Made by a program: the position numbers and the translations under genes. From Mesorhizobium sp. (GTDB lineage: Bacteria > Pseudomonadota > Alphaproteobacteria > Rhizobiales > Rhizobiaceae): a stretch of DNA of 64,000 nucleotides. This document shows positions 1 through 64,000 of the stretch, piece by piece. The notes beneath the pieces were generated by a model. That model was not told the origin of the DNA, searched no databases, and saw nothing but the letters and a program-made list of their open reading frames with translations. The DNA is taken from the NCBI RefSeq assembly GCF_004962245.1, contig NZ_SUHQ01000020.1, positions 62,001 through 126,000 on the forward strand. The letters run 5' to 3'. The stretch's first letter is position 1, and each line of letters opens with the position of its first letter.

Positions 1-440
1 TGCTGCCGCTGATCGGCGGCGGGCAGACCAAATTCCAGCCGGTCTATGTCGGCGATGTCGCCGAAGCGGTGGCGCGCTCGGTCGAAGGCAAGGTCGGGGG
101 TGGCCAGATCTACGAGCTCGGCGGGCCGAAGGTGTTCACTTTCAAGGAATGCATGGAAGAAATGCTTGCCGTCATCAACCGCAAGCGGCTTCTGGTGCCG
201 GTTCCGTGGTGGCTGGCCAACATGCAGGCATCGATCCTCGGTCTTTTGCCCAATCCGTTGCTGACCAAGGATCAGGTCCTGCAGCTGCGCGGGGACAACA
301 TCGTGTCGGACGCGGCCGCCAGGGACAACAGGACGCTCGCCGGCCTCGGCATCCAGCCGCGGTCGATCGGCAGCATCCTGCCGAGCTATCTCTGGAGCTA
401 CCGCCCCGCGGGCCAGTTCCAGCGCAAGACGGCGGCCTGA
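1..440 (+). CDS. NDUFA9-like NAD-dependent epimerase/dehydratase family protein, C-terminal part
   Basis: The reading frame is already open at base 3 and ends at a TGA at 438-440, so only the last 145 or so residues are present. The visible part contains the segment FQPVYVGDVAEAVARS and then YELGGPKVFTFKE, which are typical of the C-terminal half of the atypical short-chain dehydrogenases related to complex I subunit NDUFA9. It continues with a hydrophobic PVPWWLANMQA segment, also usual for this family. The NAD-binding Rossmann motif would lie upstream of the window. In alphaproteobacteria such proteins are annotated as complex I NDUFA9 subunit family proteins, although many are free-standing sugar-epimerase-like enzymes of unknown substrate. 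It converges with the P450 gene on the other strand, with only 22 bases between the stop codons. Confidence 0.8.
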   Translation, partial: LPLIGGGQTKFQPVYVGDVAEAVARSVEGKVGGGQIYELGGPKVFTFKECMEEMLAVINRKRLLVPVPWWLANMQASILGLLPNPLLTKDQVLQLRGDNIVSDAAARDNRTLAGLGIQPRSIGSILPSYLWSYRPAGQFQRKTAA

Positions 441-462
441 TACCAGCCAAATCAGGCGCTTG

Positions 463-1833
463 CTAAAGGCGCCGCGTGACCTGCATCGGCAGGCCGCCCT
501 GCGGTTGCGTCGTCAGTTTCTGCACCGGCCATGGCCTGGTCTCGGCGGTGGTGTCGAAGCGGAAGCGCGACAGCATGATGGCCAAAGCGATGATCGCCTC
601 CTGCATGGCAAAGCTGGCGCCGATGCAGACGCGAGGACCGGCGCCGAACGGCAAATACTGGAAGCGGTCGATCTTTTCGCGATTCCCCGGATGGAAGCGT
701 TCCGGCATGAAGGCGTCGGGCCTGTCCCACAGCTTGCGATGGCGATGGACGACCCAGGGCATGACCAGCACCGCGGCGCGCCTCGGTATGTAGAGGCCAT
801 TCCAGGTTTCGGGCTCGATCGGCTCGCGGTTGATCGACGGCGCCGGGGGGTAGAGCCTGAGCGCCTCGTCGAAGGCGGCGCGGGTGAACGGCATGGCGTC
901 GAGCCATTTTGTCGGGTCGGGCTCTCGCGCCAGCACGGCGTCGATCTCGCGCTCAACCTTTTCGCGCTCCCAAGGCGCTTCGGCCAGGCAATAGAGCGTC
1001 CAGCCGAGCGCACGCGCCGTGGTTTCATGGCCGGCGCCGATGAAGGTGATGATGTTGTCCTCGACCTCGGCTCGCGTCAGCCCATCCGGTCTCTCCGCCT
1101 TGAGCAAAAGCGTGAGAAAATCCTGTGGCACTTTGTCCGGATCGCGCCTAAGCCGCTCTTCGCGCATCTTGACGGTGTCGGTGACGATCTTGCGGAAATA
1201 GGCCATGGTCTTGCGGCCGCGGATGCGGGTCAGGCGCGGCAGCCAGTCGGGCGCCCGCAACAGGTCGAGCGGATCGACCCGGCCCATGGTCTCGAACAAA
1301 TGGTCGATCTCCTTGGCGAAGCTGCCCGGCTCGCCTGATATCTCGCCGGTAAACAGCGTCTCGGCCAGGATATCGTAAGTGAGCAGCGTCATATCATGGG
1401 CGATATCCGACGTGCCGCCCTCCTCATAGCGCGTGACGAACTCTTGCGTGCGCCTCAGCATAGGCTCGGCAAAGCCGAAGATGTGGCGCGGCGTGAACAC
1501 CGGCGCCATCGCCTTGCGCGAGCGCCTCCACACCTCGCCCTCGGCGGTCAGCAGGCCGTCACGCAGGATCGGGCGCAGGATCTTCTGGCGCACAGTCGCC
1601 ATCTTGTAGTTCCTGGCGTTGTCGACCAGCACGTGGCGGATGAGGCCGGGATCATTGGCGATGACCAGTGGCCCGCCGATGCCGTTCACCGATATCCAGG
1701 GTTCGTTGTAAGTCGGCTCGCCCCACAGTTCGAGCGGGTTGCGGTAGACGATACGAATCATCTCCAGCGTCGAAGGCGGTGACGTACGCGGCTTCGGCGC
1801 CGGCGGGACGAAGGGGGCGGGCTGACTGTCCAT
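463..1833 (-). CDS. Cytochrome P450
   Basis: A 456-residue haem-thiolate monooxygenase of normal bacterial P450 length. Three hallmark motifs are visible: the I-helix oxygen-activation motif GAGHETT, the K-helix ExxR motif within EALRLYPP, and the haem-binding loop FGAGPRVCIG with the proximal cysteine at about residue 403. There is no signal peptide or N-terminal membrane anchor, so it should be a soluble enzyme that needs external redox partners. No ferredoxin or ferredoxin reductase gene is adjacent. The chosen ATG at 1833 begins MDSQPAP. The frame is open for 216 bases further upstream, but that extension is low-complexity in character and reaches into the gyrB promoter region. Substrate is not predictable from the sequence. 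Gene is divergent from gyrB. Confidence 0.93.
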   Translation of the reverse strand: MDSQPAPFVPPAPKPRTSPPSTLEMIRIVYRNPLELWGEPTYNEPWISVNGIGGPLVIANDPGLIRHVLVDNARNYKMATVRQKILRPILRDGLLTAEGEVWRRSRKAMAPVFTPRHIFGFAEPMLRRTQEFVTRYEEGGTSDIAHDMTLLTYDILAETLFTGEISGEPGSFAKEIDHLFETMGRVDPLDLLRAPDWLPRLTRIRGRKTMAYFRKIVTDTVKMREERLRRDPDKVPQDFLTLLLKAERPDGLTRAEVEDNIITFIGAGHETTARALGWTLYCLAEAPWEREKVEREIDAVLAREPDPTKWLDAMPFTRAAFDEALRLYPPAPSINREPIEPETWNGLYIPRRAAVLVMPWVVHRHRKLWDRPDAFMPERFHPGNREKIDRFQYLPFGAGPRVCIGASFAMQEAIIALAIMLSRFRFDTTAETRPWPVQKLTTQPQGGLPMQVTRRL

Positions 1834-4626
<2,793 letters not shown>

Positions 4627-4629
4627 GGT

Positions 4630-4653
4630 GTTGGCGTGCTCCGGCGCGCCAAC
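4630..4653. terminator. Hairpin between the convergent gyrB and hydrolase genes
   Basis: GTTGGCG at 4630-4636 pairs with CGCCAAC at 4647-4653 around a 10-base loop, four bases after the gyrB stop codon and followed by TCGTTCT. The hairpin sits between two convergent genes and could end transcription from gyrB. The U tract is poor, so strength is uncertain. Confidence 0.45.
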
Positions 4654-4676
4654 TCGTTCTATGCTTTGGGTCGTTT

Positions 4677-6212
4677 CTATGCTTGGGCCGCTTGGCTTGG
4701 CTCCAGTTTGCGGCCGAGGTCGATCGCATCGCGCAGCACGGCAAGATGCGAGCGCGGCGGTGTGTCTATAGGCGCGTTGACCTCGACGCCGCCTGCCGTC
4801 ATTGACCAATACAGCGTGTGGGTGAAGGTGCGGCCAAGCGAACCGCGCAGCTCGACCTGGATGTTCTCTACGCCGGGGCCGAAATTTTCCGCCATCGGTC
4901 CGGAGATCGGGTCGCCCGTCAGCCAGCCATTGCCCTTGTCGAAGATGTTGGTCCAACGCGTCGCGGCAAACACCGCACCATGATGCACCGCCCGCTGCGG
5001 CTTGCCCGAACGGCTGCGCCCTTCCTGATAGAGGATGGTTCCGCCGGCCGCCGCCTCGGCGATCGGCGGGCATGCCGAGAACAGCCGCTCAGCGATGCCG
5101 CGCCTGAATTCGGCGAGATTGTAGGTCACCAGAAATTCGCTGTGGGTCAGCGGGCTGCCAAGCGTGACGAAATCGCTGATCTTCCACGGCAACGGATGTT
5201 CGGCGTCCCGGGTGCGGAGCTGCCGATAGAGTTCCCATTGGGCGCGACGGAATCCGGAAAAATCATCCAATCTGTCGGGCCACGCAGAGCCCTCGGCGTT
5301 GAGCGTGGCCTTGTCGATGGCGCGGATCGCTTTCAGTCTCGCCCTGTCGCGGACGGCTTCCAGCTTTCGGGGCCTGAAATCGGCCCACAATATCTGCAGC
5401 AGATCATAGGCGATGATCGATCCGAGGCTGTGCGAAACCAGCACGATGCGGTCGTAGGAATCGTCCATCATGAGACGCTTCAACAGCACCAGGCCACGGT
5501 CACGGACAAGCGCGCGCTTCTCGACCGTTGCCGCTTCGGCACGCACATAGGCAGCCACATCGCCGAAATAAGGGAGGCCAAACCGATCCACCAGCCAGAT
5601 GACGAATGAAGCCAGGATCGTCACGAGCATGCCCGTGGTCCAGGAAATATATCCTTGCGAGGCCGACGTCGCCAGCACGAGCGCCGCGCACAGGACTGCT
5701 ATGACGGCCAGAAGCGTGACGACATACAGCCCACGGGCATCGCGCGGAATATCGGCGGGCTTGCGCCAGAGCAGATTTGTCACCCAGGCCGCAAGCCGGC
5801 CCCGCGTCGTGCCTTGCGTGATGTCGGCCCAGTAAAGCTCGTAGAAATCGGTGCGGCGGCCATCGACATCGTAAGGGGTGGTGATCCGGCGAAGCTCGTG
5901 CGAGTTCGTCCGGCTGTCGGGCGTGATCCAGCTCTGATTGATCTTCTCACCGGCGGGGTCGGCCGGATCGACCACACGGGCATAAAACGGCGCGCGGGCG
6001 GGATCATGGCTCCAAACAGCCTGAACAAATCCCCTCAGCGTGTCCATGGGCCGCTGCTCACCCATGCCATGCACGATCACCACTGCCTGGCTGGGTTTGC
6101 GCGGCGCCTTCCCGGAACCTGGCGAAGTGGTCTTGGCCGGCGACGCAACAGGTTCGGACACCAGTGCCTCCGTTGGCGACAAATCCCGTCCATTGGAACA
6201 GAATTTGTCCAT
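4677..6212 (-). CDS. Alpha/beta-hydrolase-like protein with internal membrane segments, function unknown
   Basis: A 511-residue protein from the ATG at 6212. Near residue 45 there is AVVIVHGMGEQRP, a typical oxyanion-side HG motif of lipases. Near residue 245 there is VLVSHSLGSIIAYD, the nucleophile elbow with serine in S-H-S-L-G. Between them two strongly hydrophobic stretches (about residues 155-205) look like a membrane hairpin, so the hydrolase may be anchored at the inner membrane. The open frame runs to 6308, but that would place the start inside the pntB terminator hairpin, so I prefer 6212. It is convergent with gyrB and lies downstream of the transhydrogenase operon on the same strand, separated by the terminator. 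The substrate cannot be told. Confidence 0.72.
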   Translation of the reverse strand: MDKFCSNGRDLSPTEALVSEPVASPAKTTSPGSGKAPRKPSQAVVIVHGMGEQRPMDTLRGFVQAVWSHDPARAPFYARVVDPADPAGEKINQSWITPDSRTNSHELRRITTPYDVDGRRTDFYELYWADITQGTTRGRLAAWVTNLLWRKPADIPRDARGLYVVTLLAVIAVLCAALVLATSASQGYISWTTGMLVTILASFVIWLVDRFGLPYFGDVAAYVRAEAATVEKRALVRDRGLVLLKRLMMDDSYDRIVLVSHSLGSIIAYDLLQILWADFRPRKLEAVRDRARLKAIRAIDKATLNAEGSAWPDRLDDFSGFRRAQWELYRQLRTRDAEHPLPWKISDFVTLGSPLTHSEFLVTYNLAEFRRGIAERLFSACPPIAEAAAGGTILYQEGRSRSGKPQRAVHHGAVFAATRWTNIFDKGNGWLTGDPISGPMAENFGPGVENIQVELRGSLGRTFTHTLYWSMTAGGVEVNAPIDTPPRSHLAVLRDAIDLGRKLEPSQAAQA

Positions 6213-6271
6213 CGTAGCTCTGAAACCGGCATGAGGGCAAAGGACCTTCAAGGTCGAATGCTCAGGGCCAA

Positions 6272-6301
6272 GAAAAACCCGGCGCGGAGCCGGGCTTTCT
6301 T
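6272..6301 (-). terminator. Rho-independent terminator after pntB
   Basis: On the minus strand a perfect 6-bp GC stem (CCCGGC/GCCGGG, 6278-6283 with 6289-6294) with a five-base loop is followed by five T residues. It lies 38 bases after the pntB stop codon. On the plus strand the same hairpin is followed by CTTTCTT and could also work in that direction. Confidence 0.85.
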
Positions 6302-6338
6302 CGAGCAACTAGCGGTGTATTGGGGCCACGGACCCGGA

Positions 6339-7736
6339 TCAGTGATCCATGGCTTTGACGATCTCTTCCGTCATCTTCTTGGCGTCGCCGAGCAGCATCA
6401 TGGTGCCGTCCTTGTAGAACAGCGTGTTGTCGATGCCGGCATAGCCGGAACCGAGCGAGCGTTTGACGAACAGGCAGGTGCGGGCCTTGTCGACATCGAG
6501 GATCGGCATGCCGTAGATCGGCGACGACTTGTCGTCGCGGGCGGACGGGTTGGTGACGTCGTTGGCGCCGATGACATAGGCGACGTCGGCCTGGGCGAAT
6601 TCGGAGTTGATGTCCTCCAGTTCGAACACTTCGTCGTAAGGCACGTTGGCTTCGGCCAGGAGCACGTTCATGTGGCCGGGCATGCGGCCAGCAACCGGAT
6701 GGATGGCGTACTTCACGTCGACGCCGTTGGCCTTGAGCTTGTCGGCCATCTCGCGCAGCGCATGCTGCGCCTGGGCGACCGCCATGCCGTAGCCGGGCAC
6801 GATGATGACCTTCTGCGCGTTCATCATCAGGTAGGCGGCATCGTCGGCCGAGCCCTGCTTGACCGTGCGCTCGATGCCGTCGTCGGCAGCGGCGGACGTC
6901 TCGCCGCCGAAGCCGCCGAGGATCACCGAGATGAACGACCGGTTCATGCCCTTGCACATGATGTAGGACAGGATCGCGCCGGACGAGCCGACCAGCGCGC
7001 CGGTGATGATCAGCGCCAGATTGCCGAGTGTGAAGCCAAGCGCCGCCGCAGCCCAGCCCGAGTAGGAATTCAGCATCGACACGACCACCGGCATGTCGGC
7101 GCCGCCGATCGGGATGATGAGAAGGACGCCAAGAACAAGCGATGCCGCCACGATCAGCCAGAACACTAGCTTGGATTCGCTGGTGACGAGCAGCACGATC
7201 AGCACGATCAGGGCGATGCCCAGCGCCGCGTTGATGAAGTGGCGGCCGCCGATCATGATCGGCTTGCCCGACATGCGGCCGTCAAGCTTGAGGAAGGCGA
7301 TGACCGAGCCGGTGAAAGTGATGGCGCCGATGGCGACGCCGAGGCTCATCTCGACCAGCGCCTGGGCGTGGATGTCGGCGACCGTGCCGATACCGAAGCT
7401 TTCCGGCGCATAGATGGCGGCAGCCGCCACCATGACTGCGGCAAGACCGACCAGCGAGTGGAAGGCGGCGACCAGCTGCGGCATCGAGGTCATGGCGATG
7501 CGCCGTGCAGTGACCGCACCGACGGAGCCACCGATCAGAAGGCCGAGCACGATGAGGCCGAAGCCTCCCGCCGAAGGGGTCGCCAGCGCCAGCGTGGTGG
7601 CAATGGCGATGGCCATACCGATCATGCCGTACATATTGCCCTGGCGGCTGGTGGTCGGATGCGACAGACCGCGCAATGCCAGGATGAACAGGATGCCGGA
7701 GACCAGATAGAGGAAGGAGGCGAAGTTGGCGTTCAT
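6339..7736 (-). CDS. pntB: NAD(P) transhydrogenase subunit beta
   Basis: A 465-residue membrane subunit of proton-translocating transhydrogenase, which uses the proton gradient to reduce NADP+ with NADH. The N-terminal half has about nine hydrophobic helices (domain II). The C-terminal 180 residues form the NADP(H)-binding domain III with VIIVPGYGMAVAQAQ, HPVAGRMPGHMNVLLAEA, and GANDVTNPSARDD, all diagnostic. It is the last gene of the pntAA-pntAB-pntB operon, beginning 6 bases after the pntAB stop codon, and is followed by a strong terminator. The separate three-gene arrangement is that of Rhodospirillum and the rhizobia rather than the two-gene form of E. coli. Confidence 0.97.
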   Translation of the reverse strand: MNANFASFLYLVSGILFILALRGLSHPTTSRQGNMYGMIGMAIAIATTLALATPSAGGFGLIVLGLLIGGSVGAVTARRIAMTSMPQLVAAFHSLVGLAAVMVAAAAIYAPESFGIGTVADIHAQALVEMSLGVAIGAITFTGSVIAFLKLDGRMSGKPIMIGGRHFINAALGIALIVLIVLLVTSESKLVFWLIVAASLVLGVLLIIPIGGADMPVVVSMLNSYSGWAAAALGFTLGNLALIITGALVGSSGAILSYIMCKGMNRSFISVILGGFGGETSAAADDGIERTVKQGSADDAAYLMMNAQKVIIVPGYGMAVAQAQHALREMADKLKANGVDVKYAIHPVAGRMPGHMNVLLAEANVPYDEVFELEDINSEFAQADVAYVIGANDVTNPSARDDKSSPIYGMPILDVDKARTCLFVKRSLGSGYAGIDNTLFYKDGTMMLLGDAKKMTEEIVKAMDH

Positions 7737-7742
7737 GTCGCT

Positions 7743-8168
7743 CTACTTGTCCTTCTTCTTGTACATGGCCAGCATGCGCTGGGTGACGAGGAAGCCGCCG
7801 AAGATGTTGACCGAGACCAGCATCAGCGCGACGAAGCCGAAGCCGGTGGCGATGCCGGACGCCGAGATGCCGACGGCAAGCAGCGCGCCGACGACGATGA
7901 CCGAGGAAATGGCGTTGGTGACGGCCATCAGCGGCGTGTGCAGCGCCGGCGTGACGGACCAGACGACGTAATAGCCGACGAAGATCGCCAGCACGAAAAT
8001 GGCGAAGCGGAAGACGAAGGGATCGATCGCCCCGCCGGACAGCGCGTGCGCGGCGTCGCCGGCCGCCTCAGTGCCGCCGGGAGCGGTGGCCAGATCCTGC
8101 ACCGCAAGCCGGACAGCGGCGGTCGCCTGGTCGAGCTGATCGAGGGCTTTCTGCAAGGTCTGGTCCAT
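7743..8168 (-). CDS. pntAB: NAD(P) transhydrogenase subunit alpha, membrane part
   Basis: A 141-residue small membrane subunit corresponding to the C-terminal membrane part of E. coli PntA. Three or four hydrophobic helices are visible after a short soluble lead, with [31 protein letters not shown], and [16 protein letters not shown], all characteristic. The ATG at 8168 overlaps the stop codon of pntAA in a TGATG arrangement, so the two are probably translationally coupled. A GTG one codon earlier (8171) is possible but would lie within the pntAA stop overlap. Confidence 0.95.
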
Positions 8169-9454
8169 CACGCGATCCCTTTCGACTTAGACGAGGGCGA
8201 CTTAGACGAGGGCGACTTGGGTGCGGCAGTTTGCTTGGGCGCGGCTGGTTTCTTCGCAGCGGCGGGCTTCCTTGCAGTTGCGGGCTTCGCAGGCTCAGCC
8301 GAGGCGATCATCACCGCCGGCTTGCCGGCGAAGGCCGGATGCACGACGTGGCCACCATCGGTCAGCATCGTCGCCTTCACCAGATCGTCGTCACGGTTGA
8401 TGGCAAGCGTCTTGGTGGTCTTGTCGACCAGCGTCTCGAGGAACGCAAAGAGGTTCCTGGCATAGAGCAGCGAGGCGGATGCCGCGACGCGGCCCGGCAC
8501 ATTGAGATGGCCGACGATCTTCACCCCGTTGGCCGTGGTCACCACCTGCCCCGGCACAGCGCCTTCGACATTGCCGCCGCGCTCGACCGCGAGGTCGACG
8601 ATCACCGAACCCGGCTTCATCGAGGCGACCATGGCTGCCGATACCAGTTTCGGTGCCGGCCGGCCGGGGATCAGCGCTGTGGTGATGACGATGTCCTGCT
8701 TGGCGATGTGCTCGGCGGTCAGCGCCGCCTGCTTGGCCTGGTATTCCCTGGACATTTCCTTGGCGTAGCCGCCCGCCGTCTCGGCCGCCTTGAACTCCTC
8801 GTCCTCGACCGCCAGGAACTTTGCTCCCAGCGAGGCAACCTGTTCCTTGGCGGCGGGGCGCACGTCGGTGGCGGTGACCACAGCGCCAAGCCGCCTTGCC
8901 GTTGCAATGGCCTGCAGGCCAGCGACGCCGACGCCCATGACGAAGACTTTCGCCGCCGGCACGGTGCCGGCCGCCGTCATCATCATCGGCAGCGCCCGGT
9001 CATATTCCGCGGCGCCGTCGATCACCGCCTGGTAGCCAGCGAGGTTCGCCTGGCTGGACAGGACATCCATGGATTGGGCGCGGGTGATGCGCGGCATGAA
9101 TTCCATGGAGAAGGCGGTGACCCCGGCCCTGGCCAGCGCATCGACGCCAGCATCGTTGCCGTAGGGATCCATGATGGCGATGACGGCAGTGCCCGGGCGA
9201 TAGGCCTTCAGCTCCGCCTCATCAGGCCGGCGCACCTTCAGCACCACATCGGCCTTGGCGACATCGCCGACCTTGCCGATCGCAGCACCGGCCTTGGCGA
9301 ACTCTTCGTCGGGAATGCGCGACGCCGTGCCGGCGCCGCTTTCGACGATGACGTCGAACCCCAGCCCCGCCAGCCGCTTCACCGTGTCGGGCGAGGCAGC
9401 AACGCGCGGCTCGTTCGCACCGAGCTCACGAGGGATGAAAACCGTCTGTCCCAC
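8168..9454 (-). CDS. pntAA: NAD(P) transhydrogenase subunit alpha, NAD-binding part
   Basis: A 428-residue soluble NAD(H)-binding subunit (domain I). It has the alanine-dehydrogenase-like fold: [18 protein letters not shown] near the N-terminus, [24 protein letters not shown] with the GxGxxG nucleotide motif, and [15 protein letters not shown]. The last 40 residues or so form a Lys/Ala/Pro/Ser-rich tail that ends in two copies of SPSSK and is not part of the catalytic fold. This tail is coded by a 15-base tandem repeat at 8184-8218. It probably varies in length between strains. First gene of the transhydrogenase operon; the small oxidase subunit gene lies 86 bases upstream on the same strand. 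Confidence 0.96.
8184..8218. repeat. 15-bp tandem repeat at the 3' end of pntAA
   Basis: GACTTAGACGAGGGC occurs at 8184-8198 and again without change at 8199-8213, followed by a partial third copy. On the minus strand it codes for SPSSK repeated. As a perfect in-frame repeat it could lengthen or shorten by replication slippage without disturbing the stop codon. Confidence 0.9.
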
Positions 9455-9540
9455 CGCATGATCCTTTCGGCTGGAACCTTGATGCGCAGGACGCAGGCCG
9501 GACTTCCGGCGACGTCACGCGCAAGGGTTTTTTGAAAAAT

Positions 9541-9765
9541 CTACCGGAGAATGAAGGCGCCGACGGCGAGGATCAGAACGAACAGGATGAACGCCGAGAA
9601 GAAGCCGCCCGCAAAGAAACCGAAGGCCATCGACAAAAGCACGGCGAGGCAAAAGAGCGATCCGTATTTGGCGAGCCTGACAAAGCCGGCATAGGTGCGG
9701 TCATGCTCGGCATAGTCCATCTTCGCGCCCAGTTCGACAGGACCGGTCGGCGTGTGATCAGCCAT
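9541..9765 (-). CDS. aa3-type cytochrome c oxidase subunit IV family protein
   Basis: A 74-residue protein with a short hydrophilic lead (MADHTPTGPVELGAKMDYAE) and about 45 hydrophobic C-terminal residues forming one or two membrane helices. The AKMDYAEHDRTYAGFV segment is the signature of the small bacterial aa3 oxidase subunit IV (COX4_pro_2 family), which sits beside subunits I-III in Paracoccus and Rhodobacter oxidases. The ATG at 9765 is chosen because the family starts just before this segment; an earlier ATG at 9798 adds unrelated residues. It lies upstream of pntAA, a frequent neighbour pair in rhizobia. No other oxidase subunit is in the window. Confidence 0.85.
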   Translation of the reverse strand: MADHTPTGPVELGAKMDYAEHDRTYAGFVRLAKYGSLFCLAVLLSMAFGFFAGGFFSAFILFVLILAVGAFILR

Positions 9766-9944
9766 AGGAATACCCCTTCGAAGACATCTTTCAGGCACAT
9801 AGCGAAAAGCCGGGCCGAGGGCAATGGCGCTATTGCCGCATCGCGGCCGACAACAGCCTCAAGGGAAAGTTGAAGCTGCCGGATGCAGGAGGATGTTGCG
9901 AAGGGCTGCCGCCTGCGCTTCCTTGCCGGCTGAGGCTTGTCACA

Positions 9945-10094
9945 TCAGCCGGCGAGCTGCGGAAACAGCCCAAGCAGACCGACGACGATCAGATAGAGCG
10001 CGACGATGTAGTTCAGGAGTCGCGGCATCACCAGGATCAGCACGCCGGCAATCAGCGAGATCAGCGGCGTGAGCGCGAGCGTGGAAATGGTCAT
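9945..10094 (-). CDS. DUF3096 family small membrane protein
   Basis: A 49-residue reading frame that is easy to miss. It starts with an ATG at 10094, preceded by an AAGGAACC-type ribosome-binding site on the minus strand. The product begins MTISTLALTPLISLIAGVLI and ends VGLLGLFPQLAG. It is almost entirely hydrophobic, with two predicted helices joined by MPRLLNYI. This matches the DUF3096 family of about 50-residue inner-membrane proteins. Function is unknown. It stands alone between the oxidase subunit gene and the acyltransferase gene, all on the minus strand. Confidence 0.82.
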   Translation of the reverse strand: MTISTLALTPLISLIAGVLILVMPRLLNYIVALYLIVVGLLGLFPQLAG

Positions 10095-10220
10095 GTCGGT
10101 TCCTTTCGAAGGGATTGCCGTCAACGCGATGCAGGTCGACGTCGTTCAAGCGCTACCGCGCCCTTGCCAGAACGCCGAAGCGACCAGAAAGCTCCGGCCG
10201 CGCTTTAAAATCGCGATCCG

Positions 10221-11000
10221 TCAAGCGGCTTCGCGGTAGTATTTGGCGGTGGGCAGGATGGTCAGCGGCGCGAGTTCACCGGCACTGGGCGCCTCGAACA
10301 GCATGCGCTGCTCCATCGGCGTCGACCGGAAGAACGGAAAACGGGAGAAAGACCGTTCGCGGATGGCGCTGACGTTGGCGCGGTAGAGCACGACCTTGTA
10401 ATTTAGGCCCGGATAATCGCGCAACTCGCCAATCTGCTCGGAACAGTAAATGCGACGGTAGAAGCCTGCATGTTCCGGGCGGATGGTGGAGAGGCAGTAA
10501 GGCGCGTCGAAGTAGAAGCATGCCATGCCAGCGAGGCGCAGCGTCAGATACGGAATCTGCGGATAGACCCGCGACCAGTCCGGATCGGCGGCAAAGCGGC
10601 TGGGGTCGGCAAAATGCGCACCAGATGCCAGCATGGGGCGCAATATGTCGCCATAGACTGTCGTGGAAGGCGACTGCGGCGTAGCGCTGCAGGCATGGTG
10701 AATGCGCAGCGTGCTGACCAGAACGCCGTCGATATAGATTCCGAACTTGGAGCAATTGGCCGCTTCGTCGAGCTCGTCATGCACAATATGGTCGGGATTC
10801 TCCGAGACCATATCGCTCAAACGATAAGATTTGTAGCGCAACCTGTAGATGTCTTCGAGGTCTTCGCCCTTGTCGCAGCGACGATATTCCGTCCGTTCGA
10901 GCATTGCCGAGACATTTCTGGCAAAGCTGGACATGGTATCGGACGCATCAATCCCGTCCGCGCTCGCCGCCTGACGAGGCGAAATCAACTCAACACCCAT
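10221..11000 (-). CDS. N-acyltransferase of the FeeM/LuxI-like GNAT fold
   Basis: A 259-residue protein that resembles N-acyl amino acid synthases (FeeM) and acyl-homoserine lactone synthases. Near residue 60 it has IYRLRYKSYR, the arginine-rich motif that precedes the acceptor site in the LuxI fold. GVLVSTLRIH follows, then FADPSRFAADPD, which recalls the E-x-SRF motif of LuxI enzymes. The family would transfer an acyl group from acyl-ACP to an amine. I chose the ATG at 11000 because it has a GGGGA sequence 9-10 bases upstream and starts just before the conserved region; the frame is open to 11201 but would overlap the next gene. It is downstream of a GGDEF-EAL gene on the same strand across a 149-base AT-rich gap. 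The product molecule is unknown. Confidence 0.65.
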   Translation of the reverse strand: MGVELISPRQAASADGIDASDTMSSFARNVSAMLERTEYRRCDKGEDLEDIYRLRYKSYRLSDMVSENPDHIVHDELDEAANCSKFGIYIDGVLVSTLRIHHACSATPQSPSTTVYGDILRPMLASGAHFADPSRFAADPDWSRVYPQIPYLTLRLAGMACFYFDAPYCLSTIRPEHAGFYRRIYCSEQIGELRDYPGLNYKVVLYRANVSAIRERSFSRFPFFRSTPMEQRMLFEAPSAGELAPLTILPTAKYYREAA

Positions 11001-11149
11001 GAACTCAAATCCCCGTAAACTGCCGCCGCGATGGACACTACGGCAGGGTCGTGAGATGTAAAGATGAAAATAAGATAGAGGTAATTTACCAGGTGTTAAG
11101 GTTAATAATTGGTAAAATTGTACTAAAATGTGAGATTTTTTGGCAGAAA

Positions 11150-13462
11150 TCAGCGATGCCCCGCCTTTCTGACCGTCTTGATGTCCTTGGCGAAGGGCCA
11201 AACCGTGCTCGACATGGTCTCGATGCCGGACGCGCTGAGCGCTGAGCCGAACAGGAACCCCTGGACTAGGTCCGGCTTGACCTGCAAGGCCAGGATCTTG
11301 AGCTGTTCAAAGGTCTCGACGCCCTCGACGGTCACCGAAAGCCCCAGCGGCCGAGACAGATTGACGATGCCCTTGAGCAACTCGAGCGAGCGGCTGCTTT
11401 GGGTGACGTCCATCAGGAACGATCGATCGATCTTGATCTTGTCGAGCGGCAGTTTGTGAAGATAACTCAGGCTCGAATAGCCGGTGCCGAAATCGTCGAG
11501 CGCGATGCGCACGCCAAGCCGCTTCAATTCCTCGATATACTGACGCGTCAGCGACTTGTCGTCGAGCAGCGCCGTCTCGGTGACCTCGATCTCCAGGCGG
11601 CCGGCGGCGAGACCGGAACTGGCGAGCGCATCGCTGACCTTCTGGACGACGTCACGATTGCGGAAGTCCTTGGCCGAGAGATTGACCGAGACACTGGTCT
11701 GTACGGGCCATTTGGCGCATTCGGTGCACGCTGCATGCAGGACAAAGGTGCTGATCTCGGAAATGATACCCATTTCTTCAGCCAGCGGAATGAAGATGCT
11801 GGGCGAGATCGGCCCGAGATCGGGGTGGTCCCAACGGCACAGCGCCTCGCAACTGGCGATGCGCATCGTGCTCATTGACACGATCGGCTGATAGACCACC
11901 CGCAACCGCTTGCTTTCCACAGCGGTGCGCAGGTCCGCCTTCATCAGCTGGCGGTTGCGGAAAGCGGCGTCTATCGATGCCTCGAACAGCCGCCACGTGT
12001 TCTTGCCGAGTTCCTTGGCCTTATAGAGCGCGAGATCCGCCTTGACGATCATGGCATCGACATCGGTATCCTTGACCCGCGACAGCACGGCGCCACCGCT
12101 GGCCTGGATACGCAATCCGTGGCCGGCGACGTCGACCTCGCCCTGCAACTCGACGAAAATCTCGTCGAGTTGGCCGATCAGATGGCTTTCGTCCTCGACG
12201 CGGTCGAAGAAGATCATGAACTCGTCGCCGCCGAAACGGCTGACGGTGATGCCTGGGCCAGCGACCGCCGCCAGCCGCTCCGCGACGGCGTAGATCAACC
12301 CGTCGCCGACCGGATGGCCAAGCGTGTCGTTGACGCTCTTGAAATCGTCGAGGTCGAGCACGGCGAGCCCGCAAAGACGATCGAGATCGCCGGACGCCAT
12401 GGCCTCTCCGATCAGCTCGTGGAAATAGGCGCGATTGGGCAGGCCGGTGAGGCTGTCGTAACGCGCCATGAAGCGTATCTTGTCTTCCGCCTCGACGCGG
12501 GCCGTCACATCCTCGAAGGTAATGACGCCCAGTTCCTGGCTGCCTTCACGCGCCGAAAACTCATAGTGCTGCCCATTCGCGAGCGAGACGAGAACCTTGC
12601 GGTCGCGGCCCTCGCGCAAAGCACGCGTAAGCTGGGCTTCGATGTAGCGGCAGTCCTTCGGCGCCAGCATGCCGCCGGCAACGCCACGCATCAGCAGACC
12701 GTGGATCGACCGCCCGAGCAGCGCGTCGGGCGACTTGAGCGACATCAGATGCGCGGCTTCGGCATTGGCCACCGCCACCCGGCCGTCGGGGCCGAGCATG
12801 ACGAGGCCATGCGACATGGTGTTCAGCGCCCGATTGAAGCGCTGGGCGATGCGGTTCGCTTTTTTTTCCTCGGACAAAGCTGTGAAAAGCACCTCCCTGA
12901 CCAGATCGGCGAAGCGTTTGATCGCGAACAGGAAGGGAGCCGACATCAGGCCGAGTATCACATGGTAGACATCACCACGCAGGATGAAGCCCAGCGAGAT
13001 CGGCCACGTCATGGTCATGATGAAGATCATGACCATCCTCGGGGAGCCGTAATTGCGACCGGCGATCGAAGTGGCGGACGCCAGCGTAACACAGACAGCG
13101 GCTATTTCGGCATAGTTGTCATGCGCCAGATAGATGCCGACGAAACAGAAAGCGCCCAGCATGAAACCATGCATGGAGCCGTAGAGAATGTAATCGTTCT
13201 CGCGACGACGCGCCTCCGCCCAATTCCTGGGTGATGGGGCGTTGCGATATTTCCTGATGTTGCGCAGGCGCAAGAAGGCGACGGTCAGCAATCCGACAGC
13301 CACCGCAATGTAGGTCGGATCCCTGGTCTTCCAGTAGACCAGCATGACCAGTAGGGTTTGGGCAAAGAATCCAATCGAAAGCGTCAGGCCGTCGCGAAAC
13401 AGTGTTTCCACGAACGGGATATAGACGTCGACCGGAATCTCGTTTTTTCTTTTTAGACTCAC
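11150..13462 (-). CDS. Membrane GGDEF-EAL protein with PAS domain (c-di-GMP turnover)
   Basis: A protein of about 770 residues. The first 200 residues contain five or six membrane helices. A PAS-like sensor segment follows (around MSHGLVMLGPDGRVAVAN). The GGDEF domain has the intact active site FGGDEFMIF, suggesting diguanylate cyclase activity. The C-terminal EAL domain has CEALCRWDHP, EVTETALLDD and DDFGTGYSSL, so the phosphodiesterase site also looks intact. It therefore may make or break cyclic di-GMP in response to a membrane signal. The start is uncertain: GTG at 13462 gives the natural VSLKRKNEIP lead, while the frame extends to 13489. A 149-base AT-rich gap separates it from the downstream acyltransferase gene. 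Confidence 0.92.
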   Translation of the reverse strand: MSLKRKNEIPVDVYIPFVETLFRDGLTLSIGFFAQTLLVMLVYWKTRDPTYIAVAVGLLTVAFLRLRNIRKYRNAPSPRNWAEARRRENDYILYGSMHGFMLGAFCFVGIYLAHDNYAEIAAVCVTLASATSIAGRNYGSPRMVMIFIMTMTWPISLGFILRGDVYHVILGLMSAPFLFAIKRFADLVREVLFTALSEEKKANRIAQRFNRALNTMSHGLVMLGPDGRVAVANAEAAHLMSLKSPDALLGRSIHGLLMRGVAGGMLAPKDCRYIEAQLTRALREGRDRKVLVSLANGQHYEFSAREGSQELGVITFEDVTARVEAEDKIRFMARYDSLTGLPNRAYFHELIGEAMASGDLDRLCGLAVLDLDDFKSVNDTLGHPVGDGLIYAVAERLAAVAGPGITVSRFGGDEFMIFFDRVEDESHLIGQLDEIFVELQGEVDVAGHGLRIQASGGAVLSRVKDTDVDAMIVKADLALYKAKELGKNTWRLFEASIDAAFRNRQLMKADLRTAVESKRLRVVYQPIVSMSTMRIASCEALCRWDHPDLGPISPSIFIPLAEEMGIISEISTFVLHAACTECAKWPVQTSVSVNLSAKDFRNRDVVQKVSDALASSGLAAGRLEIEVTETALLDDKSLTRQYIEELKRLGVRIALDDFGTGYSSLSYLHKLPLDKIKIDRSFLMDVTQSSRSLELLKGIVNLSRPLGLSVTVEGVETFEQLKILALQVKPDLVQGFLFGSALSASGIETMSSTVWPFAKDIKTVRKAGHR

Positions 13463-13597
13463 GCCTGAATCCCAACCCTGGGGAGCCAAGCTGTGTCACA
13501 TTCGCCTTAAGAAAGGTTTAGAGGGGCCGTTTCGGGCCTCTCCGCCAAGCCGGTTGACGTAGGGGAACTCTTCTTCAGGTAAACAAGGCGTATCGGA

Positions 13598-16500
13598 TCA
13601 CTCGGCGGCCTGGAGCTTCGGTCGTACGGGCGTCTTTTCCAGGCGGTCGAGCAGCCTCTGGCGCTCGCCGGCGGCCTTTTCGGCACTGGCCTGCCTGACG
13701 TGACCATAGCCGCGAATGAGCGCCGGCACCGAGGCAAGCGCTGCCGCGGCCTCGACCTTACCCGGCGCCAGCGTACTGGAGACAAGCTCCAGATCGGCCT
13801 CGTACTGCGCAAGAAGCTGCCGTTCCATACGCCTTTCGGTGCTGTAGCCGAACACATCGAAAACCGTGCCGCGCAAGCCTTTCATCGCTGCCAGCAGGCG
13901 AAACCCCTTCATCATCCAGGGACCGAAGCTCGATTTCCTCGGCTTACCGTCCCTGCCGCGCCTGCCCATGATCGGCGGCGCGAGATGGAATTCGAGTTTG
14001 TCGTAGCTCTGAAACTGCTTTCCCAGCTCGGCGGCGAAGGAGCCGTCGGTGTAGAGCCTCGCCACCTCGTATTCGTCCTTGATCGCCATCAGCTTGAACA
14101 GGTTCCTCGCGGCAGCCTCGGTCACATCAGTCGAACCGGGCACCGCCCTTGCTTCGGCCTTGCGCAGCGCGGCCAGCCTGTCGGCATAGCGCTTGCCATA
14201 GGCAGCGTTCTGATAGGCGGTGAGGAAAGCGACGCGGCGGGCGATGATATCATCCAGCGTCTCCGCGACAGCGGCAGTCTGTGCGGCCTTGCCCGGCTGG
14301 GCAACGAGGCCGCGCACGAAATCCGGCTGGTGAGCGGCGCGGCGGCCCCAGCGGAACGCGGCGACGTTCATCGCCACGGCCTGGCCGTTGAGCTCGATCG
14401 CCTTTTCCACCGCCTCGGCCGAAAGCGGCAAGCCACCATGCTGGAAGGCGAAGCCGAGCATGAACATGTTGGCGCCGAGCGAACTGCCGAACAGCGCGGT
14501 GGCGGTGCGGGTGGCGTCGAAGAAATGCGCCTTGTCGTCGCCGGCGGCAGTACGGATCGCCTTTTTCAGCCGCTCGACAGGCAGCGAGAAGTCCGCCGAA
14601 CGGGTAAACTCACCGGGCATGATCTCGGCGGTGTTGGCGAGGAAGATCGTGTGGCCTTCGCGCACCGCGGCAAGCACCTTTTGGGCGCCCGACACGACGA
14701 GATCACAGCCAAGCACGAGGTCGGCCTTCCCCGCCGAAACGCGGATGGCATGGATATCGTCCGGGCTGCGGGCGATGCGGACATGGGTGAACACCGAGCC
14801 GCCCTTTTGGGCAAGGCCGGCCATGTCGATCATGCCGCAGCCCTTGTCTTCGAGATGGGCGGCCATGCCGAGCACCGCGCCGATGGTGACGACGCCGGTG
14901 CCGCCGACGCCGTCGATGATCGCCGCCCAGCCTTGCTCGCCAAGCGGGAATTCGGCGGGCACGGGCACGCCGTCGAGCGGATCGGTCGTGCCGGCAATAC
15001 CCTCGACCTTCCTGATCTTGGCACCATGCACGGTGACGAAGGACGGGCAGAAGCCATTGATGCAGGAGAAATCCTTGTTGCAGCTCGACTGGTCGATCCT
15101 GCGCTTGCGGCCGAATTCGGTCTCGACCGGCTGGATCGACACGCAGTTCGACTGCACCCCGCAATCGCCGCAGCCTTCGCAGACCAGCTCGTTGATGAAG
15201 ACGCGCTTGTCGGGATCGGGGAAGGTGCCGCGCTTGCGGCGGCGGCGCTTTTCGGCGGCGCAGGTCTGGTCGTAAAGCAGCACGGATACACCCTTGACCG
15301 CGCGCAATTCGCGTTGGACGAGGTCGAGGTCGTCGCGGTGATGAATGGTGGCGCCGGCGGGGAATTCGACCTTGGCGGCATATTTGCGCGGTTCGTCGGT
15401 GACGATGGCGATACGCTCGACACCCTCGGCCCGCACCTGCCTGGCGATCATGTCCACGGTCAGGCCACCCTCGTGCGGCTGGCCGCCGGTCATGGCGACT
15501 GCGTCGTTGTAGAGGATCTTGTAAGTGATGTTGGCGTCGGTCGACAGCGCAAAGCGGATCGCCAGCGCACCAGAGTGGTTGTAGGTGCCGTCGCCGAGAT
15601 TTTGGAAGATGTGGTCGCGCTTCGAGAACGGCGCCTGGCCGACCCATTGCGCGCCCTCGCCGCCCATGGCGGTGAAACCCACGGTGTTACGGTCCATCCA
15701 CAGCGCCATGAAATGGCAGCCGATGCCGGCGGCGGCGAGCGAACCGTCCGGCACCTTGGTCGAAGAGTTATGCGGGCAGCCGGAGCAGAAGAAGGGCGTG
15801 CGCGAGGCGATGTCCGACGTGTCGGCGAGCATCGCCTGGAACTGGCGCAGTTTCGCCACCCGCGCCGCAATCTCGTCCGATGGACCGATCGTTCGCAAGA
15901 TTCTTTCGCCGAGCGCGATGGCGATGTCGTTGGGATCGAGCGCGCCCTTGGCCGGGAACAGCCCGTCGCCGCGCTCGTCCTTCTTGCCAACGATGACCGG
16001 CTGCGTGGCGGTGCCGTAAAGGTTCTCGCGCAGCTGCACCTCGATCAGCGAGCGTTTCTCCTCGACGACGACGATGGTGTCGAGGCCGCGCGCGAAGTCG
16101 GCGATGTGCTGCAGGTCGAGCGGCCACGGGCAGCCGACCTTGAACAGCCTGATGCCGATGCGATTGGCGGCAACCTCGTCGATGCCGATGTCTTCCAGCG
16201 CCTGGCGAACGTCGAGATAGCTCTTGCCAATGGTGACGATGCCCAGCTTCGGGCTGCGGCCACCGGAATAGACGATCCGGTTCAGCCCGTTGGCATGGAT
16301 AAAGGCCGAAGCGGCGGCGCGCTTGTATTCATGCAGCCGCTCCTCCTGACCGAGCATGTCGATCTCGTTGCGGATGTTGAGCCCGCCGGGCGGCATGTCG
16401 AAGTCGGGGACGACGATATCAAGCCGTTCGAGCGCGGCATCGACCGAAGCCGTCGATTCGATGTTGTCCTTGACGCATTTGATCGCCGCCCAGGTGCCGG

Positions 16501-17077
16501 CGAAACGCGACATGGCAAAGCCGTAGAGCCCGTAGTCGATGATCTCCTGGACACCGGCCGGATTGAGGATCGGGATCATCGTGTCGACGAACAGGAATTC
16601 GGTGGCGTGCGCGTTGGTCGAGGATTCGGCCATGTGGTCGTCGCCCATCAGGGCAAGCACGCCGCCATGTCTGGACGAGCCGGCGAGATTGGCATGGCGA
16701 AACACGTCGCCGGAGCGGTCGACGCCCGGCCCCTTGCCGTACCAGACCGAAAAGACGCCGTCGCGCGTGCCTTCGCCCAGCAATTCGGCCTGCTGCGACC
16801 CCCAGCAGGCGGTGGCCGCGAGTTCCTCGTTGAGGCCGGGCTGGAAGACGATGTCCGATTGGGCGAGCTGCTTCCTCGCCTTCCAAAGCTGCATGTCGAG
16901 GCCGCCGAGCGGCGAGCCGCGATAGCCGGAGACGAAGCCGGCGGTATTCAGGCCAGCCCGGCGGTCGCGCTCGCGCTGCATCAAAAGCATGCGGATGACC
17001 GCCTGCGCGCCGGAAAGGAAGATGCGCTCCTTTCCCAAGTCGAACTTGTCGTCGAGCGCGACATCATGCAGCGTCAT
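13598..17077 (-). CDS. Fused indolepyruvate ferredoxin oxidoreductase family protein
   Basis: A 1159-residue protein that joins the alpha and beta parts of archaeal indolepyruvate ferredoxin oxidoreductase (IorA, IorB) in one chain. It would decarboxylate aryl-2-oxo acids from aromatic amino acids to acyl-CoA using thiamine diphosphate. Visible features are an N-terminal transketolase-like domain (SGYRGSPLGGLDM), the thiamine-binding half with CSGCPHNSSTK and MGGEGAQWVGQAPF, a central cysteine-rich segment (CEGCGDCGVQSNC plus CNKDFSCINGFC) for an iron-sulfur cluster, and a C-terminal gamma-type domain (DGVGGTGVVTIGA). The ATG at 17077 has AGAGGAAA 8-9 bases upstream, which decides the start. 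Aerobic proteobacteria commonly carry this fused form. It is transcribed alone. Confidence 0.93.
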   Translation of the reverse strand: MTLHDVALDDKFDLGKERIFLSGAQAVIRMLLMQRERDRRAGLNTAGFVSGYRGSPLGGLDMQLWKARKQLAQSDIVFQPGLNEELAATACWGSQQAELLGEGTRDGVFSVWYGKGPGVDRSGDVFRHANLAGSSRHGGVLALMGDDHMAESSTNAHATEFLFVDTMIPILNPAGVQEIIDYGLYGFAMSRFAGTWAAIKCVKDNIESTASVDAALERLDIVVPDFDMPPGGLNIRNEIDMLGQEERLHEYKRAAASAFIHANGLNRIVYSGGRSPKLGIVTIGKSYLDVRQALEDIGIDEVAANRIGIRLFKVGCPWPLDLQHIADFARGLDTIVVVEEKRSLIEVQLRENLYGTATQPVIVGKKDERGDGLFPAKGALDPNDIAIALGERILRTIGPSDEIAARVAKLRQFQAMLADTSDIASRTPFFCSGCPHNSSTKVPDGSLAAAGIGCHFMALWMDRNTVGFTAMGGEGAQWVGQAPFSKRDHIFQNLGDGTYNHSGALAIRFALSTDANITYKILYNDAVAMTGGQPHEGGLTVDMIARQVRAEGVERIAIVTDEPRKYAAKVEFPAGATIHHRDDLDLVQRELRAVKGVSVLLYDQTCAAEKRRRRKRGTFPDPDKRVFINELVCEGCGDCGVQSNCVSIQPVETEFGRKRRIDQSSCNKDFSCINGFCPSFVTVHGAKIRKVEGIAGTTDPLDGVPVPAEFPLGEQGWAAIIDGVGGTGVVTIGAVLGMAAHLEDKGCGMIDMAGLAQKGGSVFTHVRIARSPDDIHAIRVSAGKADLVLGCDLVVSGAQKVLAAVREGHTIFLANTAEIMPGEFTRSADFSLPVERLKKAIRTAAGDDKAHFFDATRTATALFGSSLGANMFMLGFAFQHGGLPLSAEAVEKAIELNGQAVAMNVAAFRWGRRAAHQPDFVRGLVAQPGKAAQTAAVAETLDDIIARRVAFLTAYQNAAYGKRYADRLAALRKAEARAVPGSTDVTEAAARNLFKLMAIKDEYEVARLYTDGSFAAELGKQFQSYDKLEFHLAPPIMGRRGRDGKPRKSSFGPWMMKGFRLLAAMKGLRGTVFDVFGYSTERRMERQLLAQYEADLELVSSTLAPGKVEAAAALASVPALIRGYGHVRQASAEKAAGERQRLLDRLEKTPVRPKLQAAE

Positions 17078-17297
17078 CAGGCATTTCCTCTGCGGAGGCC
17101 GCACGTCGAGCGCAGCCAACGTCGGAGTCGGATGCTGCAGTGTTTCTCCCCTTGCCGGGCAGGTCAAACAAAATCGAAGATGCCAGGCGAAGCGCAACAA
17201 ACGATCCGCTCCGCGCCCGGTGGCGTAAGAAACCGCACATCGGCTGCTCCGTCAGCGCACGAAAATTCAGGCTGCAGCCGATGCCGGTGGTAATGCG

Positions 17298-17831
17298 TCA
17301 GGTAGCCTTCGAACAGTCGGGCTTGGGTTCGCCCGGCAGTTTGCCGTCCGGATGACCGACAAGGTCGGGATTGGGCGTGTAAAGCTGGTCGATGACCAGT
17401 GGCCGGTCGGGCAGGACCGACTGGTCCTGCGTCGACATCAGCGTGGTGTCGATCGTCTGGAGGACCGTACCCTCGACATCCTTGATGCTGATCGCAATCG
17501 CATAGGGCTTATCCTTGACGATGCAGAAAAGTGCCGGGCTCTCCAGGGATACCTTGCCGAGCTTTGGCCAGATTTTCTGTTCAACGACCAGTGGCTCGCC
17601 GCCGGCCGGATCCTGGAAGCTGGCGACCGCGACCTGTCCTTCCTGCATCGGCCGCAAGGGTCTCAGCGTCACGACATAGGTCGCCCTTGCGAGTCGGTAG
17701 TTAAAGACGAAGACCTTGCCGGAGATCTCGAACAATCTGCCTTCGCCGTCCGTGCCGGTATCGCGGCAGGCGCCAAGCGTTGTCGCTGCCACGAGCGCGA
17801 CAACGATCAAGCGCAAGGGTTTCCTAGACAT
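17298..17831 (-). CDS. Putative lipoprotein, unknown function
   Basis: A 177-residue protein with a lipoprotein signal: MSRKPLRLIVVALVAATT followed by the lipobox LGAC, giving a lipidated cysteine at about residue 21. The mature part is beta-rich and has no domain that I recognise. Its start codon overlaps the stop codon of the upstream CGNR regulator gene by 8 bases, so the two are co-transcribed. Confidence 0.75.
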   Translation of the reverse strand: MSRKPLRLIVVALVAATTLGACRDTGTDGEGRLFEISGKVFVFNYRLARATYVVTLRPLRPMQEGQVAVASFQDPAGGEPLVVEQKIWPKLGKVSLESPALFCIVKDKPYAIAISIKDVEGTVLQTIDTTLMSTQDQSVLPDRPLVIDQLYTPNPDLVGHPDGKLPGEPKPDCSKAT

Positions 17832-18435
17832 TGGTGGTTCCTCTGGCGGCCGCTCGACGGCGGCGATAATGGCGGCTTGCCTTCTGGCGGTTGCCGCACA
17901 CCGCCATGTCGCACCAAAGGCGGCTGGAATTGCGGCTTCTGTCGAGGAACAGCCAATTGCAATTGGGGCAGATCCTCAGCCTTGCGATCGCGTCGCCCTG
18001 CAGCAGAGACAGTGCGGAAACCGCCAGGGCCGCCTCGAAGGCGATGGGCGTCGCCGGATCGCCGAATGGCCGTCCCGGCGCACCGATCTCGGTGCGGCTG
18101 TGCGCGAGACCTTCGGCGCAGGCTTTCAGAAACGGGGGCAGATCGCCTGTGGCGACCGTGCCTTTCGACACCGCGCCTCGAAACAGCCGGTCGGTCGTCT
18201 CGCGGATCGACAGCACGACCGGCGCGATTCTGTCGGGCAGCGGCGCGTCGAGCCGCCGGCCACCAAGCTCGGCGGCGCGAAAGCCACTTGCCGCGTCAGC
18301 AAAACGGGCGATCTCCGCCGGATTGTCGAAACGGTCGAAGGTTTTCCGGGGATCGCCCCGCAGCACGACTGTGTTCGCCGTGTCGAGCGCAAGAAGGCCG
18401 CCGGTGAAGCGGTGCGGGGTCCAGGAAACCGTCAT
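17824..18435 (-). CDS. CGNR zinc-finger / ABATE domain regulator
   Basis: A 203-residue protein of the stress-induced transcription regulator group defined by an N-terminal ABATE domain and a C-terminal CGNR zinc finger. The finger is visible as RICPNCNWLFLDRSRN followed by WCDMAVCGNRQKASRHYRR, with four cysteines and the CGNR signature. The N-terminal segment GLLALDTANTVVLR fits the ABATE domain. The ATG at 18435 is chosen since MTVSWTPHRF leads directly into the domain. It overlaps the lipoprotein gene downstream and is divergent from the LivH-like permease gene. Confidence 0.88.
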   Translation of the reverse strand: MTVSWTPHRFTGGLLALDTANTVVLRGDPRKTFDRFDNPAEIARFADAASGFRAAELGGRRLDAPLPDRIAPVVLSIRETTDRLFRGAVSKGTVATGDLPPFLKACAEGLAHSRTEIGAPGRPFGDPATPIAFEAALAVSALSLLQGDAIARLRICPNCNWLFLDRSRNSSRLWCDMAVCGNRQKASRHYRRRRAAARGTTNV

Positions 18436-18533
18436 GAGCCCTATTTCTAACCGATAACTGGCATTTGACAAGTTAGATTACCCGATGCAAATCTGCGCGG
18501 GGACGCGGTTTTCCGCGATCCAAGGAAATGCGC

Positions 18534-19439
18534 ATGCTCTATTTCTCCCAGCAGGTCCTCAACGGGCTGCATTCCGGCGCTCTCTATGCGCTGCTCGCCT
18601 TCGGCTATGTGCTAACCAATGGCGTCCTGCACCGGACGAACCTCGCCTATGGCGCGCTGTTCGCCTTTTGCGGGCAGACGATGATCCTCACCGCAGCCTT
18701 CGGCTATCAGGCCCTGTGGCTGACCCTGTTCGCTGCCGTCGCACTCGGCATTGTCGCGGCATTCCTGTATGCGGCGCTGATCAGTCATGTCCTGTCTCGC
18801 AGCATCTTCGAGCCGCTGGCCGACCGCACGCCCAACGCGATCGTGGTGACGACGCTGGGCATATTGCTGCTCCTGTCGGAGGCAAGCCGTATTGCCGCCG
18901 ACACCCACGACCTGTGGCTGCCGCCGATGCTGGCCGAGCCCGTCGTCTTCGCGCAGGACGCCCGTTTCAAGGTGACACTGACGCTCATCCAGCTGCTCGA
19001 CTGCGCGGTCGTCGCGGCAACCATCGCGCTCGCCGCCTGGGCGCTCGCCCGCTCGAGCTTCGGCCGGCGCTGGCGCGCCGTGTCCGACGACCCTAAAGCC
19101 GCGGCCATGTGCGGCGTCGACGTGCGCGCCATGTTTCGGCACGCGGTGCTCGCCGGCGGCCTTTGCGCGGCGCTGGCCGGTGTGCTCGCCGGCCTTTACT
19201 ATGGCAACGTCAGCTTCGGCTCCGGCCTGGTCTACGGATTGAAAATCCTGTTCGTGACGGCGGTGGGCGGCTATCTCTCGCCGTTGCGGGCGGCGCTTGG
19301 TGCCGCGGCCTTCGGCATGGCCGAATCGCTGTGGGCCGGCTATTTCCCGGTCGAATGGCGCGACGCCTGGATGTATCTGTTCCTCGTCGCCATGCTGGTG
19401 CTGATCGGCGCCGGCCGCGACCAGGGCAAGATTGCCTGA
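18534..19439 (+). CDS. LivH-like branched-chain amino acid ABC transporter permease
   Basis: A 301-residue membrane protein of the LivH family, one of the two permease types in branched-chain amino acid (HAAT) ABC transporters. It has eight or so hydrophobic helices and conserved segments LNGLHSGALYALLAFG near the start and SDDPKAAAMCGVDV in the cytoplasmic coupling loop, followed by AGVLAGLYYG. The ATG at 18534 has AAGGA 7 bases upstream; the ATG at 18528 is too close to it. No LivM, ATPase or binding protein lies beside it, so it is an orphan here. It is divergent from the CGNR regulator gene, which might control it. Confidence 0.88.
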   Translation: MLYFSQQVLNGLHSGALYALLAFGYVLTNGVLHRTNLAYGALFAFCGQTMILTAAFGYQALWLTLFAAVALGIVAAFLYAALISHVLSRSIFEPLADRTPNAIVVTTLGILLLLSEASRIAADTHDLWLPPMLAEPVVFAQDARFKVTLTLIQLLDCAVVAATIALAAWALARSSFGRRWRAVSDDPKAAAMCGVDVRAMFRHAVLAGGLCAALAGVLAGLYYGNVSFGSGLVYGLKILFVTAVGGYLSPLRAALGAAAFGMAESLWAGYFPVEWRDAWMYLFLVAMLVLIGAGRDQGKIA

Positions 19440-19477
19440 CCCGCATCAGACTTGGGTAGACTTTGGTTGCATGACGT

Positions 19478-19521
19478 CTACAGCGCCGCGCGTCCTCTCG
19501 GACGCGCGGCGGACGCTGTAG
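19478..19521. repeat. Palindromic intergenic repeat, ACAGCG/CGCTGT type
   Basis: A long hairpin: CTACAGCGCCGCGCGTCC pairs, with a few unpaired bases, with GGACGCGCGGCGGACGCTGTAG. It follows the LivH-like gene by 38 bases and could act as its terminator. The hairpin at 23166-23206 has a related GC core (GGCGCC ... ACGCG ... GGCGCC). Confidence 0.75.
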
Positions 19522-19533
19522 CACTTTGATTTT

Positions 19534-19581
19534 GCGCATGATCCTTTCCGAAATTCGATTCCGATTTTCGGGGTCATGCGC
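19534..19581. repeat. Palindromic intergenic repeat, TTTCCGAAA type (copy 1)
   Basis: The terminal arms GCGCATG and CATGCGC enclose CCTTTCCGAAATTCG and GATTTTCGGGG. It belongs to the same family as the elements at 27909-27957 and 38734-38782, sharing the core TTTCCGAAAnncGgnTTCC. The rest of the region from 19582 to 19743 holds a plausible TTGACC (19647) and a CATACC 17 bases later, then a strong AAGGGAGG ribosome-binding site before the TRAP gene. Confidence 0.75.
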
Positions 19582-19743
19582 TGCGTCAGGCGGCTGTCTC
19601 GCCTCTTCCTAACCTCACAAGATTGCTTTACTCGGTCTGCACTGTGTTGACCCGCCGGGCCACGCACGGCATACCGTTGGGCCACAGCGAGGCGACGGAA
19701 AACACACGGGAATCGGCGCGCCTCTGACATAAGGGAGGAATGC

Positions 19744-20328
19744 ATGGCAGGGCTTCTCGCTCTATCCAGAACCATCGATCGTGTGAACGAATTCATCGGC
19801 AGATGGGTATCGTGGCTGATCCTGCTGGCAATCCTGGTCAGCGCCGCCAATGCGGTCATCCGCAAGACGTTCGACATGTCGTCGAACGCCTGGCTGGAAC
19901 TGCAGTGGTATTTGTTCGGCGCCGCCTTCATGCTGGCCGCCGCCTACACGCTGAAGCAGAACGACCATATCCGCATCGACATCGTCTACGGCATGTTCTC
20001 GCGCCGCGTGCAGCACTGGATCGACCTTTTCGGCCATGTCTTCTTCCTGATGCCGTTCGTGACGCTGATGGTGATCTATTTCGTACCCTATGTGTCGCTG
20101 TCGTTTCACAGCGGCGAAATGTCGAACAATTCCGGCGGGCTGATCATCTGGCCGGCAAAGGCGATCCTGCTGGCCGGCTTTTTCCTGCTCGCGCTCCAGG
20201 GGATCTCCGAGATCATCAAGAAGATCGCCATCATGCGCGGCGACATGGACGATCCCACCCCGTTCATATCGGTACATGAGCAGGCCGAACTCGAAGCCAA
20301 AGCGCTCGCCGAAGAGGTGCGCTCGTGA
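19744..20328 (+). CDS. TRAP transporter small permease (DctQ/TakQ type)
   Basis: A 194-residue protein with four predicted membrane helices and the NAWLELQWYLFGAAFMLAAA and HIRIDIVY segments of the TRAP small-permease family. With the large permease it forms the sodium-coupled membrane unit of a tripartite ATP-independent transporter. A strong AAGGGAGG ribosome-binding site lies just upstream. Its stop codon overlaps the start codon of the large permease gene. The matching binding protein gene is at 23212-24321, on the opposite strand. Confidence 0.93.
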   Translation: MAGLLALSRTIDRVNEFIGRWVSWLILLAILVSAANAVIRKTFDMSSNAWLELQWYLFGAAFMLAAAYTLKQNDHIRIDIVYGMFSRRVQHWIDLFGHVFFLMPFVTLMVIYFVPYVSLSFHSGEMSNNSGGLIIWPAKAILLAGFFLLALQGISEIIKKIAIMRGDMDDPTPFISVHEQAELEAKALAEEVRS

Positions 20329-22112
20329 TGGAGTTCATCGCCCAGAACATGGCACCGATCATGTTCGCCTCGCTGGTCCTCTTCCTGCTGATCGGCTATC
20401 CGGTCGCCTTTTCGCTCGCCGCCAACGGCCTGCTGTTCTTCTTCATCGGCGTGCTTCTGTCGCCTTATTCGGGCGGATCGATTAACCTCGCCTGGCCGCT
20501 GCTGCACGCGCTGCCGGATAATTTCTACGGCAGCCGGGTGATGTCCAACGACACGCTGCTGGCCATCCCGTTTTTCACCTTCATGGGCATCGTGCTCGAA
20601 CGATCGGGCATGGCCGAGGACCTTCTCGACACGATCGGCCAATTGTTCGGGCCGATCCGCGGCGGCCTCGCCTATGCCGTGATCTTTGTCGGCGCGCTGC
20701 TTGCCGCAACCACCGGTGTGGTGGCTGCCTCCGTCATCGCCATGGGCCTTATCTCGCTGCCAATCATGTTGCGCTACGGCTATGACCGCCGCGTGGCGTC
20801 CGGCGTCATTGCCGCATCGGGCACGCTCGCCCAGATCATTCCGCCCTCGCTGGTGCTGATCGTTTTGGCCGACCAGCTCGGCCGCTCGGTCGGCGACATG
20901 TATGCGGGCGCGCTGATCCCGGGGCTGGTTCTGACCAGCCTCTACACGATGTATATCGTGATCATGTCGATCGTCCGGCCGAAGTCGATGCCGGCCCTGC
21001 CGCTTGAGGCCCGCACGCTCGGCCACGGTGTCCTGTCGCTGCTGGTCGCGGTGCTGGCGGCAGTGGTGATTTCCTACGCGGCGTATCGCTATCTTGCGCC
21101 CTCGCACGGCCAAAACGCCGACATCCTCGGCGCCACCATCGGCGTAATCTTTATCTACGTCGTGGCAATCGCCGACCAGCGCCTGAAGATCAACATGATG
21201 TCGCGGCTGGCGCAGCAGGTGATCATCGTGCTGATCCCGCCGCTGGCGCTGATCTTCCTGGTGTTGGGCACCATCTTCCTCGGCATCGCCACACCGACCG
21301 AGGGCGGCGCCATGGGCGCTGTCGGCGCGCTGATCATGGCGGCGATGAAGGGGCGGCTGTCGTTGGACGTGATCAAGCAGGCACTGGCGTCGACGACGCG
21401 GCTGTCATCCTTCGTGCTGTTCATCCTGATCGGTGCGCGGGTGTTTTCACTGACCTTCTACGGCGTCAACGGCCATATCTGGGTCGAACACCTCCTGACA
21501 TCGCTGCCGGGCGGTGAAGTCGGCTTCCTGATCGGCGTGAACATCCTCGTCTTCTTGCTCGCCTTTTTCCTCGATTTCTTCGAGCTCGCCTTCATCATTG
21601 TGCCGCTTTTGGCGCCGGCCGCCGACAAGCTCGGCATCGACCTGATCTGGTTCGGCGTGCTGCTCGGCGTCAACATGCAGACCAGCTTCATGCATCCACC
21701 CTTTGGCTTCGCGCTGTTCTACCTGCGCTCTGTCGCCGCGCGAGTGCCTTATCTGGATCGCCTCACCGGCAAGCAGATCGCACCGGTGACCACCGGCCAG
21801 ATCTATTGGGGCGCGGTTCCCTTCGTTTGCATCCAGGTCATCATGATCGGGTTGACCATCGCCTTCCCGCAGATGGTGATGCACTACAAGGGCACGGCGG
21901 TCGACCCGGGCACGATCGATTACCAAGTGCCGGAAGCGCCTGGTTTCGGCCTGCCATCGCTCGGCGCACCACCAGCCGACGGCACCGCACCGGCCGCGCC
22001 TGCGGCGCCCGGAGCCCAGGACCTGTCGCAGCCGCCGAATTTCGGTGAAACACCACCTGCCAAGCCGGCGGCCCCAGCGACCGATCTGTCCCAACCGCCG
22101 AGTTTCAATTGA
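20328..22112 (+). CDS. TRAP transporter large permease (DctM/TakM type)
   Basis: A 594-residue membrane protein with about twelve to fourteen helices, longer than the typical 430-residue DctM because of an internal insert between helices and a C-terminal Ala/Pro-rich tail. Conserved parts include LLAIPFFTFMGIVLERSGMAEDL, ASGTLAQIIPPSLVLIVLAD and GIATPTEGGAMGA. The long form is usual for 2-oxo acid (TakP-like) TRAP systems. The tail carries two DLSQPP repeats near its end. ATG at 20328 overlaps the upstream stop codon (TGATG); a GTG one codon earlier is an alternative. Confidence 0.94.
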   Translation: MEFIAQNMAPIMFASLVLFLLIGYPVAFSLAANGLLFFFIGVLLSPYSGGSINLAWPLLHALPDNFYGSRVMSNDTLLAIPFFTFMGIVLERSGMAEDLLDTIGQLFGPIRGGLAYAVIFVGALLAATTGVVAASVIAMGLISLPIMLRYGYDRRVASGVIAASGTLAQIIPPSLVLIVLADQLGRSVGDMYAGALIPGLVLTSLYTMYIVIMSIVRPKSMPALPLEARTLGHGVLSLLVAVLAAVVISYAAYRYLAPSHGQNADILGATIGVIFIYVVAIADQRLKINMMSRLAQQVIIVLIPPLALIFLVLGTIFLGIATPTEGGAMGAVGALIMAAMKGRLSLDVIKQALASTTRLSSFVLFILIGARVFSLTFYGVNGHIWVEHLLTSLPGGEVGFLIGVNILVFLLAFFLDFFELAFIIVPLLAPAADKLGIDLIWFGVLLGVNMQTSFMHPPFGFALFYLRSVAARVPYLDRLTGKQIAPVTTGQIYWGAVPFVCIQVIMIGLTIAFPQMVMHYKGTAVDPGTIDYQVPEAPGFGLPSLGAPPADGTAPAAPAAPGAQDLSQPPNFGETPPAKPAAPATDLSQPPSFN

Positions 22113-22131
22113 TGCCGGAGGCTTAACAATC

Positions 22132-23154
22132 ATGAAAGCGGTTCGGCTGGAGGGCGTGGGTGGCATCGCCCTGCGCGAGATCGGCAAACCGTCCGCCGGG
22201 CCGGACGATCTCCTGGTGTGGATCGAGGCGTGCGGCGTCTGCGGCACCGACCGGCATCTTTTCCATGGCGAATTTCCCTGTACGCCACCGGTGACGCTCG
22301 GGCATGAATTCTCCGGGATCGTGGAGGCGATTGGAACCGCTGTGTCCGGCTTTTCGGTCGGCGATCGCGTCACCGGCGATCCCAACATCGCCTGCGGGCG
22401 CTGTCCGCACTGCCATGCCGGTCGCATCAATCTCTGCCATAATCTGATTGCCATCGGCATTCATCGCGACGGCGGCTTCGCCGAATATGTCGTGCTGCCT
22501 CAGAAGCAGGCCTTCCTCCTTCCGAAAGACCTGAAGCCAACGCATGGCGCGCTTTGCGAGCCGCTCGGCTGCTGCCTGCATGGCTTGGATCTGGCGCAGA
22601 TCAAGCCCGGCTCCTCGGTCGCCGTGCTTGGCGGCGGCGTGATCGGCCTGCTCACCGTGCAACTGGCAAGGCTTGCCGGCGCGACCACGATTATCCTGTC
22701 GACGCGCCAGGCCTCGCGGCGTGCCCTCGCCGAGGAATTGGGCGCGACGGCGACGGTCGACCCCAGAGCTTACGATATCATCGACGCAATTGTCGGTCCG
22801 TCGGGTCTGCTGCCGGGCGGTGTCGATGTGGTGTTCGAATGTGCTGGCGTAAGAGAGACGGTTGAGCAATCGATGCGGCTCGCCAAGGCCGGCGGCACCG
22901 TTGTCGTCGTCGGCGTGATGCCTCAAGGTATGAAGGCAGAATTCGAACCTTTCGACCTGTTGTTCCGGGAATTGAAGGTTCTGGGCTCTTTCCTCAATCC
23001 GTTTACGCATCGCCGGGCCGCCGATCTCATCGCCTCGGGTGCGATCGAGATCGACAAGCTCATCTCACGGCAGGTCCCGCTCGAAGACGCGGCCGAAGTG
23101 ATCGCCAATCCGCCTGCGCCAGGTGAAGTCAAGGTGCTGGTGGTGCCGCGCTGA
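22132..23154 (+). CDS. Zinc-dependent medium-chain alcohol dehydrogenase
   Basis: A 340-residue MDR-family dehydrogenase. The catalytic zinc region CGVCGTDRHLFHG and GHEFSG is present, as is the structural zinc loop CGRCPHCHAGRINLC with four cysteines. The Rossmann motif is VAVLGGGVIGLLTVQLARLAGA. It resembles threonine, sorbitol or sugar-alcohol dehydrogenases. The ATG at 22132 follows the TRAP permease stop by 19 bases with a GGAGG sequence between, so it belongs to the same operon. It may therefore act on a compound that the transporter imports, or produce a 2-oxo acid. Ends just before the hairpin shared with the convergent binding-protein gene. Confidence 0.92.
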   Translation: MKAVRLEGVGGIALREIGKPSAGPDDLLVWIEACGVCGTDRHLFHGEFPCTPPVTLGHEFSGIVEAIGTAVSGFSVGDRVTGDPNIACGRCPHCHAGRINLCHNLIAIGIHRDGGFAEYVVLPQKQAFLLPKDLKPTHGALCEPLGCCLHGLDLAQIKPGSSVAVLGGGVIGLLTVQLARLAGATTIILSTRQASRRALAEELGATATVDPRAYDIIDAIVGPSGLLPGGVDVVFECAGVRETVEQSMRLAKAGGTVVVVGVMPQGMKAEFEPFDLLFRELKVLGSFLNPFTHRRAADLIASGAIEIDKLISRQVPLEDAAEVIANPPAPGEVKVLVVPR

Positions 23155-23165
23155 TCAATCGAAGT

Positions 23166-23206
23166 GTTACGGCGCCACGCGTCCGAAGAACGCGAGGCGC
23201 CGTAAC
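23166..23206. terminator. Bidirectional hairpin between convergent TRAP-locus transcripts
   Basis: GTTACGGCGCC (23166-23176) pairs with GGCGCCGTAAC (23196-23206), with a further ACGCG/CGCG pairing inside. It lies 11 bases after the dehydrogenase stop and 5 bases before the binding-protein stop on the other strand, the usual place for a two-way terminator. There is no long T run. Confidence 0.7.
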
Positions 23207-23211
23207 TGTTG

Positions 23212-24339
<1,128 letters not shown>

Positions 24340-24607
24340 TCAACAGACCGATGTTCGGGAATGCTCTGTGCCCGGATCGGCTTCGCGGCAAACAATACAC
24401 GGGCAAGAAGTCGAGTCCAGCATGGCAGCCGGTTTTGCTGGCGGCGTTTCCGCGAAATTCGCGACGCAAACGCACCTCTTGCAACTTAAGTCTAAAGCCC
24501 TTTCCGTGGACCATGCGACATGCCGAAACTTGTCATGGCAAAGCGCCTTCGGATCGCCTATTTTAAAGGCAGAATACATCCCTGCGCTGAATGGAACCGG
24601 ATCAAAA

Positions 24608-25381
24608 ATGCAGCAGCCGCTCGTCGCCATATCGACCGACGTCCGCCAGTTCGACAACTACACTTGGCATGCCGCCCCGCAGCAATATCTGGAGGCGGCG
24701 CTTTCGGGCGCCGGCGTGTTCCCGGTGCTGGTGCCGTCCTTCGGCGACCGGCTCGATTTCGATGAACTGCTTTCCTCCGTCGACGGCGTCATGGTCACCG
24801 GCTCGAAGTCCAACGTGCATCCCTCGCTCTATGGCGGCGATGCCAGCGAGGCCAACGGCCCCTACGATCCGGCCCGCGACGCCACCACGCTGCCGCTGAT
24901 CCGCAAGGCGGTGGAGCGCGGCGTGCCGCTGCTCGCCATCTGCCGTGGCATCCAGGAGATGAATGTGGCGCTGGGCGGCACGCTGGCCGCGGAAATCCAT
25001 GAGCGCGAGGGGTCGCTGGACCATCGCGCGCCGGCAAGCGACAATCAGGACGAACGCTTCGCTATCCGCCAGACCATTTCGATCAAGCCCGGAAGCTGCC
25101 TCGCCGGCGTGTTCGGGGCGGGCGAGATCATGGTCAACTCGGTGCATCGCCAGGCGGTCGACCGGCTCAGCCCAAAGCTACAAATAGAGGCGGTCGCCGC
25201 CGATGGCACGGTCGAGGCGGTTTCGGTGCGGGACGCCCACGCCTTCGCTGTCGGCGTCCAGTGGCATCCCGAGTACTGGGTCGCGTCCGACAGCGTTTCG
25301 GCAAGGATATTCCGCGCCTTCGGTGACGCGGTGCGCCTGCACGCTGCGGCGAGATCCGGCGCACGCGCCGCCGCTGAGTAA
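24608..25381 (+). CDS. Class I amidotransferase-like hydrolase (gamma-glutamyl-GABA hydrolase family)
   Basis: A 257-residue peptidase C26 protein. The nucleophile region is LLAICRGIQEMNVALGG with cysteine in the A-I-C-R-G turn, and the catalytic histidine is in GVQWHPEYW. An N-terminal DVRQFDNYTWH segment and GVMVTGSKSNVHPSLYGG are typical of the PuuD/YcjL family, which cleaves gamma-glutamyl-GABA in putrescine breakdown. The ATG at 24608 begins MQQPLVAIS, where family members begin; the frame extends further up without similarity. The usual polyamine neighbours are not adjacent, although a PuuA-like ligase lies 12 kb away. Confidence 0.9.
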   Translation: MQQPLVAISTDVRQFDNYTWHAAPQQYLEAALSGAGVFPVLVPSFGDRLDFDELLSSVDGVMVTGSKSNVHPSLYGGDASEANGPYDPARDATTLPLIRKAVERGVPLLAICRGIQEMNVALGGTLAAEIHEREGSLDHRAPASDNQDERFAIRQTISIKPGSCLAGVFGAGEIMVNSVHRQAVDRLSPKLQIEAVAADGTVEAVSVRDAHAFAVGVQWHPEYWVASDSVSARIFRAFGDAVRLHAAARSGARAAAE

Positions 25382-25395
25382 TCAAGGTCGAGAGT

Positions 25396-25791
25396 TCAAG
25401 GATCGATGACCGCCAGCGACAGCAGCGGCAGGACTGGCACGTAGGATTCATAGCCGTCGCCGTCGGCGACGGCGAAAGTGACGATCGGGTCGATGCCGTT
25501 CGCGCTGAAGGTGACCGTACCGTCATCCTGCTCGCGCCAGAATTTCGCATGCTCGATGCCAGGCAAAACCCGGCGGCAATTCGCGGCGACCGTCAACAAC
25601 GAGAGGCTATGCGAAACCTCCGTACCACGCTTGACCGCGCAGGACGCTTCGTCGCCATTGGCCACCAGCCTGTAGTCGCCGGACGGTGCTATTGGGTCAT
25701 TGGCTGCGTTGTGTTCGCCGCTGCCGCCGTGAAACAGTTGGATGCTGCCGAACAGCGCGGTCACCGCCATCAATGCGGGAAGTGCTTTCAT
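25396..25791 (-). CDS. Secreted protein of unknown function, possibly inhibitor-like
   Basis: A 131-residue protein with a short signal peptide (MKALPALMAVTALFGS). The mature part has two cysteines about 30 residues apart and alternating hydrophobic residues, as in a small beta-barrel. The pattern SGDYRLVANGDEASC ... NCRRVLPGIEHAKFW resembles loosely the Inh-type metalloprotease inhibitor fold, but I cannot confirm it. It converges with the amidotransferase gene, 14 bases between stops. Confidence 0.6.
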   Translation of the reverse strand: MKALPALMAVTALFGSIQLFHGGSGEHNAANDPIAPSGDYRLVANGDEASCAVKRGTEVSHSLSLLTVAANCRRVLPGIEHAKFWREQDDGTVTFSANGIDPIVTFAVADGDGYESYVPVLPLLSLAVIDP

Positions 25792-25875
25792 CCTGTGTTC
25801 TCCGCGTGTCTGGCGATAGATGCAGAATGATTCCAAAGCGTTAAGTCGCCGTTAATAGATGTGGCAGATCGCCGC

Positions 25876-26859
25876 TCAGCTCCGCGCCTTGATCTTTTCC
25901 GTCTCCGGCACCGGCGTCAGCGCCTTTCCCTGCGAAAACCAGGAAACCAGATTGTCGACACACAGATCGGCCATGGCGCGGCGGGTATGCTCCGAAGCCG
26001 AGCCGACATGCGGTAAAAGCGAGGTGTTGGGGGCGGCAAGCAGCGCCGGCGGCACATTCGGCTCGTTGGCGAAGACGTCGAGCCCGGCAGCGGCGATGGT
26101 GCCGTCGGCAAGTGCCGCGGCAAGTGCCGCCTCGTCCACCGTGCTGCCGCGGCCGATGTTGACGAAGACGCCATTGGCGCCCAAGGCTGACAGGATCTCG
26201 GCATTGACCGCCTTTTCGGTCGAGGCGCCGCCGGGCGCCACCGAGATCAGCGTATCGACCACCTCGGCCAGGCCTTTCAGTGTCTGGTGATAGTCGTAGG
26301 ACAGGCCTTCGACCCGGCGCCGGTTGTGATAGGCGATCGGCAGGCCGAAGGCCTCCAGCCGCCGGGCAATGGCGAGACCGATGCGGCCCATGCCGAAAAT
26401 GCCAACGCTGCGGCCGCGCAAGGTCAGCCGGCTTAGCGGATAATTGCCGTTGCGCGCCCAGCTGCCGTCGCGCAGCCAGGTCTCGGCGCGCGGCAACTCG
26501 CGGATGGTGTTGATCAAAAGCCCGATCGCCGTGTCGGCGACCTCCTCGGTCAGCACGTCGGGCGTGTTGGTGACCATGACGCCGCGCTGTGCCGCGTGGC
26601 GGGCATCGACCGAATCGTAACCGACGCCGAAATTAGCGATGATCTCAAGGTTCGGCAGCGCATCAATGAGCGCCGCGTCGACACCTCCGAAGGCGGCAAT
26701 GCCGCGCACCGTCCGGCGCAGCTCATCGGTGACCTGCGACGCATCCGGCCGTTCGATCCACACGCGGTTGAACGTCCGGTCGATGCGGCTGACCGCATGA
26801 TCGTTGATCTGGCCCGCCACCAGAATGGCGACGGCTTGCTGCTGTTCGGCTTTCGTCAT
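25876..26859 (-). CDS. D-2-hydroxyacid dehydrogenase (hydroxypyruvate/glyoxylate reductase type)
   Basis: A 327-residue NAD(P)-dependent dehydrogenase. It shows ANFGVGYDSVDARHAAQRGV, the nucleotide motif VGIFGMGRIGLAIARRLEAFG, and the catalytic arginine, glutamate and histidine regions VNIGRGSTVDEAAL, GLDVFANEPNVP and LLPHVGSASEHTR. NHRRR after the second strand suggests preference for NADP. Overlaps the LacI regulator gene upstream by 4 bases (ATGA), so they form an operon and the regulator may sense a substrate of this enzyme. Confidence 0.93.
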   Translation of the reverse strand: MTKAEQQQAVAILVAGQINDHAVSRIDRTFNRVWIERPDASQVTDELRRTVRGIAAFGGVDAALIDALPNLEIIANFGVGYDSVDARHAAQRGVMVTNTPDVLTEEVADTAIGLLINTIRELPRAETWLRDGSWARNGNYPLSRLTLRGRSVGIFGMGRIGLAIARRLEAFGLPIAYHNRRRVEGLSYDYHQTLKGLAEVVDTLISVAPGGASTEKAVNAEILSALGANGVFVNIGRGSTVDEAALAAALADGTIAAAGLDVFANEPNVPPALLAAPNTSLLPHVGSASEHTRRAMADLCVDNLVSWFSQGKALTPVPETEKIKARS

Positions 26860-27878
26860 GCACGTTCCACCGGCTTGCCGGTCGACTGACGCACATGCAG
26901 TTCCGGCTTGATAAGTTCCTGCGACGGTCGCACCATCTGGCCGTTGAGCTTGTCGAGCAGTGCGCTGGCGGCCCGGCGACCGACCTCACGCTGGCCGTTC
27001 CAGACGGTGGTCAGCGCCGGCGTCGCGATCGCCGCCTCCTCGAGGTCGTCATAGCCGGTGACGGAGATGTCAATGCCCGGCACCAGCCCGGCGCGCGCAA
27101 TGCCGTTCATCAGGCCGATGGCGACGAGGTCGTTCCAGCAGCAGGCCGCGGTCGGCTTGTCCTTCAGCGCCAGGAACTGCCCGGCGGCTTCGAAACCGGC
27201 CTGCTTGGTGCGCGGGCCGGCAATGCGCCAGGACGGCCTGACCTCCAGCCCGGCCGTCTCCATGGCATTGACGTAGCCCTGGTAGCGGTCGCGACCGGTC
27301 GAGGTCTGGTCGGTGCCGCCGATCATGGCGATGCGCTTGTGGCCGAGCGAGATCAGGTGGTTGGTGGCGAGTCCGGTGCCATAGGCGTCGTCGCCGCGAA
27401 AAACGGGGACGTCAGCCCCTTCGACCGTGCGCGCGATCAGCACCGCCGGCAGGCCGTTTTCCTCGGCCATGATAATGTCTTCGGGCGGCGTGCCGATGGC
27501 CGGCGACATGATGACGCCGTCGGCGCCGAGCTGCAAAAGCGTGTCGATGAAGGTGCGCTGCTTTTCGAGCTGGTCGTAATGGTTCGACAGGATGAAGGTC
27601 TGCCGGCTGCGGTCGAGCTCGCTTTCGATCGAACGCAGTATCTCGGCGAAGAAGGGATTCATGATGTCGTGGACGACGACGCCAACGATGCCTGAGCGCG
27701 AGGTGCGCAGGCTGGCGGCGCGGCGGTTGTAGATATAGCCGATGGTGCGGGCGTGTTCCTTGATGCGGTCGCGGGTGGTTCCAGCGACCAGCGGGCTGTC
27801 GCGCAAGGCCAGCGAAACCGTGGCCGTGGACACTCCGAGCGCATCCGCGATCGTCGAAAGCTTGATCTTCTGTGCCAG
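26856..27878 (-). CDS. LacI family transcriptional regulator with apparent CTG start
   Basis: A repressor of about 340 residues. The helix-turn-helix KLSTIADALGVSTATVSLALRD lies in frame at the very start and is followed by the hinge (NRRAASLRTSRSGIVGVVV) and the periplasmic-binding-protein-like sensor domain (GYDDLEEAAIATPALTTV). The only usual start codon in this frame is a GTG at 27833, which would remove the first half of the DNA-binding helix pair. A CTG at 27878 has GGGGGAG nine bases upstream and gives LAQKIKLSTIADALG, the natural beginning of the family. The frame is closed by a TGA at 27953. A palindromic repeat lies directly upstream and may have replaced the original start. Ends overlap the dehydrogenase gene. 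Confidence 0.8.
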   Translation of the reverse strand: MAQKIKLSTIADALGVSTATVSLALRDSPLVAGTTRDRIKEHARTIGYIYNRRAASLRTSRSGIVGVVVHDIMNPFFAEILRSIESELDRSRQTFILSNHYDQLEKQRTFIDTLLQLGADGVIMSPAIGTPPEDIIMAEENGLPAVLIARTVEGADVPVFRGDDAYGTGLATNHLISLGHKRIAMIGGTDQTSTGRDRYQGYVNAMETAGLEVRPSWRIAGPRTKQAGFEAAGQFLALKDKPTAACCWNDLVAIGLMNGIARAGLVPGIDISVTGYDDLEEAAIATPALTTVWNGQREVGRRAASALLDKLNGQMVRPSQELIKPELHVRQSTGKPVERA

Positions 27879-27908
27879 CGCCTTGCGCTCCCCCGACGAT
27901 CTAGAGCT

Positions 27909-27957
27909 GATCCATGATCTTTTCCGAAAACCGGATTCCGCTTTTCGGGATCATGAT
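27909..27957. repeat. Palindromic intergenic repeat, TTTTCCGAAAACCGG type (copy 2)
   Basis: GATCCATGATC and GATCATGATC arms flank the CTTTTCCGAAAACCGG and CCGCTTTTCGGG core. It lies immediately upstream of the LacI gene and its 3' border touches the ribosome-binding region of that gene. Same family as 19534-19581 and 38734-38782. Confidence 0.85.
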
Positions 27958-28001
27958 CTAAACAGTTTAAACGCGGCCTTATGCCACCCTTCCGGAACAA
28001 A

Positions 28002-28943
28002 TCAAAGTTTTTTTGCCACCGCTTCCATCTCGACATCGAGGGCCGCGCGGTTGCGCACGCGAAGCCGGTGCTCGCGATGGACGATATAAAGGCCGCTGGC
28101 GACGATGACGGCCGCGCCGACGAGCGTCCAGTGGTCGGGAAACTGGTTGAAGACCAGCCACCCGGCAATGATCATCCAGATCATCTGCGAGTAGGGATAG
28201 GGAGCCAGCGCCGTGGTGGTCGCGAGCCGATAGGCCTGCACCAGGAGCCAGTGGCCGATGGCGCCGAAGACGCCAAGCATCAGCAGGATGAACCACTGCC
28301 AGCCATCCTGTGGCAGGGAAAGTGCAAACGGCAGCATGGGCAGGAGCAGCACGGCCGGTGCGAGCGCCGAAAAGAGGATGAGGCTCTCGGAGGTTTCGGT
28401 CGCCGACATGCGCCGCGTCATGATGACGTAGAAACAATTCGACAGCATCGAGCCGAGCGCGAAGAGGTGGCCGACGCCAAAGGCGCCGACCCCCGGCCGG
28501 GTGATGATGAGGACGCCGACGAAGCCGCTCAGGATCGCAAGCCAGCGCCGCCAGCCCGCCCATTCACCGAGCAAAGGGCCAGCGAGTGCCGTGATCACCA
28601 TCGGCGCGAAGAAATAGATCGAAGTGGTTTCGGCCAGTTGCAAGGTCCGCAGCGCCATGACGTTGCAAATGGTCGATCCGAACAGGAAGGCGCCGCGCAG
28701 GATATGCGCCGACAGGTTCTTGGCGCGAAACCGCGCCGGCTCGCGCCAGCCGCGCAGAAAGATACCGACAAGCACGACATGGACGGCAAAGCGAGCCCAA
28801 GCGACGATCAGCGCCGAGACGCCGGCCAGGACAAGATATTTGCTGCTGGTGTCGAGGAGGGTGAAAAACACATAGACGGCAAGCATACAAAGGATCGCCG
28901 TCGGAGGCGTAGCGCTTTCGTCTTGTCTTGGGGGAGCACTCAA
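28002..28943 (-). CDS. DMT superfamily (EamA) transporter
   Basis: A 313-residue membrane protein with ten hydrophobic helices arranged as two EamA repeats. The segments FLFGSTICNVMALRTLQLAETTSIYFFAPMV and APYPYSQMIWMIIAGWLVF are typical of drug/metabolite exporters of the EamA family. Substrate unknown. Same strand as the LacI gene but separated from it by the palindromic repeat. Confidence 0.9.
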   Translation of the reverse strand: MSAPPRQDESATPPTAILCMLAVYVFFTLLDTSSKYLVLAGVSALIVAWARFAVHVVLVGIFLRGWREPARFRAKNLSAHILRGAFLFGSTICNVMALRTLQLAETTSIYFFAPMVITALAGPLLGEWAGWRRWLAILSGFVGVLIITRPGVGAFGVGHLFALGSMLSNCFYVIMTRRMSATETSESLILFSALAPAVLLLPMLPFALSLPQDGWQWFILLMLGVFGAIGHWLLVQAYRLATTTALAPYPYSQMIWMIIAGWLVFNQFPDHWTLVGAAVIVASGLYIVHREHRLRVRNRAALDVEMEAVAKKL

Positions 28944-29045
28944 TCTTCAGGCCGGATGGGAAGCAGGACAGGCCTCTACCTTTGAGGCAATTGTCACCTG
29001 CCGGCAAGCCAAAAGAGGCTGGCACAACAGAGCTGACGACGTGCG

Positions 29046-29453
29046 CTAGGGATGCATGCGGGCGCCCTTGGTGATCTTGTCGACAAGCTTCTTTTCGGCG
29101 CGCAGCGCGATGCCGACGACCTTGGCGTCATCGGGTGCAAATTCGGCAAAGACGGCGCGGTTCGCCGCGTCGTGGCCGGTCGAAAACATTTCGTCGACGT
29201 AGAGCGAGGTTGTCACACCGCGCTCCAGCGCCCGCCGGTGGATCGCACTGAGCGTCGGGCGGTCGGCCGAAAGCACGATGACCGGCTGGATCGAGAGCGG
29301 ATTGTAGATGTTGCCGGCGCGGTCGCGATAGGGTTCGCCGATGATTTCGGTATACTGCGCGACGATGCCACTGGTCAGGAAGGCGGTGACATTGAGCTTT
29401 TGCCAGACGGGAAGGTCGTCTTGCAGCACGATTGCAAATTTCGTGTCGAACAT
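29046..29453 (-). CDS. DUF2000 family protein
   Basis: A 135-residue protein starting MFDTKFAIVLQDDLPVWQKL. This lead, and AFLTSGIVAQYTEIIGEPYRD and SVDEMFSTGHD-like segments, fit the DUF2000 family (PTH2-like fold). Its biochemical role is not known. It is divergent from an AraC regulator gene whose start lies only some 20-35 bases away, so that regulator probably controls it. Confidence 0.8.
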   Translation of the reverse strand: MFDTKFAIVLQDDLPVWQKLNVTAFLTSGIVAQYTEIIGEPYRDRAGNIYNPLSIQPVIVLSADRPTLSAIHRRALERGVTTSLYVDEMFSTGHDAANRAVFAEFAPDDAKVVGIALRAEKKLVDKITKGARMHP

Positions 29454-29488
29454 GAGACATTTACCGTTCGAGGTTTGTGAATGAAGCG

Positions 29489-30367
29489 ATGTCACACGGT
29501 CTAGATGGCGAGGCCCTTCAGGGTCTTGGACGTTTGTGCGCTAACGTGGCTGAAAACTGCGTCGTCTCGGCTCCCGATTCCGTCGGCATGGAGCGTATCG
29601 AGGCACGGTTCCACGGCAGCGCCTTCGATCTCCATCGCCACGACACCTACGCCATCGGCGTGACGCTGCAAGGTGTGCAGAGTTTCCGTTATCGCGGCGC
29701 GTCGCATCACAGCCTGCCCGGTCAGATCATCGTGCTCCATCCCGACGAATTGCATGACGGGGGCGCCGGCACCGAAGACGGTTTGTGTTACAGGATGCTC
29801 TATCTGGAGCCGTCTCTTTTGCTCGACTGCCTCGGCACGGTCGGCGCATCGCTGCCCTTCGTCAGGGACGCCGTGGTGACGGACCCCGTCTTTCGCACGA
29901 GGCTGCTTTCGGCCCTGGAGCCACTGGACCAGAAGCTGGACGATCTCTTTGTCGCCGACTTCATTGCGCAACTGATGCAAAGCCTGGCGCGGCACGCGAG
30001 CCTGCCGGCGAGACCGATCCCAAGGACAGCATGGCGGGCAGCCAGCCTGGCGCGCGACTACCTCGAAGAAAATGCTTTCCGTACCGTCCGTTCCGAGGAG
30101 CTGGAGGCGGTCACCGGGCTGGATCGCTACGCCTTATCGCGGCATTTCCGTGCCGCCTTCTCCACCAGCCCGCATCGCTTTCTCTTGATGCGCCGGCTTC
30201 AACGGGCTCGCCGAATGATCGAGGCGAGCGAGCCACTGGCGCAGATCGCGATAGCGGCCGGCTTCAGCGACCAAAGCCATTTTATCAGGCACTTCAAGAA
30301 GGCGTTCGGTGTCACGCCGGGCCGCTGGTCGGCATTGGTCCATGGGTCGGCAGCAGCGGCTGCCTGA
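29489..30367 (+). CDS. AraC family transcriptional regulator
   Basis: A regulator of about 292 residues with an N-terminal cupin-type sensor (FDLHRHDTYAIGVTLQGVQSF) and two C-terminal helix-turn-helix motifs (LEAVTGLDRYALSRHFRAAF and IAIAAGFSDQSHFIRHFKKAFG, the latter the AraC signature). The start is uncertain: ATG at 29489 or GTG at 29477, neither with a well-spaced ribosome-binding site. It is divergent from the DUF2000 gene, with overlapping promoter regions, a standard arrangement for AraC regulators and their targets. Confidence 0.92.
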   Translation: MSHGLDGEALQGLGRLCANVAENCVVSAPDSVGMERIEARFHGSAFDLHRHDTYAIGVTLQGVQSFRYRGASHHSLPGQIIVLHPDELHDGGAGTEDGLCYRMLYLEPSLLLDCLGTVGASLPFVRDAVVTDPVFRTRLLSALEPLDQKLDDLFVADFIAQLMQSLARHASLPARPIPRTAWRAASLARDYLEENAFRTVRSEELEAVTGLDRYALSRHFRAAFSTSPHRFLLMRRLQRARRMIEASEPLAQIAIAAGFSDQSHFIRHFKKAFGVTPGRWSALVHGSAAAAA

Positions 30368-30383
30368 TGGCGTCAGCCGCCGG

Positions 30384-30854
30384 TCATTCGTCGGCGTCGA
30401 TCTCATCATCGATGAGAACCATCTCCCCATTCGAGAGGTTCGCCTCGACGCGGGCGAGCAGCTTGAACAGCGCCTTCTGGTCCTTTTTGTCGAGACCCTT
30501 CAGCGCCTGTTTCTCGGTCTTCTTCACCGATTTCTCAATAGCGTGAATGATGTCGCGGCCAGTGTCGGTGAGGAAGATATGGGCCTGGCGGGCATCGGCC
30601 GCCGAGGCGCGCTTTTCCAGGAAGCCCTGCGCCTGCAGCCGGTTGATGGTCTTGGTGATGGTCGGCGGGCGAACACCGAGGCGGCCGGCAAGATTGCCGG
30701 GCGTCTGGCCGTCCTCACGGTCGAGCGCCAGCATGATCTGATCCTGGCCGGCGTAGAATCCGTGCGCCAGGAGCCGCGCCGCGAGTGCCGTACGTGCCAG
30801 CCGCGCCGCCGAATGCAGCCGGCTTATTGTCGCAGTCTTGTCCGCCTTGGCCAT
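30384..30854 (-). CDS. MarR family transcriptional regulator
   Basis: A 156-residue winged-helix regulator. GNLAGRLGVRPPTITKTINRLQAQGFLEKRASAADARQ is the MarR recognition helix and wing. The C-terminal part is highly charged and ends in an acidic tail (DDEIDADE). ATG at 30854 gives MAKADKTATI. The frame is open to 30959 but lacks family resemblance there. It converges with the AraC gene. Confidence 0.9.
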   Translation of the reverse strand: MAKADKTATISRLHSAARLARTALAARLLAHGFYAGQDQIMLALDREDGQTPGNLAGRLGVRPPTITKTINRLQAQGFLEKRASAADARQAHIFLTDTGRDIIHAIEKSVKKTEKQALKGLDKKDQKALFKLLARVEANLSNGEMVLIDDEIDADE

Positions 30855-31033
30855 GGTCACCCCTCTTCGGCCGAACCGGTGCGGACAGCATAGAGGCGGC
30901 CACCCGATTGGCAATCGACGATCAAAATATCCGGCTTTGCAAAACAGCTTTGCCGGCAAGCAATGCGATGTCCGCCGTGGCTAATGCCAGATGTTTATTT
31001 CAGTTAGATGACAAAGGACTTTTTCAGTGTGGC

Positions 31034-31765
31034 TCAATCAGCCTTCAGAGCGACGATCATCAAGGCCTGGTAGGCGTCCGCCACCTCGCGCAGCGCCGCC
31101 TGGGACAACGGCCCGGCCCGCCGCGCGATACCGTCCCTGGCGTTCGACGTGTCGCGCCTGCCGGACCGGTCGGTGTAGGGCGCGACAGTGGTGAATATCT
31201 GCTCGCTGAGGCTGTCGGGGAAAAACATCTGGCCGGTCATCACCGAATTGTCATCGGGGAAGACCTTGAAGTGGATGTGTGTGGTGCGGCCGCGATACCA
31301 GCCGGGATAGATGGTGGCGAAGGAGACGATGCCGGTGTCGTCCGCCCTCTGCCAGCCGCGCAGAAAACTCTCGCCGGAGGTATCAACGTCCTGCCCGTCG
31401 CCTTGTCCCGGATAGCCCGAATAATGCCCTTGCGCGTCGCAATGCCAGATGTCGACGCGCGCGCCGGCGAGCGGCCGGCAGGCCGCGTCGACCACCTGCA
31501 GCCGCACATTGAGGGCAATGCCCGCCTTGCCTTCGGTGACATCGGCACGTTCCAGCTTCGGATCGAAATAGAACGGACCCTCGGTCACTTGCGGCGTGAT
31601 GGCGCAGACACCGGCGCCATCGTTGAACAGGGCAAGCCCCGCATAGGACGAAGCCTGCTGGCCCAGCGCGATGCCCGGCAGAAAGACGCCGCCGCCCGCG
31701 GTTACGGCGATGAAGCCGAGCGCCTGACGCCGGCTCAACGGCAAGAAGGACGATTCGTCGGACAT
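31034..31765 (-). CDS. Exported intradiol ring-cleavage dioxygenase-like protein
   Basis: A 243-residue protein with a twin-arginine-like signal (SRRQALGFIAVTAGGGVF, cleavage near LGQ). The mature part has the protocatechuate 3,4-dioxygenase beta fold: TEGPFYFD, ADVDIWHCDAQGHYSGY, PGWYRGRTTHIHFKVF. The tyrosines in HYSGY and GWYRGR and the two histidines in HIH are the expected non-haem Fe(III) ligands. Exported members of this family occur in many proteobacteria; their substrates are mostly unknown. The gene stands alone. Confidence 0.85.
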   Translation of the reverse strand: MSDESSFLPLSRRQALGFIAVTAGGGVFLPGIALGQQASSYAGLALFNDGAGVCAITPQVTEGPFYFDPKLERADVTEGKAGIALNVRLQVVDAACRPLAGARVDIWHCDAQGHYSGYPGQGDGQDVDTSGESFLRGWQRADDTGIVSFATIYPGWYRGRTTHIHFKVFPDDNSVMTGQMFFPDSLSEQIFTTVAPYTDRSGRRDTSNARDGIARRAGPLSQAALREVADAYQALMIVALKAD

Positions 31766-31945
31766 CCGGCGCCTCTTCTGGTTCTTTCGAGCAAGCTGCC
31801 TTGTTCTTATCTAGGCAGTGAGACCAGCCAGCGCCAAATGAAAGTTCGGCAATGTTGGTGACCTGTTTTGGCCCATCGGTTTGCCACGTGCAAAAGCAGG
31901 GCGCGCATCCTATATGGAGCCCAACAATCCTTTTCGAGGCCCAAC

Positions 31946-33022
31946 ATGACCAATGCCATGAGCGACGCACAGACGCAGATTCCCGTAACCGTTCTCACCG
32001 GCTATCTCGGTGCCGGCAAGACGACGCTGCTCAACCGCATCCTTTCGGAAAACCACGGCAAGCGCTATGCCGTCATCGTCAATGAATTCGGCGAAATCGG
32101 CATCGACAACGAGCTGATCGTGGAATCCGACGAGGAAATCTACGAGATGAACAATGGTTGCGTCTGCTGCACGGTGCGCGGCGACCTGATCCGCGTCGTC
32201 GAAGGCCTGATGCGCCGGCCGGGCCGCTTCGACGCCATCGTGGTCGAGACGACCGGCCTGGCCGATCCAGTGCCGGTAGCGCAGACCTTCTTCATGGACG
32301 ACGACGTGCGCTCCAAGACCAGGCTCGACGCGGTGGTGGTGCTGGTCGACGCCAAACACCTGCCGTTGCGGCTGAAGGATTCCCGTGAAGCCGAGGATCA
32401 GATCGCATTCGCCGATGTCGTCGTGCTCAACAAGACCGATCTCGTCACGCCGGAGGAACTGAGCAAAGTCGAGGCGACGATCCGCGCGATCAACCCGGCG
32501 GCCAGGATCCATCGCACCACGCGCGCCGGCCTGGCTCTGTCCGAGGTGCTGGACCGCGGCGCCTTCGATCTTTCCCGGGCTCTGGAGAACGATCCGCATT
32601 TCCTCGAGGCGCATGACGATCATGATCATCATGATCACGACCATCATGACCATGACGGCCATCATCACCATGATCATGACGGGCATGACCACCATCATCA
32701 CGCGCACCCTTCGGATATCCATGACGTGACGGTGCAATCTGTGTCGCTGCGCGGTGGCGAGATGGACCCGAAGAAGTTCTTCCCGTGGATCGAGAAGATC
32801 ACCCAGATGGAAGGCCCGAACATCCTGCGGCTGAAGGGCATCATCGCCCTCAAGGGCGATGCCGACCGCTACGTCATCCAGGGTGTGCACATGATCATCG
32901 AGGGCGACCACCAGCGCGCCTGGAAGGACGGCGAGAAGCACGAGAGCCGGCTGGTCTTCATCGGCCGCGAGCTCGACGCCGAGCGGCTGAAGAAGAGCTT
33001 CGACGCCTGCCAGGCAGCTTGA
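31946..33022 (+). CDS. COG0523 (CobW/ZNG-type) metal-handling GTPase with His-rich loop
   Basis: A 358-residue G3E-family P-loop GTPase. Walker A is GYLGAGKT at 19-26, the metal-binding CxCC motif (GCVCC) is at 71-75, and NKTD at 162-165 is the guanine specificity motif. Residues 223-259 contain 20 histidines in 37 positions, a likely zinc-binding loop, and the C-terminal CobW domain follows. The start at 31946 follows a GAGG sequence and begins [11 protein letters not shown]. Members like this act in zinc homeostasis and are often under Zur control, but I found no clear Zur box. A WD40 protein gene follows, after an intergenic repeat element. Confidence 0.93.
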
Positions 33023-33059
33023 TTTCCAAACCTTATAACGTTAGCGCTGCCCCTTCTTT

Positions 33060-33205
33060 CCTTCTCCCCTTGTGGGAGAAGGTGGCCGAGCGACGCTCGG
33101 TCGGATGAGGGGTGTTCCAGCGTGGCACCGGCCGCGCTCCGTCCAGCACCTCTCAACCGTCTTGGCGCTACGCGCCAATCCACCTTCTCCCACAAGGGGA
33201 GAAGG
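33060..33205. repeat. 146-bp inverted-repeat element between the COG0523 and WD40 genes
   Basis: CCTTCTCCCCTTGTGGGAG and onwards at the left end is repeated as inverse complement at the right end (CTCCCACAAGGGGAGAAGG). Each end is itself a small palindrome followed by another stem (CCGAGCGACGCTCGG on the left, TTGGCGCTACGCGCCAA on the right) and by GAtGAGGGGTG or its counterpart. The middle is unrelated spacer. Size and build match the element inside xdhC (48098-48237). It looks like a short non-autonomous repeat; no transposase is encoded. Confidence 0.85.
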
Positions 33206-33284
33206 CCGCGTCGCACCTAACCACGCTAATGATTCCTCTGCGGCGGCAAGGCGACCACAACGATCTCGAATGGAATAGTCTCTC

Positions 33285-34259
33285 ATGCCGACCGTCGCCC
33301 CGCTTGATCTCCAGGGACATTGCATCGCCGCCGTCTTTCTCGACGACGTGCCGCACTTTGCGCTGGCCGACGGCGCCGTTCACCGGCTCGATCATGGCCA
33401 CAAGACGGTGCAGGCCAATGACGGGCTGCTCGCCGCGTTCCATGATGCGGCCAACGACCGGCTGATCACCGGCGGCGAGGACGGCAAAGTGTTTTCCGTT
33501 ACCGCCGGCGGCAATGCCGCGGAACTGGCAAGCGCCGGCAAGAAATGGATCACCAGCGTCGCTGCCGGACCACAAGGCGCTGTCGCCTATGCCTCGGGCA
33601 AGATTGCCTTCGTGCGTTTCGCCGACGGCAAGACCAGGGAATTTTCGCATCCGCGTTCGGTCGAGGGGCTGGCGTTCTCGCCCAAGGGCATGCGCTTTGG
33701 CGTCGCCCGTTACAATGGCGCGACGCTGCATTTCCCGGCCGCCGACGGCAAGCCGGTCGAGCTCGAATGGGCCGGCGCCCACACCGGCATCACCTTCTCG
33801 CCGGACGGCGCCTTTGTCGTCACCACCATGCAGGAGAATGCGCTGCACGGCTGGAAGCTCGCCGACGGCAAGCATATGCGCATGACCGGCTATCCCGGCA
33901 AAGTCAAAAGCCTGTCGTGGAGCGCCAAAGGCAAATGGCTGGCGAGTTCCGGCGCGCCGGCGGCGATCGTCTGGCCGTTTTCGGGCAAGGACGGACCGAT
34001 GGGCAAGGCGCCGTTGGAGCTCGGCACCCGCGGCAACGCCATGGTGACCTCGGTCGCCTGTCATCCGAGCCAGGATGTCGTCGCCGTCGGCTATGACGAC
34101 GGCATGGTGATGGCGGTGCGCTTCACCGACGCCAAGGAAGTGCTGTTGCGCCGACCGGGCAAGGGCGCCATCACCTCCATGATGTGGGACAGGCAAGAGC
34201 GGCGCGTCGCCTTCGGCAGCGCTGCAGGCGACTGCGGCGTCATCGATATTTCGGCCTGA
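33285..34259 (+). CDS. WD40 repeat protein
   Basis: A 324-residue protein made of repeated units of about 40 residues with the pattern of a beta-propeller: GLAFSPKGMRFGVARYNGATLHF, GITFSPDGAFVVTTMQENALHGW, SLSWSAKGKWLASSG and SVACHPSQDVVAVGYDDGMV. No signal peptide or enzyme domain is fused. It follows the COG0523 GTPase gene on the same strand, 262 bases apart with the repeat element between. In rhizobia the two are, to my knowledge, frequent neighbours, which suggests a scaffold role in metal delivery. It ends 2 bases from the convergent membrane-protein gene. Confidence 0.88.
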   Translation: MPTVAPLDLQGHCIAAVFLDDVPHFALADGAVHRLDHGHKTVQANDGLLAAFHDAANDRLITGGEDGKVFSVTAGGNAAELASAGKKWITSVAAGPQGAVAYASGKIAFVRFADGKTREFSHPRSVEGLAFSPKGMRFGVARYNGATLHFPAADGKPVELEWAGAHTGITFSPDGAFVVTTMQENALHGWKLADGKHMRMTGYPGKVKSLSWSAKGKWLASSGAPAAIVWPFSGKDGPMGKAPLELGTRGNAMVTSVACHPSQDVVAVGYDDGMVMAVRFTDAKEVLLRRPGKGAITSMMWDRQERRVAFGSAAGDCGVIDISA

Positions 34260-34261
34260 GC

Positions 34262-34717
34262 TCACCTCGCCCGCAAGGCGGCCGGAATAGCCTTTCGCCG
34301 CAGCGACAGCCCATCGCGCATATTGAGCGACAGGAGCGCGATGTTCACGGCGCCGGCCGCCAGTTCGATCGCCTGGAAGATCATGAATATGGTGTCGAAG
34401 CGTCCCGAACCGGCAAAATTGCTGAGCAGGAACGCCGAGGGCACGAGCACGAGCAGCCCATTTGCCGCAATGATGCACATGCGCCGCTTCTTGCGCGCGA
34501 CGACGGGACTCTTCCAGCCTTTGCCTAGCGAGAAACCGGATGCCCCGGCACCGATCATTGCCGGGATGAGGACGGCCATTCCGGCCAGCACACAGGTCTT
34601 GACCGTTGCGATCGTCGCCGCATCGCCGAACAGCTCGGCCGTCACCGTCGACAGCCAGAAGGCCGATACCGTGATGAGCGCAATGGCGCCGGTGGCTGCG
34701 TGAATCCTCGTTTTCAT
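34262..34717 (-). CDS. Membrane protein of unknown function, divergent from a MarR regulator
   Basis: A 151-residue protein with four hydrophobic helices and a basic loop (ARKKRRMC) in the middle. No family recognised. The ATG at 34717 has GGAG six bases upstream. Two ATGs further upstream (34723, 34729) are in frame, but the first of these overlaps the ribosome-binding site and the second the proposed operator. It is the likely target of the divergent MarR regulator. Confidence 0.75.
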   Translation of the reverse strand: MKTRIHAATGAIALITVSAFWLSTVTAELFGDAATIATVKTCVLAGMAVLIPAMIGAGASGFSLGKGWKSPVVARKKRRMCIIAANGLLVLVPSAFLLSNFAGSGRFDTIFMIFQAIELAAGAVNIALLSLNMRDGLSLRRKAIPAALRAR

Positions 34718-34728
34718 CCGCATCTCCA

Positions 34729-34760
34729 TAGCAAGCTATATATCATTGCATAGCATGCTA
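34729..34760. promoter_or_regulatory. Paired palindromic operator for the MarR regulator
   Basis: TAGCAAGCTA at 34729-34738 and the perfect palindrome TAGCATGCTA at 34751-34760 lie centred 22 bases apart, about two helical turns, in the short gap between the membrane-protein gene and the MarR gene. The gap is much richer in A and T than the surroundings. This is the usual layout for a MarR protein that represses itself and a divergent neighbour. Confidence 0.65.
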
Positions 34761-34781
34761 TTCAACTGCTATTTCGGCGCT

Positions 34782-35213
34782 ATGAAATTTCAGAAGGAAC
34801 GGTCCGCCGGATTCCTGGCGAACCACATGGCGCGGCTGTTCGCCAACGGGCTGCAACAGCGCATCCGGCCACTCGGACTGGCGCCGGCCCAGTTCATGAC
34901 GCTGCTTGCTTTGTGGGAGGAAGACGGCCTGACGCAGCGCGAACTCGTGCAGCGGCTCGACGTGGAACAGGCGACCATGGCCAACACGCTGATCCGCATG
35001 GAGCGGGACGGGCTGATCGAAAGGCGCTCGCATCCCGACGACGGGCGCTCCCAGTCGATCCATCTCACCGCGAAAGCCACCGCTCTGCGCGAGCCGGCGA
35101 CACAGGCGGCGCGTTCTCAGAATGAGACTGCGCTGGCCAGCTTTAGCGAGGACGAGCGGCTGGTGTTTCTCGACCTGATGCGGCGCGCCATCGCCTCGAT
35201 GCAGGCGGACTGA
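34782..35213 (+). CDS. MarR family transcriptional regulator
   Basis: A 143-residue MarR protein. LTQRELVQRLDVEQATMANTLIRMERDGLIERR is the winged helix-turn-helix and HPDDGRSQSIHLTAKA is the wing, both strongly typical. The ATG at 34782 begins MKFQKERSAGF. The frame is open to 34746, but that would begin inside the operator. It is divergent from the four-helix membrane protein gene with the operator pair between them. Confidence 0.93.
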   Translation: MKFQKERSAGFLANHMARLFANGLQQRIRPLGLAPAQFMTLLALWEEDGLTQRELVQRLDVEQATMANTLIRMERDGLIERRSHPDDGRSQSIHLTAKATALREPATQAARSQNETALASFSEDERLVFLDLMRRAIASMQAD

Positions 35214-35231
35214 CATGCAAGATCGAAAGGC

Positions 35232-35693
35232 CTACTCGGCCCCGCAGGATACTTTGCCGGTCAACGCTGGAGGCATGCCATCGCCGCCCGTGTCAGCCGT
35301 GCCCTCATAGATGGCGAGCGAATAGCGCCCGTCGTAGGTGCCTTCGTCGCCTTCCTCGACGGCCTCGGTCACGATCGTCAGCTCGACAGAGCTGTAGGTG
35401 TTTGCGACTTCGTGCTCGCGATAGACGAGCAGCCGCAGTTCCTTGTCGTCGAGCCAGTATTGCGTGAGGTTGGAGTCCTCGAACACTGTCTTGCGCATAT
35501 CGTCGCCAACGGGCCTGCCGAGAATTTCGAGGTCGCCGCGGAAATTGAATGTTGGACCGCCCATGCCTCTGGTGACACCGGCTTCGACCTGGAATTTCAC
35601 CGCCGCATCCTCGGCCGAGCACCAGATGCCACCGGTTGCGAAGGCCGAGCCGGCCGACAACAGCAGCGTCGTTACACAGAAGATTGTCCGCAT
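35232..35693 (-). CDS. Secreted protein of unknown function
   Basis: A 153-residue protein with a signal peptide (MRTIFCVTTLLLSAGSAFA, cleavage before TGG). The mature part has two cysteines, one near the N-terminus (IWCSAEDAAV) and one near the C-terminus (GKVSCGAE), which may form a disulfide, and is acidic. No domain recognised. It converges with the MarR gene and is divergent from the aminotransferase gene. Confidence 0.72.
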   Translation of the reverse strand: MRTIFCVTTLLLSAGSAFATGGIWCSAEDAAVKFQVEAGVTRGMGGPTFNFRGDLEILGRPVGDDMRKTVFEDSNLTQYWLDDKELRLLVYREHEVANTYSSVELTIVTEAVEEGDEGTYDGRYSLAIYEGTADTGGDGMPPALTGKVSCGAE

Positions 35694-35859
35694 CCTTCTT
35701 CCCCCAAGCCACAAACCCTACGCGCATTGATGCTGGATGATGTCGTCAGGTCAAGCGCCAGGCCTCTTCACTGCGACCGCTGAGCCAATGCAGGGCAGCC
35801 GCGCGGCCAATTGCGGTTCCGGATGCCGATTGGCTAGAGTGACGCATGAGAGGGCCCTC

Positions 35860-37242
35860 ATGCATACAATCAACCATTCAAAGACGTCCATCGGTGGTAT
35901 CAGCACTGCCCGCGTCGCCGATTTGCGCGAAACCGAAGCTGCAATCTTCCGCAAGGCGCGGCCGAAATCGGCGGCGAAGGTCGGCAATGGCCTGCCCGGC
36001 TTCCTCGGCGGCGTGCCGATGCACTGGATGAACGACTGGCCGACGCCCTTTCCGATTCTGGTCGACAGCGCAAAGGGCGCCACCATCATCGATATAGACG
36101 GCAACCGGCTCGACGATTTCTGCCTCGGCGATACGGGCTCGATGTTCGGCCATTCGCCGCCGCCGGTCGCCCGCGCCATCCGCCGGCAGGCCGGACGCGG
36201 ATTGACCTACATGCTGCCTTCCGAAGATGCACTTGCCATCGGCCTGCTGCTGCAACAGCGCTTCGGCCTGCCGTATTGGCAGATCGCAACGACGGCCACC
36301 GATGCCAACCGCTTTGCGCTGCGCGTCGCCCGCGCCATCACCGGCCGGGAAAAGATCCTGGTCTTCAACGGCTGCTATCACGGCTCGGTCGACGAGACGA
36401 TGGTGCGGCTGGTCGGTGGCAGACCGGCCAACCGGCCGGGATTGGCCGGCGAATTCCGCGATCTGACGCAGGCAACGAAGATCGTCGAATTCAATGATCT
36501 GCCGGCGCTCGAGGCGGCCCTACGGGATAAGGATATCGCCTGTGTCATCACCGAGCCGGTGCTGACCAATTCCTGTATGGTGCTGCCTGACCCTGGCTTC
36601 CACGACGCGCTGCGAAGCCTTACCCGCGCGGCCGGCACCCTGCTTCTGATCGACGAGACGCATACGATCTCGACCGGCCCCGGCGGCTATACGAAGAAAT
36701 ATGGGTTGGAGCCGGACCTGTTTGTGCTCGGCAAGCCGATTGCCGGCGGTGTGCCGGCCAGCGTCTGGGGCATGAGTGAAGACACCGCCGCGCGCTATGC
36801 CACCTACAACAGCAGCAAAGAGCCCGGCTATTCCGGCATGGGCACGACGCTGTCGGCCAATCCGCTACAATTCGCGGCGATGCGCGCCACGCTCGAAGAG
36901 GTGATGACTGATGAGAACTATGCCCGAATGGACCATCTGGCGCGACGGCTCGACGCCGGGCTGACCGCCGCCATCGACCGTTACCGCCTGCCCTGGCATG
37001 TCGCCCGCGTCGGTGCCCGCGTCGAGTTCATCTGCGCACCCGGCCCGCTGAGGAATGGCGGCGAGGCGGAGGCAGCGCATGCGCCGGAGCTCGAAGCAGC
37101 GATCCATGTCGCGCTGGTCAATCGCGGCGTGCTGATCGCGCCGTTCCACAACATGATGCTGATCTCGCCGGCGACCAGTGCCGCCCAGGTCAACCGCCTG
37201 ATCAACGCCTTCGGTGCGGTTGCGGCGAGGCTCGCGGCATGA
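35860..37242 (+). CDS. Class III PLP-dependent aminotransferase (glutamate-1-semialdehyde aminotransferase-like)
   Basis: A 460-residue fold-type I aminotransferase. GDTGSMFGHSPPPVARAI near the N-terminus, FNGCYHGSVDETMV, LLIDETHTISTGPGGYT (aspartate/glutamate contact to the PLP ring) and VLGKPIAGGVPAS with the Schiff-base lysine are visible. The ETHT sequence differs from the usual DEV. The ATG at 35860 begins MHTINHSK. The gene is followed 13 bases later by a glutamine-synthetase-like ligase gene, so the two probably act in one pathway for an amine or amino acid. It is not the haem biosynthesis enzyme HemL, which would lack this context and be shorter. Confidence 0.88.
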   Translation: MHTINHSKTSIGGISTARVADLRETEAAIFRKARPKSAAKVGNGLPGFLGGVPMHWMNDWPTPFPILVDSAKGATIIDIDGNRLDDFCLGDTGSMFGHSPPPVARAIRRQAGRGLTYMLPSEDALAIGLLLQQRFGLPYWQIATTATDANRFALRVARAITGREKILVFNGCYHGSVDETMVRLVGGRPANRPGLAGEFRDLTQATKIVEFNDLPALEAALRDKDIACVITEPVLTNSCMVLPDPGFHDALRSLTRAAGTLLLIDETHTISTGPGGYTKKYGLEPDLFVLGKPIAGGVPASVWGMSEDTAARYATYNSSKEPGYSGMGTTLSANPLQFAAMRATLEEVMTDENYARMDHLARRLDAGLTAAIDRYRLPWHVARVGARVEFICAPGPLRNGGEAEAAHAPELEAAIHVALVNRGVLIAPFHNMMLISPATSAAQVNRLINAFGAVAARLAA

Positions 37243-37255
37243 GACAAGCTTGCGC

Positions 37256-38677
37256 ATGAGAGAAGCGCCCAAGCACACTTTGAACGCCATCATCGCCTCC
37301 CCTTCCGGCTCGACGCCCGCCGAGGCGCAAGCCTTTCTCGACGCCCATCCCGAAATCGAGGCCTTTGATATCGTGCTGACCGACGCCAACGGCGTCGGGC
37401 GCGGCAAGATCGTGCGCCGGCACGAATTGATGAGCATCTTCCAGGGCGGCCGGCATATGCCGATCTCGATCCTTGGCCTCGACATCACGGGCGAGGACGT
37501 GCACGAAACCGGGCTGATCTGGACGACCGGCGACGGCGACCTGCGGGCATGGCCGATTCCCGGTACGCTGGTTCCGCTGTTCGGCACGCAGCCGCCGCGC
37601 GGCCAGGTGCTGATGGCGATGTACCATCTCGACGGCCAGGCGATGTCCTCCGATCCGCGGCTGGCGCTGGCGAGGCAAGTTGACATCCTGGCCGCGAAGG
37701 GCCTGCATCCGGCCGGCGCCTTCGAGCTCGAGTTCTTTTTGCTTGCCAACGAGCGCGACGCCGACGGCAAGGTGCAGCCCGCCAATGCCGTGCTCGACGG
37801 TCGCCGCTCGGCCAAGACCGAGGTCTATTCCGTCGACCATCTGCATGGCATGGAGCCGCTGTTTTCCGACATCTACGCCGCGGCCAAGATGCAGGGCATC
37901 CCGGCCGAGACGGTCATTTCCGAATATGCGCCCGGCCAGTACGAACTGACGCTGAACTACCGCAAGGATGTGATGCGGGCGGCCGACGATCTCGTCATGC
38001 TGAAGCGGCTGGTGCGGGCGCAGGCGCGCCGCCATGGCGTCACCGCCTGCTTCATGGCCAAGCCGATCGAGAAATATGCCGGCTCCGGCATGCACTTCCA
38101 TGTCTCGTTGCTGGACGATGCCGGCAAGAACGTCTTCACCGAGGCCAACGGCGAGACCTGGTCCTTGCCGTTGCTACGCGGTCTCGGTGGTCTCATCCAG
38201 ACCATGGCGGAATCGATGCTGGTGTTTGCGCCGCATGCCAATTCATGGCGGCGCTTCGTCTCGCAATCCTATGCCCCGGTGGCGCCGACCTGGGGCGTCA
38301 ACAACCGCTCGGTGGCGCTGCGCGTGCCGGCGGGCGATGCGAAAAACCGGCGCATCGAGCACCGGCCGTCGGGCGTCGACGCCAACCCCTATCTGGTCGC
38401 GGCGACGGTGCTGGCCGGCATCACCAGGGGTCTCGACGAAGGCCTCGATCCTGGACCCGAGACCACCGGCAACGGCTACGAATCGGCAATCACGCGCACG
38501 ACGATGCCGGTGGACTGGCGCGCCGCGATCGAGGCGGCAAAGGCGTCGACGTTCCTCAAAGAAGCACTGGGCGAAGACCTGCACCGGACATTCGTGGCGA
38601 TCAAGCAATCCGAATATCTTCGGGTGGCGCGCACGGTCGGCGAGTTGGATTACCACCTCTATCTGCACGAGGTGTGA
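37256..38677 (+). CDS. Glutamine synthetase family ligase (gamma-glutamyl-amine type)
   Basis: A 473-residue enzyme of the glutamine synthetase catalytic family. It shows the beta-grasp region (DIVLTDANGVGRGKIV), EFELEFFLL with metal-binding glutamates, ISEYAPGQYELTLNYR, GSGMHFHVSL and WGVNNRSVALRVP near the arginine-binding flap. The sequence resembles PuuA-type ligases, which join glutamate to putrescine or other amines, rather than GlnA: there is no adenylylation segment. It forms an operon with the aminotransferase gene upstream. Followed by the palindromic repeat at 38734-38782. Confidence 0.9.
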   Translation: MREAPKHTLNAIIASPSGSTPAEAQAFLDAHPEIEAFDIVLTDANGVGRGKIVRRHELMSIFQGGRHMPISILGLDITGEDVHETGLIWTTGDGDLRAWPIPGTLVPLFGTQPPRGQVLMAMYHLDGQAMSSDPRLALARQVDILAAKGLHPAGAFELEFFLLANERDADGKVQPANAVLDGRRSAKTEVYSVDHLHGMEPLFSDIYAAAKMQGIPAETVISEYAPGQYELTLNYRKDVMRAADDLVMLKRLVRAQARRHGVTACFMAKPIEKYAGSGMHFHVSLLDDAGKNVFTEANGETWSLPLLRGLGGLIQTMAESMLVFAPHANSWRRFVSQSYAPVAPTWGVNNRSVALRVPAGDAKNRRIEHRPSGVDANPYLVAATVLAGITRGLDEGLDPGPETTGNGYESAITRTTMPVDWRAAIEAAKASTFLKEALGEDLHRTFVAIKQSEYLRVARTVGELDYHLYLHEV

Positions 38678-38733
38678 GGCAGCGCATCGCCGGCTGTTCG
38701 CCTGGAGGAGGCCGAGCGGGCCACCCTTGCCGA

Positions 38734-38782
38734 CCATGGTCTTTTCCGAAAACCGGTTTTCCATTTTTCGGGATCAAGGTCC
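38734..38782. repeat. Palindromic intergenic repeat, TTTTCCGAAAACCGG type (copy 3)
   Basis: ACCATGGTCTTTTCCGAAAACCGG and CCATTTTTCGGGATCAAGGT form an imperfect hairpin. Third copy in the window of the family at 19534-19581 and 27909-27957. It lies downstream of the ligase gene. Confidence 0.85.
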
Positions 38783-38856
38783 AATTTCGACGGAACCTCC
38801 CGGCGGCTTCGCTCATTGCGCATCTGATCGCAGCAGCGGACAAGGCCGCATCAGCC

Positions 38857-39549
38857 ATGATCACCAGGATGACGAGAGATCCCCCGCCACGCCACGCCAA
38901 GGTGCAGGCAAGACGCTGGTCCAAGTGTGAATTGCCTGAGACGGCGGAAGGTGACGACGCAAGCACCATTCCCGAGCTCAGCGAAGCGGCGAAGGCCTGC
39001 CGCCGCTGTACGCTGTGGCGCAACGCGACGCAGACCGTGTTCGGCGAAGGGCCTGACAGGGCCAAGGTGATCTTCGTCGGTGAACAGCCTGGCGACCAGG
39101 AGGATCTGGCGGGCAAGCCGTTCATCGGTCCGGCCGGCAAGGTCTTCGACGCGATTCTGGACGATGCCGGCGTCGATCGGCTGAACGTCTATGTCACCAA
39201 CGCGGTCAAGCATTTCAAGTTCGAGCCGCGCGGCAAGCGGCGCATCCACTCCAAGCCGAATGCCGGCGAGGTTCAGGCCTGCCGCTGGTGGCTCGACAAG
39301 GAACTCGACCTGATCAAGCCCAATCTGGCGGTGGCGCTCGGCGCAACGGCGGCGCAGTCGCTGCTCGGCAAGGTCGTGCCGATCATGAAGATGCGCGGCG
39401 CGGTCGTGGAGCGCGACGATGGCTTGCGTGTATTCGTCACCATCCACCCGTCCTTCATTCTGCGTATTCGCGAGCCGGCGGACAAGCAGGCCGAACGCGA
39501 GCGGTTCCTGCGGGACATGAAGACGGTGAAGGAGCTGATGGTGGCCTGA
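38857..39549 (+). CDS. udgX: UdgX-type uracil-DNA glycosylase
   Basis: A 230-residue uracil-DNA glycosylase of the UdgX branch. GEQPGDQEDLAGKPFIGPAG at 75-94 is motif I. GKRRIHSKP at 126-134 is the extra R-loop that defines UdgX, with H131 corresponding to the histidine that becomes covalently bound to the deoxyribose after uracil removal in the mycobacterial enzyme. VTIHPSFILR is motif III. Cysteines 48 and 51 (ACRRC) and 142 are likely iron-sulfur ligands. The start at 38857 is preferred because the long upstream frame has no resemblance. A terminator hairpin follows directly after the stop. It stands alone between metabolic genes. Confidence 0.9.
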   Translation: MITRMTRDPPPRHAKVQARRWSKCELPETAEGDDASTIPELSEAAKACRRCTLWRNATQTVFGEGPDRAKVIFVGEQPGDQEDLAGKPFIGPAGKVFDAILDDAGVDRLNVYVTNAVKHFKFEPRGKRRIHSKPNAGEVQACRWWLDKELDLIKPNLAVALGATAAQSLLGKVVPIMKMRGAVVERDDGLRVFVTIHPSFILRIREPADKQAERERFLRDMKTVKELMVA

Positions 39550-39550
39550 A

Positions 39551-39608
39551 CCCAGAGCGGAATGCGTTCAAATGCATCGGGCATCCCGCTCTGGGTGTTT
39601 GTTTTAAC
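39551..39608. terminator. Rho-independent terminator between the convergent udgX and glycerate kinase genes
   Basis: CCCAGAGCGG (39551-39560) pairs with CCGCTCTGGG (39586-39595), and inner GAATGCG/GGCATCC bases extend the hairpin. TGTTTGTTTTAA follows on the plus strand. It ends udgX and may be used from both sides. The AGAGCGG ... CCGCTCT arms are also common in repeated sequences of Mesorhizobium. Confidence 0.8.
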
Positions 39609-39652
39609 CGCATTTCTGCGACGCCGAGTGATTCCACTTGGCTGCAAACTGC

Positions 39653-40918
39653 TCACCGGATCAATATGGCCCGGAGATCATTGACATTCGTCCCGGTCGG
39701 GCCGGGCACGAAAAGATCTCCGACGGCATTGAACGCCGTCCAGGCATTGTTGCCGGCAAGCATCGCCTTGGCATCGACGCCTGCCGCCCGCATCCGCGAA
39801 ACCGTCGAACCATCGGCAAAGGCGCCGGCATTGTCTTGCGAACCGTCGATGCCGTCGGTGTCGGCGGCCAGCGCATGGATGCCTTGCGCGCCGCTGATGC
39901 CGATGGCGAAGGCAAGCAGGAATTCGCTGTTGCGGCCGCCCTTGCCTTTTGTTCGCAAGGTCACCGTGGTTTCGCCGCCCGACAGGATCAGCACCGGCTT
40001 CCGGAATGGCCGGTTGCGCGTCGCCACTTCGCGGGCGATCGCGGCGTGGACGCTGCCGACCTCGCGTGCCTCGCCCTCGATGGAATCGGAAAGGATAACC
40101 GCCTCGATACCATGGCGCCTGGCTTCAATCGCCGCCGCTTCCAGCGACACGCCGGCCGATGCGATCAGATGCACTTCGTTGCGGGAAAAACGCGGATCGT
40201 CGGCGCGCGGCGCATCTGCGGCCGGCGAATTGATATGCGCCATGACAGTGGCCGGCAGCTTCATGCCATAAGCGGCGATCGACGCCAGCGCCTCTTGACG
40301 GCTGCCGGCATCCGGAACGGTCGGGCCGGAGGCAACCAGCGCCGGATTGTCGCCCGGAATGTCTGACACAACCAGCGAGACCACCTTGGCGGGATAGGCG
40401 GCTGCGGCCAGCCTGCCGCCCTTGATCGTGGAGACATGCTTGCGGATGGCGTTCATCGCCGCGATGGGCGCGCCGGAAGCGAGCAGCGCCTCGTTGACGG
40501 CGATCTCGTCGGCCAGCGTCAGACCGTCGGCAGGCGACGGCAGCAGCGCCGAGCCACCGCCGGAGATGAGCGCCACGACCAGATCGTCCGCCGTCAGCCC
40601 CTGCACCTTTTCGAGCAGCCGGCGCGAAGCTTCGAGGCCGGCGGCATCCGGAACCGGATGTGCGGCTTCGATGATCTCGATGCGCTCACACTTCGCGCCA
40701 TAGCCGTAGCGGGTGACGACCAGCCCTTCGATCGGCCCGTCCCACACCTTTTCGAAGGCCGCCGCCATCTGCGCCGAGCCCTTGCCGGCGCCGATGACGA
40801 TGGTGCGGCCCTTTGGTTTTGCCGGCAAATGATCCCTGATGGTCCTTTCCGGATCGGCGGCGGCGACAGCGGCATTGAAGATAGCGGCGAGGAAGGTCTT
40901 GGGATCGATCTCTGTCAT
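39653..40918 (-). CDS. gckA: Glycerate 2-kinase (MOFRL family)
   Basis: A 421-residue class II glycerate kinase, which phosphorylates D-glycerate to 2-phosphoglycerate. [14 protein letters not shown] near residue 40, [32 protein letters not shown] and the C-terminal MOFRL segment [13 protein letters not shown] with [15 protein letters not shown] are diagnostic. The ATG at 40918 overlaps the stop codon of the UPF0303 gene by 4 bases. Its place next to purine degradation genes fits: ureidoglycolate breakdown gives glyoxylate, and the glyoxylate-glycerate route ends at this enzyme. Older databases call it hydroxypyruvate reductase TtuD. Confidence 0.9.
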
Positions 40919-41418
40919 TTTTCTTCCGGCGGCAATACAAGTTCGCGCCCGTCGACACCCAGATGCTGACAAAGCGCATCGACAACGACGCCGTGGTCCT
41001 CGCGCTCCGGCAGCCCCGAAACCGCGATCACGCCGATGACGCCGGCGCCCTTGACCGCTATGGGAAAGCCGCCGCCGGCCAGCACATAGTCTGATATGTC
41101 CAGCCCCTCGCCAACCTTGAAGCTGCGGTCAGGGCGCTGCTGCTCCTGCACCATGCGATAGGTGCTTTTCAGGAACCGCCGCACCACGTTGATCTTGCGC
41201 CGCGCCCAGTCCGGGTTGGAGGCGTTCGAGCCCGGCATGGCCGCGTAGAACAAAGGCCGGTCGAAAGTGCGGATGTCGACGATAATTGGCAGGCTCTCGG
41301 CCAGCGCCCGGTCGCGGATCGCCGAACCAATCTTGAAGGCGACGGCCTCGTCGAAGGCCGGGAAGACAAGCGTGGCTTCCTGTTTCTCGATCAGAGCGAT
41401 ATCGTCCGCAACGGCCAT
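40915..41418 (-). CDS. UPF0303 / GlcG-HbpS family protein
   Basis: A 167-residue protein of the UPF0303 (haem-degrading domain, DUF336-like) family. [20 protein letters not shown] and [28 protein letters not shown] are characteristic, the latter being the most conserved loop. The family has been linked to haem binding or to small-molecule metabolism, without an agreed reaction. It is translationally coupled (ATGA) with glycerate kinase downstream, so it likely supports glycolate or glycerate metabolism. Confidence 0.85.
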
Positions 41419-41494
41419 GTCGTTCCCCTGTCAAACGTTGCCGCACGCTTTGACCGATGGCTGCCGCGCGGTCAAGCCGGGACGTGTGGGATAA

Positions 41495-42808
41495 CTAAAC
41501 CGCCATATCCGTCTTGGCCGCCCGCCCGGCAATGTAGACCTCGCGCACGGCACGGTCGTCGCCGAGCGTCTGCAGCAGAAACAATTCCTCCGCCAGCGTG
41601 TCGGCTGTCTCCATCCGCAGCCGCATCGCCGGTGTGGCGCGGGCGTCGAGCACGACGATATCGGCATCGCTGCCTTCGTCCAGCGTGCCGATCTTTTCCG
41701 CGACGGACAGTGCCTCGGCATTGCCGCGGGTGATCTGCCAGAACGACTGGAACGGGTTGAGCTTCTCGCCATTCAGCGCGATCGCTTTATAACCCTCGTC
41801 CATGGTCCGCAGCATCGAGTAATTGGTGCCGCCGCCGACATCGGTGGCGGCGGCGATCCGGAGGGCTTTGTCACGCGTGCGGTAGCGCTGGTAGTCGAAC
41901 AGGCCCGAACCGAGGAACAGGTTCGAGGTCGGGCAGAACACCGCCACCGAGCCCGTACCCGACAGCGCATCCGTCTCGCGTTCCGACAGATGGATGCAGT
42001 GGCCAAACAAGCTTTTGCGTCCCAGCAGCCCATAGTGCTCGTAGACGTCGGTATAGTCGCGCGCCTGCGGGTAGAGTTGCAGCGTATAAGCGATCTCGGC
42101 GTGGTTTTCCGACAGATGCGTCTGCATGTGCAGATCGGGATGTTCACGGCAGAGCGCACCAGCCATCTCCAACTGCTCGGGCGACGAGGTGATGGCGAAG
42201 CGCGGCGTGATGGCATAGTGCTGGCGCCCCTTGCCGTGCCATTCCTTGATCAGTGCCTTGCTGTCGTCATAGGCCGATTGCGGCGTGTCGAGCACGCCCT
42301 CCGGTGCGTTGCGGTCCATCATCACCTTGCCGGCGATGTTGAGCATGTTGCGGTCATGCGACTCGGCGAAGAACGCTTCGGCCGACTCCTTGTGGACCGA
42401 GCAATAGGCTGCGACCGTCGTGGTGCCGTGACGCACCACCTCGTCGAGGAACAGCCTGGCGATGCGGCGGCCATGCTGCGCGTTCCGGAATTTGGTTTCC
42501 TCCGGAAAAGTGTAGGTGTTCAGCCAGTCGAGCAGTTCCGCGCCATAGGATGCGATCACCTGCATCTGCGGAAAATGCGCATGAGCGTCGATGAAGCCCG
42601 CCAGCAGCAGATGCGGGCGGTGGTCGATCTTTTTTGCACCTTCGCCCGCCTTTCCCTCGACATCGGCATAGGCGCCTGATGCAACGATCTTGCCATCGCG
42701 GATCAGCAGGCCGCCGTCGTCCTCGTAGCGCCAGGCGGAATGGTCGTCGACGGTTTCAGGCCAGCGCAGGAAGGACAGCGTGCGGCCGCGCAAGAGTATG
42801 CTGGTCAT
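41495..42808 (-). CDS. guaD: Guanine deaminase
   Basis: A 437-residue amidohydrolase that converts guanine to xanthine. Zinc ligand motifs are visible: DAHAHFPQMQ (HxH), HLSENHAEI, GHCIHLSERE and the aspartate in ATDVGGGTNYSM. The sequence FIDAHAHFPQ followed by a long YGAELLDWLNTYTFPEE segment is specific to guanine deaminase within the superfamily. It starts one base after the stop of urate hydroxylase and is on the same strand, so the two are in one operon feeding the xanthine to urate to 5-hydroxyisourate route. Confidence 0.95.
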   Translation of the reverse strand: MTSILLRGRTLSFLRWPETVDDHSAWRYEDDGGLLIRDGKIVASGAYADVEGKAGEGAKKIDHRPHLLLAGFIDAHAHFPQMQVIASYGAELLDWLNTYTFPEETKFRNAQHGRRIARLFLDEVVRHGTTTVAAYCSVHKESAEAFFAESHDRNMLNIAGKVMMDRNAPEGVLDTPQSAYDDSKALIKEWHGKGRQHYAITPRFAITSSPEQLEMAGALCREHPDLHMQTHLSENHAEIAYTLQLYPQARDYTDVYEHYGLLGRKSLFGHCIHLSERETDALSGTGSVAVFCPTSNLFLGSGLFDYQRYRTRDKALRIAAATDVGGGTNYSMLRTMDEGYKAIALNGEKLNPFQSFWQITRGNAEALSVAEKIGTLDEGSDADIVVLDARATPAMRLRMETADTLAEELFLLQTLGDDRAVREVYIAGRAAKTDMAV

Positions 42809-42809
42809 G

Positions 42810-44027
42810 CTATTTCCGCGCCTCCTCGAACCATGCCACCAGCAGCGCCCGTTCCTCGCCGGTAATCTCCGTGATGTTGGCGGGCGGCATCGCGTGGCTG
42901 CGGCCGGCCTGCAGGTAGATCTCGCGGGCTTGCTGGGCGATGCCGGCGTCCGTGTCGAGCATCACACCTTTCGGTGCGTGATAGATGCCCTCGTAGGACG
43001 GCTCCTGCGCGTGACACATAGAGCAACGGCCAAGTACCGTGTCGCGCACCGCCGGAAAATGCGCGGAAGCGGCGTAGACCTGTGCCATCGAGGACGCTCT
43101 AACCTCCCCGGTCAGCACCTTGGGCACGGTCGACAGCCAGATGATGACAACGAACAGGACGGCGGCGGCCAGCCAGGTCCAGGTCGGATTGCCCTTGCGC
43201 GCGTGAACGGTGTTGAAATAGTGCCGGATCAGCACGCCGATGATGAACACCAGCGAGGCAATGACCCAGTTGAACTCGGTGCCGAAGGCCAGCGGATAGT
43301 GGTTCGACAGCATCAGGAACAACACCGGCAGCGTCAGGTAGTTGTTGTGGAGCGAGCGCTGCTTGGCGATCTTCCCGTATTTGGGATCGGGCTTGCGGCC
43401 GGCGATCAGGTCGGCAACGACAATCTTCTGGTTCGGGATGATGACCATGAAGACATTGGCCGACATGATCGTCGCGGTGATGGCGCCAAGATGCAGAAAG
43501 GCGGCGCGACCGGTGAACAGATGGGTGAGGCCCCAGGCGATGAACACCAGCACGCCATAGAGCACCAGCATCAGGCCGGTGTCGCTCTTGCCGAGTGGCG
43601 AACGGCATAAGAGATCGTAGACCACCCAGCCGACGCCGATCGTCGCCAGCGACAGCAAGATGCCGACCGGCACCGACATGGCAAGCACATTGGGATCGAT
43701 CAGGAACAGGTCCGCCCCGGCATAGTAGACGATCCACAGCATGGCGAAGCCAGACAGCCAGGTGGCGTAGGATTCCCATTTGAACCAGGTCAGGTGCTCG
43801 GGCATTTCGGCCGGCGCCACCAGATATTTCTGGATGTGGTAGAAGCCGCCGCCATGCACCTGCCATTCCTCGCCAAAGGCGCCGGCAGGCATGCCCGGGC
43901 GCTGGCGCAAGCCGAGATCGAGCGCGACGAAATAGAAGGACGAGCCGATCCAGGCGATGCCGGTGACGACATGCAGCCAGCGCATGGCGAAGCTCAGCCA
44001 ATCCCAGAAAATCGCGAAATCCATCAT
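42810..44027 (-). CDS. puuD: Urate hydroxylase PuuD (membrane, cytochrome c-fused)
   Basis: A 405-residue membrane protein. The N-terminal 300 residues have about eight hydrophobic helices with conserved HVVTGIAWIGSSFYF and HGGGFYHIQKY. The C-terminal 90 residues are a cytochrome c domain with CSMCH. This is the architecture of the PuuD urate oxidase of rhizobia, which passes electrons from urate to the respiratory chain and makes 5-hydroxyisourate without peroxide. The neighbours guaD and, nearby, xdh and uraH give strong support. It should not be confused with the gamma-glutamyl-GABA hydrolase also named PuuD. It is divergent from a LysR gene across about 140 bases that contain an A tract. 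Confidence 0.95.
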   Translation of the reverse strand: MMDFAIFWDWLSFAMRWLHVVTGIAWIGSSFYFVALDLGLRQRPGMPAGAFGEEWQVHGGGFYHIQKYLVAPAEMPEHLTWFKWESYATWLSGFAMLWIVYYAGADLFLIDPNVLAMSVPVGILLSLATIGVGWVVYDLLCRSPLGKSDTGLMLVLYGVLVFIAWGLTHLFTGRAAFLHLGAITATIMSANVFMVIIPNQKIVVADLIAGRKPDPKYGKIAKQRSLHNNYLTLPVLFLMLSNHYPLAFGTEFNWVIASLVFIIGVLIRHYFNTVHARKGNPTWTWLAAAVLFVVIIWLSTVPKVLTGEVRASSMAQVYAASAHFPAVRDTVLGRCSMCHAQEPSYEGIYHAPKGVMLDTDAGIAQQAREIYLQAGRSHAMPPANITEITGEERALLVAWFEEARK

Positions 44028-44166
44028 TGAAAAGTCGTCCCTGCCGATTGAGTGACTTTACGGGCTGGCGCGCAAACGGAAAGGGCCGAGGCGCACGATG
44101 ACTTTCAAAAAAAAATGGAAAATACTAAGGTCATCTCACGCAGCCGCATGAGAGCCACGAACCCGC

Positions 44167-45087
44167 ATGGCCTATCTCGACAACATCGCCGTTTTCGTCC
44201 GCGTCGTCGAGCTTGGCAACCTGTCGGCGGCAGGGCGCGACATGCGCATCTCGCCGGCGGTCGCCTCCAACCGCATCAAGGAGCTCGAGAAACACCTTGG
44301 TGTCAGGCTGTTCAATCGCACGACCCGGCAGCTGATGCCGACCGAGCATGGCACGGTGTTTTATTCCGGCGCCAAGCAGGTGCTTGAGGCGGTCACCGAG
44401 GCGGAAGCCGCGGTCAGCGCTTTGTCCGGCCAGCCGCGCGGCACCATCAAGGTGACGGCGCCGCTCGGCCTCGGCCGGCGGCTGGTGGCATCCGGAATCC
44501 CGGATTTCCACGACAGATATCCTGATATCGAGGTGCGGCTAAGGCTTTCAGACCACAATGTCGACATCATGAAGGAAGGCATCGACGTCGCCTTCCGGCT
44601 GGGCATCATCGAGGACTCCAGCCTCAGGATGCGCGGCATCATGGAGTGCGAACGGGTGCTGGTGGCAGCGCCGAAATATCTGGAGACGCGCGGCGAACCG
44701 AGTGAACCGCAGGAACTGATCGGCAAGAAGCACGACTGCCTGATGCTGCGCTATGCCGGCGCGCGCGAATATGTGTGGACGCTGCAGACGGCCGACGGCC
44801 CGCGGAAATTCGAGGTGCACGGACCCTATGACACCGACGATGGCGACGTGCTGACCGGCTGGGCGCTATCCGGCCGCGGCATCATCAACAAGCCGCGATT
44901 CGAGGTCGAGCCGTTCATCCGCGACCGGCGGCTGAAGGTGATCCTGTCCGACACGCCGCCAACGCCGGTGCAGTTCGCTGCCGTCTACCCGCACAAGAAG
45001 CTGCAGGATCCCAAGGTGCGGCTGCTGCTCGATTTCATGGCCGAGCGTTGCCAACGGCTGATCAAGGATATTCTGGCAGGCAAATGA
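44167..45087 (+). CDS. LysR family transcriptional regulator
   Basis: A 306-residue LysR regulator. The helix-turn-helix is LGNLSAAGRDMRISPAVASNRIKELEKHLGVRLFNRTTRQ and the effector-binding domain follows (PLGLGRRLVASGIPDFHDRYPDIEVRL), similar to the CrgA/LrhA group. It is divergent from urate hydroxylase and overlaps the start of the flavin monooxygenase pair downstream by a TGATG or ATGATG junction. It may therefore control puuD-guaD, the monooxygenases or both. A GCGCAAACGGAAAG-rich, A-tract-containing gap of about 140 bases lies between it and puuD. Confidence 0.93.
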   Translation: MAYLDNIAVFVRVVELGNLSAAGRDMRISPAVASNRIKELEKHLGVRLFNRTTRQLMPTEHGTVFYSGAKQVLEAVTEAEAAVSALSGQPRGTIKVTAPLGLGRRLVASGIPDFHDRYPDIEVRLRLSDHNVDIMKEGIDVAFRLGIIEDSSLRMRGIMECERVLVAAPKYLETRGEPSEPQELIGKKHDCLMLRYAGAREYVWTLQTADGPRKFEVHGPYDTDDGDVLTGWALSGRGIINKPRFEVEPFIRDRRLKVILSDTPPTPVQFAAVYPHKKLQDPKVRLLLDFMAERCQRLIKDILAGK

Positions 45088-46124
45088 TGCGTGGCTCAAA
45101 CGACCGCCGCAACGGTGCCACGATGTGTCTCGCCGTTTCGTTGTTTCCGGGAGAGGCTCCTTTCGAAGTGCCTATGTCCGCCCGTCCGGATTTCAGCCTT
45201 CTGGCCCGGTTCGTGCAAAAAGCCGAAGCAGCCGGGCTGGATATGGTGCTGCTTGCCGATTCAGCACCGGGCGGCGGCGCATCGAACCGGCAGGTGCCCT
45301 TCGAAGCGACGACCCTGCTGGCAGCGCTGGCGACGGTGACCAACAAGATCGGCCTCGTCGCCGCGGCATCGACGGTCGCCCACCAGCCTTACAATCTCGC
45401 GCGCCGTTTCGCATCGCTCGACGTCATCAGCCATGGCCGTGCCGGCTGGAACGCGACCATGGCCCAGGATCCGCGCGAGGCGGCCAATTTCAGCCGGCCG
45501 GAAGGCTTTTCCCGCGACGATTTCCGCCGGCACGCGGAGGAATTCATCGGCATCGTGCAAGGCTTGTGGCGAGGCTGGGATCCGGATGCCCTGCTGTTCG
45601 ACCAGCACGGCGGCCGCTTCTTCGATCCCGAAAAGATGCACCTGCTCGACCACAAGGGCGAGTTCTTCTCCGTGCGTGGCCCGCTGAACGTAGCGCGCTC
45701 GCCACAGGATGCGCCGGTGCTCGTCCTATCAGGCCTGTCGGAGCCCGACATGGATATCGGCGCCCGCGTCGCCGATGTCATCCTGCTGGACGAGCCATCG
45801 GTGGCGGGCGCGAAGGCTGACGATGTGAAGCGCCGCGCGGTTGCGTTCGGGCGCGGTCCGGGCGCGATAAAGGTGCTGATGAACGTCGCACCGGGTGCTG
45901 ACATGGCCGCCAGGCCGGACGTGATCGCGGACAGGCTCGAAGAGTCCTTCCGATCGAAGAGCTGCGACGGCTTCAACATGCTCATGCCGCCGGTGCTGTC
46001 TGTGCTCGACGATTTCGTCGACCGCGTGCTGCCGGAGCTTCGCCGACGCGGCCTTGTTCACCCTGATTATCGCAACGCCACGCTGCGCTCCCATCTCGGA
46101 CTGGCCGGGGAGGAGAGACAATGA
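45087..46124 (+). CDS. LLM class flavin-dependent monooxygenase (shorter partner)
   Basis: A protein of about 345 residues of the luciferase-like NtaA/SnaA group, which use reduced FMN from a separate reductase. AAGLDMVLLADSAPGGG, IGLVAAASTVAHQPYNLARRFASLDVISHGRAGWNATMA and FSVRGPLNVARSPQDAPVLV are typical. The start is uncertain: ATGs at 45084, 45087, 45123 and 45174 are all in frame, and the family would fit with 45123 or later. The upstream LysR stop overlaps the 45087 ATG, which suggests coupling. Its stop codon overlaps the next monooxygenase gene by 4 bases. Substrate not known. Confidence 0.88.
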   Translation: MRGSNDRRNGATMCLAVSLFPGEAPFEVPMSARPDFSLLARFVQKAEAAGLDMVLLADSAPGGGASNRQVPFEATTLLAALATVTNKIGLVAAASTVAHQPYNLARRFASLDVISHGRAGWNATMAQDPREAANFSRPEGFSRDDFRRHAEEFIGIVQGLWRGWDPDALLFDQHGGRFFDPEKMHLLDHKGEFFSVRGPLNVARSPQDAPVLVLSGLSEPDMDIGARVADVILLDEPSVAGAKADDVKRRAVAFGRGPGAIKVLMNVAPGADMAARPDVIADRLEESFRSKSCDGFNMLMPPVLSVLDDFVDRVLPELRRRGLVHPDYRNATLRSHLGLAGEERQ

Positions 46125-47386
46125 GCGCCCGTCAGATGAAGCTCGGCGCCTTTCTGTGGGCGACAGGCCATCACATCGCCGCCTGGCGCCATCCGCAGGC
46201 GCATGTGACGGCGGGGGTCGACATCGACCATTACGTCCATCTGGCGAGGACGGCAGAAGCTGCGAAGTTCGATATGCTTTTCTGCGAGGATGCCGCCGGC
46301 GTGCGCGAGGCCAATGCCAATATCGCCAGCCAGACGTCACGCTCGATCGGCTTCGAGCCGATCAGCCTGCTTGCCGCACTCGCTGTCCAGACCAGCCACA
46401 TCGGCCTCGTCTCCACGGCATCGACGAGCTACAACGAACCTTACGGGCTGGCGCGAACCTTCTTGTCGCTCGACCATCTGAGCAACGGGCGCGCCGGCTG
46501 GAACCTGGTCACCTCCGCCAGCCCCATCGAAGCCGCCAATTTCGGCTCGACCGGCCTGCGCCCGCATGCAGACCGCTACGAGCGCGCACGTGAATTCGCT
46601 GCCGTGGTTACCGCACTTTGGCATGGCAAGCTCGATGGGGCTTCCGGGCTCGGCCACGACGGCCAGAATTTCTCGGTGCGCGATCCGCTCGATCTGCCGT
46701 GTTCGCCGCAAGGCGCACCGGTGATGGTTCAGGCAGGGGCCTCCGATGCGGGCCGGGACCTTGCCGCCCGCACCGCTGACGTGGTGTTCACGGCGGCGCA
46801 GACATTGGAGGAAGCCAAGGCCTTCTACGATGATCTCAAGGGCCGTCTGGCGGCCTATGGGCGCGAGCCGGACGACATCAAGATCATGCCGGGCATCGCG
46901 CCGATCGTGGCGGCAACCGAAGCGGAAGCTAGGGCAAAACATGAAGAGCTGCAGGAGCTGATCCCCGACGATGTCGGCGTCGCGTTGCTTTCGAGCTATC
47001 TCAGCATCTCCGATCTGTGGCGCTATCCCATCGATGGGCCATTGCCGGAGCTGCCGGCCAGCGAAGGGATGCAGAGCCGGCAAGCTCTCGTCATCGAGCA
47101 GTCACGCCGCGACAATCTGTCCATTCGCGAGCTTGCGCGCCACTTCGCCGGCGCGCGCGGCCACTGGCGGATCGTCGGCACGCCGGCCCAGATCGCCGAC
47201 GAACTCCAAGCACGGTTCGAGGGCGGCGCGGCAGACGGTTTCAACGTCATGCCATCTTATTTTCCTGGCGAACTCGATACCTTCGCCGCGCTTGTCGTCC
47301 CGGACCTGCAGCGGCGCGGCCTGTTCCGTACGGACTATCAAGGCAGCACGCTGCGCGAACATCTGGGCCTGAAGCGGCCGATGTGA
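46121..47386 (+). CDS. LLM class flavin-dependent monooxygenase, NtaA/DmoA type
   Basis: A 421-residue monooxygenase of the NtaA/SnaA/DszA family. MKLGAFLWATGHHIAAWRHP at the N-terminus, AAKFDMLFCEDAAGVRE, GLARTFLSLDHLSNGRAGWNLVTSASPIEAANFG and the C-terminal FNVMPSYFPGELDTFAALVVPDLQRRGLFR are all diagnostic, the last a hallmark of the group. These enzymes often attack C-S or C-N bonds in aminocarboxylates, sulfones or heterocycles. It overlaps the preceding paralogue by 4 bases, so two related enzymes are made from one message under LysR control. No flavin reductase gene is next to them. Confidence 0.92.
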   Translation: MSARQMKLGAFLWATGHHIAAWRHPQAHVTAGVDIDHYVHLARTAEAAKFDMLFCEDAAGVREANANIASQTSRSIGFEPISLLAALAVQTSHIGLVSTASTSYNEPYGLARTFLSLDHLSNGRAGWNLVTSASPIEAANFGSTGLRPHADRYERAREFAAVVTALWHGKLDGASGLGHDGQNFSVRDPLDLPCSPQGAPVMVQAGASDAGRDLAARTADVVFTAAQTLEEAKAFYDDLKGRLAAYGREPDDIKIMPGIAPIVAATEAEARAKHEELQELIPDDVGVALLSSYLSISDLWRYPIDGPLPELPASEGMQSRQALVIEQSRRDNLSIRELARHFAGARGHWRIVGTPAQIADELQARFEGGAADGFNVMPSYFPGELDTFAALVVPDLQRRGLFRTDYQGSTLREHLGLKRPM

Positions 47387-47441
47387 GCAGCACGCTATGG
47401 AAGCGCCTGCACGAATATGCCACTCGGCGGCATATTAGCCG

Positions 47442-48440
47442 TCAGCCGGCCATTGCCTTGCCACGAGGGGCGGGGTGCGGAGCGGCTGATGCGACGGCGT
47501 TGGTGACCAGCGCCGTCATGATCTCGGCCGCCGCCAAGGTCGCAATCACTTGCGGACGCTTGTCCTTGACGGCATCGCCGCCGATCGGTGAGACGAGGCG
47601 AGCAAATTCCGCCTCGCTGCCGCCCGCCGACTTCAGGAACCAGTTCCTGAACGTCGCCTTTTTCGTCTTCGAGCCGATCATGCCGACATAGGCAGCATCC
47701 CGGCGTTTCAGTGCCTCGGCGACGATCAGGAAATCCAGCGCGTGGTCGTGGGTGAGGATGACGAAGGCGGCCCCCGCTGGAGCCTTGCGCACAACCGCCT
47801 CTGGCATCGGCGTCAGACAGGTTTCGACAGTGTTCGGCATGCCCTCCAGCGCCTCCGCCCGCGTCTCGACGACGACGACATGCACCGGCAGCAGGGCAAC
47901 CGCCGACGCAAGCGCCTGGCCGACATGGCCGCCGCCGAAGATGTAGACATGAGGCAGCTGCGCCTCCTCGGCTTCCGCGGCAGCAACCAACGCTTGCGCC
48001 AGCGTCGCATCAACCAGCCGGATTAGCACCTCGACCCTGCCGCCGCAGCACTGGCCGATCTCTGGCCCGAGCGGAATGTCGAGAGTGGCGCTGACATCCC
48101 TCCCCCTCGCGGGGAGGGTGGTGGCGAAGCCGGCGGGTGGGGTCGCCGCGGCAGTGCTCAACATTTTCTTAGGTCGCGTGCTTCCTCTACCGACCCCCTC
48201 TGACCGCTTCGCGGCCATCTCCCCCTCAAGGGGGGAGAAAAGGAGCTGCCGGGCCTTGTCGATCGCCATGTATTCGAGTTGGCCGCCGCCGATCGTACCA
48301 AAAATCGCCGAGCCCGAGACGAGCATGAAAGCGCCCGTCTCGCGCGGCGTCGAGCCCTTGGTCGCCGCCACTTCGACCAGCGCGAGGCGGCCATGGCCAG
48401 CAAGGAAGTCCTTCAGGCTTTGCACGTTCGAGGTCATCAT
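47442..48440 (-). CDS. xdhC: Xanthine dehydrogenase accessory protein XdhC, with repeat-element insertion
   Basis: A 332-residue protein that binds molybdenum cofactor and loads its sulfurated form into xanthine dehydrogenase. The N-terminal domain shows ATKGSTPRETGAFMLV and TIGGGQLEY. The C-terminal Rossmann domain shows VYIFGGGHVGQALASAV and YVGMIGSKTKKATF. Residues 68-114 are foreign: they are encoded by the inverted-repeat element at 48098-48237, in frame, between KARQLL and the conserved SATLDIPLGPEIGQCCGG. Without them the length would be about 285 residues, normal for the family. The ATG at 48440 or 48437 is likely. It is the last gene of uraH-xdhA-xdhB-xdhC. Whether the protein still works is not known. 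Confidence 0.92.
   Translation of the reverse strand: MMTSNVQSLKDFLAGHGRLALVEVAATKGSTPRETGAFMLVSGSAIFGTIGGGQLEYMAIDKARQLLFSPLEGEMAAKRSEGVGRGSTRPKKMLSTAAATPPAGFATTLPARGRDVSATLDIPLGPEIGQCCGGRVEVLIRLVDATLAQALVAAAEAEEAQLPHVYIFGGGHVGQALASAVALLPVHVVVVETRAEALEGMPNTVETCLTPMPEAVVRKAPAGAAFVILTHDHALDFLIVAEALKRRDAAYVGMIGSKTKKATFRNWFLKSAGGSEAEFARLVSPIGGDAVKDKRPQVIATLAAAEIMTALVTNAVASAAPHPAPRGKAMAG
48098..48237. repeat. 140-bp inverted-repeat element inserted inside xdhC
   Basis: The left end CCCTCCCCCTCGCGGGGAGG, with GGTGGTGGCGAAGCCGGCG and GGTGGGGTCG after it, is matched in inverse orientation at the right end by CGACCCCCTC, GACCGCTTCGCGG and CATCTCCCCCTCAAGG. Each end is thus a palindrome plus a second stem, as in the element at 33060-33205. 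In the reading frame of xdhC it contributes about 47 codons without a stop. It encodes no transposase. Confidence 0.88.
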
Positions 48441-48524
48441 TCGCATTCCCAAGTGGGAAATATAGAGTTTTCCGGCAGAAATTGCACGCTTGCCCGTCTC
48501 TGGGTCCCGACTCTGGGGCCTGAT

Positions 48525-50873
48525 TCAGGCGCCGGTCTTGGCCTCGCCTTTCAGTCGCTCGATCGCCATCAGCACGCGTTCCGGTGTTGCGGGGGCATCG
48601 AGGCGCGGGCAGACCTTGTGGTCGGCAACGCTCGCCACCGCGTCAGACAGCGCATGCAGAACCGACATGCCCAGCGGGAGCGGCGGCTCGCCGACCGCCT
48701 TGGAACGGTGCACCGTCGGCTCATGCGCTTCCGGCCAGTCGGCCAGCGTCACGTTGAATATCTTGGGCCGGTCCGAGGCGAGCGGGATCTTGTAGGTCGA
48801 CGGCGCATGGGTGCGCAGCCGGCCCTTGTCGTCCCACCACAGTTCCTCCGTCGTCAGCCAGCCCATGCCCTGGATGAAGCCACCCTCGACCTGGCCGAGA
48901 TCGATGGCGCGGTTCAGCGAGCGGCCGGTCTCGTGCAGGATATCGGTGCGCTCGACCATGTATTCGCCCGTCAGCGTGTCGACCGAGACTTCCGAACACG
49001 AGGCGCCATAGGCGAAATAGTAGAAGGGACGACCCTCGCCCTTATCCCTGTTCCAGTGGATTTTCGGCGTCTTGTAGAAGCCCGCCGCCGAGAGCTGAAT
49101 GCGGGCCATGTAGGCCTGCCTGACGAGGTCGGCGAAGGCGATCTCCTGGTTGCCGATGCGCACCCGGTTGGGCAGGAACAGCACCTGATCGCGCGGCACC
49201 TGGTATTTTTCGGCGGCGAAATTGGTCAGCCGCTCCTTGATCTGCCGGGCTGCATTCTGGGCCGCCATGCCGTTGAGGTCGGAGCCGGAAGACGCGGCGG
49301 TGGCCGAGGTGTTCGGCACCTTGCCGGTTGTCGTCGCGGTGATCTTCACCTGGTCGAGGTCGATCTGGAATTCCTCCGCCACGACCTGCGCCACCTTGAC
49401 GTAAAGGCCCTGCCCCATCTCGGTACCGCCATGGTTCAGATGCACCGAACCGTCGGTGTAGACATGCACCAGTGCGCCGGCCTGGTTGTAGTGCGTGGCA
49501 GTGAAGGAGATGCCGAACTTGACCGGCGTCAGCGCCAGGCCGCGCTTGATGAAGCGGCTGTTGGCGTTGAAGGCCTCGATGACGCGGCGGCGTCTTGCAT
49601 AGTCCGAACTCGTCTCCAGCTCGGCGACGATGCGGTGGATAATATTGTCCTCGACCACCTGGTGATAGGGCGTGATGTTGCGATCTGAGGTGCCATAAAA
49701 GTTCTTCTTGCGGATTTCGAGCGGGTCCTTGCCGACAGCAAAGGCGACCTCGTCGATGACGCGTTCGGCACCGACCATGCCTTGCGGCCCGCCGAAGCCA
49801 CGGAAGGCGGTGTTAGACACGGTGTTGGTGTAGAGCGGCGCCGACTGCGCATGCACCGCCGGCCAGAAATAGGTATTGTCGCAGTGGAACAGCGCGCGGT
49901 CGGTGACCGGGCCTGACAGGTCCGCCGAGAAGCCGCAGCGCGCCGCGAACATGAAGTCGACGCCGAGGATATTGCCCTCGTCATCGAAGCCGACCTCGTA
50001 ATCGACGAGGAAGTCATGGCGCTTGCCGGTGGCGATCATGTCGTCGTCACGGTCGGGCCGGATTTTCACGGCGCGATGGTGCTTCTTGGCAGCTATCGCC
50101 GCGAGCGCGGCAAACTGGTTGCCTTGCGTCTCCTTGCCGCCGAAGCCACCGCCCATACGGCGGATTTCGACCGTGACGGCATGGCTCGGCACGCCCAGCG
50201 CATGGCTGACCATGTGCTGGACTTCGCTCGGATGCTGGGTCGAGGAATAAATCGTGACGTCCTGATCCTCGCCAGGAATGGCCATGGCGATCTGGCCTTC
50301 GAGATAGAAATGGTCCTGGCCACCGACCCGCATCTGCCCTTTGAGCCGGCGCGGCGCCCTTTCGATCGCGGCGGCGGCATCGCCGCGCCTCAGGGTCAGC
50401 GGCGGCGTGACCAGCTTGTCCTTGCGGGGATCAAGGACGCCGATGTCGGCGACGAAGGGCAATTCCTTGTATTCGACCTTGGCCAGCCTTGTGGCGCGGC
50501 GCGCCTGCTCGCGCGTTTCGGCAATGACGCAGAAGATCGGCTGGCCGAAGAATTGCACCTTGCCGTCGGCCAGCACCGGCTCGTCGTGGCGGCCGGTCGG
50601 CGAAATGTCGTTTTCGCCCGGCACATCGCTGGCCGTCAGCACGTCGACGACACCGGGTGCAGCGCGCACCGCCGACAGATCCATGCTGGCGATGGTGGCG
50701 TGGGTGGCCGTCGAAAGTCCGAGGCAGCCATGCAGCGTGCCTGATGGTTCAGGCATATCGTCGATATAGACGGCCGTTCCGCTGACATGCTTGTGCGCGG
50801 AATCATGGCGCTGGTCGGTGGCAACGCCACCGGCTATCTTCTGCGCCTTGAGGTTGGGAGCGTGCTTGGTCAT
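48525..50873 (-). CDS. xdhB: Xanthine dehydrogenase, molybdopterin-binding subunit
   Basis: A 782-residue large subunit, which carries the molybdenum cofactor and oxidises hypoxanthine and xanthine to urate. HVSGTAVYIDDMPEP at the N-terminus, GQDHFYLEGQIAMAIPGED, RMGGGFGGKETQ, AFRGFGGPQGM (cofactor loop with the substrate-contacting arginine), HGGTEMGQGLYVKV and KAVGEPPLPLGMSV with the catalytic glutamate are all visible. The ATG at 50873 overlaps the stop codon of the small subunit gene (TGATG). A 84-base gap separates it from xdhC. Confidence 0.97.
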   Translation of the reverse strand: MTKHAPNLKAQKIAGGVATDQRHDSAHKHVSGTAVYIDDMPEPSGTLHGCLGLSTATHATIASMDLSAVRAAPGVVDVLTASDVPGENDISPTGRHDEPVLADGKVQFFGQPIFCVIAETREQARRATRLAKVEYKELPFVADIGVLDPRKDKLVTPPLTLRRGDAAAAIERAPRRLKGQMRVGGQDHFYLEGQIAMAIPGEDQDVTIYSSTQHPSEVQHMVSHALGVPSHAVTVEIRRMGGGFGGKETQGNQFAALAAIAAKKHHRAVKIRPDRDDDMIATGKRHDFLVDYEVGFDDEGNILGVDFMFAARCGFSADLSGPVTDRALFHCDNTYFWPAVHAQSAPLYTNTVSNTAFRGFGGPQGMVGAERVIDEVAFAVGKDPLEIRKKNFYGTSDRNITPYHQVVEDNIIHRIVAELETSSDYARRRRVIEAFNANSRFIKRGLALTPVKFGISFTATHYNQAGALVHVYTDGSVHLNHGGTEMGQGLYVKVAQVVAEEFQIDLDQVKITATTTGKVPNTSATAASSGSDLNGMAAQNAARQIKERLTNFAAEKYQVPRDQVLFLPNRVRIGNQEIAFADLVRQAYMARIQLSAAGFYKTPKIHWNRDKGEGRPFYYFAYGASCSEVSVDTLTGEYMVERTDILHETGRSLNRAIDLGQVEGGFIQGMGWLTTEELWWDDKGRLRTHAPSTYKIPLASDRPKIFNVTLADWPEAHEPTVHRSKAVGEPPLPLGMSVLHALSDAVASVADHKVCPRLDAPATPERVLMAIERLKGEAKTGA

Positions 50874-52354
50874 CAAGCCGCCTCGTGCCGCGATACCTGG
50901 ATCGGCGCCTTGGTGCCGCTGGTCTCGGCAAAGAAGCGCAGCAGGAGGTTACGCGCCGCCAGCGCCCGGTATTCGGCCGAAGCGCGCATGTCGGTCAGCG
51001 GGGTGAAATCTTTGGCGTACTCGGCCATTGCCGCCTGCACCGTCTCTTCCATCCAAGGTTTGCCAAGCAACGCCTTTTCCACGCTGAAAGCCCGCTTGGG
51101 CGTTGCAGCCATGCCGCCATAAGCGACGCGCACCTCCGCCACCGTGCCGTTCCTGGCCAGGGTCAGCAGGAACGCGCCGAGTGCTGCGGTGATGTCCTCG
51201 TCACGGCGCTTGGTGATCTTGTAGACAGCGAATTTGGTGTCCCTGCCCGGCACCGGGACATGCATGGCCTCGACGAACTCGCCCGGCCGCCGGTCCTGCT
51301 TGCCATAGGCGATGAAGAAGTCTTCCAGCGGGATCGTCCGCCGCTTGTTGCCCCGGCGCAGCGTCAACCGCGCGCCGAGTGCGATCAGCGGCGGCGGCGT
51401 GTCGCCGATCGGCGAGCCATTGGCGATGTTGCCGCCGATCGTGCCCATATTGCGCACCTGCTCGCCGCCGATGCGATCGAACAGCGGCCCTAGCGCAGGG
51501 ATGCGTTTGGCCAGCGTCGAGAAGGCTTCGGTATAGGTGACGCCGGCGCCGATCGAGAGGATGCCGTTGTCTTCGGAGATCGTCGACAGCCCGTCGAGAT
51601 TACCGATGAAAATCGCCGGCGCAATATCGCGCATATGCTTGGTCACCCACAGGCCGACATCGGTCGACCCGGCAACGATGGTGGCGCCCGGCTCCTTGTC
51701 GAGCACGCTAGCCAGATCATCGGCATCGGCAGGCACGACCAGCCGCTGCTTGCCCGAGCCGATCTCGATGCGCGAACCGTCTTTCATGGCCGCAAGCTTC
51801 GCCATAATCGTCTTGCGCTCCGCCGCCAGCGGATCCTTTGCGGCCTTGCCGTAGCTGGAAATGGCGCGAGCGGCGCGGACGATCGCCTCGTAGCCGGTGC
51901 AGCGGCAGAGATTGCCCTGCAGCGCCTTCTCGATGGAGGCGTCCGACGGGTCCGGCGACCGCATCCACAGGGCATAAAGCGACATGACGAAACCCGGCGT
52001 GCAGAAGCCGCATTGCGAGCCGTGGAAGTCGACCATCGCCTGCTGCACCGGATGCAGCTTTTCGCCGTCGCCGCGCAGATGCTCGACGGTCACGACATGG
52101 GTGCCGTCGAGTGAGCCGAGGAAACGAATGCAGGCATTGACGCTTTCATAGACCAGCCGGCCGCCTGAGAGCCTTCCGACCAGCACGGTGCAGGCGCCGC
52201 AATCGCCCTCGGCGCAGCCTTCCTTGGTGCCGCGCAGTGAGCGCGTGAGCCGCAGCCAGTCGAGCAGGGTCTCGTCGGGCGCCACCGTGGTCAGGACAAC
52301 ATCCTCGCCATTGAGGATGAAGCGGATTTCGCTGCGTGTGTTGGACCTGGCCAT
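50873..52354 (-). CDS. xdhA: Xanthine dehydrogenase, iron-sulfur/FAD subunit
   Basis: A 493-residue small subunit. It has a plant-type 2Fe-2S domain (GCAEGDCGACTV), a second 2Fe-2S domain (CGFCTPGF and CRCTGYEAIV) and an FAD-binding domain (IVAGSTDVGLWVTK, NMGTIGGNIANGSPIGD). It passes electrons from the molybdenum site to NAD+. The gene begins 3 bases after the uraH stop codon, on the same strand. The arrangement uraH-xdhA-xdhB-xdhC makes a coherent unit from xanthine to OHCU. Confidence 0.97.
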   Translation of the reverse strand: MARSNTRSEIRFILNGEDVVLTTVAPDETLLDWLRLTRSLRGTKEGCAEGDCGACTVLVGRLSGGRLVYESVNACIRFLGSLDGTHVVTVEHLRGDGEKLHPVQQAMVDFHGSQCGFCTPGFVMSLYALWMRSPDPSDASIEKALQGNLCRCTGYEAIVRAARAISSYGKAAKDPLAAERKTIMAKLAAMKDGSRIEIGSGKQRLVVPADADDLASVLDKEPGATIVAGSTDVGLWVTKHMRDIAPAIFIGNLDGLSTISEDNGILSIGAGVTYTEAFSTLAKRIPALGPLFDRIGGEQVRNMGTIGGNIANGSPIGDTPPPLIALGARLTLRRGNKRRTIPLEDFFIAYGKQDRRPGEFVEAMHVPVPGRDTKFAVYKITKRRDEDITAALGAFLLTLARNGTVAEVRVAYGGMAATPKRAFSVEKALLGKPWMEETVQAAMAEYAKDFTPLTDMRASAEYRALAARNLLLRFFAETSGTKAPIQVSRHEAA

Positions 52355-52357
52355 GTC

Positions 52358-52732
52358 TCAGCTCCCCCGATAGGTCGAATAGCCGTAGGGCGAGACAAGC
52401 AGCGGCACGTGATAGTGCACCGGCTCGGCCATGCCGAAGCGGATCGGCACCCTGTCGAGGAAGGCCGGTTCCGGCAACTTTGTCCCCTGCCGGCGCAGAT
52501 AATCGCCGGCGGCGAAGACCAGCTCGTATTCGCCGATGCGGAATTCCGCGCCGGCCAACAGCGGCGCGTCACAGCGGCCGTCGACATTGGTGACCGCCGT
52601 TTTCAGATGCGTCCGCATGTCGCCGTCGATGCGATAGAGCGCGATCGACAAGCCTGCCGCCGGCCTGCCAGTCGCGGTGTCGAGGACATGGGTCGTCAGA
52701 CGTCCGCCTTCGGCTTTCGACGTTTCCGCCAC
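52358..52732 (-). CDS. uraH: 5-Hydroxyisourate hydrolase
   Basis: A 124-residue transthyretin-like hydrolase that converts 5-hydroxyisourate to OHCU. Both signatures are present: [16 protein letters not shown] near the N-terminus and YSTYRGS at the very C-terminus, the latter the YRGS tetrapeptide of the family. The frame is open to 52861, but the GTG at 52732 has GGGAG six bases upstream and begins [12 protein letters not shown], the natural length. It is the first gene of the xdh operon and is divergent from the puuE-uraD fusion, so one intergenic region of 175 bases serves both arms of the pathway. Confidence 0.94.
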
Positions 52733-52907
52733 TAGCTGCTCCCATTCCCGGTACAGTCGAACATGTTTGACGAATTGTGCGCCAATTAAAGGCGATGCAT
52801 AAGTCCCGGTCGAGCGAAGTGCTGCAAAAACACTTTCAAAAATTTTCGGGGGAATGCGCAAGCGGCCCTTTCGACTATCCTGATCACACTATCCGGCAGG
52901 AGCGACA

Positions 52908-54341
52908 ATGCGTTACGAACGAGACATGCGCGGCTACGGCGCCAATCCGCCGGATCCGAAATGGCCTGGCGGAGCGCATGTCGCGGTGCAGTTCGTCGTC
53001 AATTACGAGGAAGGCGGCGAGAACTGCGTCCTGCATGGCGACAAGGCTTCGGAAGCCTTCCTGTCCGAGATCGTCGGCGCCGCGCCCTGGCCCGGCCAGC
53101 GCCACTGGAACATGGAATCGATCTACGAGTACGGGGCGCGCGCCGGCTTCTGGCGCTTGCTGCGCCTGTTCACCGAGGCTGAGGTGCCGGTCACCTGCTA
53201 CGGCGTCGCCTCAGCACTGACGCGCTCGCCCGACCAGGTCGCGGCGATGCAGGAGGCCGGCTGGGAGATCGCCTCGCACGGGCTGAAATGGATCGACTAT
53301 CGCGACCATGCGCCGGAGGACGAGCGCCGCGACATGGAAGAAGCAATCCGCCTGCACTATGAGGTGACAGGGGCGCGGCCGACCGGCTGGTACACCGGCC
53401 GCACATCGATCAACACCGTGCGGCTGGCGGCGGAAGAGGGCGGCTTCGACTACGTGTCGGACACCTATGACGACGAACTGCCTTACTGGTTCGAGCATGA
53501 CGGACCAAACGGGACTGGGAAACCGCAGCTCATCATCCCCTATACGCTCGATGCCAACGACATGCGCTTCGCCACGCCGCAAGGCTTCAATTCGGGCGAC
53601 CAGTTCTTTGCCTACCTGAAGGACAGTTTCGACACGCTCTACGCCGAGGGCAGGCAAGGGCGGCCGCGCATGATGAATATCGGCCTGCACTGCCGTCTCG
53701 TCGGGCGGCCGGGCCGGGTCGCGGCGCTGAAGCGCTTCGTCGACTACGTCAAATCGCACGACAAGGTCTGGCTGGCGCGGCGCATCGACATCGCAAGGCA
53801 CTGGCAAGAGACCCATCCGTTCCGGCCGCCGGCACTGCGCCCGTCGAAAATGGAATTCGAGGCCTTCATGCATACCTTCGGCGGTGTATTCGAGCACTCG
53901 CCGTGGGTTGCCGAACGCGCCTATGGGTTGGAGCTCGGCCCGGCGCATGACGGTGCCGTCGGCCTGCACAATGCACTGTGCCGTGTCTTTCGTGCCGCCA
54001 GCGAGGCCGAGCGGCTCTCGGTGCTCAACGCCCATCCCGACCTTGCCGGAAGGCTGGCGCAGACCAAGCGGCTGACGGCGGAATCGGCCAGGGAACAGGC
54101 TTCCGCCGGGCTCGACGCGCTGACCGACAAGGAGCGCGAGCTGTTCTCCAAGCTCAATGCCGCCTACGTCACCAGTTTCGGCTTTCCCTTCATCATCGCA
54201 GTGAAAGGCAAGACCAAGCAAGAAATCCTGGCGGAGTTCGAGGCGCGCATCGGTAACAGCCGCGGCGTCGAATTCGAAACCGCCTGCAAACAGGTCGAAC
54301 GCATCGCGCTGCTTCGCCTCAAGGACATGCTTCCGCAATAG
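52908..54341 (+). CDS. puuE-uraD: Bifunctional allantoinase PuuE / OHCU decarboxylase UraD fusion
   Basis: A 477-residue fusion. Residues 1-305 or so are the polysaccharide-deacetylase-like allantoinase PuuE (NYEEGGENCVLHGD, GWEIASHGLKWIDYRDH, NIGLHCRLVGRPGRV), opening allantoin to allantoate. Residues 308-477 are OHCU decarboxylase UraD, with LNAHPDLAGRLAQ (catalytic histidine at about 376) and TSFGFPFIIAVKGKT. UraD acts just before PuuE, producing S-allantoin, so the fusion joins two consecutive steps. AGGAG lies six bases before the ATG. First gene of the plus-strand allantoin arm. Confidence 0.95.
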   Translation: MRYERDMRGYGANPPDPKWPGGAHVAVQFVVNYEEGGENCVLHGDKASEAFLSEIVGAAPWPGQRHWNMESIYEYGARAGFWRLLRLFTEAEVPVTCYGVASALTRSPDQVAAMQEAGWEIASHGLKWIDYRDHAPEDERRDMEEAIRLHYEVTGARPTGWYTGRTSINTVRLAAEEGGFDYVSDTYDDELPYWFEHDGPNGTGKPQLIIPYTLDANDMRFATPQGFNSGDQFFAYLKDSFDTLYAEGRQGRPRMMNIGLHCRLVGRPGRVAALKRFVDYVKSHDKVWLARRIDIARHWQETHPFRPPALRPSKMEFEAFMHTFGGVFEHSPWVAERAYGLELGPAHDGAVGLHNALCRVFRAASEAERLSVLNAHPDLAGRLAQTKRLTAESAREQASAGLDALTDKERELFSKLNAAYVTSFGFPFIIAVKGKTKQEILAEFEARIGNSRGVEFETACKQVERIALLRLKDMLPQ

Positions 54342-54372
54342 GCCTTGGCTTCCGCAACAGGCTTCGAACTTT

Positions 54373-55236
54373 ATGGACACGATCAAAATGGCCGACCGAA
54401 CCTATTACGCGCCGCATGGCGGTCACCCCAGCCAGAGCGAGTTGCTGACCGGCCGCGCCGTCTTCACCGAGGCCTATGCCGTCATTCCAAGGGGCGTGAT
54501 GCAGGACATCGTCACCAGCGCCTTGCCGTTCTGGGATGAGACCCGCGTCTGGGTGCTGTCGCGCCCGCTGTCGGGGTTCGCCGAGACGTTTTCGCAATAC
54601 ATCGTCGAGATCGCGCCCGGCGGTGGCAGCGAGCAACCGGAACCGGATGCCGGCGCAGAGGGTGCCTTGTTCGTGGTCGAGGGCGAGCTGACCGTCTTGC
54701 TTGCCGGCAAGACGCACGTGTTGCTTCCAGGCGGTTTTGCTTTCCTGCCGCCGGCAAGCGGGTGGACCGTTCGCAACGAAAGCGATGCCGCTGTCCGCTT
54801 CCACTGGATTCGCAAGGCTTACGACGCCGTCGAGGGCATCGATGTTCCACAAGCCTTCTTCGCCAACGAACGGGACATCGCGCCGAGCCCGATGCCCGGC
54901 ACCAATGGACGCTGGGCAACGACGCGCTTCGTCGACCCGGCCGACATGCGCCACGACATGCACGTCACAATCGTCACCCTCGAGCCTGGCGCGGTCATTC
55001 CCTTCGCCGAGACCCATGTCATGGAGCACGGCCTCTATGTGCTGGAAGGCAAGGCGGTCTACCGCCTCAACCAGGACTGGGTCGAGGTCGAGGCCGGCGA
55101 CTATATGTGGCTGCGCGCCTTCTGCCCGCAGGCCTGCTATGCCGGCGGTCCGGGAAAATTCCGCTACCTGCTCTACAAGGACGTCAACCGCCATGCCAAG
55201 CTTGGCGGCGCCGGCATCGCGAGGCGCGCGCCATGA
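54373..55236 (+). CDS. allE: (S)-ureidoglycine aminohydrolase, bicupin
   Basis: A 287-residue protein with two cupin domains (YIVEIAPGGGSEQPEPDAGAEGALFVVEGE in the first; EPGAVIPFAETHVMEHGLYVLEGKAVYRL in the second). The second has the manganese-binding histidine and glutamate pattern of ureidoglycine aminohydrolase (UGHY, also YlbA), which converts (S)-ureidoglycine to (S)-ureidoglycolate. It begins 31 bases after the puuE-uraD stop and ends with a 4-base overlap into ureidoglycolate lyase. The ATG at 54388 (MADRTYY) is an alternative start. Confidence 0.92.
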   Translation: MDTIKMADRTYYAPHGGHPSQSELLTGRAVFTEAYAVIPRGVMQDIVTSALPFWDETRVWVLSRPLSGFAETFSQYIVEIAPGGGSEQPEPDAGAEGALFVVEGELTVLLAGKTHVLLPGGFAFLPPASGWTVRNESDAAVRFHWIRKAYDAVEGIDVPQAFFANERDIAPSPMPGTNGRWATTRFVDPADMRHDMHVTIVTLEPGAVIPFAETHVMEHGLYVLEGKAVYRLNQDWVEVEAGDYMWLRAFCPQACYAGGPGKFRYLLYKDVNRHAKLGGAGIARRAP

Positions 55237-55736
55237 CCCGCATCGTCGCGCAACCGCTGACCCGCGAGAGCTTCGCCGAATTCGGCGACGTCATCGATAT
55301 GGGTGGCGACAATCACTACCCGATCAATGGCGGCAAGGCGGAGCGCTACCACGACCTCGCCACCGCCGAGGCACAGGGACCGAACGCGCGCGTGCTGATC
55401 TCGATGGTGCGCGGCACGCCTTACGCCTTCCCGCTGAAGCTGACGATGGTCGAGCGCCACCCCTTCGGCAGCCAGGCCTTCATTCCGCTGTCGCCACGGC
55501 CGTTCCTGGTCATCGTTTGCCACGATGGCAACGACGGCCCGGGCGAGCCGCACGCCTTCATCACCGCGCCCGGGCAAGGCGTCAACTATCCGCGCAATCT
55601 GTGGCACGGCGTGCTGACGCCGATCGGCGAGGCCCAGGATTTTCTCGTCGTCGATCGCGGCGGTGACGGTTCCAACCTCGAAGAGTGCCATTTCTCGCAC
55701 GCCTACGAGATCGATCTTCCCGACGGGACAGCATGA
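55233..55736 (+). CDS. allA: Ureidoglycolate lyase
   Basis: A 167-residue AllA-family protein that splits (S)-ureidoglycolate into glyoxylate and urea. FAEFGDVIDMGG at the N-terminus, VERHPFGSQAFIPLSPRPFLVIVCHD in the centre and YPRNLWHGVLTPI towards the end are family signatures. The ATG at 55233 overlaps the stop codon of the upstream bicupin gene (ATGA), and the stop overlaps the deaminase gene (ATGATG). All three are therefore translationally coupled. Confidence 0.94.
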   Translation: MTRIVAQPLTRESFAEFGDVIDMGGDNHYPINGGKAERYHDLATAEAQGPNARVLISMVRGTPYAFPLKLTMVERHPFGSQAFIPLSPRPFLVIVCHDGNDGPGEPHAFITAPGQGVNYPRNLWHGVLTPIGEAQDFLVVDRGGDGSNLEECHFSHAYEIDLPDGTA

Positions 55737-56329
55737 TGACCGATATCTCGCTGATCGACCGCCTGCTCGACGTCATCGAGCACGACATCGTGCCGAAGAC
55801 CGCCGAAGGCGTCGCCCACGGCAACAAGCTGTTCGGCGCGGCGATCCTGCGTAAAGACGACCGCTCGCTGGTGCTCGCCGAAACCAACAACGAGACGGAG
55901 AACCCGCTCTGGCATGGCGAAGTGCACTGCCTGAAGCGCTTCTACGAAATGCCGAAGGCCGAGCGCGTCGACACCAAGGACGCCCTCTTCCTCGCCACGC
56001 ACGAGCCCTGCTCACTCTGCCTGTCGGCGATCACTTGGACCGGCTTCGACAATTTCTACTATCTGTTCAGCCACGAGGATTCGCGCGACAGTTTTGCTAT
56101 CCCGCACGACCTGAAGATTCTGAAAGAGGTCTTCACCCTCGATCCCGGCGGCTACAATGCCGAGAACGCCTACTGGAAGAGCTTTTCGATCCGCCGGCTG
56201 GTGCGGTCGCTGCCCGAGACTGAGCGCCAACGGCTGGAAGCGCGGATCGGCACGATCTCCGCCCGCTATGACGAACTGTCCGGCGCCTATCAGGCGAGCA
56301 AGGGCGAAAACGACATCCCGCTGAATTGA
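55733..56329 (+). CDS. CDA-fold deaminase, substrate unknown
   Basis: A 198-residue protein of the cytidine deaminase-like superfamily. The zinc site reads WHGEVH (histidine and catalytic glutamate; H-G-E in place of the usual H-A-E) and HEPCSLC (PCxxC cysteines). The 60 residues after the domain are helical and unlike TadA. It starts overlapping the ureidoglycolate lyase stop (ATGATG). Since a separate guanine deaminase is present, this enzyme may act on another purine or pyrimidine base or on a nucleoside, or an allantoin-pathway product. It is not TadA, which would be shorter and elsewhere. Confidence 0.85.
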   Translation: MMTDISLIDRLLDVIEHDIVPKTAEGVAHGNKLFGAAILRKDDRSLVLAETNNETENPLWHGEVHCLKRFYEMPKAERVDTKDALFLATHEPCSLCLSAITWTGFDNFYYLFSHEDSRDSFAIPHDLKILKEVFTLDPGGYNAENAYWKSFSIRRLVRSLPETERQRLEARIGTISARYDELSGAYQASKGENDIPLN

Positions 56330-56412
56330 CGCGGATTGACCAGCCGAATTCGTTGACTGGCCCACGACGCGACAGACTTGGGCTCCATCATGCGGCCAGC
56401 TAGGAGCGCCGC

Positions 56413-58398
56413 ATGAAAACCATCACTGAATTTCCGCGCAAGGTTGTCGAATTTCCGGACATGGGGATCGTCATGCCGGACGGCTGCCGGCTGTCGGCGC
56501 GGGTGTGGATGCCGGTCGACGCGGCCGACGATCCGGTGCCGGCGATCCTCGAGCACTTGCCCTATCGCAAGCGCGACGGCACGATCTTTCGCGATCAGCT
56601 GACGCATCCCTATTTCGCCGGCCACGGCTACGCCTCGATCCGCGTCGACATGCGCGGCAATGGCGATTCCGAAGGGCTGATGGACGACGAATATTCCGAG
56701 CAGGAATTGCAGGACGCCTGCAATGTGATCGCCTGGGCGGCGGCCCAGCCCTGGTGCAACGGCAATGTCGGCATGATGGGCATCTCCTGGGGCGGCTTCA
56801 ATTGCCTGCAGGTGGCGGCCAAGCGGCCGCCGGCGCTGAAGGCGGTGATCAGCCTGTGTTCGACCGTCGACCGCTACGCCGACGACATCCACTACAAGGG
56901 CGGCTGCCTGCTGATCGAGAATTTCGGCTGGGCCTCGACCATGCTGTCCTATTCGTCGCGGCCGCCGGACCCGCTGCTGGCCGGTGACAACAGATGGCGC
57001 GACCTGTGGCTGACCCGGCTGGAGAACCAGCCCTTCCTGGCGCCGCTGTGGCTGAAGCACCAGCACCGCGACGCCTATTGGAAGCGCGGTTCGATCTGCG
57101 AGGACTATTCCGCCATCCAAGCCGCCGTGCTGTCGATCGGCGGCTGGCACGACGGCTATCGCAACACCATTTCCCATCTCGCCGCCAATATCGAGGCGGC
57201 GGTCAAGGGCATCGTCGGGCCCTGGATCCACAAATACCCGCATTATGCCGCGCCCGAACCGCGCATCGGCTTCCTGCAGGAGGCCTTGCGCTGGTGGGAC
57301 CGCTGGCTGAAGGGCATCGACACCGGTGTCGAGGCCGACCCCGCCTACCGCGCCTATGTGATGGACAGTGTCCGTCCCGCGCGCTGGCATCCGGAGCGGC
57401 CGGGCCGCTGGGTCGCGGAAAACGCCTGGCCATCGCCGAACATTAAGACGCGGGAGATCGAGCTGATCCCTGAAGGCGCCCAGCCCGCAATCGTCGCTTC
57501 GCCGCAAAGCTGCGGCCTTGCCGGCGGCGAATATTTTCCCTTCACCTTCGGCCCGGAACTGCCGGGCGATCAGCGCCCCGATGACGCATTGTCGGTGTGT
57601 TTCGACCAGCCGGCGCTGGCGGAAGCGATCGACATTGTCGGCGCGCCGGAAGTGCTGGTCAGGGTCTCGTCTGACAGACCGCAGGCGAACATCGCCATCC
57701 GGCTGTGCGACGTCCATCCGGACGGCGCGTCCGAACTGATCTCCTACGGCGTGCTCAACCTGACGCACCGCAACTCGCACGAATTCCCGCTTGCGCTGGT
57801 GCCGGGCGAAACCGTCACCGCCCGGGTCGTGCTCGACCAATGCGCCTATCGCGTGCCGGCCGGACATCGCCTGCGCATTGCCGTATCGAACGCCTACTGG
57901 CCGATGATCTGGCCATCGCCGGAACCGGTTCGGCTCGAGCTGTCGGCAGCGACGTTGATGCTGCCGCAGCGCCCCCTGGCGCAAGGCGACGAAGTCACGT
58001 TCCCCACGCCCGAGGCAGCCGCACCCTGGGCAACCGAAACGATCCGCGCCGCCAAGTCCGAGCGCCACGTCGATCGCGACGAAAAGACCGGGAAGATCAC
58101 GCTTTCCATCGTCGACGATTTTGGCGAGGTGCGCGATCTGGAACATGGCCTCGCCAATGGCAGCATCGCCCGTGAGACATGGGCGATCCATCCTGACAAT
58201 CCGCTGGCAGCGTCGGGCAAGACGCATTGGACGCAAACGCTGTCGCGAAATGGATGGTCGGTGCGCACCGAAACATCAGCCGAAATGCGATCCGACGCGC
58301 AAAACATCATGGTTAGCGCCAGAATTGAGGCCTATGAAGGCGAAAAACTGGTTTTCGAGCGCAATTTCGAGGAGAAAATCCCACGCGCGCTGCTTTGA
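56413..58398 (+). CDS. CocE/NonD family hydrolase (peptidase S15 type)
   Basis: A 661-residue serine hydrolase related to cocaine esterase and X-Pro dipeptidyl peptidase. The nucleophile elbow is MMGISWGGFNCLQ, with DMRGNGDSEG before it and the acid/histidine region GWHDGYRN and GPWIHKYPHYA after. A beta-rich C-terminal jelly-roll domain (from about residue 300) is typical. No signal peptide, so it is cytoplasmic. It lies 83 bases after the deaminase and 155 before a peptide-type ABC transporter, which suggests that it hydrolyses an imported amide or peptide-like compound. Confidence 0.92.
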   Translation: MKTITEFPRKVVEFPDMGIVMPDGCRLSARVWMPVDAADDPVPAILEHLPYRKRDGTIFRDQLTHPYFAGHGYASIRVDMRGNGDSEGLMDDEYSEQELQDACNVIAWAAAQPWCNGNVGMMGISWGGFNCLQVAAKRPPALKAVISLCSTVDRYADDIHYKGGCLLIENFGWASTMLSYSSRPPDPLLAGDNRWRDLWLTRLENQPFLAPLWLKHQHRDAYWKRGSICEDYSAIQAAVLSIGGWHDGYRNTISHLAANIEAAVKGIVGPWIHKYPHYAAPEPRIGFLQEALRWWDRWLKGIDTGVEADPAYRAYVMDSVRPARWHPERPGRWVAENAWPSPNIKTREIELIPEGAQPAIVASPQSCGLAGGEYFPFTFGPELPGDQRPDDALSVCFDQPALAEAIDIVGAPEVLVRVSSDRPQANIAIRLCDVHPDGASELISYGVLNLTHRNSHEFPLALVPGETVTARVVLDQCAYRVPAGHRLRIAVSNAYWPMIWPSPEPVRLELSAATLMLPQRPLAQGDEVTFPTPEAAAPWATETIRAAKSERHVDRDEKTGKITLSIVDDFGEVRDLEHGLANGSIARETWAIHPDNPLAASGKTHWTQTLSRNGWSVRTETSAEMRSDAQNIMVSARIEAYEGEKLVFERNFEEKIPRALL

Positions 58399-58553
58399 GC
58401 GCTTATGGGGATTGGTCCAATTGCGACGTACGATTTACGCCACAGCATGTCGCATTCGGTCTTGCTTACGGCTTTCCCTTGCGGTCATTATTCTCCTCAC
58501 AAGAAACGAGAAGAACGGCCACAAGGTCGAACCAACAGAGTGAGGAACTCAAC

Positions 58554-60143
58554 ATGTCAAACGAACTGGAATTTCTCAGCCGGCGCGTCGCGTCCGGCAA
58601 GCTCAGCCGTCGTGATTTTCTCGGCCGGGCGGCAGCGCTCGGCGTCACCGCGACCTTCGCCAACACGCTGCTTTCAAATGCAGCGCGCGCTGCGGGCCCG
58701 GTCAAGGGCGGTATACTGAAGGCCGGCCTGGTCGGCGGCGAGTCCACCAACAGCCTCGATCCGGCCCTGTTCATGACCCAGGTGCCGTTCGCCTTCGGCA
58801 AGATGTGGGGTGAACTGATCGTCGAGCTTTCCCCGGAGGGCAATCTCGAGAACCGTATCGCCGAGGAGATCGGCTCGTCGGACGACGCCAAGACCTGGAC
58901 GCTGAAAATCCGTGACGGCGTCGAATTCCACAACGGCAAGACGGTGACCGCCGAGGACGTGGCCGCCACGCTCGAACGCCATTCGGACGAAAAGTCGAAG
59001 TCGGGCGCGCTCGGCTACATGAAGGGCATCGAGAGGATCAAGGCCAACGGCAAGGAAGTGGTGCTGACGCTGAAGGAACCCAATGCCGACCTGCCCTATC
59101 TGCTCAGCGACTACCACCTGATCGTCCAGCCCAATGGCGGCAAGGACGGAGCCGATGCCGGCATCTCGGCCGGACCTTACAAGATCACCACCAACGAGCC
59201 CGGCGTGCGTCACGGCGGCGAGCGTTTCGCCAATTACTGGCAGGCCGACAAGATGGGCCATGCCGACCAGATCGAGATCATCGTCATCAACGACGCCACG
59301 GCGCGCACGTCGGCCCTGCAGGGCGGCCAGGTCAACATGATCAACCGCGTCGAGCCGAAGATCGTCGACTTGATCAAGCGCCTGCCCGGCGTCACCATCC
59401 GCAACCATGCCGGCCCCGGCCACTACGTCTTCATCATGCACTGCAACACGGCGCCGTTCGACAACAACGATCTGCGCATGGCGCTGAAGCTGGCGATCGA
59501 CCGCGAGGAGATGCTCGACAAGATCCTCCGAGGCTATGGCTCGCTCGGCAACGACTTTCCGATCAACGCGGCCTATCCGCTGTTTTCCGACGATATCGAG
59601 CAGCGCAAATACGATCCCGACAAGGCCAAGTTCCACTACAAGAAGTCGGGCCATGACGGCGCCATCCTACTCAGGACATCGGATGTCGCCTTCCCCGGCG
59701 CCGTCGATGCCGCACAGCTCTTCCAGCAGAGCGCGGCCAAGGCCGGTATCACACTGGAGGTCAAGCGCGAACCGGGCGACGGCTACTGGTCGGAAGTCTG
59801 GAACAAGCAGCCTTTCTCCGCTTCTTACTGGGGCGGCCGGTCAACGCAGGACCAGATGTATTCGACCGCCTATCTGTCGACGGCGGACTGGAACGACACG
59901 CGTTTCCTGCGTCCGGATTTCGACAAGATGGTGCTGGCGGCGCGTGCCGAGCTCGACAACGACAAGCGCAAGGCGATGTATCGCGACATGGCGATGCTCG
60001 TCCGCGATGAGGGCGGCCTGATCCTGCCGATGTTCAACCAGTTCATCGACGCGACGGGCGCCAAGGTCGGCGGCTGGATCGACGATCCGCACCAGGAGCT
60101 GATGAACGGGTACGCTCTGGCAAAATGCTGGCTCGAAGCCTGA
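58554..60143 (+). CDS. ABC transporter substrate-binding protein (family 5, peptide type)
   Basis: A 529-residue periplasmic binding protein with a twin-arginine signal (LSRRDFLGRAAALG) and an alanine-rich end near AARA. SLDPALFMTQVPFAFGKMWGEL and EFHNGKTVTAEDVAATLERH are signatures of the SBP family 5 (DppA/OppA-like). The ATG at 58554 follows a GAGGAA sequence; the frame upstream to 58395 has no similarity. It opens the operon of two permeases and a fused ATPase. Its nearest relative in the window is the partial gene at 63745, which shares the same SRRDFLGRAAALGV lead. The 155 bases before it contain no other gene. Confidence 0.93.
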   Translation: MSNELEFLSRRVASGKLSRRDFLGRAAALGVTATFANTLLSNAARAAGPVKGGILKAGLVGGESTNSLDPALFMTQVPFAFGKMWGELIVELSPEGNLENRIAEEIGSSDDAKTWTLKIRDGVEFHNGKTVTAEDVAATLERHSDEKSKSGALGYMKGIERIKANGKEVVLTLKEPNADLPYLLSDYHLIVQPNGGKDGADAGISAGPYKITTNEPGVRHGGERFANYWQADKMGHADQIEIIVINDATARTSALQGGQVNMINRVEPKIVDLIKRLPGVTIRNHAGPGHYVFIMHCNTAPFDNNDLRMALKLAIDREEMLDKILRGYGSLGNDFPINAAYPLFSDDIEQRKYDPDKAKFHYKKSGHDGAILLRTSDVAFPGAVDAAQLFQQSAAKAGITLEVKREPGDGYWSEVWNKQPFSASYWGGRSTQDQMYSTAYLSTADWNDTRFLRPDFDKMVLAARAELDNDKRKAMYRDMAMLVRDEGGLILPMFNQFIDATGAKVGGWIDDPHQELMNGYALAKCWLEA

Positions 60144-60159
60144 GCCCGGCCTTGCGGAT

Positions 60160-61119
60160 ATGTCCTCACCCATCGTGAAACTGGTGGCCCAGCGCATTGC
60201 GCTGGGCATCCTCCTGCTGTTGGCCGTATCGGTCCTGATCTTCGCCGGCACCCAGATCCTGCCCGGCGATGTCGCGCAAGCCATCCTCGGACAGTCGGCG
60301 ACGCCGGAATCGCTCGCCAATCTGCGCGAGCAGCTCGGCCTCAACGACCCGGCCTTCATCCGCTATTTCCGCTGGCTCGGCGGCGTCGTGACCGGCGATC
60401 TCGGCACCGCGATGTCGAGCGGGCAGGATATTGCGACCTCGATCAAGGGGCGGTTGTGGAACACGCTGTTCCTCGCCTTCTGGGCGGCGGCCGTGGCTGT
60501 GCCGCTGGCGATCATCCTCGGCCTGATTGCCGTGCGCTACCGCAATGGCTGGGTCGACAAACTGATATCCGGATTGGCGCTCGCGTCGACGTCGTTTCCC
60601 GAATTCTTCATCGGTTATGTGCTCGTCTATTTCTTTGCCGTGAAGTACCAGATCTTCCCCGGCATCTCGACGGTCTATGACGGAATGCCTTTCGGCGAGC
60701 GCATGCAGGCGATCATGCTGCCGGCGGCGGCACTGACCCTGGTGGTGCTCGCCCACATGATGCGCATGACGCGCGCCGCGATCCTCAACGTCATGCAGTC
60801 GGCTTATGTGGAAACCGCCGAGCTCAAGGGGCTTTCGGCATTCGCCGTCATCCGCAGGCATGCCTTTCCCAATGCGATTGCACCGATCATCAACGTGGTG
60901 ATGCTCAACCTCGCCTACCTGATCGTCGGCGTCGTCGTGGTCGAGGTGATCTTCGTCTATCCGGGCATGGGGCAGTATCTCGTCGACCACGTCACCAAGC
61001 GCGACGTGCCGGTGGTGCAGGCGGTCGGCCTGATCTTCGCTGCCGTCTACATCAGCCTGAACATCATTGCGGACATAGCGGCGATCATCGCCAATCCGCG
61101 TCTCAGACACCCGAAATAG
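60160..61119 (+). CDS. ABC transporter permease (DppB type)
   Basis: A 319-residue permease with six helices. LGLNDPAFIRYFRWLGGVVTGDLG near residue 65 and the inner-membrane EAA-type loop AYVETAELKGLSAFAVIRRHAFPNA are typical of DppB-like proteins. It begins 16 bases after the binding protein stop codon and is followed 9 bases on by the second permease gene. Confidence 0.95.
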   Translation: MSSPIVKLVAQRIALGILLLLAVSVLIFAGTQILPGDVAQAILGQSATPESLANLREQLGLNDPAFIRYFRWLGGVVTGDLGTAMSSGQDIATSIKGRLWNTLFLAFWAAAVAVPLAIILGLIAVRYRNGWVDKLISGLALASTSFPEFFIGYVLVYFFAVKYQIFPGISTVYDGMPFGERMQAIMLPAAALTLVVLAHMMRMTRAAILNVMQSAYVETAELKGLSAFAVIRRHAFPNAIAPIINVVMLNLAYLIVGVVVVEVIFVYPGMGQYLVDHVTKRDVPVVQAVGLIFAAVYISLNIIADIAAIIANPRLRHPK

Positions 61120-61128
61120 GGAGCGGGC

Positions 61129-61953
61129 ATGCTCGACATAAAACGCATCCCCATCCCCGCGCTGATCGGCCTGGTGCTGACGGCACTGTTCGTTCTGGCG
61201 GCGATCTTCGCGCCGTGGATTGCGCCATACGGCAATGGCGAGATCGTCGGCGACGTCTGGGGACCGATGTCGGCGGCGCACTGGCTGGGTACCGACAATC
61301 TGGGTCGCGACCTTCTTTCGCGCATGATCTACGGCGCCCGCATCACGCTGTTCATCGCGGTGCTGGCCACCGCACTGTCCTTCTCGCTTGGCGCCATCCT
61401 AGGTTTCTCGGCGGCCGTTTTCGGCGGCTGGTTCGACACGCTTATGTCGCGTCTTGTCGATCTCCTGATGTCGATCCCGACGCTGATCATGGGCCTCGTC
61501 GTGCTCTCGGTGCTGCCATCCAATCTCGTGACGCTGATCCTGGTGATGGGTATTCTCGATTCGACCCGCGTCTATCGCTTGTCGCGCGCGGTCGCCGTCG
61601 ACATCAACGTCATGGATTTCGTCGAGGCGGCCAAGCTGCGCGGCGAAGGCAGCGTGTGGATCATCTTCCGCGAGATCCTGCCCAATGCGTTGTCGCCGCT
61701 GGTTTCGGAACTCGGCCTGCGCTTCATCTATGCTGTGCTCTTCCTGTCGACGCTCTCCTTCCTCGGCCTCGGCGTGCAGCCACCGGACGCCGACTGGGGC
61801 GGTATGGTCAAGGAGAACAAGGACGGCATCGTTTTCGGCATCGCGGCCGCACTCATCCCGGCAGCAGCGATCGCAGCGCTGGCGATCTCGGTCAACCTCG
61901 TCGCCGACTGGGTGCTGAACCGCACGACAAGCCTGAAGGGAGGACGCGGGTGA
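61129..61953 (+). CDS. ABC transporter permease (DppC type)
   Basis: A 274-residue permease. It begins with one hydrophobic helix and HWLGTDNLGRDLLSRMIYGAR, the DppC signature. The EAA loop is FVEAAKLRGEGSVWIIFREILPNALSPL and the C-terminal part reads LSFLGLGVQPPDADWGGMVKE. The stop codon overlaps the ATPase start (TGATG). Confidence 0.95.
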   Translation: MLDIKRIPIPALIGLVLTALFVLAAIFAPWIAPYGNGEIVGDVWGPMSAAHWLGTDNLGRDLLSRMIYGARITLFIAVLATALSFSLGAILGFSAAVFGGWFDTLMSRLVDLLMSIPTLIMGLVVLSVLPSNLVTLILVMGILDSTRVYRLSRAVAVDINVMDFVEAAKLRGEGSVWIIFREILPNALSPLVSELGLRFIYAVLFLSTLSFLGLGVQPPDADWGGMVKENKDGIVFGIAAALIPAAAIAALAISVNLVADWVLNRTTSLKGGRG

Positions 61954-63608
61954 TGGCTGATATCAAAGCGAAGTCCGACATCCTGCTCGACATCCGCAAT
62001 TTGCGCATCGAGGCAACGGTCTACCCGCCGGGCGAGCCACCGAAGAATATCACGCTTGTCCACGACGTCTCGCTGACGCTCGAGAAGGGCAAGGTGCTCG
62101 GCCTGATCGGCGAGTCCGGCGCCGGCAAGTCGACCATCGGCCTGTCGGCGATGGGCTATGGCCGCGGCGGCGTGCGCATCACCGGCGGCGAGGTCATCCT
62201 CAACGGCCGCGACATCCTCAAGGGCGGCAAGGAGGGTTTTCGCAAATTGCGCGGCCGCGAGGTCTGCTATGTCGCGCAATCGGCGGCGGCGGCTTTCAAC
62301 CCGGCGCACAGACTGATGGACCAGGTGGTCGAGGCGACGCTGCTGCACGGCACGGCGACGCGCGCCGCGGCCGAGAAACGTGCGGTCGCGCTGTTCAAGA
62401 AGCTCAGCCTGCCCAATCCCGAAAGCATCGGCGAACGCTTTCCCCACCAGGTGTCGGGCGGCCAGCTGCAGCGCGTGATGACGGCGATGGCGCTGTGTTC
62501 CGAACCCGACCTGATCGTCTTCGACGAGCCGACCACCGCGCTCGACGTGACGACGCAGATCGACGTGCTGGCGGCGATCAAGGACGCCATCCGCGACACC
62601 CATGTCGCGGCGCTCTACATCACCCACGACCTTGCCGTCGTCGCCCAGGTCTCGGACGAGATCATGGTGCTGCGCCATGGCCGGCTGGTCGAATGGGGCG
62701 GCACCCGCCAAATCATCAAGGAGCCGCGCCAGGAATACACCAATGCGCTGGTGTCGGTGCATGAGATCGAGCATCAGGAGCAGAAGCCCGGCACGACGCC
62801 GTTCCTGTCGGTCAAGAACATCACCGCCGCCTATGGCCGCAGCCATATCAAGGTGCTGAAGAACGTCTCGGTCGACATCTTTCCCGGCCAGACGCTGGCC
62901 GTCGTCGGCGAGTCCGGTTCGGGCAAGTCGACGCTGGCGCGCGCCATCACCGGCCTTCTGCCGCCCGAAGAGGGCACTGTCACCTTCGATGGACGTCCGC
63001 TCGCCAACCGGCTCGCTGACCGGCCGAAGGAGGATCTGCGCCAGTTGCAGATGATCTATCAGATGGCCGATGTGGCTATGAATCCGCGCCAGACCGTCGG
63101 CACCATCATCGGCCGGCCGCTCGAATTCTATTTCGGCATGCGCGGCAGGCAACGCGACGCCCGCGTTGCCGAACTGCTCGACAAGATCGAGATGGGCAAG
63201 GGTTTCATCGACCGCTACCCGGCCGAGCTTTCCGGCGGCCAGAAGCAGCGCGTCTGCATCGCCCGCTCGCTCGCCGCCAAGCCGAAGCTGATCATTTGCG
63301 ACGAGGTGACCTCGGCGCTCGACCCGCTGGTGGCCAACGGTATCCTGAAGCTGCTGCTCGAGCTGCAGAAAGAGGAAAACGTCGCCTATCTGTTCATCAC
63401 CCACGATCTCGCGACGGTGAAGTCGATCGCCGATTCGATCGCGGTGATGTATCGCGGCGAGGTGGTGCGCTACGGCGCGAAGAGCCAGGTGCTGACGCCG
63501 CCCTTCGACGCCTACACCGACCTTCTCTTGTCCTCGGTTCCCGAAATGGAGATCGGCTGGCTGGAAAAGGCGATCAAGGGACGGCGCATGGCCAGCGCGG
63601 GGAATTAG
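61953..63608 (+). CDS. Fused double ATP-binding protein of peptide-type ABC transporter
   Basis: A 551-residue protein joining two ABC ATPases (DppD- and DppF-like halves). The first half has Walker A GESGAGKST, signature VSGGQLQR and Walker B LIVFDEPTTALD. The second has GESGSGKST, LSGGQKQR and LIICDEVTSALD. The Q-loop regions are unusual: CYVAQSAAAAFNP and QMIYQMADVAMNPRQ, where most members have a DP-x-x-SLNP segment. The ATG at 61953 overlaps the stop of the second permease. Last gene of the transporter operon. Confidence 0.95.
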   Translation: MADIKAKSDILLDIRNLRIEATVYPPGEPPKNITLVHDVSLTLEKGKVLGLIGESGAGKSTIGLSAMGYGRGGVRITGGEVILNGRDILKGGKEGFRKLRGREVCYVAQSAAAAFNPAHRLMDQVVEATLLHGTATRAAAEKRAVALFKKLSLPNPESIGERFPHQVSGGQLQRVMTAMALCSEPDLIVFDEPTTALDVTTQIDVLAAIKDAIRDTHVAALYITHDLAVVAQVSDEIMVLRHGRLVEWGGTRQIIKEPRQEYTNALVSVHEIEHQEQKPGTTPFLSVKNITAAYGRSHIKVLKNVSVDIFPGQTLAVVGESGSGKSTLARAITGLLPPEEGTVTFDGRPLANRLADRPKEDLRQLQMIYQMADVAMNPRQTVGTIIGRPLEFYFGMRGRQRDARVAELLDKIEMGKGFIDRYPAELSGGQKQRVCIARSLAAKPKLIICDEVTSALDPLVANGILKLLLELQKEENVAYLFITHDLATVKSIADSIAVMYRGEVVRYGAKSQVLTPPFDAYTDLLLSSVPEMEIGWLEKAIKGRRMASAGN

Positions 63609-63744
63609 ACGCTCGCGATATTGCGGCTGGGAAAGCGCAACAAACGTTGCTTCCGTCATCTGGATGAAACCCGGCGCGAAGAGGATCAGCGCGAACGGGC
63701 GCCGCCCGTGCAAAAGCTGTTCTTCGTGAAAGGGGACTTGGACA

Positions 63745-64000
63745 ATGACGACTGAACTCGACCATCTCGCGGACCTTGCCGGCAAGGGCCGGATATCACG
63801 CCGCGACTTCCTCGGCCGCGCCGCGGCCCTTGGCGTATCGGCGGCGCTGGCGTCGACGCTGGCCGGCAAAGCCTTCGCCCAGACCCCAATGAAAGGCGGA
63901 ACGATCAAGGCCGGCCTGCAAGGCGGCGAATCGACCAATAGTCTCGATCCGGCGCTGAACCTCAGCCAGGTCACGTTCAGCTTCTGCAAGCAATGGGGCG
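63745..64000 (+). CDS. Second family 5 ABC substrate-binding protein, N-terminal part
   Basis: Starts with ATG at 63745 and runs off the window after about 85 residues. It has a twin-arginine signal (ISRRDFLGRAAALGVSAAL) ending near AFAQ and then GGTIKAGLQGGESTNSLDPAL. The first 80 residues align closely with those of the binding protein at 58554 (shared RRDFLGRAAALGV and GGESTNSLDPAL). It is therefore a paralogue, probably heading a second copy of the transporter cassette. Between 63609 and 63744 there is a GGGCGCC-type hairpin but no terminator that I would trust. Confidence 0.88.
   Translation, partial: MTTELDHLADLAGKGRISRRDFLGRAAALGVSAALASTLAGKAFAQTPMKGGTIKAGLQGGESTNSLDPALNLSQVTFSFCKQWG

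Follow-up and report, generated by a model that had tools for sequence, protein, structure and literature searches.

The xdhC gene of Mesorhizobium sp. carries, in the linker between its two domains, a palindromic repeat element that leaves the reading frame open, and throughout this genus the XdhC linker is a landing site common to several families of such elements, with swaps, nested pieces and scars, a property which the original prediction, made on this stretch of DNA, had overlooked. Repeats enter, change and leave the linker with the frame unbroken. The reading that we favour, with a probability of roughly 0.87, is that permissive linkers receive non-autonomous palindromic repeats, which are then translated as loops, and that the copies in frame are the ones kept by selection. 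A repeat made of two inverted hairpin arms around a short spacer would enter the XdhC linker, insertions breaking the frame would be purged, and those which are in frame and open would survive in permissive linkers. The segment would then be translated as about 47 extra, probably disordered residues, as its frame and openness suggest.

The window, i.e. the whole stretch of 64,000 nucleotides that was analyzed, contains xdhC on its minus strand (Table 1), and this ORF has a single match in its own genome at E<=1e-20. Two Pfam domains were recognized in the protein, XdhC_CoxI at residues 19-71 and XdhC_C, a Rossmann domain, at residues 169-311. The element, which we call type A, corresponds to residues 72-119 counted from the TTG or 68-115 counted from the ATG at residue 5, and its limits are CCCTCCCC CTCGC GGGGAGGG at the 48098 end and TCTCCCCC TCAAG GGGGGAGA at the 48238 end. 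From either end inwards it has an outer palindrome and then a second stem, with a spacer in the middle. The xdhC ORF stays open through its 141 bp, a length divisible by three, so that the earlier claim of a reading frame continuing through the insertion is correct. The ends had also been described as inverse complements of each other; an inverted pair of arms is indeed present, but the two 44-nt arms are just 73% complementary and the ends are therefore approximate, not exact, inverse complements. The RNA fold of the element exceeds that of shuffled sequences (z -2.76, 0 of 200 shuffles).

Table 1. Location of xdhC and of the parts of its type A element in the window.
Feature	Position	Strand	Remarks
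xdhC ORF	47442..48452	minus	336 aa from TTG; ATGs at residues 3, 5 and 6
Type A palindromic repeat element	48098..48238	minus	141 bp, 47 codons, in frame, in the linker between XdhC_CoxI and the Rossmann domain
Gene-5' arm, outer palindrome	48218..48238	minus	TCTCCCCCTCAAGGGGGGAGA on the plus strand; within the codons for FSPLEGEM on the coding strand
Gene-5' arm (palindrome and second stem)	48191..48234	minus	inverted repeat partner of 48102-48145
Inter-arm spacer	48146..48190	minus	
Gene-3' arm	48102..48145	minus	73% complementary to the 5' arm; peptide reading TPPAGFATTLPARGR
Gene-3' arm, outer palindrome	48098..48118	minus	CCCTCCCCCTCGCGGGGAGGG on the plus strand

In its own genome (6.9 Mb in 122 contigs) the type A element has at least 74 matches at E<=10, itself included, a lower bound because 40 of the 86 first-look candidates were scored. 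Many of these matches are inverted pairs of arms about 110 bp apart, and since matches count arms the elements are fewer than the matches. The ends thus recur in the genome, and together with the open 47-codon element this is in accordance with what had been predicted, namely that a palindromic repeat with dispersed copies had entered a conserved gene without disturbing its frame. Within the window a direct-repeat search found no second copy of type A, and a scan with four palindrome patterns found only the two of the xdhC element. A known Rfam family was considered for the element and dropped, the permissive Rfam search having given only matches below the gathering score, for example to miRNA families. 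No match to a Y1 transposase (IS200/IS605-type) was found in the own genome, which is among the 66 without one of the 81 genomes of the genus searched, the other 15 having a match. No clear or consistent target-site duplication was seen by eye at the glyS sites and at the ends of intergenic copies, in an inspection of sequences other than exact pairs of empty and filled sister sites; at glyS sites 1 and 2 the insertion takes the place of a few residues.

An XdhC match was present in all 146 genomes of the genus. We read 148 xdhC loci and used the 142, from 140 genomes, in which both halves were present; left out were G122 and six loci of five genomes cut at contig ends (L183, L186, L189, L191, L257 and L258), and such cuts are the pattern expected if the linker repeat breaks short-read assemblies. 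The length of the linker, measured from KARQL to ATLD, ranges from 24 to 255 nt, and in 141 of the 142 it is divisible by three with no stop inside, the remaining linker (L240) containing a run of N. An element is present in 78 linkers, 77 of which are stop-free multiples of three, the other being the one with the N run. Linkers were classified by motif, with three rows moved by hand, into A (53), B (16), C (8), D (1) and none (64), the last being defined as a linker of at most 75 nt and including apparent scars of A or B (e.g. L207 and L208) as well as two second copies of xdhC (L203 and L256). Class A is made up of 42 plain linkers, eight with an extra piece, two with a nested second arm and one fragment. 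The insertion idea was to be abandoned if most relatives held the same segment, which is not the case, since type A is found in 53 of the 142 loci, other element types in 25 and no element in 64. That very different in-frame peptides are tolerated in the linker is our reason for regarding it as a landing and exchange site, and such tolerance would be why it keeps repeats.

Types A, B and C are dispersed repeats. The B linker used as a query gave 97 matches in G029, 21 in G084 and five in the own genome (G000), and the C linker, among the matches listed, 74 in G094, 53 in G074 and 53 in the own genome, with full-length C copies up to 92% identical. The extra piece found in some class A linkers (A') had 10 matches in G011 and one in the own genome, while in G038 it matched only itself. 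Type D, represented by one row and classed solely from its paired palindromes, is a putative repeat. The outgroups Aquamicrobium, Pseudaminobacter and M. alhagi have short XdhC linkers. In a further named set, paired palindromes were seen by eye in eight of the nine longer linkers inspected (L101, L106, L107, L113, L115, L116, L124 and L127, with L120 as the one without); these putative repeats come from Aminobacter, Corticibacterium, Mesorhizobium and MAGs.

Selection was compared between the insert and the rest of the gene in 742 of the 861 pairs among the 42 plain class A rows. The two XdhC domains are under purifying selection, with dN/dS of 0.16 and 0.17, as against 0.75 in the insert, which indicates that the genes bearing the insert were kept functional and that the insert itself is hardly held at the protein level. 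Synonymous divergence was compared as well: dS is 0.196 in the insert and 0.53 and 0.59 in the domains, so the DNA of the insert is less diverged than neutral inheritance predicts, and old neutral inheritance is insufficient to explain it without recent exchange, homogenization or a constraint on the hairpin. The coding register has no stops in the 34 plain type A rows compared, which are of four lengths; the next register has one per length group and the third 10 to 14 per group, and on the opposite strand one register is open in all 34. The absence of stops is by itself weak evidence, and it is the multiples of three that carry the argument. An AlphaFold2 model made from a 50-row alignment has a mean pLDDT of 77.6, with 157 of 335 residues at 90 or more, and its best Foldseek matches are the XdhC relatives 3on5 and 2we8. 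Residues 75-119, located between a core helix and a core strand, have pLDDT below 50, so that the insert is predicted as a low-confidence coil.

To follow the history of the linker classes a quick maximum-likelihood tree of 142 rows was used, built from XdhC and the C-terminus of XdhB with the linker excluded. Element class turns over on this gene tree. At least 51 changes are required to place the five classes, compared with a mean of 62.9 after shuffling, and none of the 200 shuffles gave so low a number. This minimum is not a count of events, since support is weak for 54 of the 139 inner branches and the branches of two rows are long; the well-supported branches require class A to have changed at least 13 times and classes B and C at least seven times each. 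Similarity of the flanks hardly predicts the element class over 140 of the 142 rows (ANOSIM R -0.001, 0.048 and 0.018; p 0.448, 0.072 and 0.260). For the A, B and C rows alone there is a weak tie with the C domain (R 0.150 and 0.165, p 0.006 and 0.004), the N domain giving R 0.073 and p 0.110. Within plain class A the distances of inserts and flanks are modestly correlated (Mantel r 0.24-0.33, p 0.001), with r of 0.49 and 0.54 between the flanks themselves.

It could be argued from this partly vertical history, and from type A being the commonest element, that the insert is an ancestral functional segment of XdhC which was lost in some lineages and from which the repeats elsewhere were derived. 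We regard this as very improbable, because unrelated repeat types occupy the same place, the outgroups have short linkers, the repeats are present at many other places and there is little constraint on the insert at the protein level. A more serious question is whether the alternation of element types comes mainly from recombination of xdhC alleles between species instead of from repeated insertion, to which we give slightly less than even odds. Over all rows the class has almost no relation to the flanking gene, the dS of the insert is low, and one asymmetric arm pair, seen by eye, is common to the type A copies, which makes a single origin with subsequent inheritance and exchange the likeliest history of type A. 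On the other hand B and C each entered at least once (as did D, provided that it is a repeat), nested pieces represent additional entries, similar elements occur at this place in Aminobacter and Corticibacterium, and within class A the insert distances still track those of the flanks. The history of the linker would accordingly include one lineage of type A and separate entries of B, C and probably D, with nested additions and in-frame deletions that leave scars also shaping it; B, C, perhaps D, and the nested pieces are further entries into the linker.

Elements in frame are not restricted to xdhC. Coding context was judged with a simple codon score at genomic places among those listed, 39 of 40 for type A and 27 of 32 for type C; 14 frames were translated and five, picked by eye, were searched against Pfam, so that the remaining copies may include genic ones. 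A-type elements lie in frame within conserved genes of the own genome, namely xdhC, a NasA-like reductase, hydantoinase A, CobG and GlyS, and Pfam domains were found in the ORFs of NasA-like, hydantoinase A, CobG, GlyS and FtsY. FtsY is the one gene picked for a C-type element in frame (L297, own genome C39:91345-91421), situated before the helical bundle domain and read in the same register as in the XdhC of other species. In the genome G087 two A-type elements are in frame in CobN (L413) and one in an N-terminal extension of UvrB (L409), and these ORFs have Pfam domains too. Stop-free in-frame copies are thus present in several unrelated conserved genes. The sites in XdhC, GlyS site 3 and NasA-like lie between Pfam domains, and the hydantoinase A copy is close to the start of a domain.

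GlyS is a single and essential enzyme. A-type elements were found in it at three sites, in 5, 16 and 8 of the 50 loci read; these loci were drawn from 61 genomes searched and the fractions are biased upward because 20 of them were taken for their broken matches. Four scars were found at site 3 and one at site 2 (L316), a different element is present in L376, and sites 1 and 3, which have common flanking residues, may not be independent. In CobG a tail-outward A element is present in all 30 loci read, the best 30 of the 60 matching genomes (61 searched), and in all 30 the reading frame continues across the element without a stop over the whole matched length of the gene. Stops inside CobG matches were considered as frame breaks and rejected, since they fall outside the gene. 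The CobG match of G087 consists of two pieces with a gap at the position of the element and seems to be without it.

The arms are conserved as DNA. In CobG (30 loci) their pS is 0.075 and 0.124, compared with 0.557 and 0.402 in the 330 nt on either side, and the spacer is near saturation, on an unreliable alignment. In XdhC the plain class A arms have pS of 0.108 (33 of 42 rows) and 0.064 (37 of 42 rows), compared with 0.38-0.41 in the domains. Homogenization with other copies, recent exchange or a constraint on the hairpin would each produce such low divergence. The last of these could mean that a hairpin in the mRNA at a domain boundary is selected, for example as a translation pause, and that repeats are kept for RNA structure, as suggested by the synonymous divergence of the arms, which is lower than that of the surrounding gene by a factor of about three to seven, and by those element sites which lie between Pfam domains. 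We find this improbable, since 64 of the 142 XdhC loci are without an element and the hydantoinase A copy is not between domains, while homogenization with other genomic copies explains the low divergence equally well and linkers are also where insertions are best tolerated. Even less credence, and slightly less than for an ancestral segment, is given to the idea that the segment is absent from the final protein, being cut from the RNA or skipped by the ribosome. The strong RNA fold and the conservation of the arms as DNA would suit it, yet removal or skipping would not require a frame, and 141 of 142 linkers are in frame and stop-free across lengths of 24-255 nt.

The register in which the arms are read was scored by hand in ten translated A sites (xdhC, hydantoinase A, UvrB, GlyS 1-3, CobG, two in CobN and NasA-like). 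Each of the ten has one arm or both arms translated as (I)SPLxGEM or in the ISPxRGE register, and at eight of them both arms are in the preferred register, the exceptions being NasA-like and one CobN copy. Among 33 copies of the own genome and G087 not counted as in-gene (one of which, L287, is inside a long ORF) both arms are in this register in seven (Fisher p 0.0013, or 0.0031 without GlyS site 1), an excess that is suggestive only, because in-gene sites were found by their openness and the G087 copies are the loci of the best-scoring of 123 matches. Divided by orientation, the excess is weaker, both arms being in the preferred register in 6/6 translated against 5/12 not-in-gene copies that are head-outward (p 0.038) and in 2/4 against 2/21 that are tail-outward (p 0.11). 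Copies were located with a looser unit pattern, the strict one having found too few; it misses diverged arms, among them xdhC, hydantoinase A and UvrB, for which reason these were scored by hand. The earlier proposal of one frame that is always open in the element finds no support in that form, since 23 of the 33 not-in-gene copies are open from the register of the first arm and only the seven have both arms in the preferred one. Most arm registers appear open by eye unless the loop spells TGA, and stop avoidance alone does not seem to explain the preference. The preferred register of translated copies looks suggestively like the outcome of selection on insertions and not like something inherent in each copy.

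Protein-coding palindromes have been recognized in Rickettsia, in Wolbachia and in some further bacteria, and those of Rickettsia (RPE) and Wolbachia were reportedly described by Ogata, Claverie and colleagues. Type A is, as RPEs are, a dispersed palindromic repeat of about 100-150 bp, and the repeats described here, about 105-150 bp long, are likewise in frame inside conserved protein genes; the likeness to the Rickettsia palindromes which had been proposed for xdhC is therefore a real one in behaviour, and in-frame copies in other genes extend it. According to two reports, R. conorii has 44 RPE integrations, with nearly half of the RPEs within ORFs (PMC10969869), and RPEs are present in 19 reading frames, a guanylate kinase with one of them being translated and active (PMC2229807). 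Unlike RPEs, the repeats here are GC-rich and are likened to them by behaviour, not by sequence family; one linker is common to several unrelated families, with swaps and scars across the genus, and the host, Mesorhizobium, is a free-living genus with large genomes. Intragenic GTAG/CGTC REPs are a second comparison: single repeats and pairs lie wholly in ORFs, including uvrB of R. conorii, REPs occur in tRNA synthetases of three species, and recB of two Xanthomonas species has different REPs at about the same site (PMC3733652). In accordance with these examples uvrB and a tRNA synthetase are targets here too, but no GTAG or CGTC tag was recognized by eye in the A units and, in contrast to REP/REPIN systems with RAYT, the own genome is without a Y1 transposase match. 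RIME elements are paired palindromes of similar size. They are named among rhizobial intergenic repeats in one report (PMC2573895), are likened to ours by description and not by sequence, and differ in being intergenic, whereas the copies here are in frame in genes. The MITEs Correia/NEMIS, ERIC and RU-1 to RU-3 are small elements with inverted terminal repeats, some of which carry ORFs fusing in frame to genes (PMC2229807). A-type elements also have terminal inverted repeats, but differ from MITEs in that no target-site duplication was seen and no parent transposase was found (Y1 family searched).

In the literature searched, which mostly did not extend to subscription papers, we recognized no report of in-frame palindromes in Mesorhizobium or other rhizobia. 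Protein-coding palindromes are a known kind of element; what seems to be new is how much turnover there is at one linker, together with the preferred register and arms conserved as DNA. Dozens of natural alleles of one linker (no insert, several kinds of insert, nested inserts and scars) are available in a genus that is widespread and culturable, GlyS with elements at three sites adds to this natural test material, and the old question of whether mobile repeats are a source of new protein segments becomes directly testable in soil bacteria. For annotation it is a warning that some of the differences in length among these proteins come from inserted repeats and not from new domains. We also consider, as a rather doubtful extension, that register-compatible and nearly identical arms make the linkers of core proteins (XdhC, GlyS, CobG, CobN, FtsY) exchange sites that receive copied repeats again and again, at which arm peptides would evolve in concert through exchange of DNA and hairpins may act as translation pauses.

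Several other observations were made along with these. In one GlyS locus without an A element (L344, from G085) the C-terminal part is in another frame than the first part, which is either a real break or a sequencing error. GlyS also has a second hypervariable site, after FLNALFG and before IADLLAFFHDRL (L316-L345), where a segment of 7 to 82 residues is very different between species and does not have the look of a palindromic repeat. A 34-nt dispersed repeat is found three times in the window (19536-19569, 27912-27945 and 38734-38767), two of its copies being close to CCATGATCTTTTCCGAAAACCGG and the third 68% alike.
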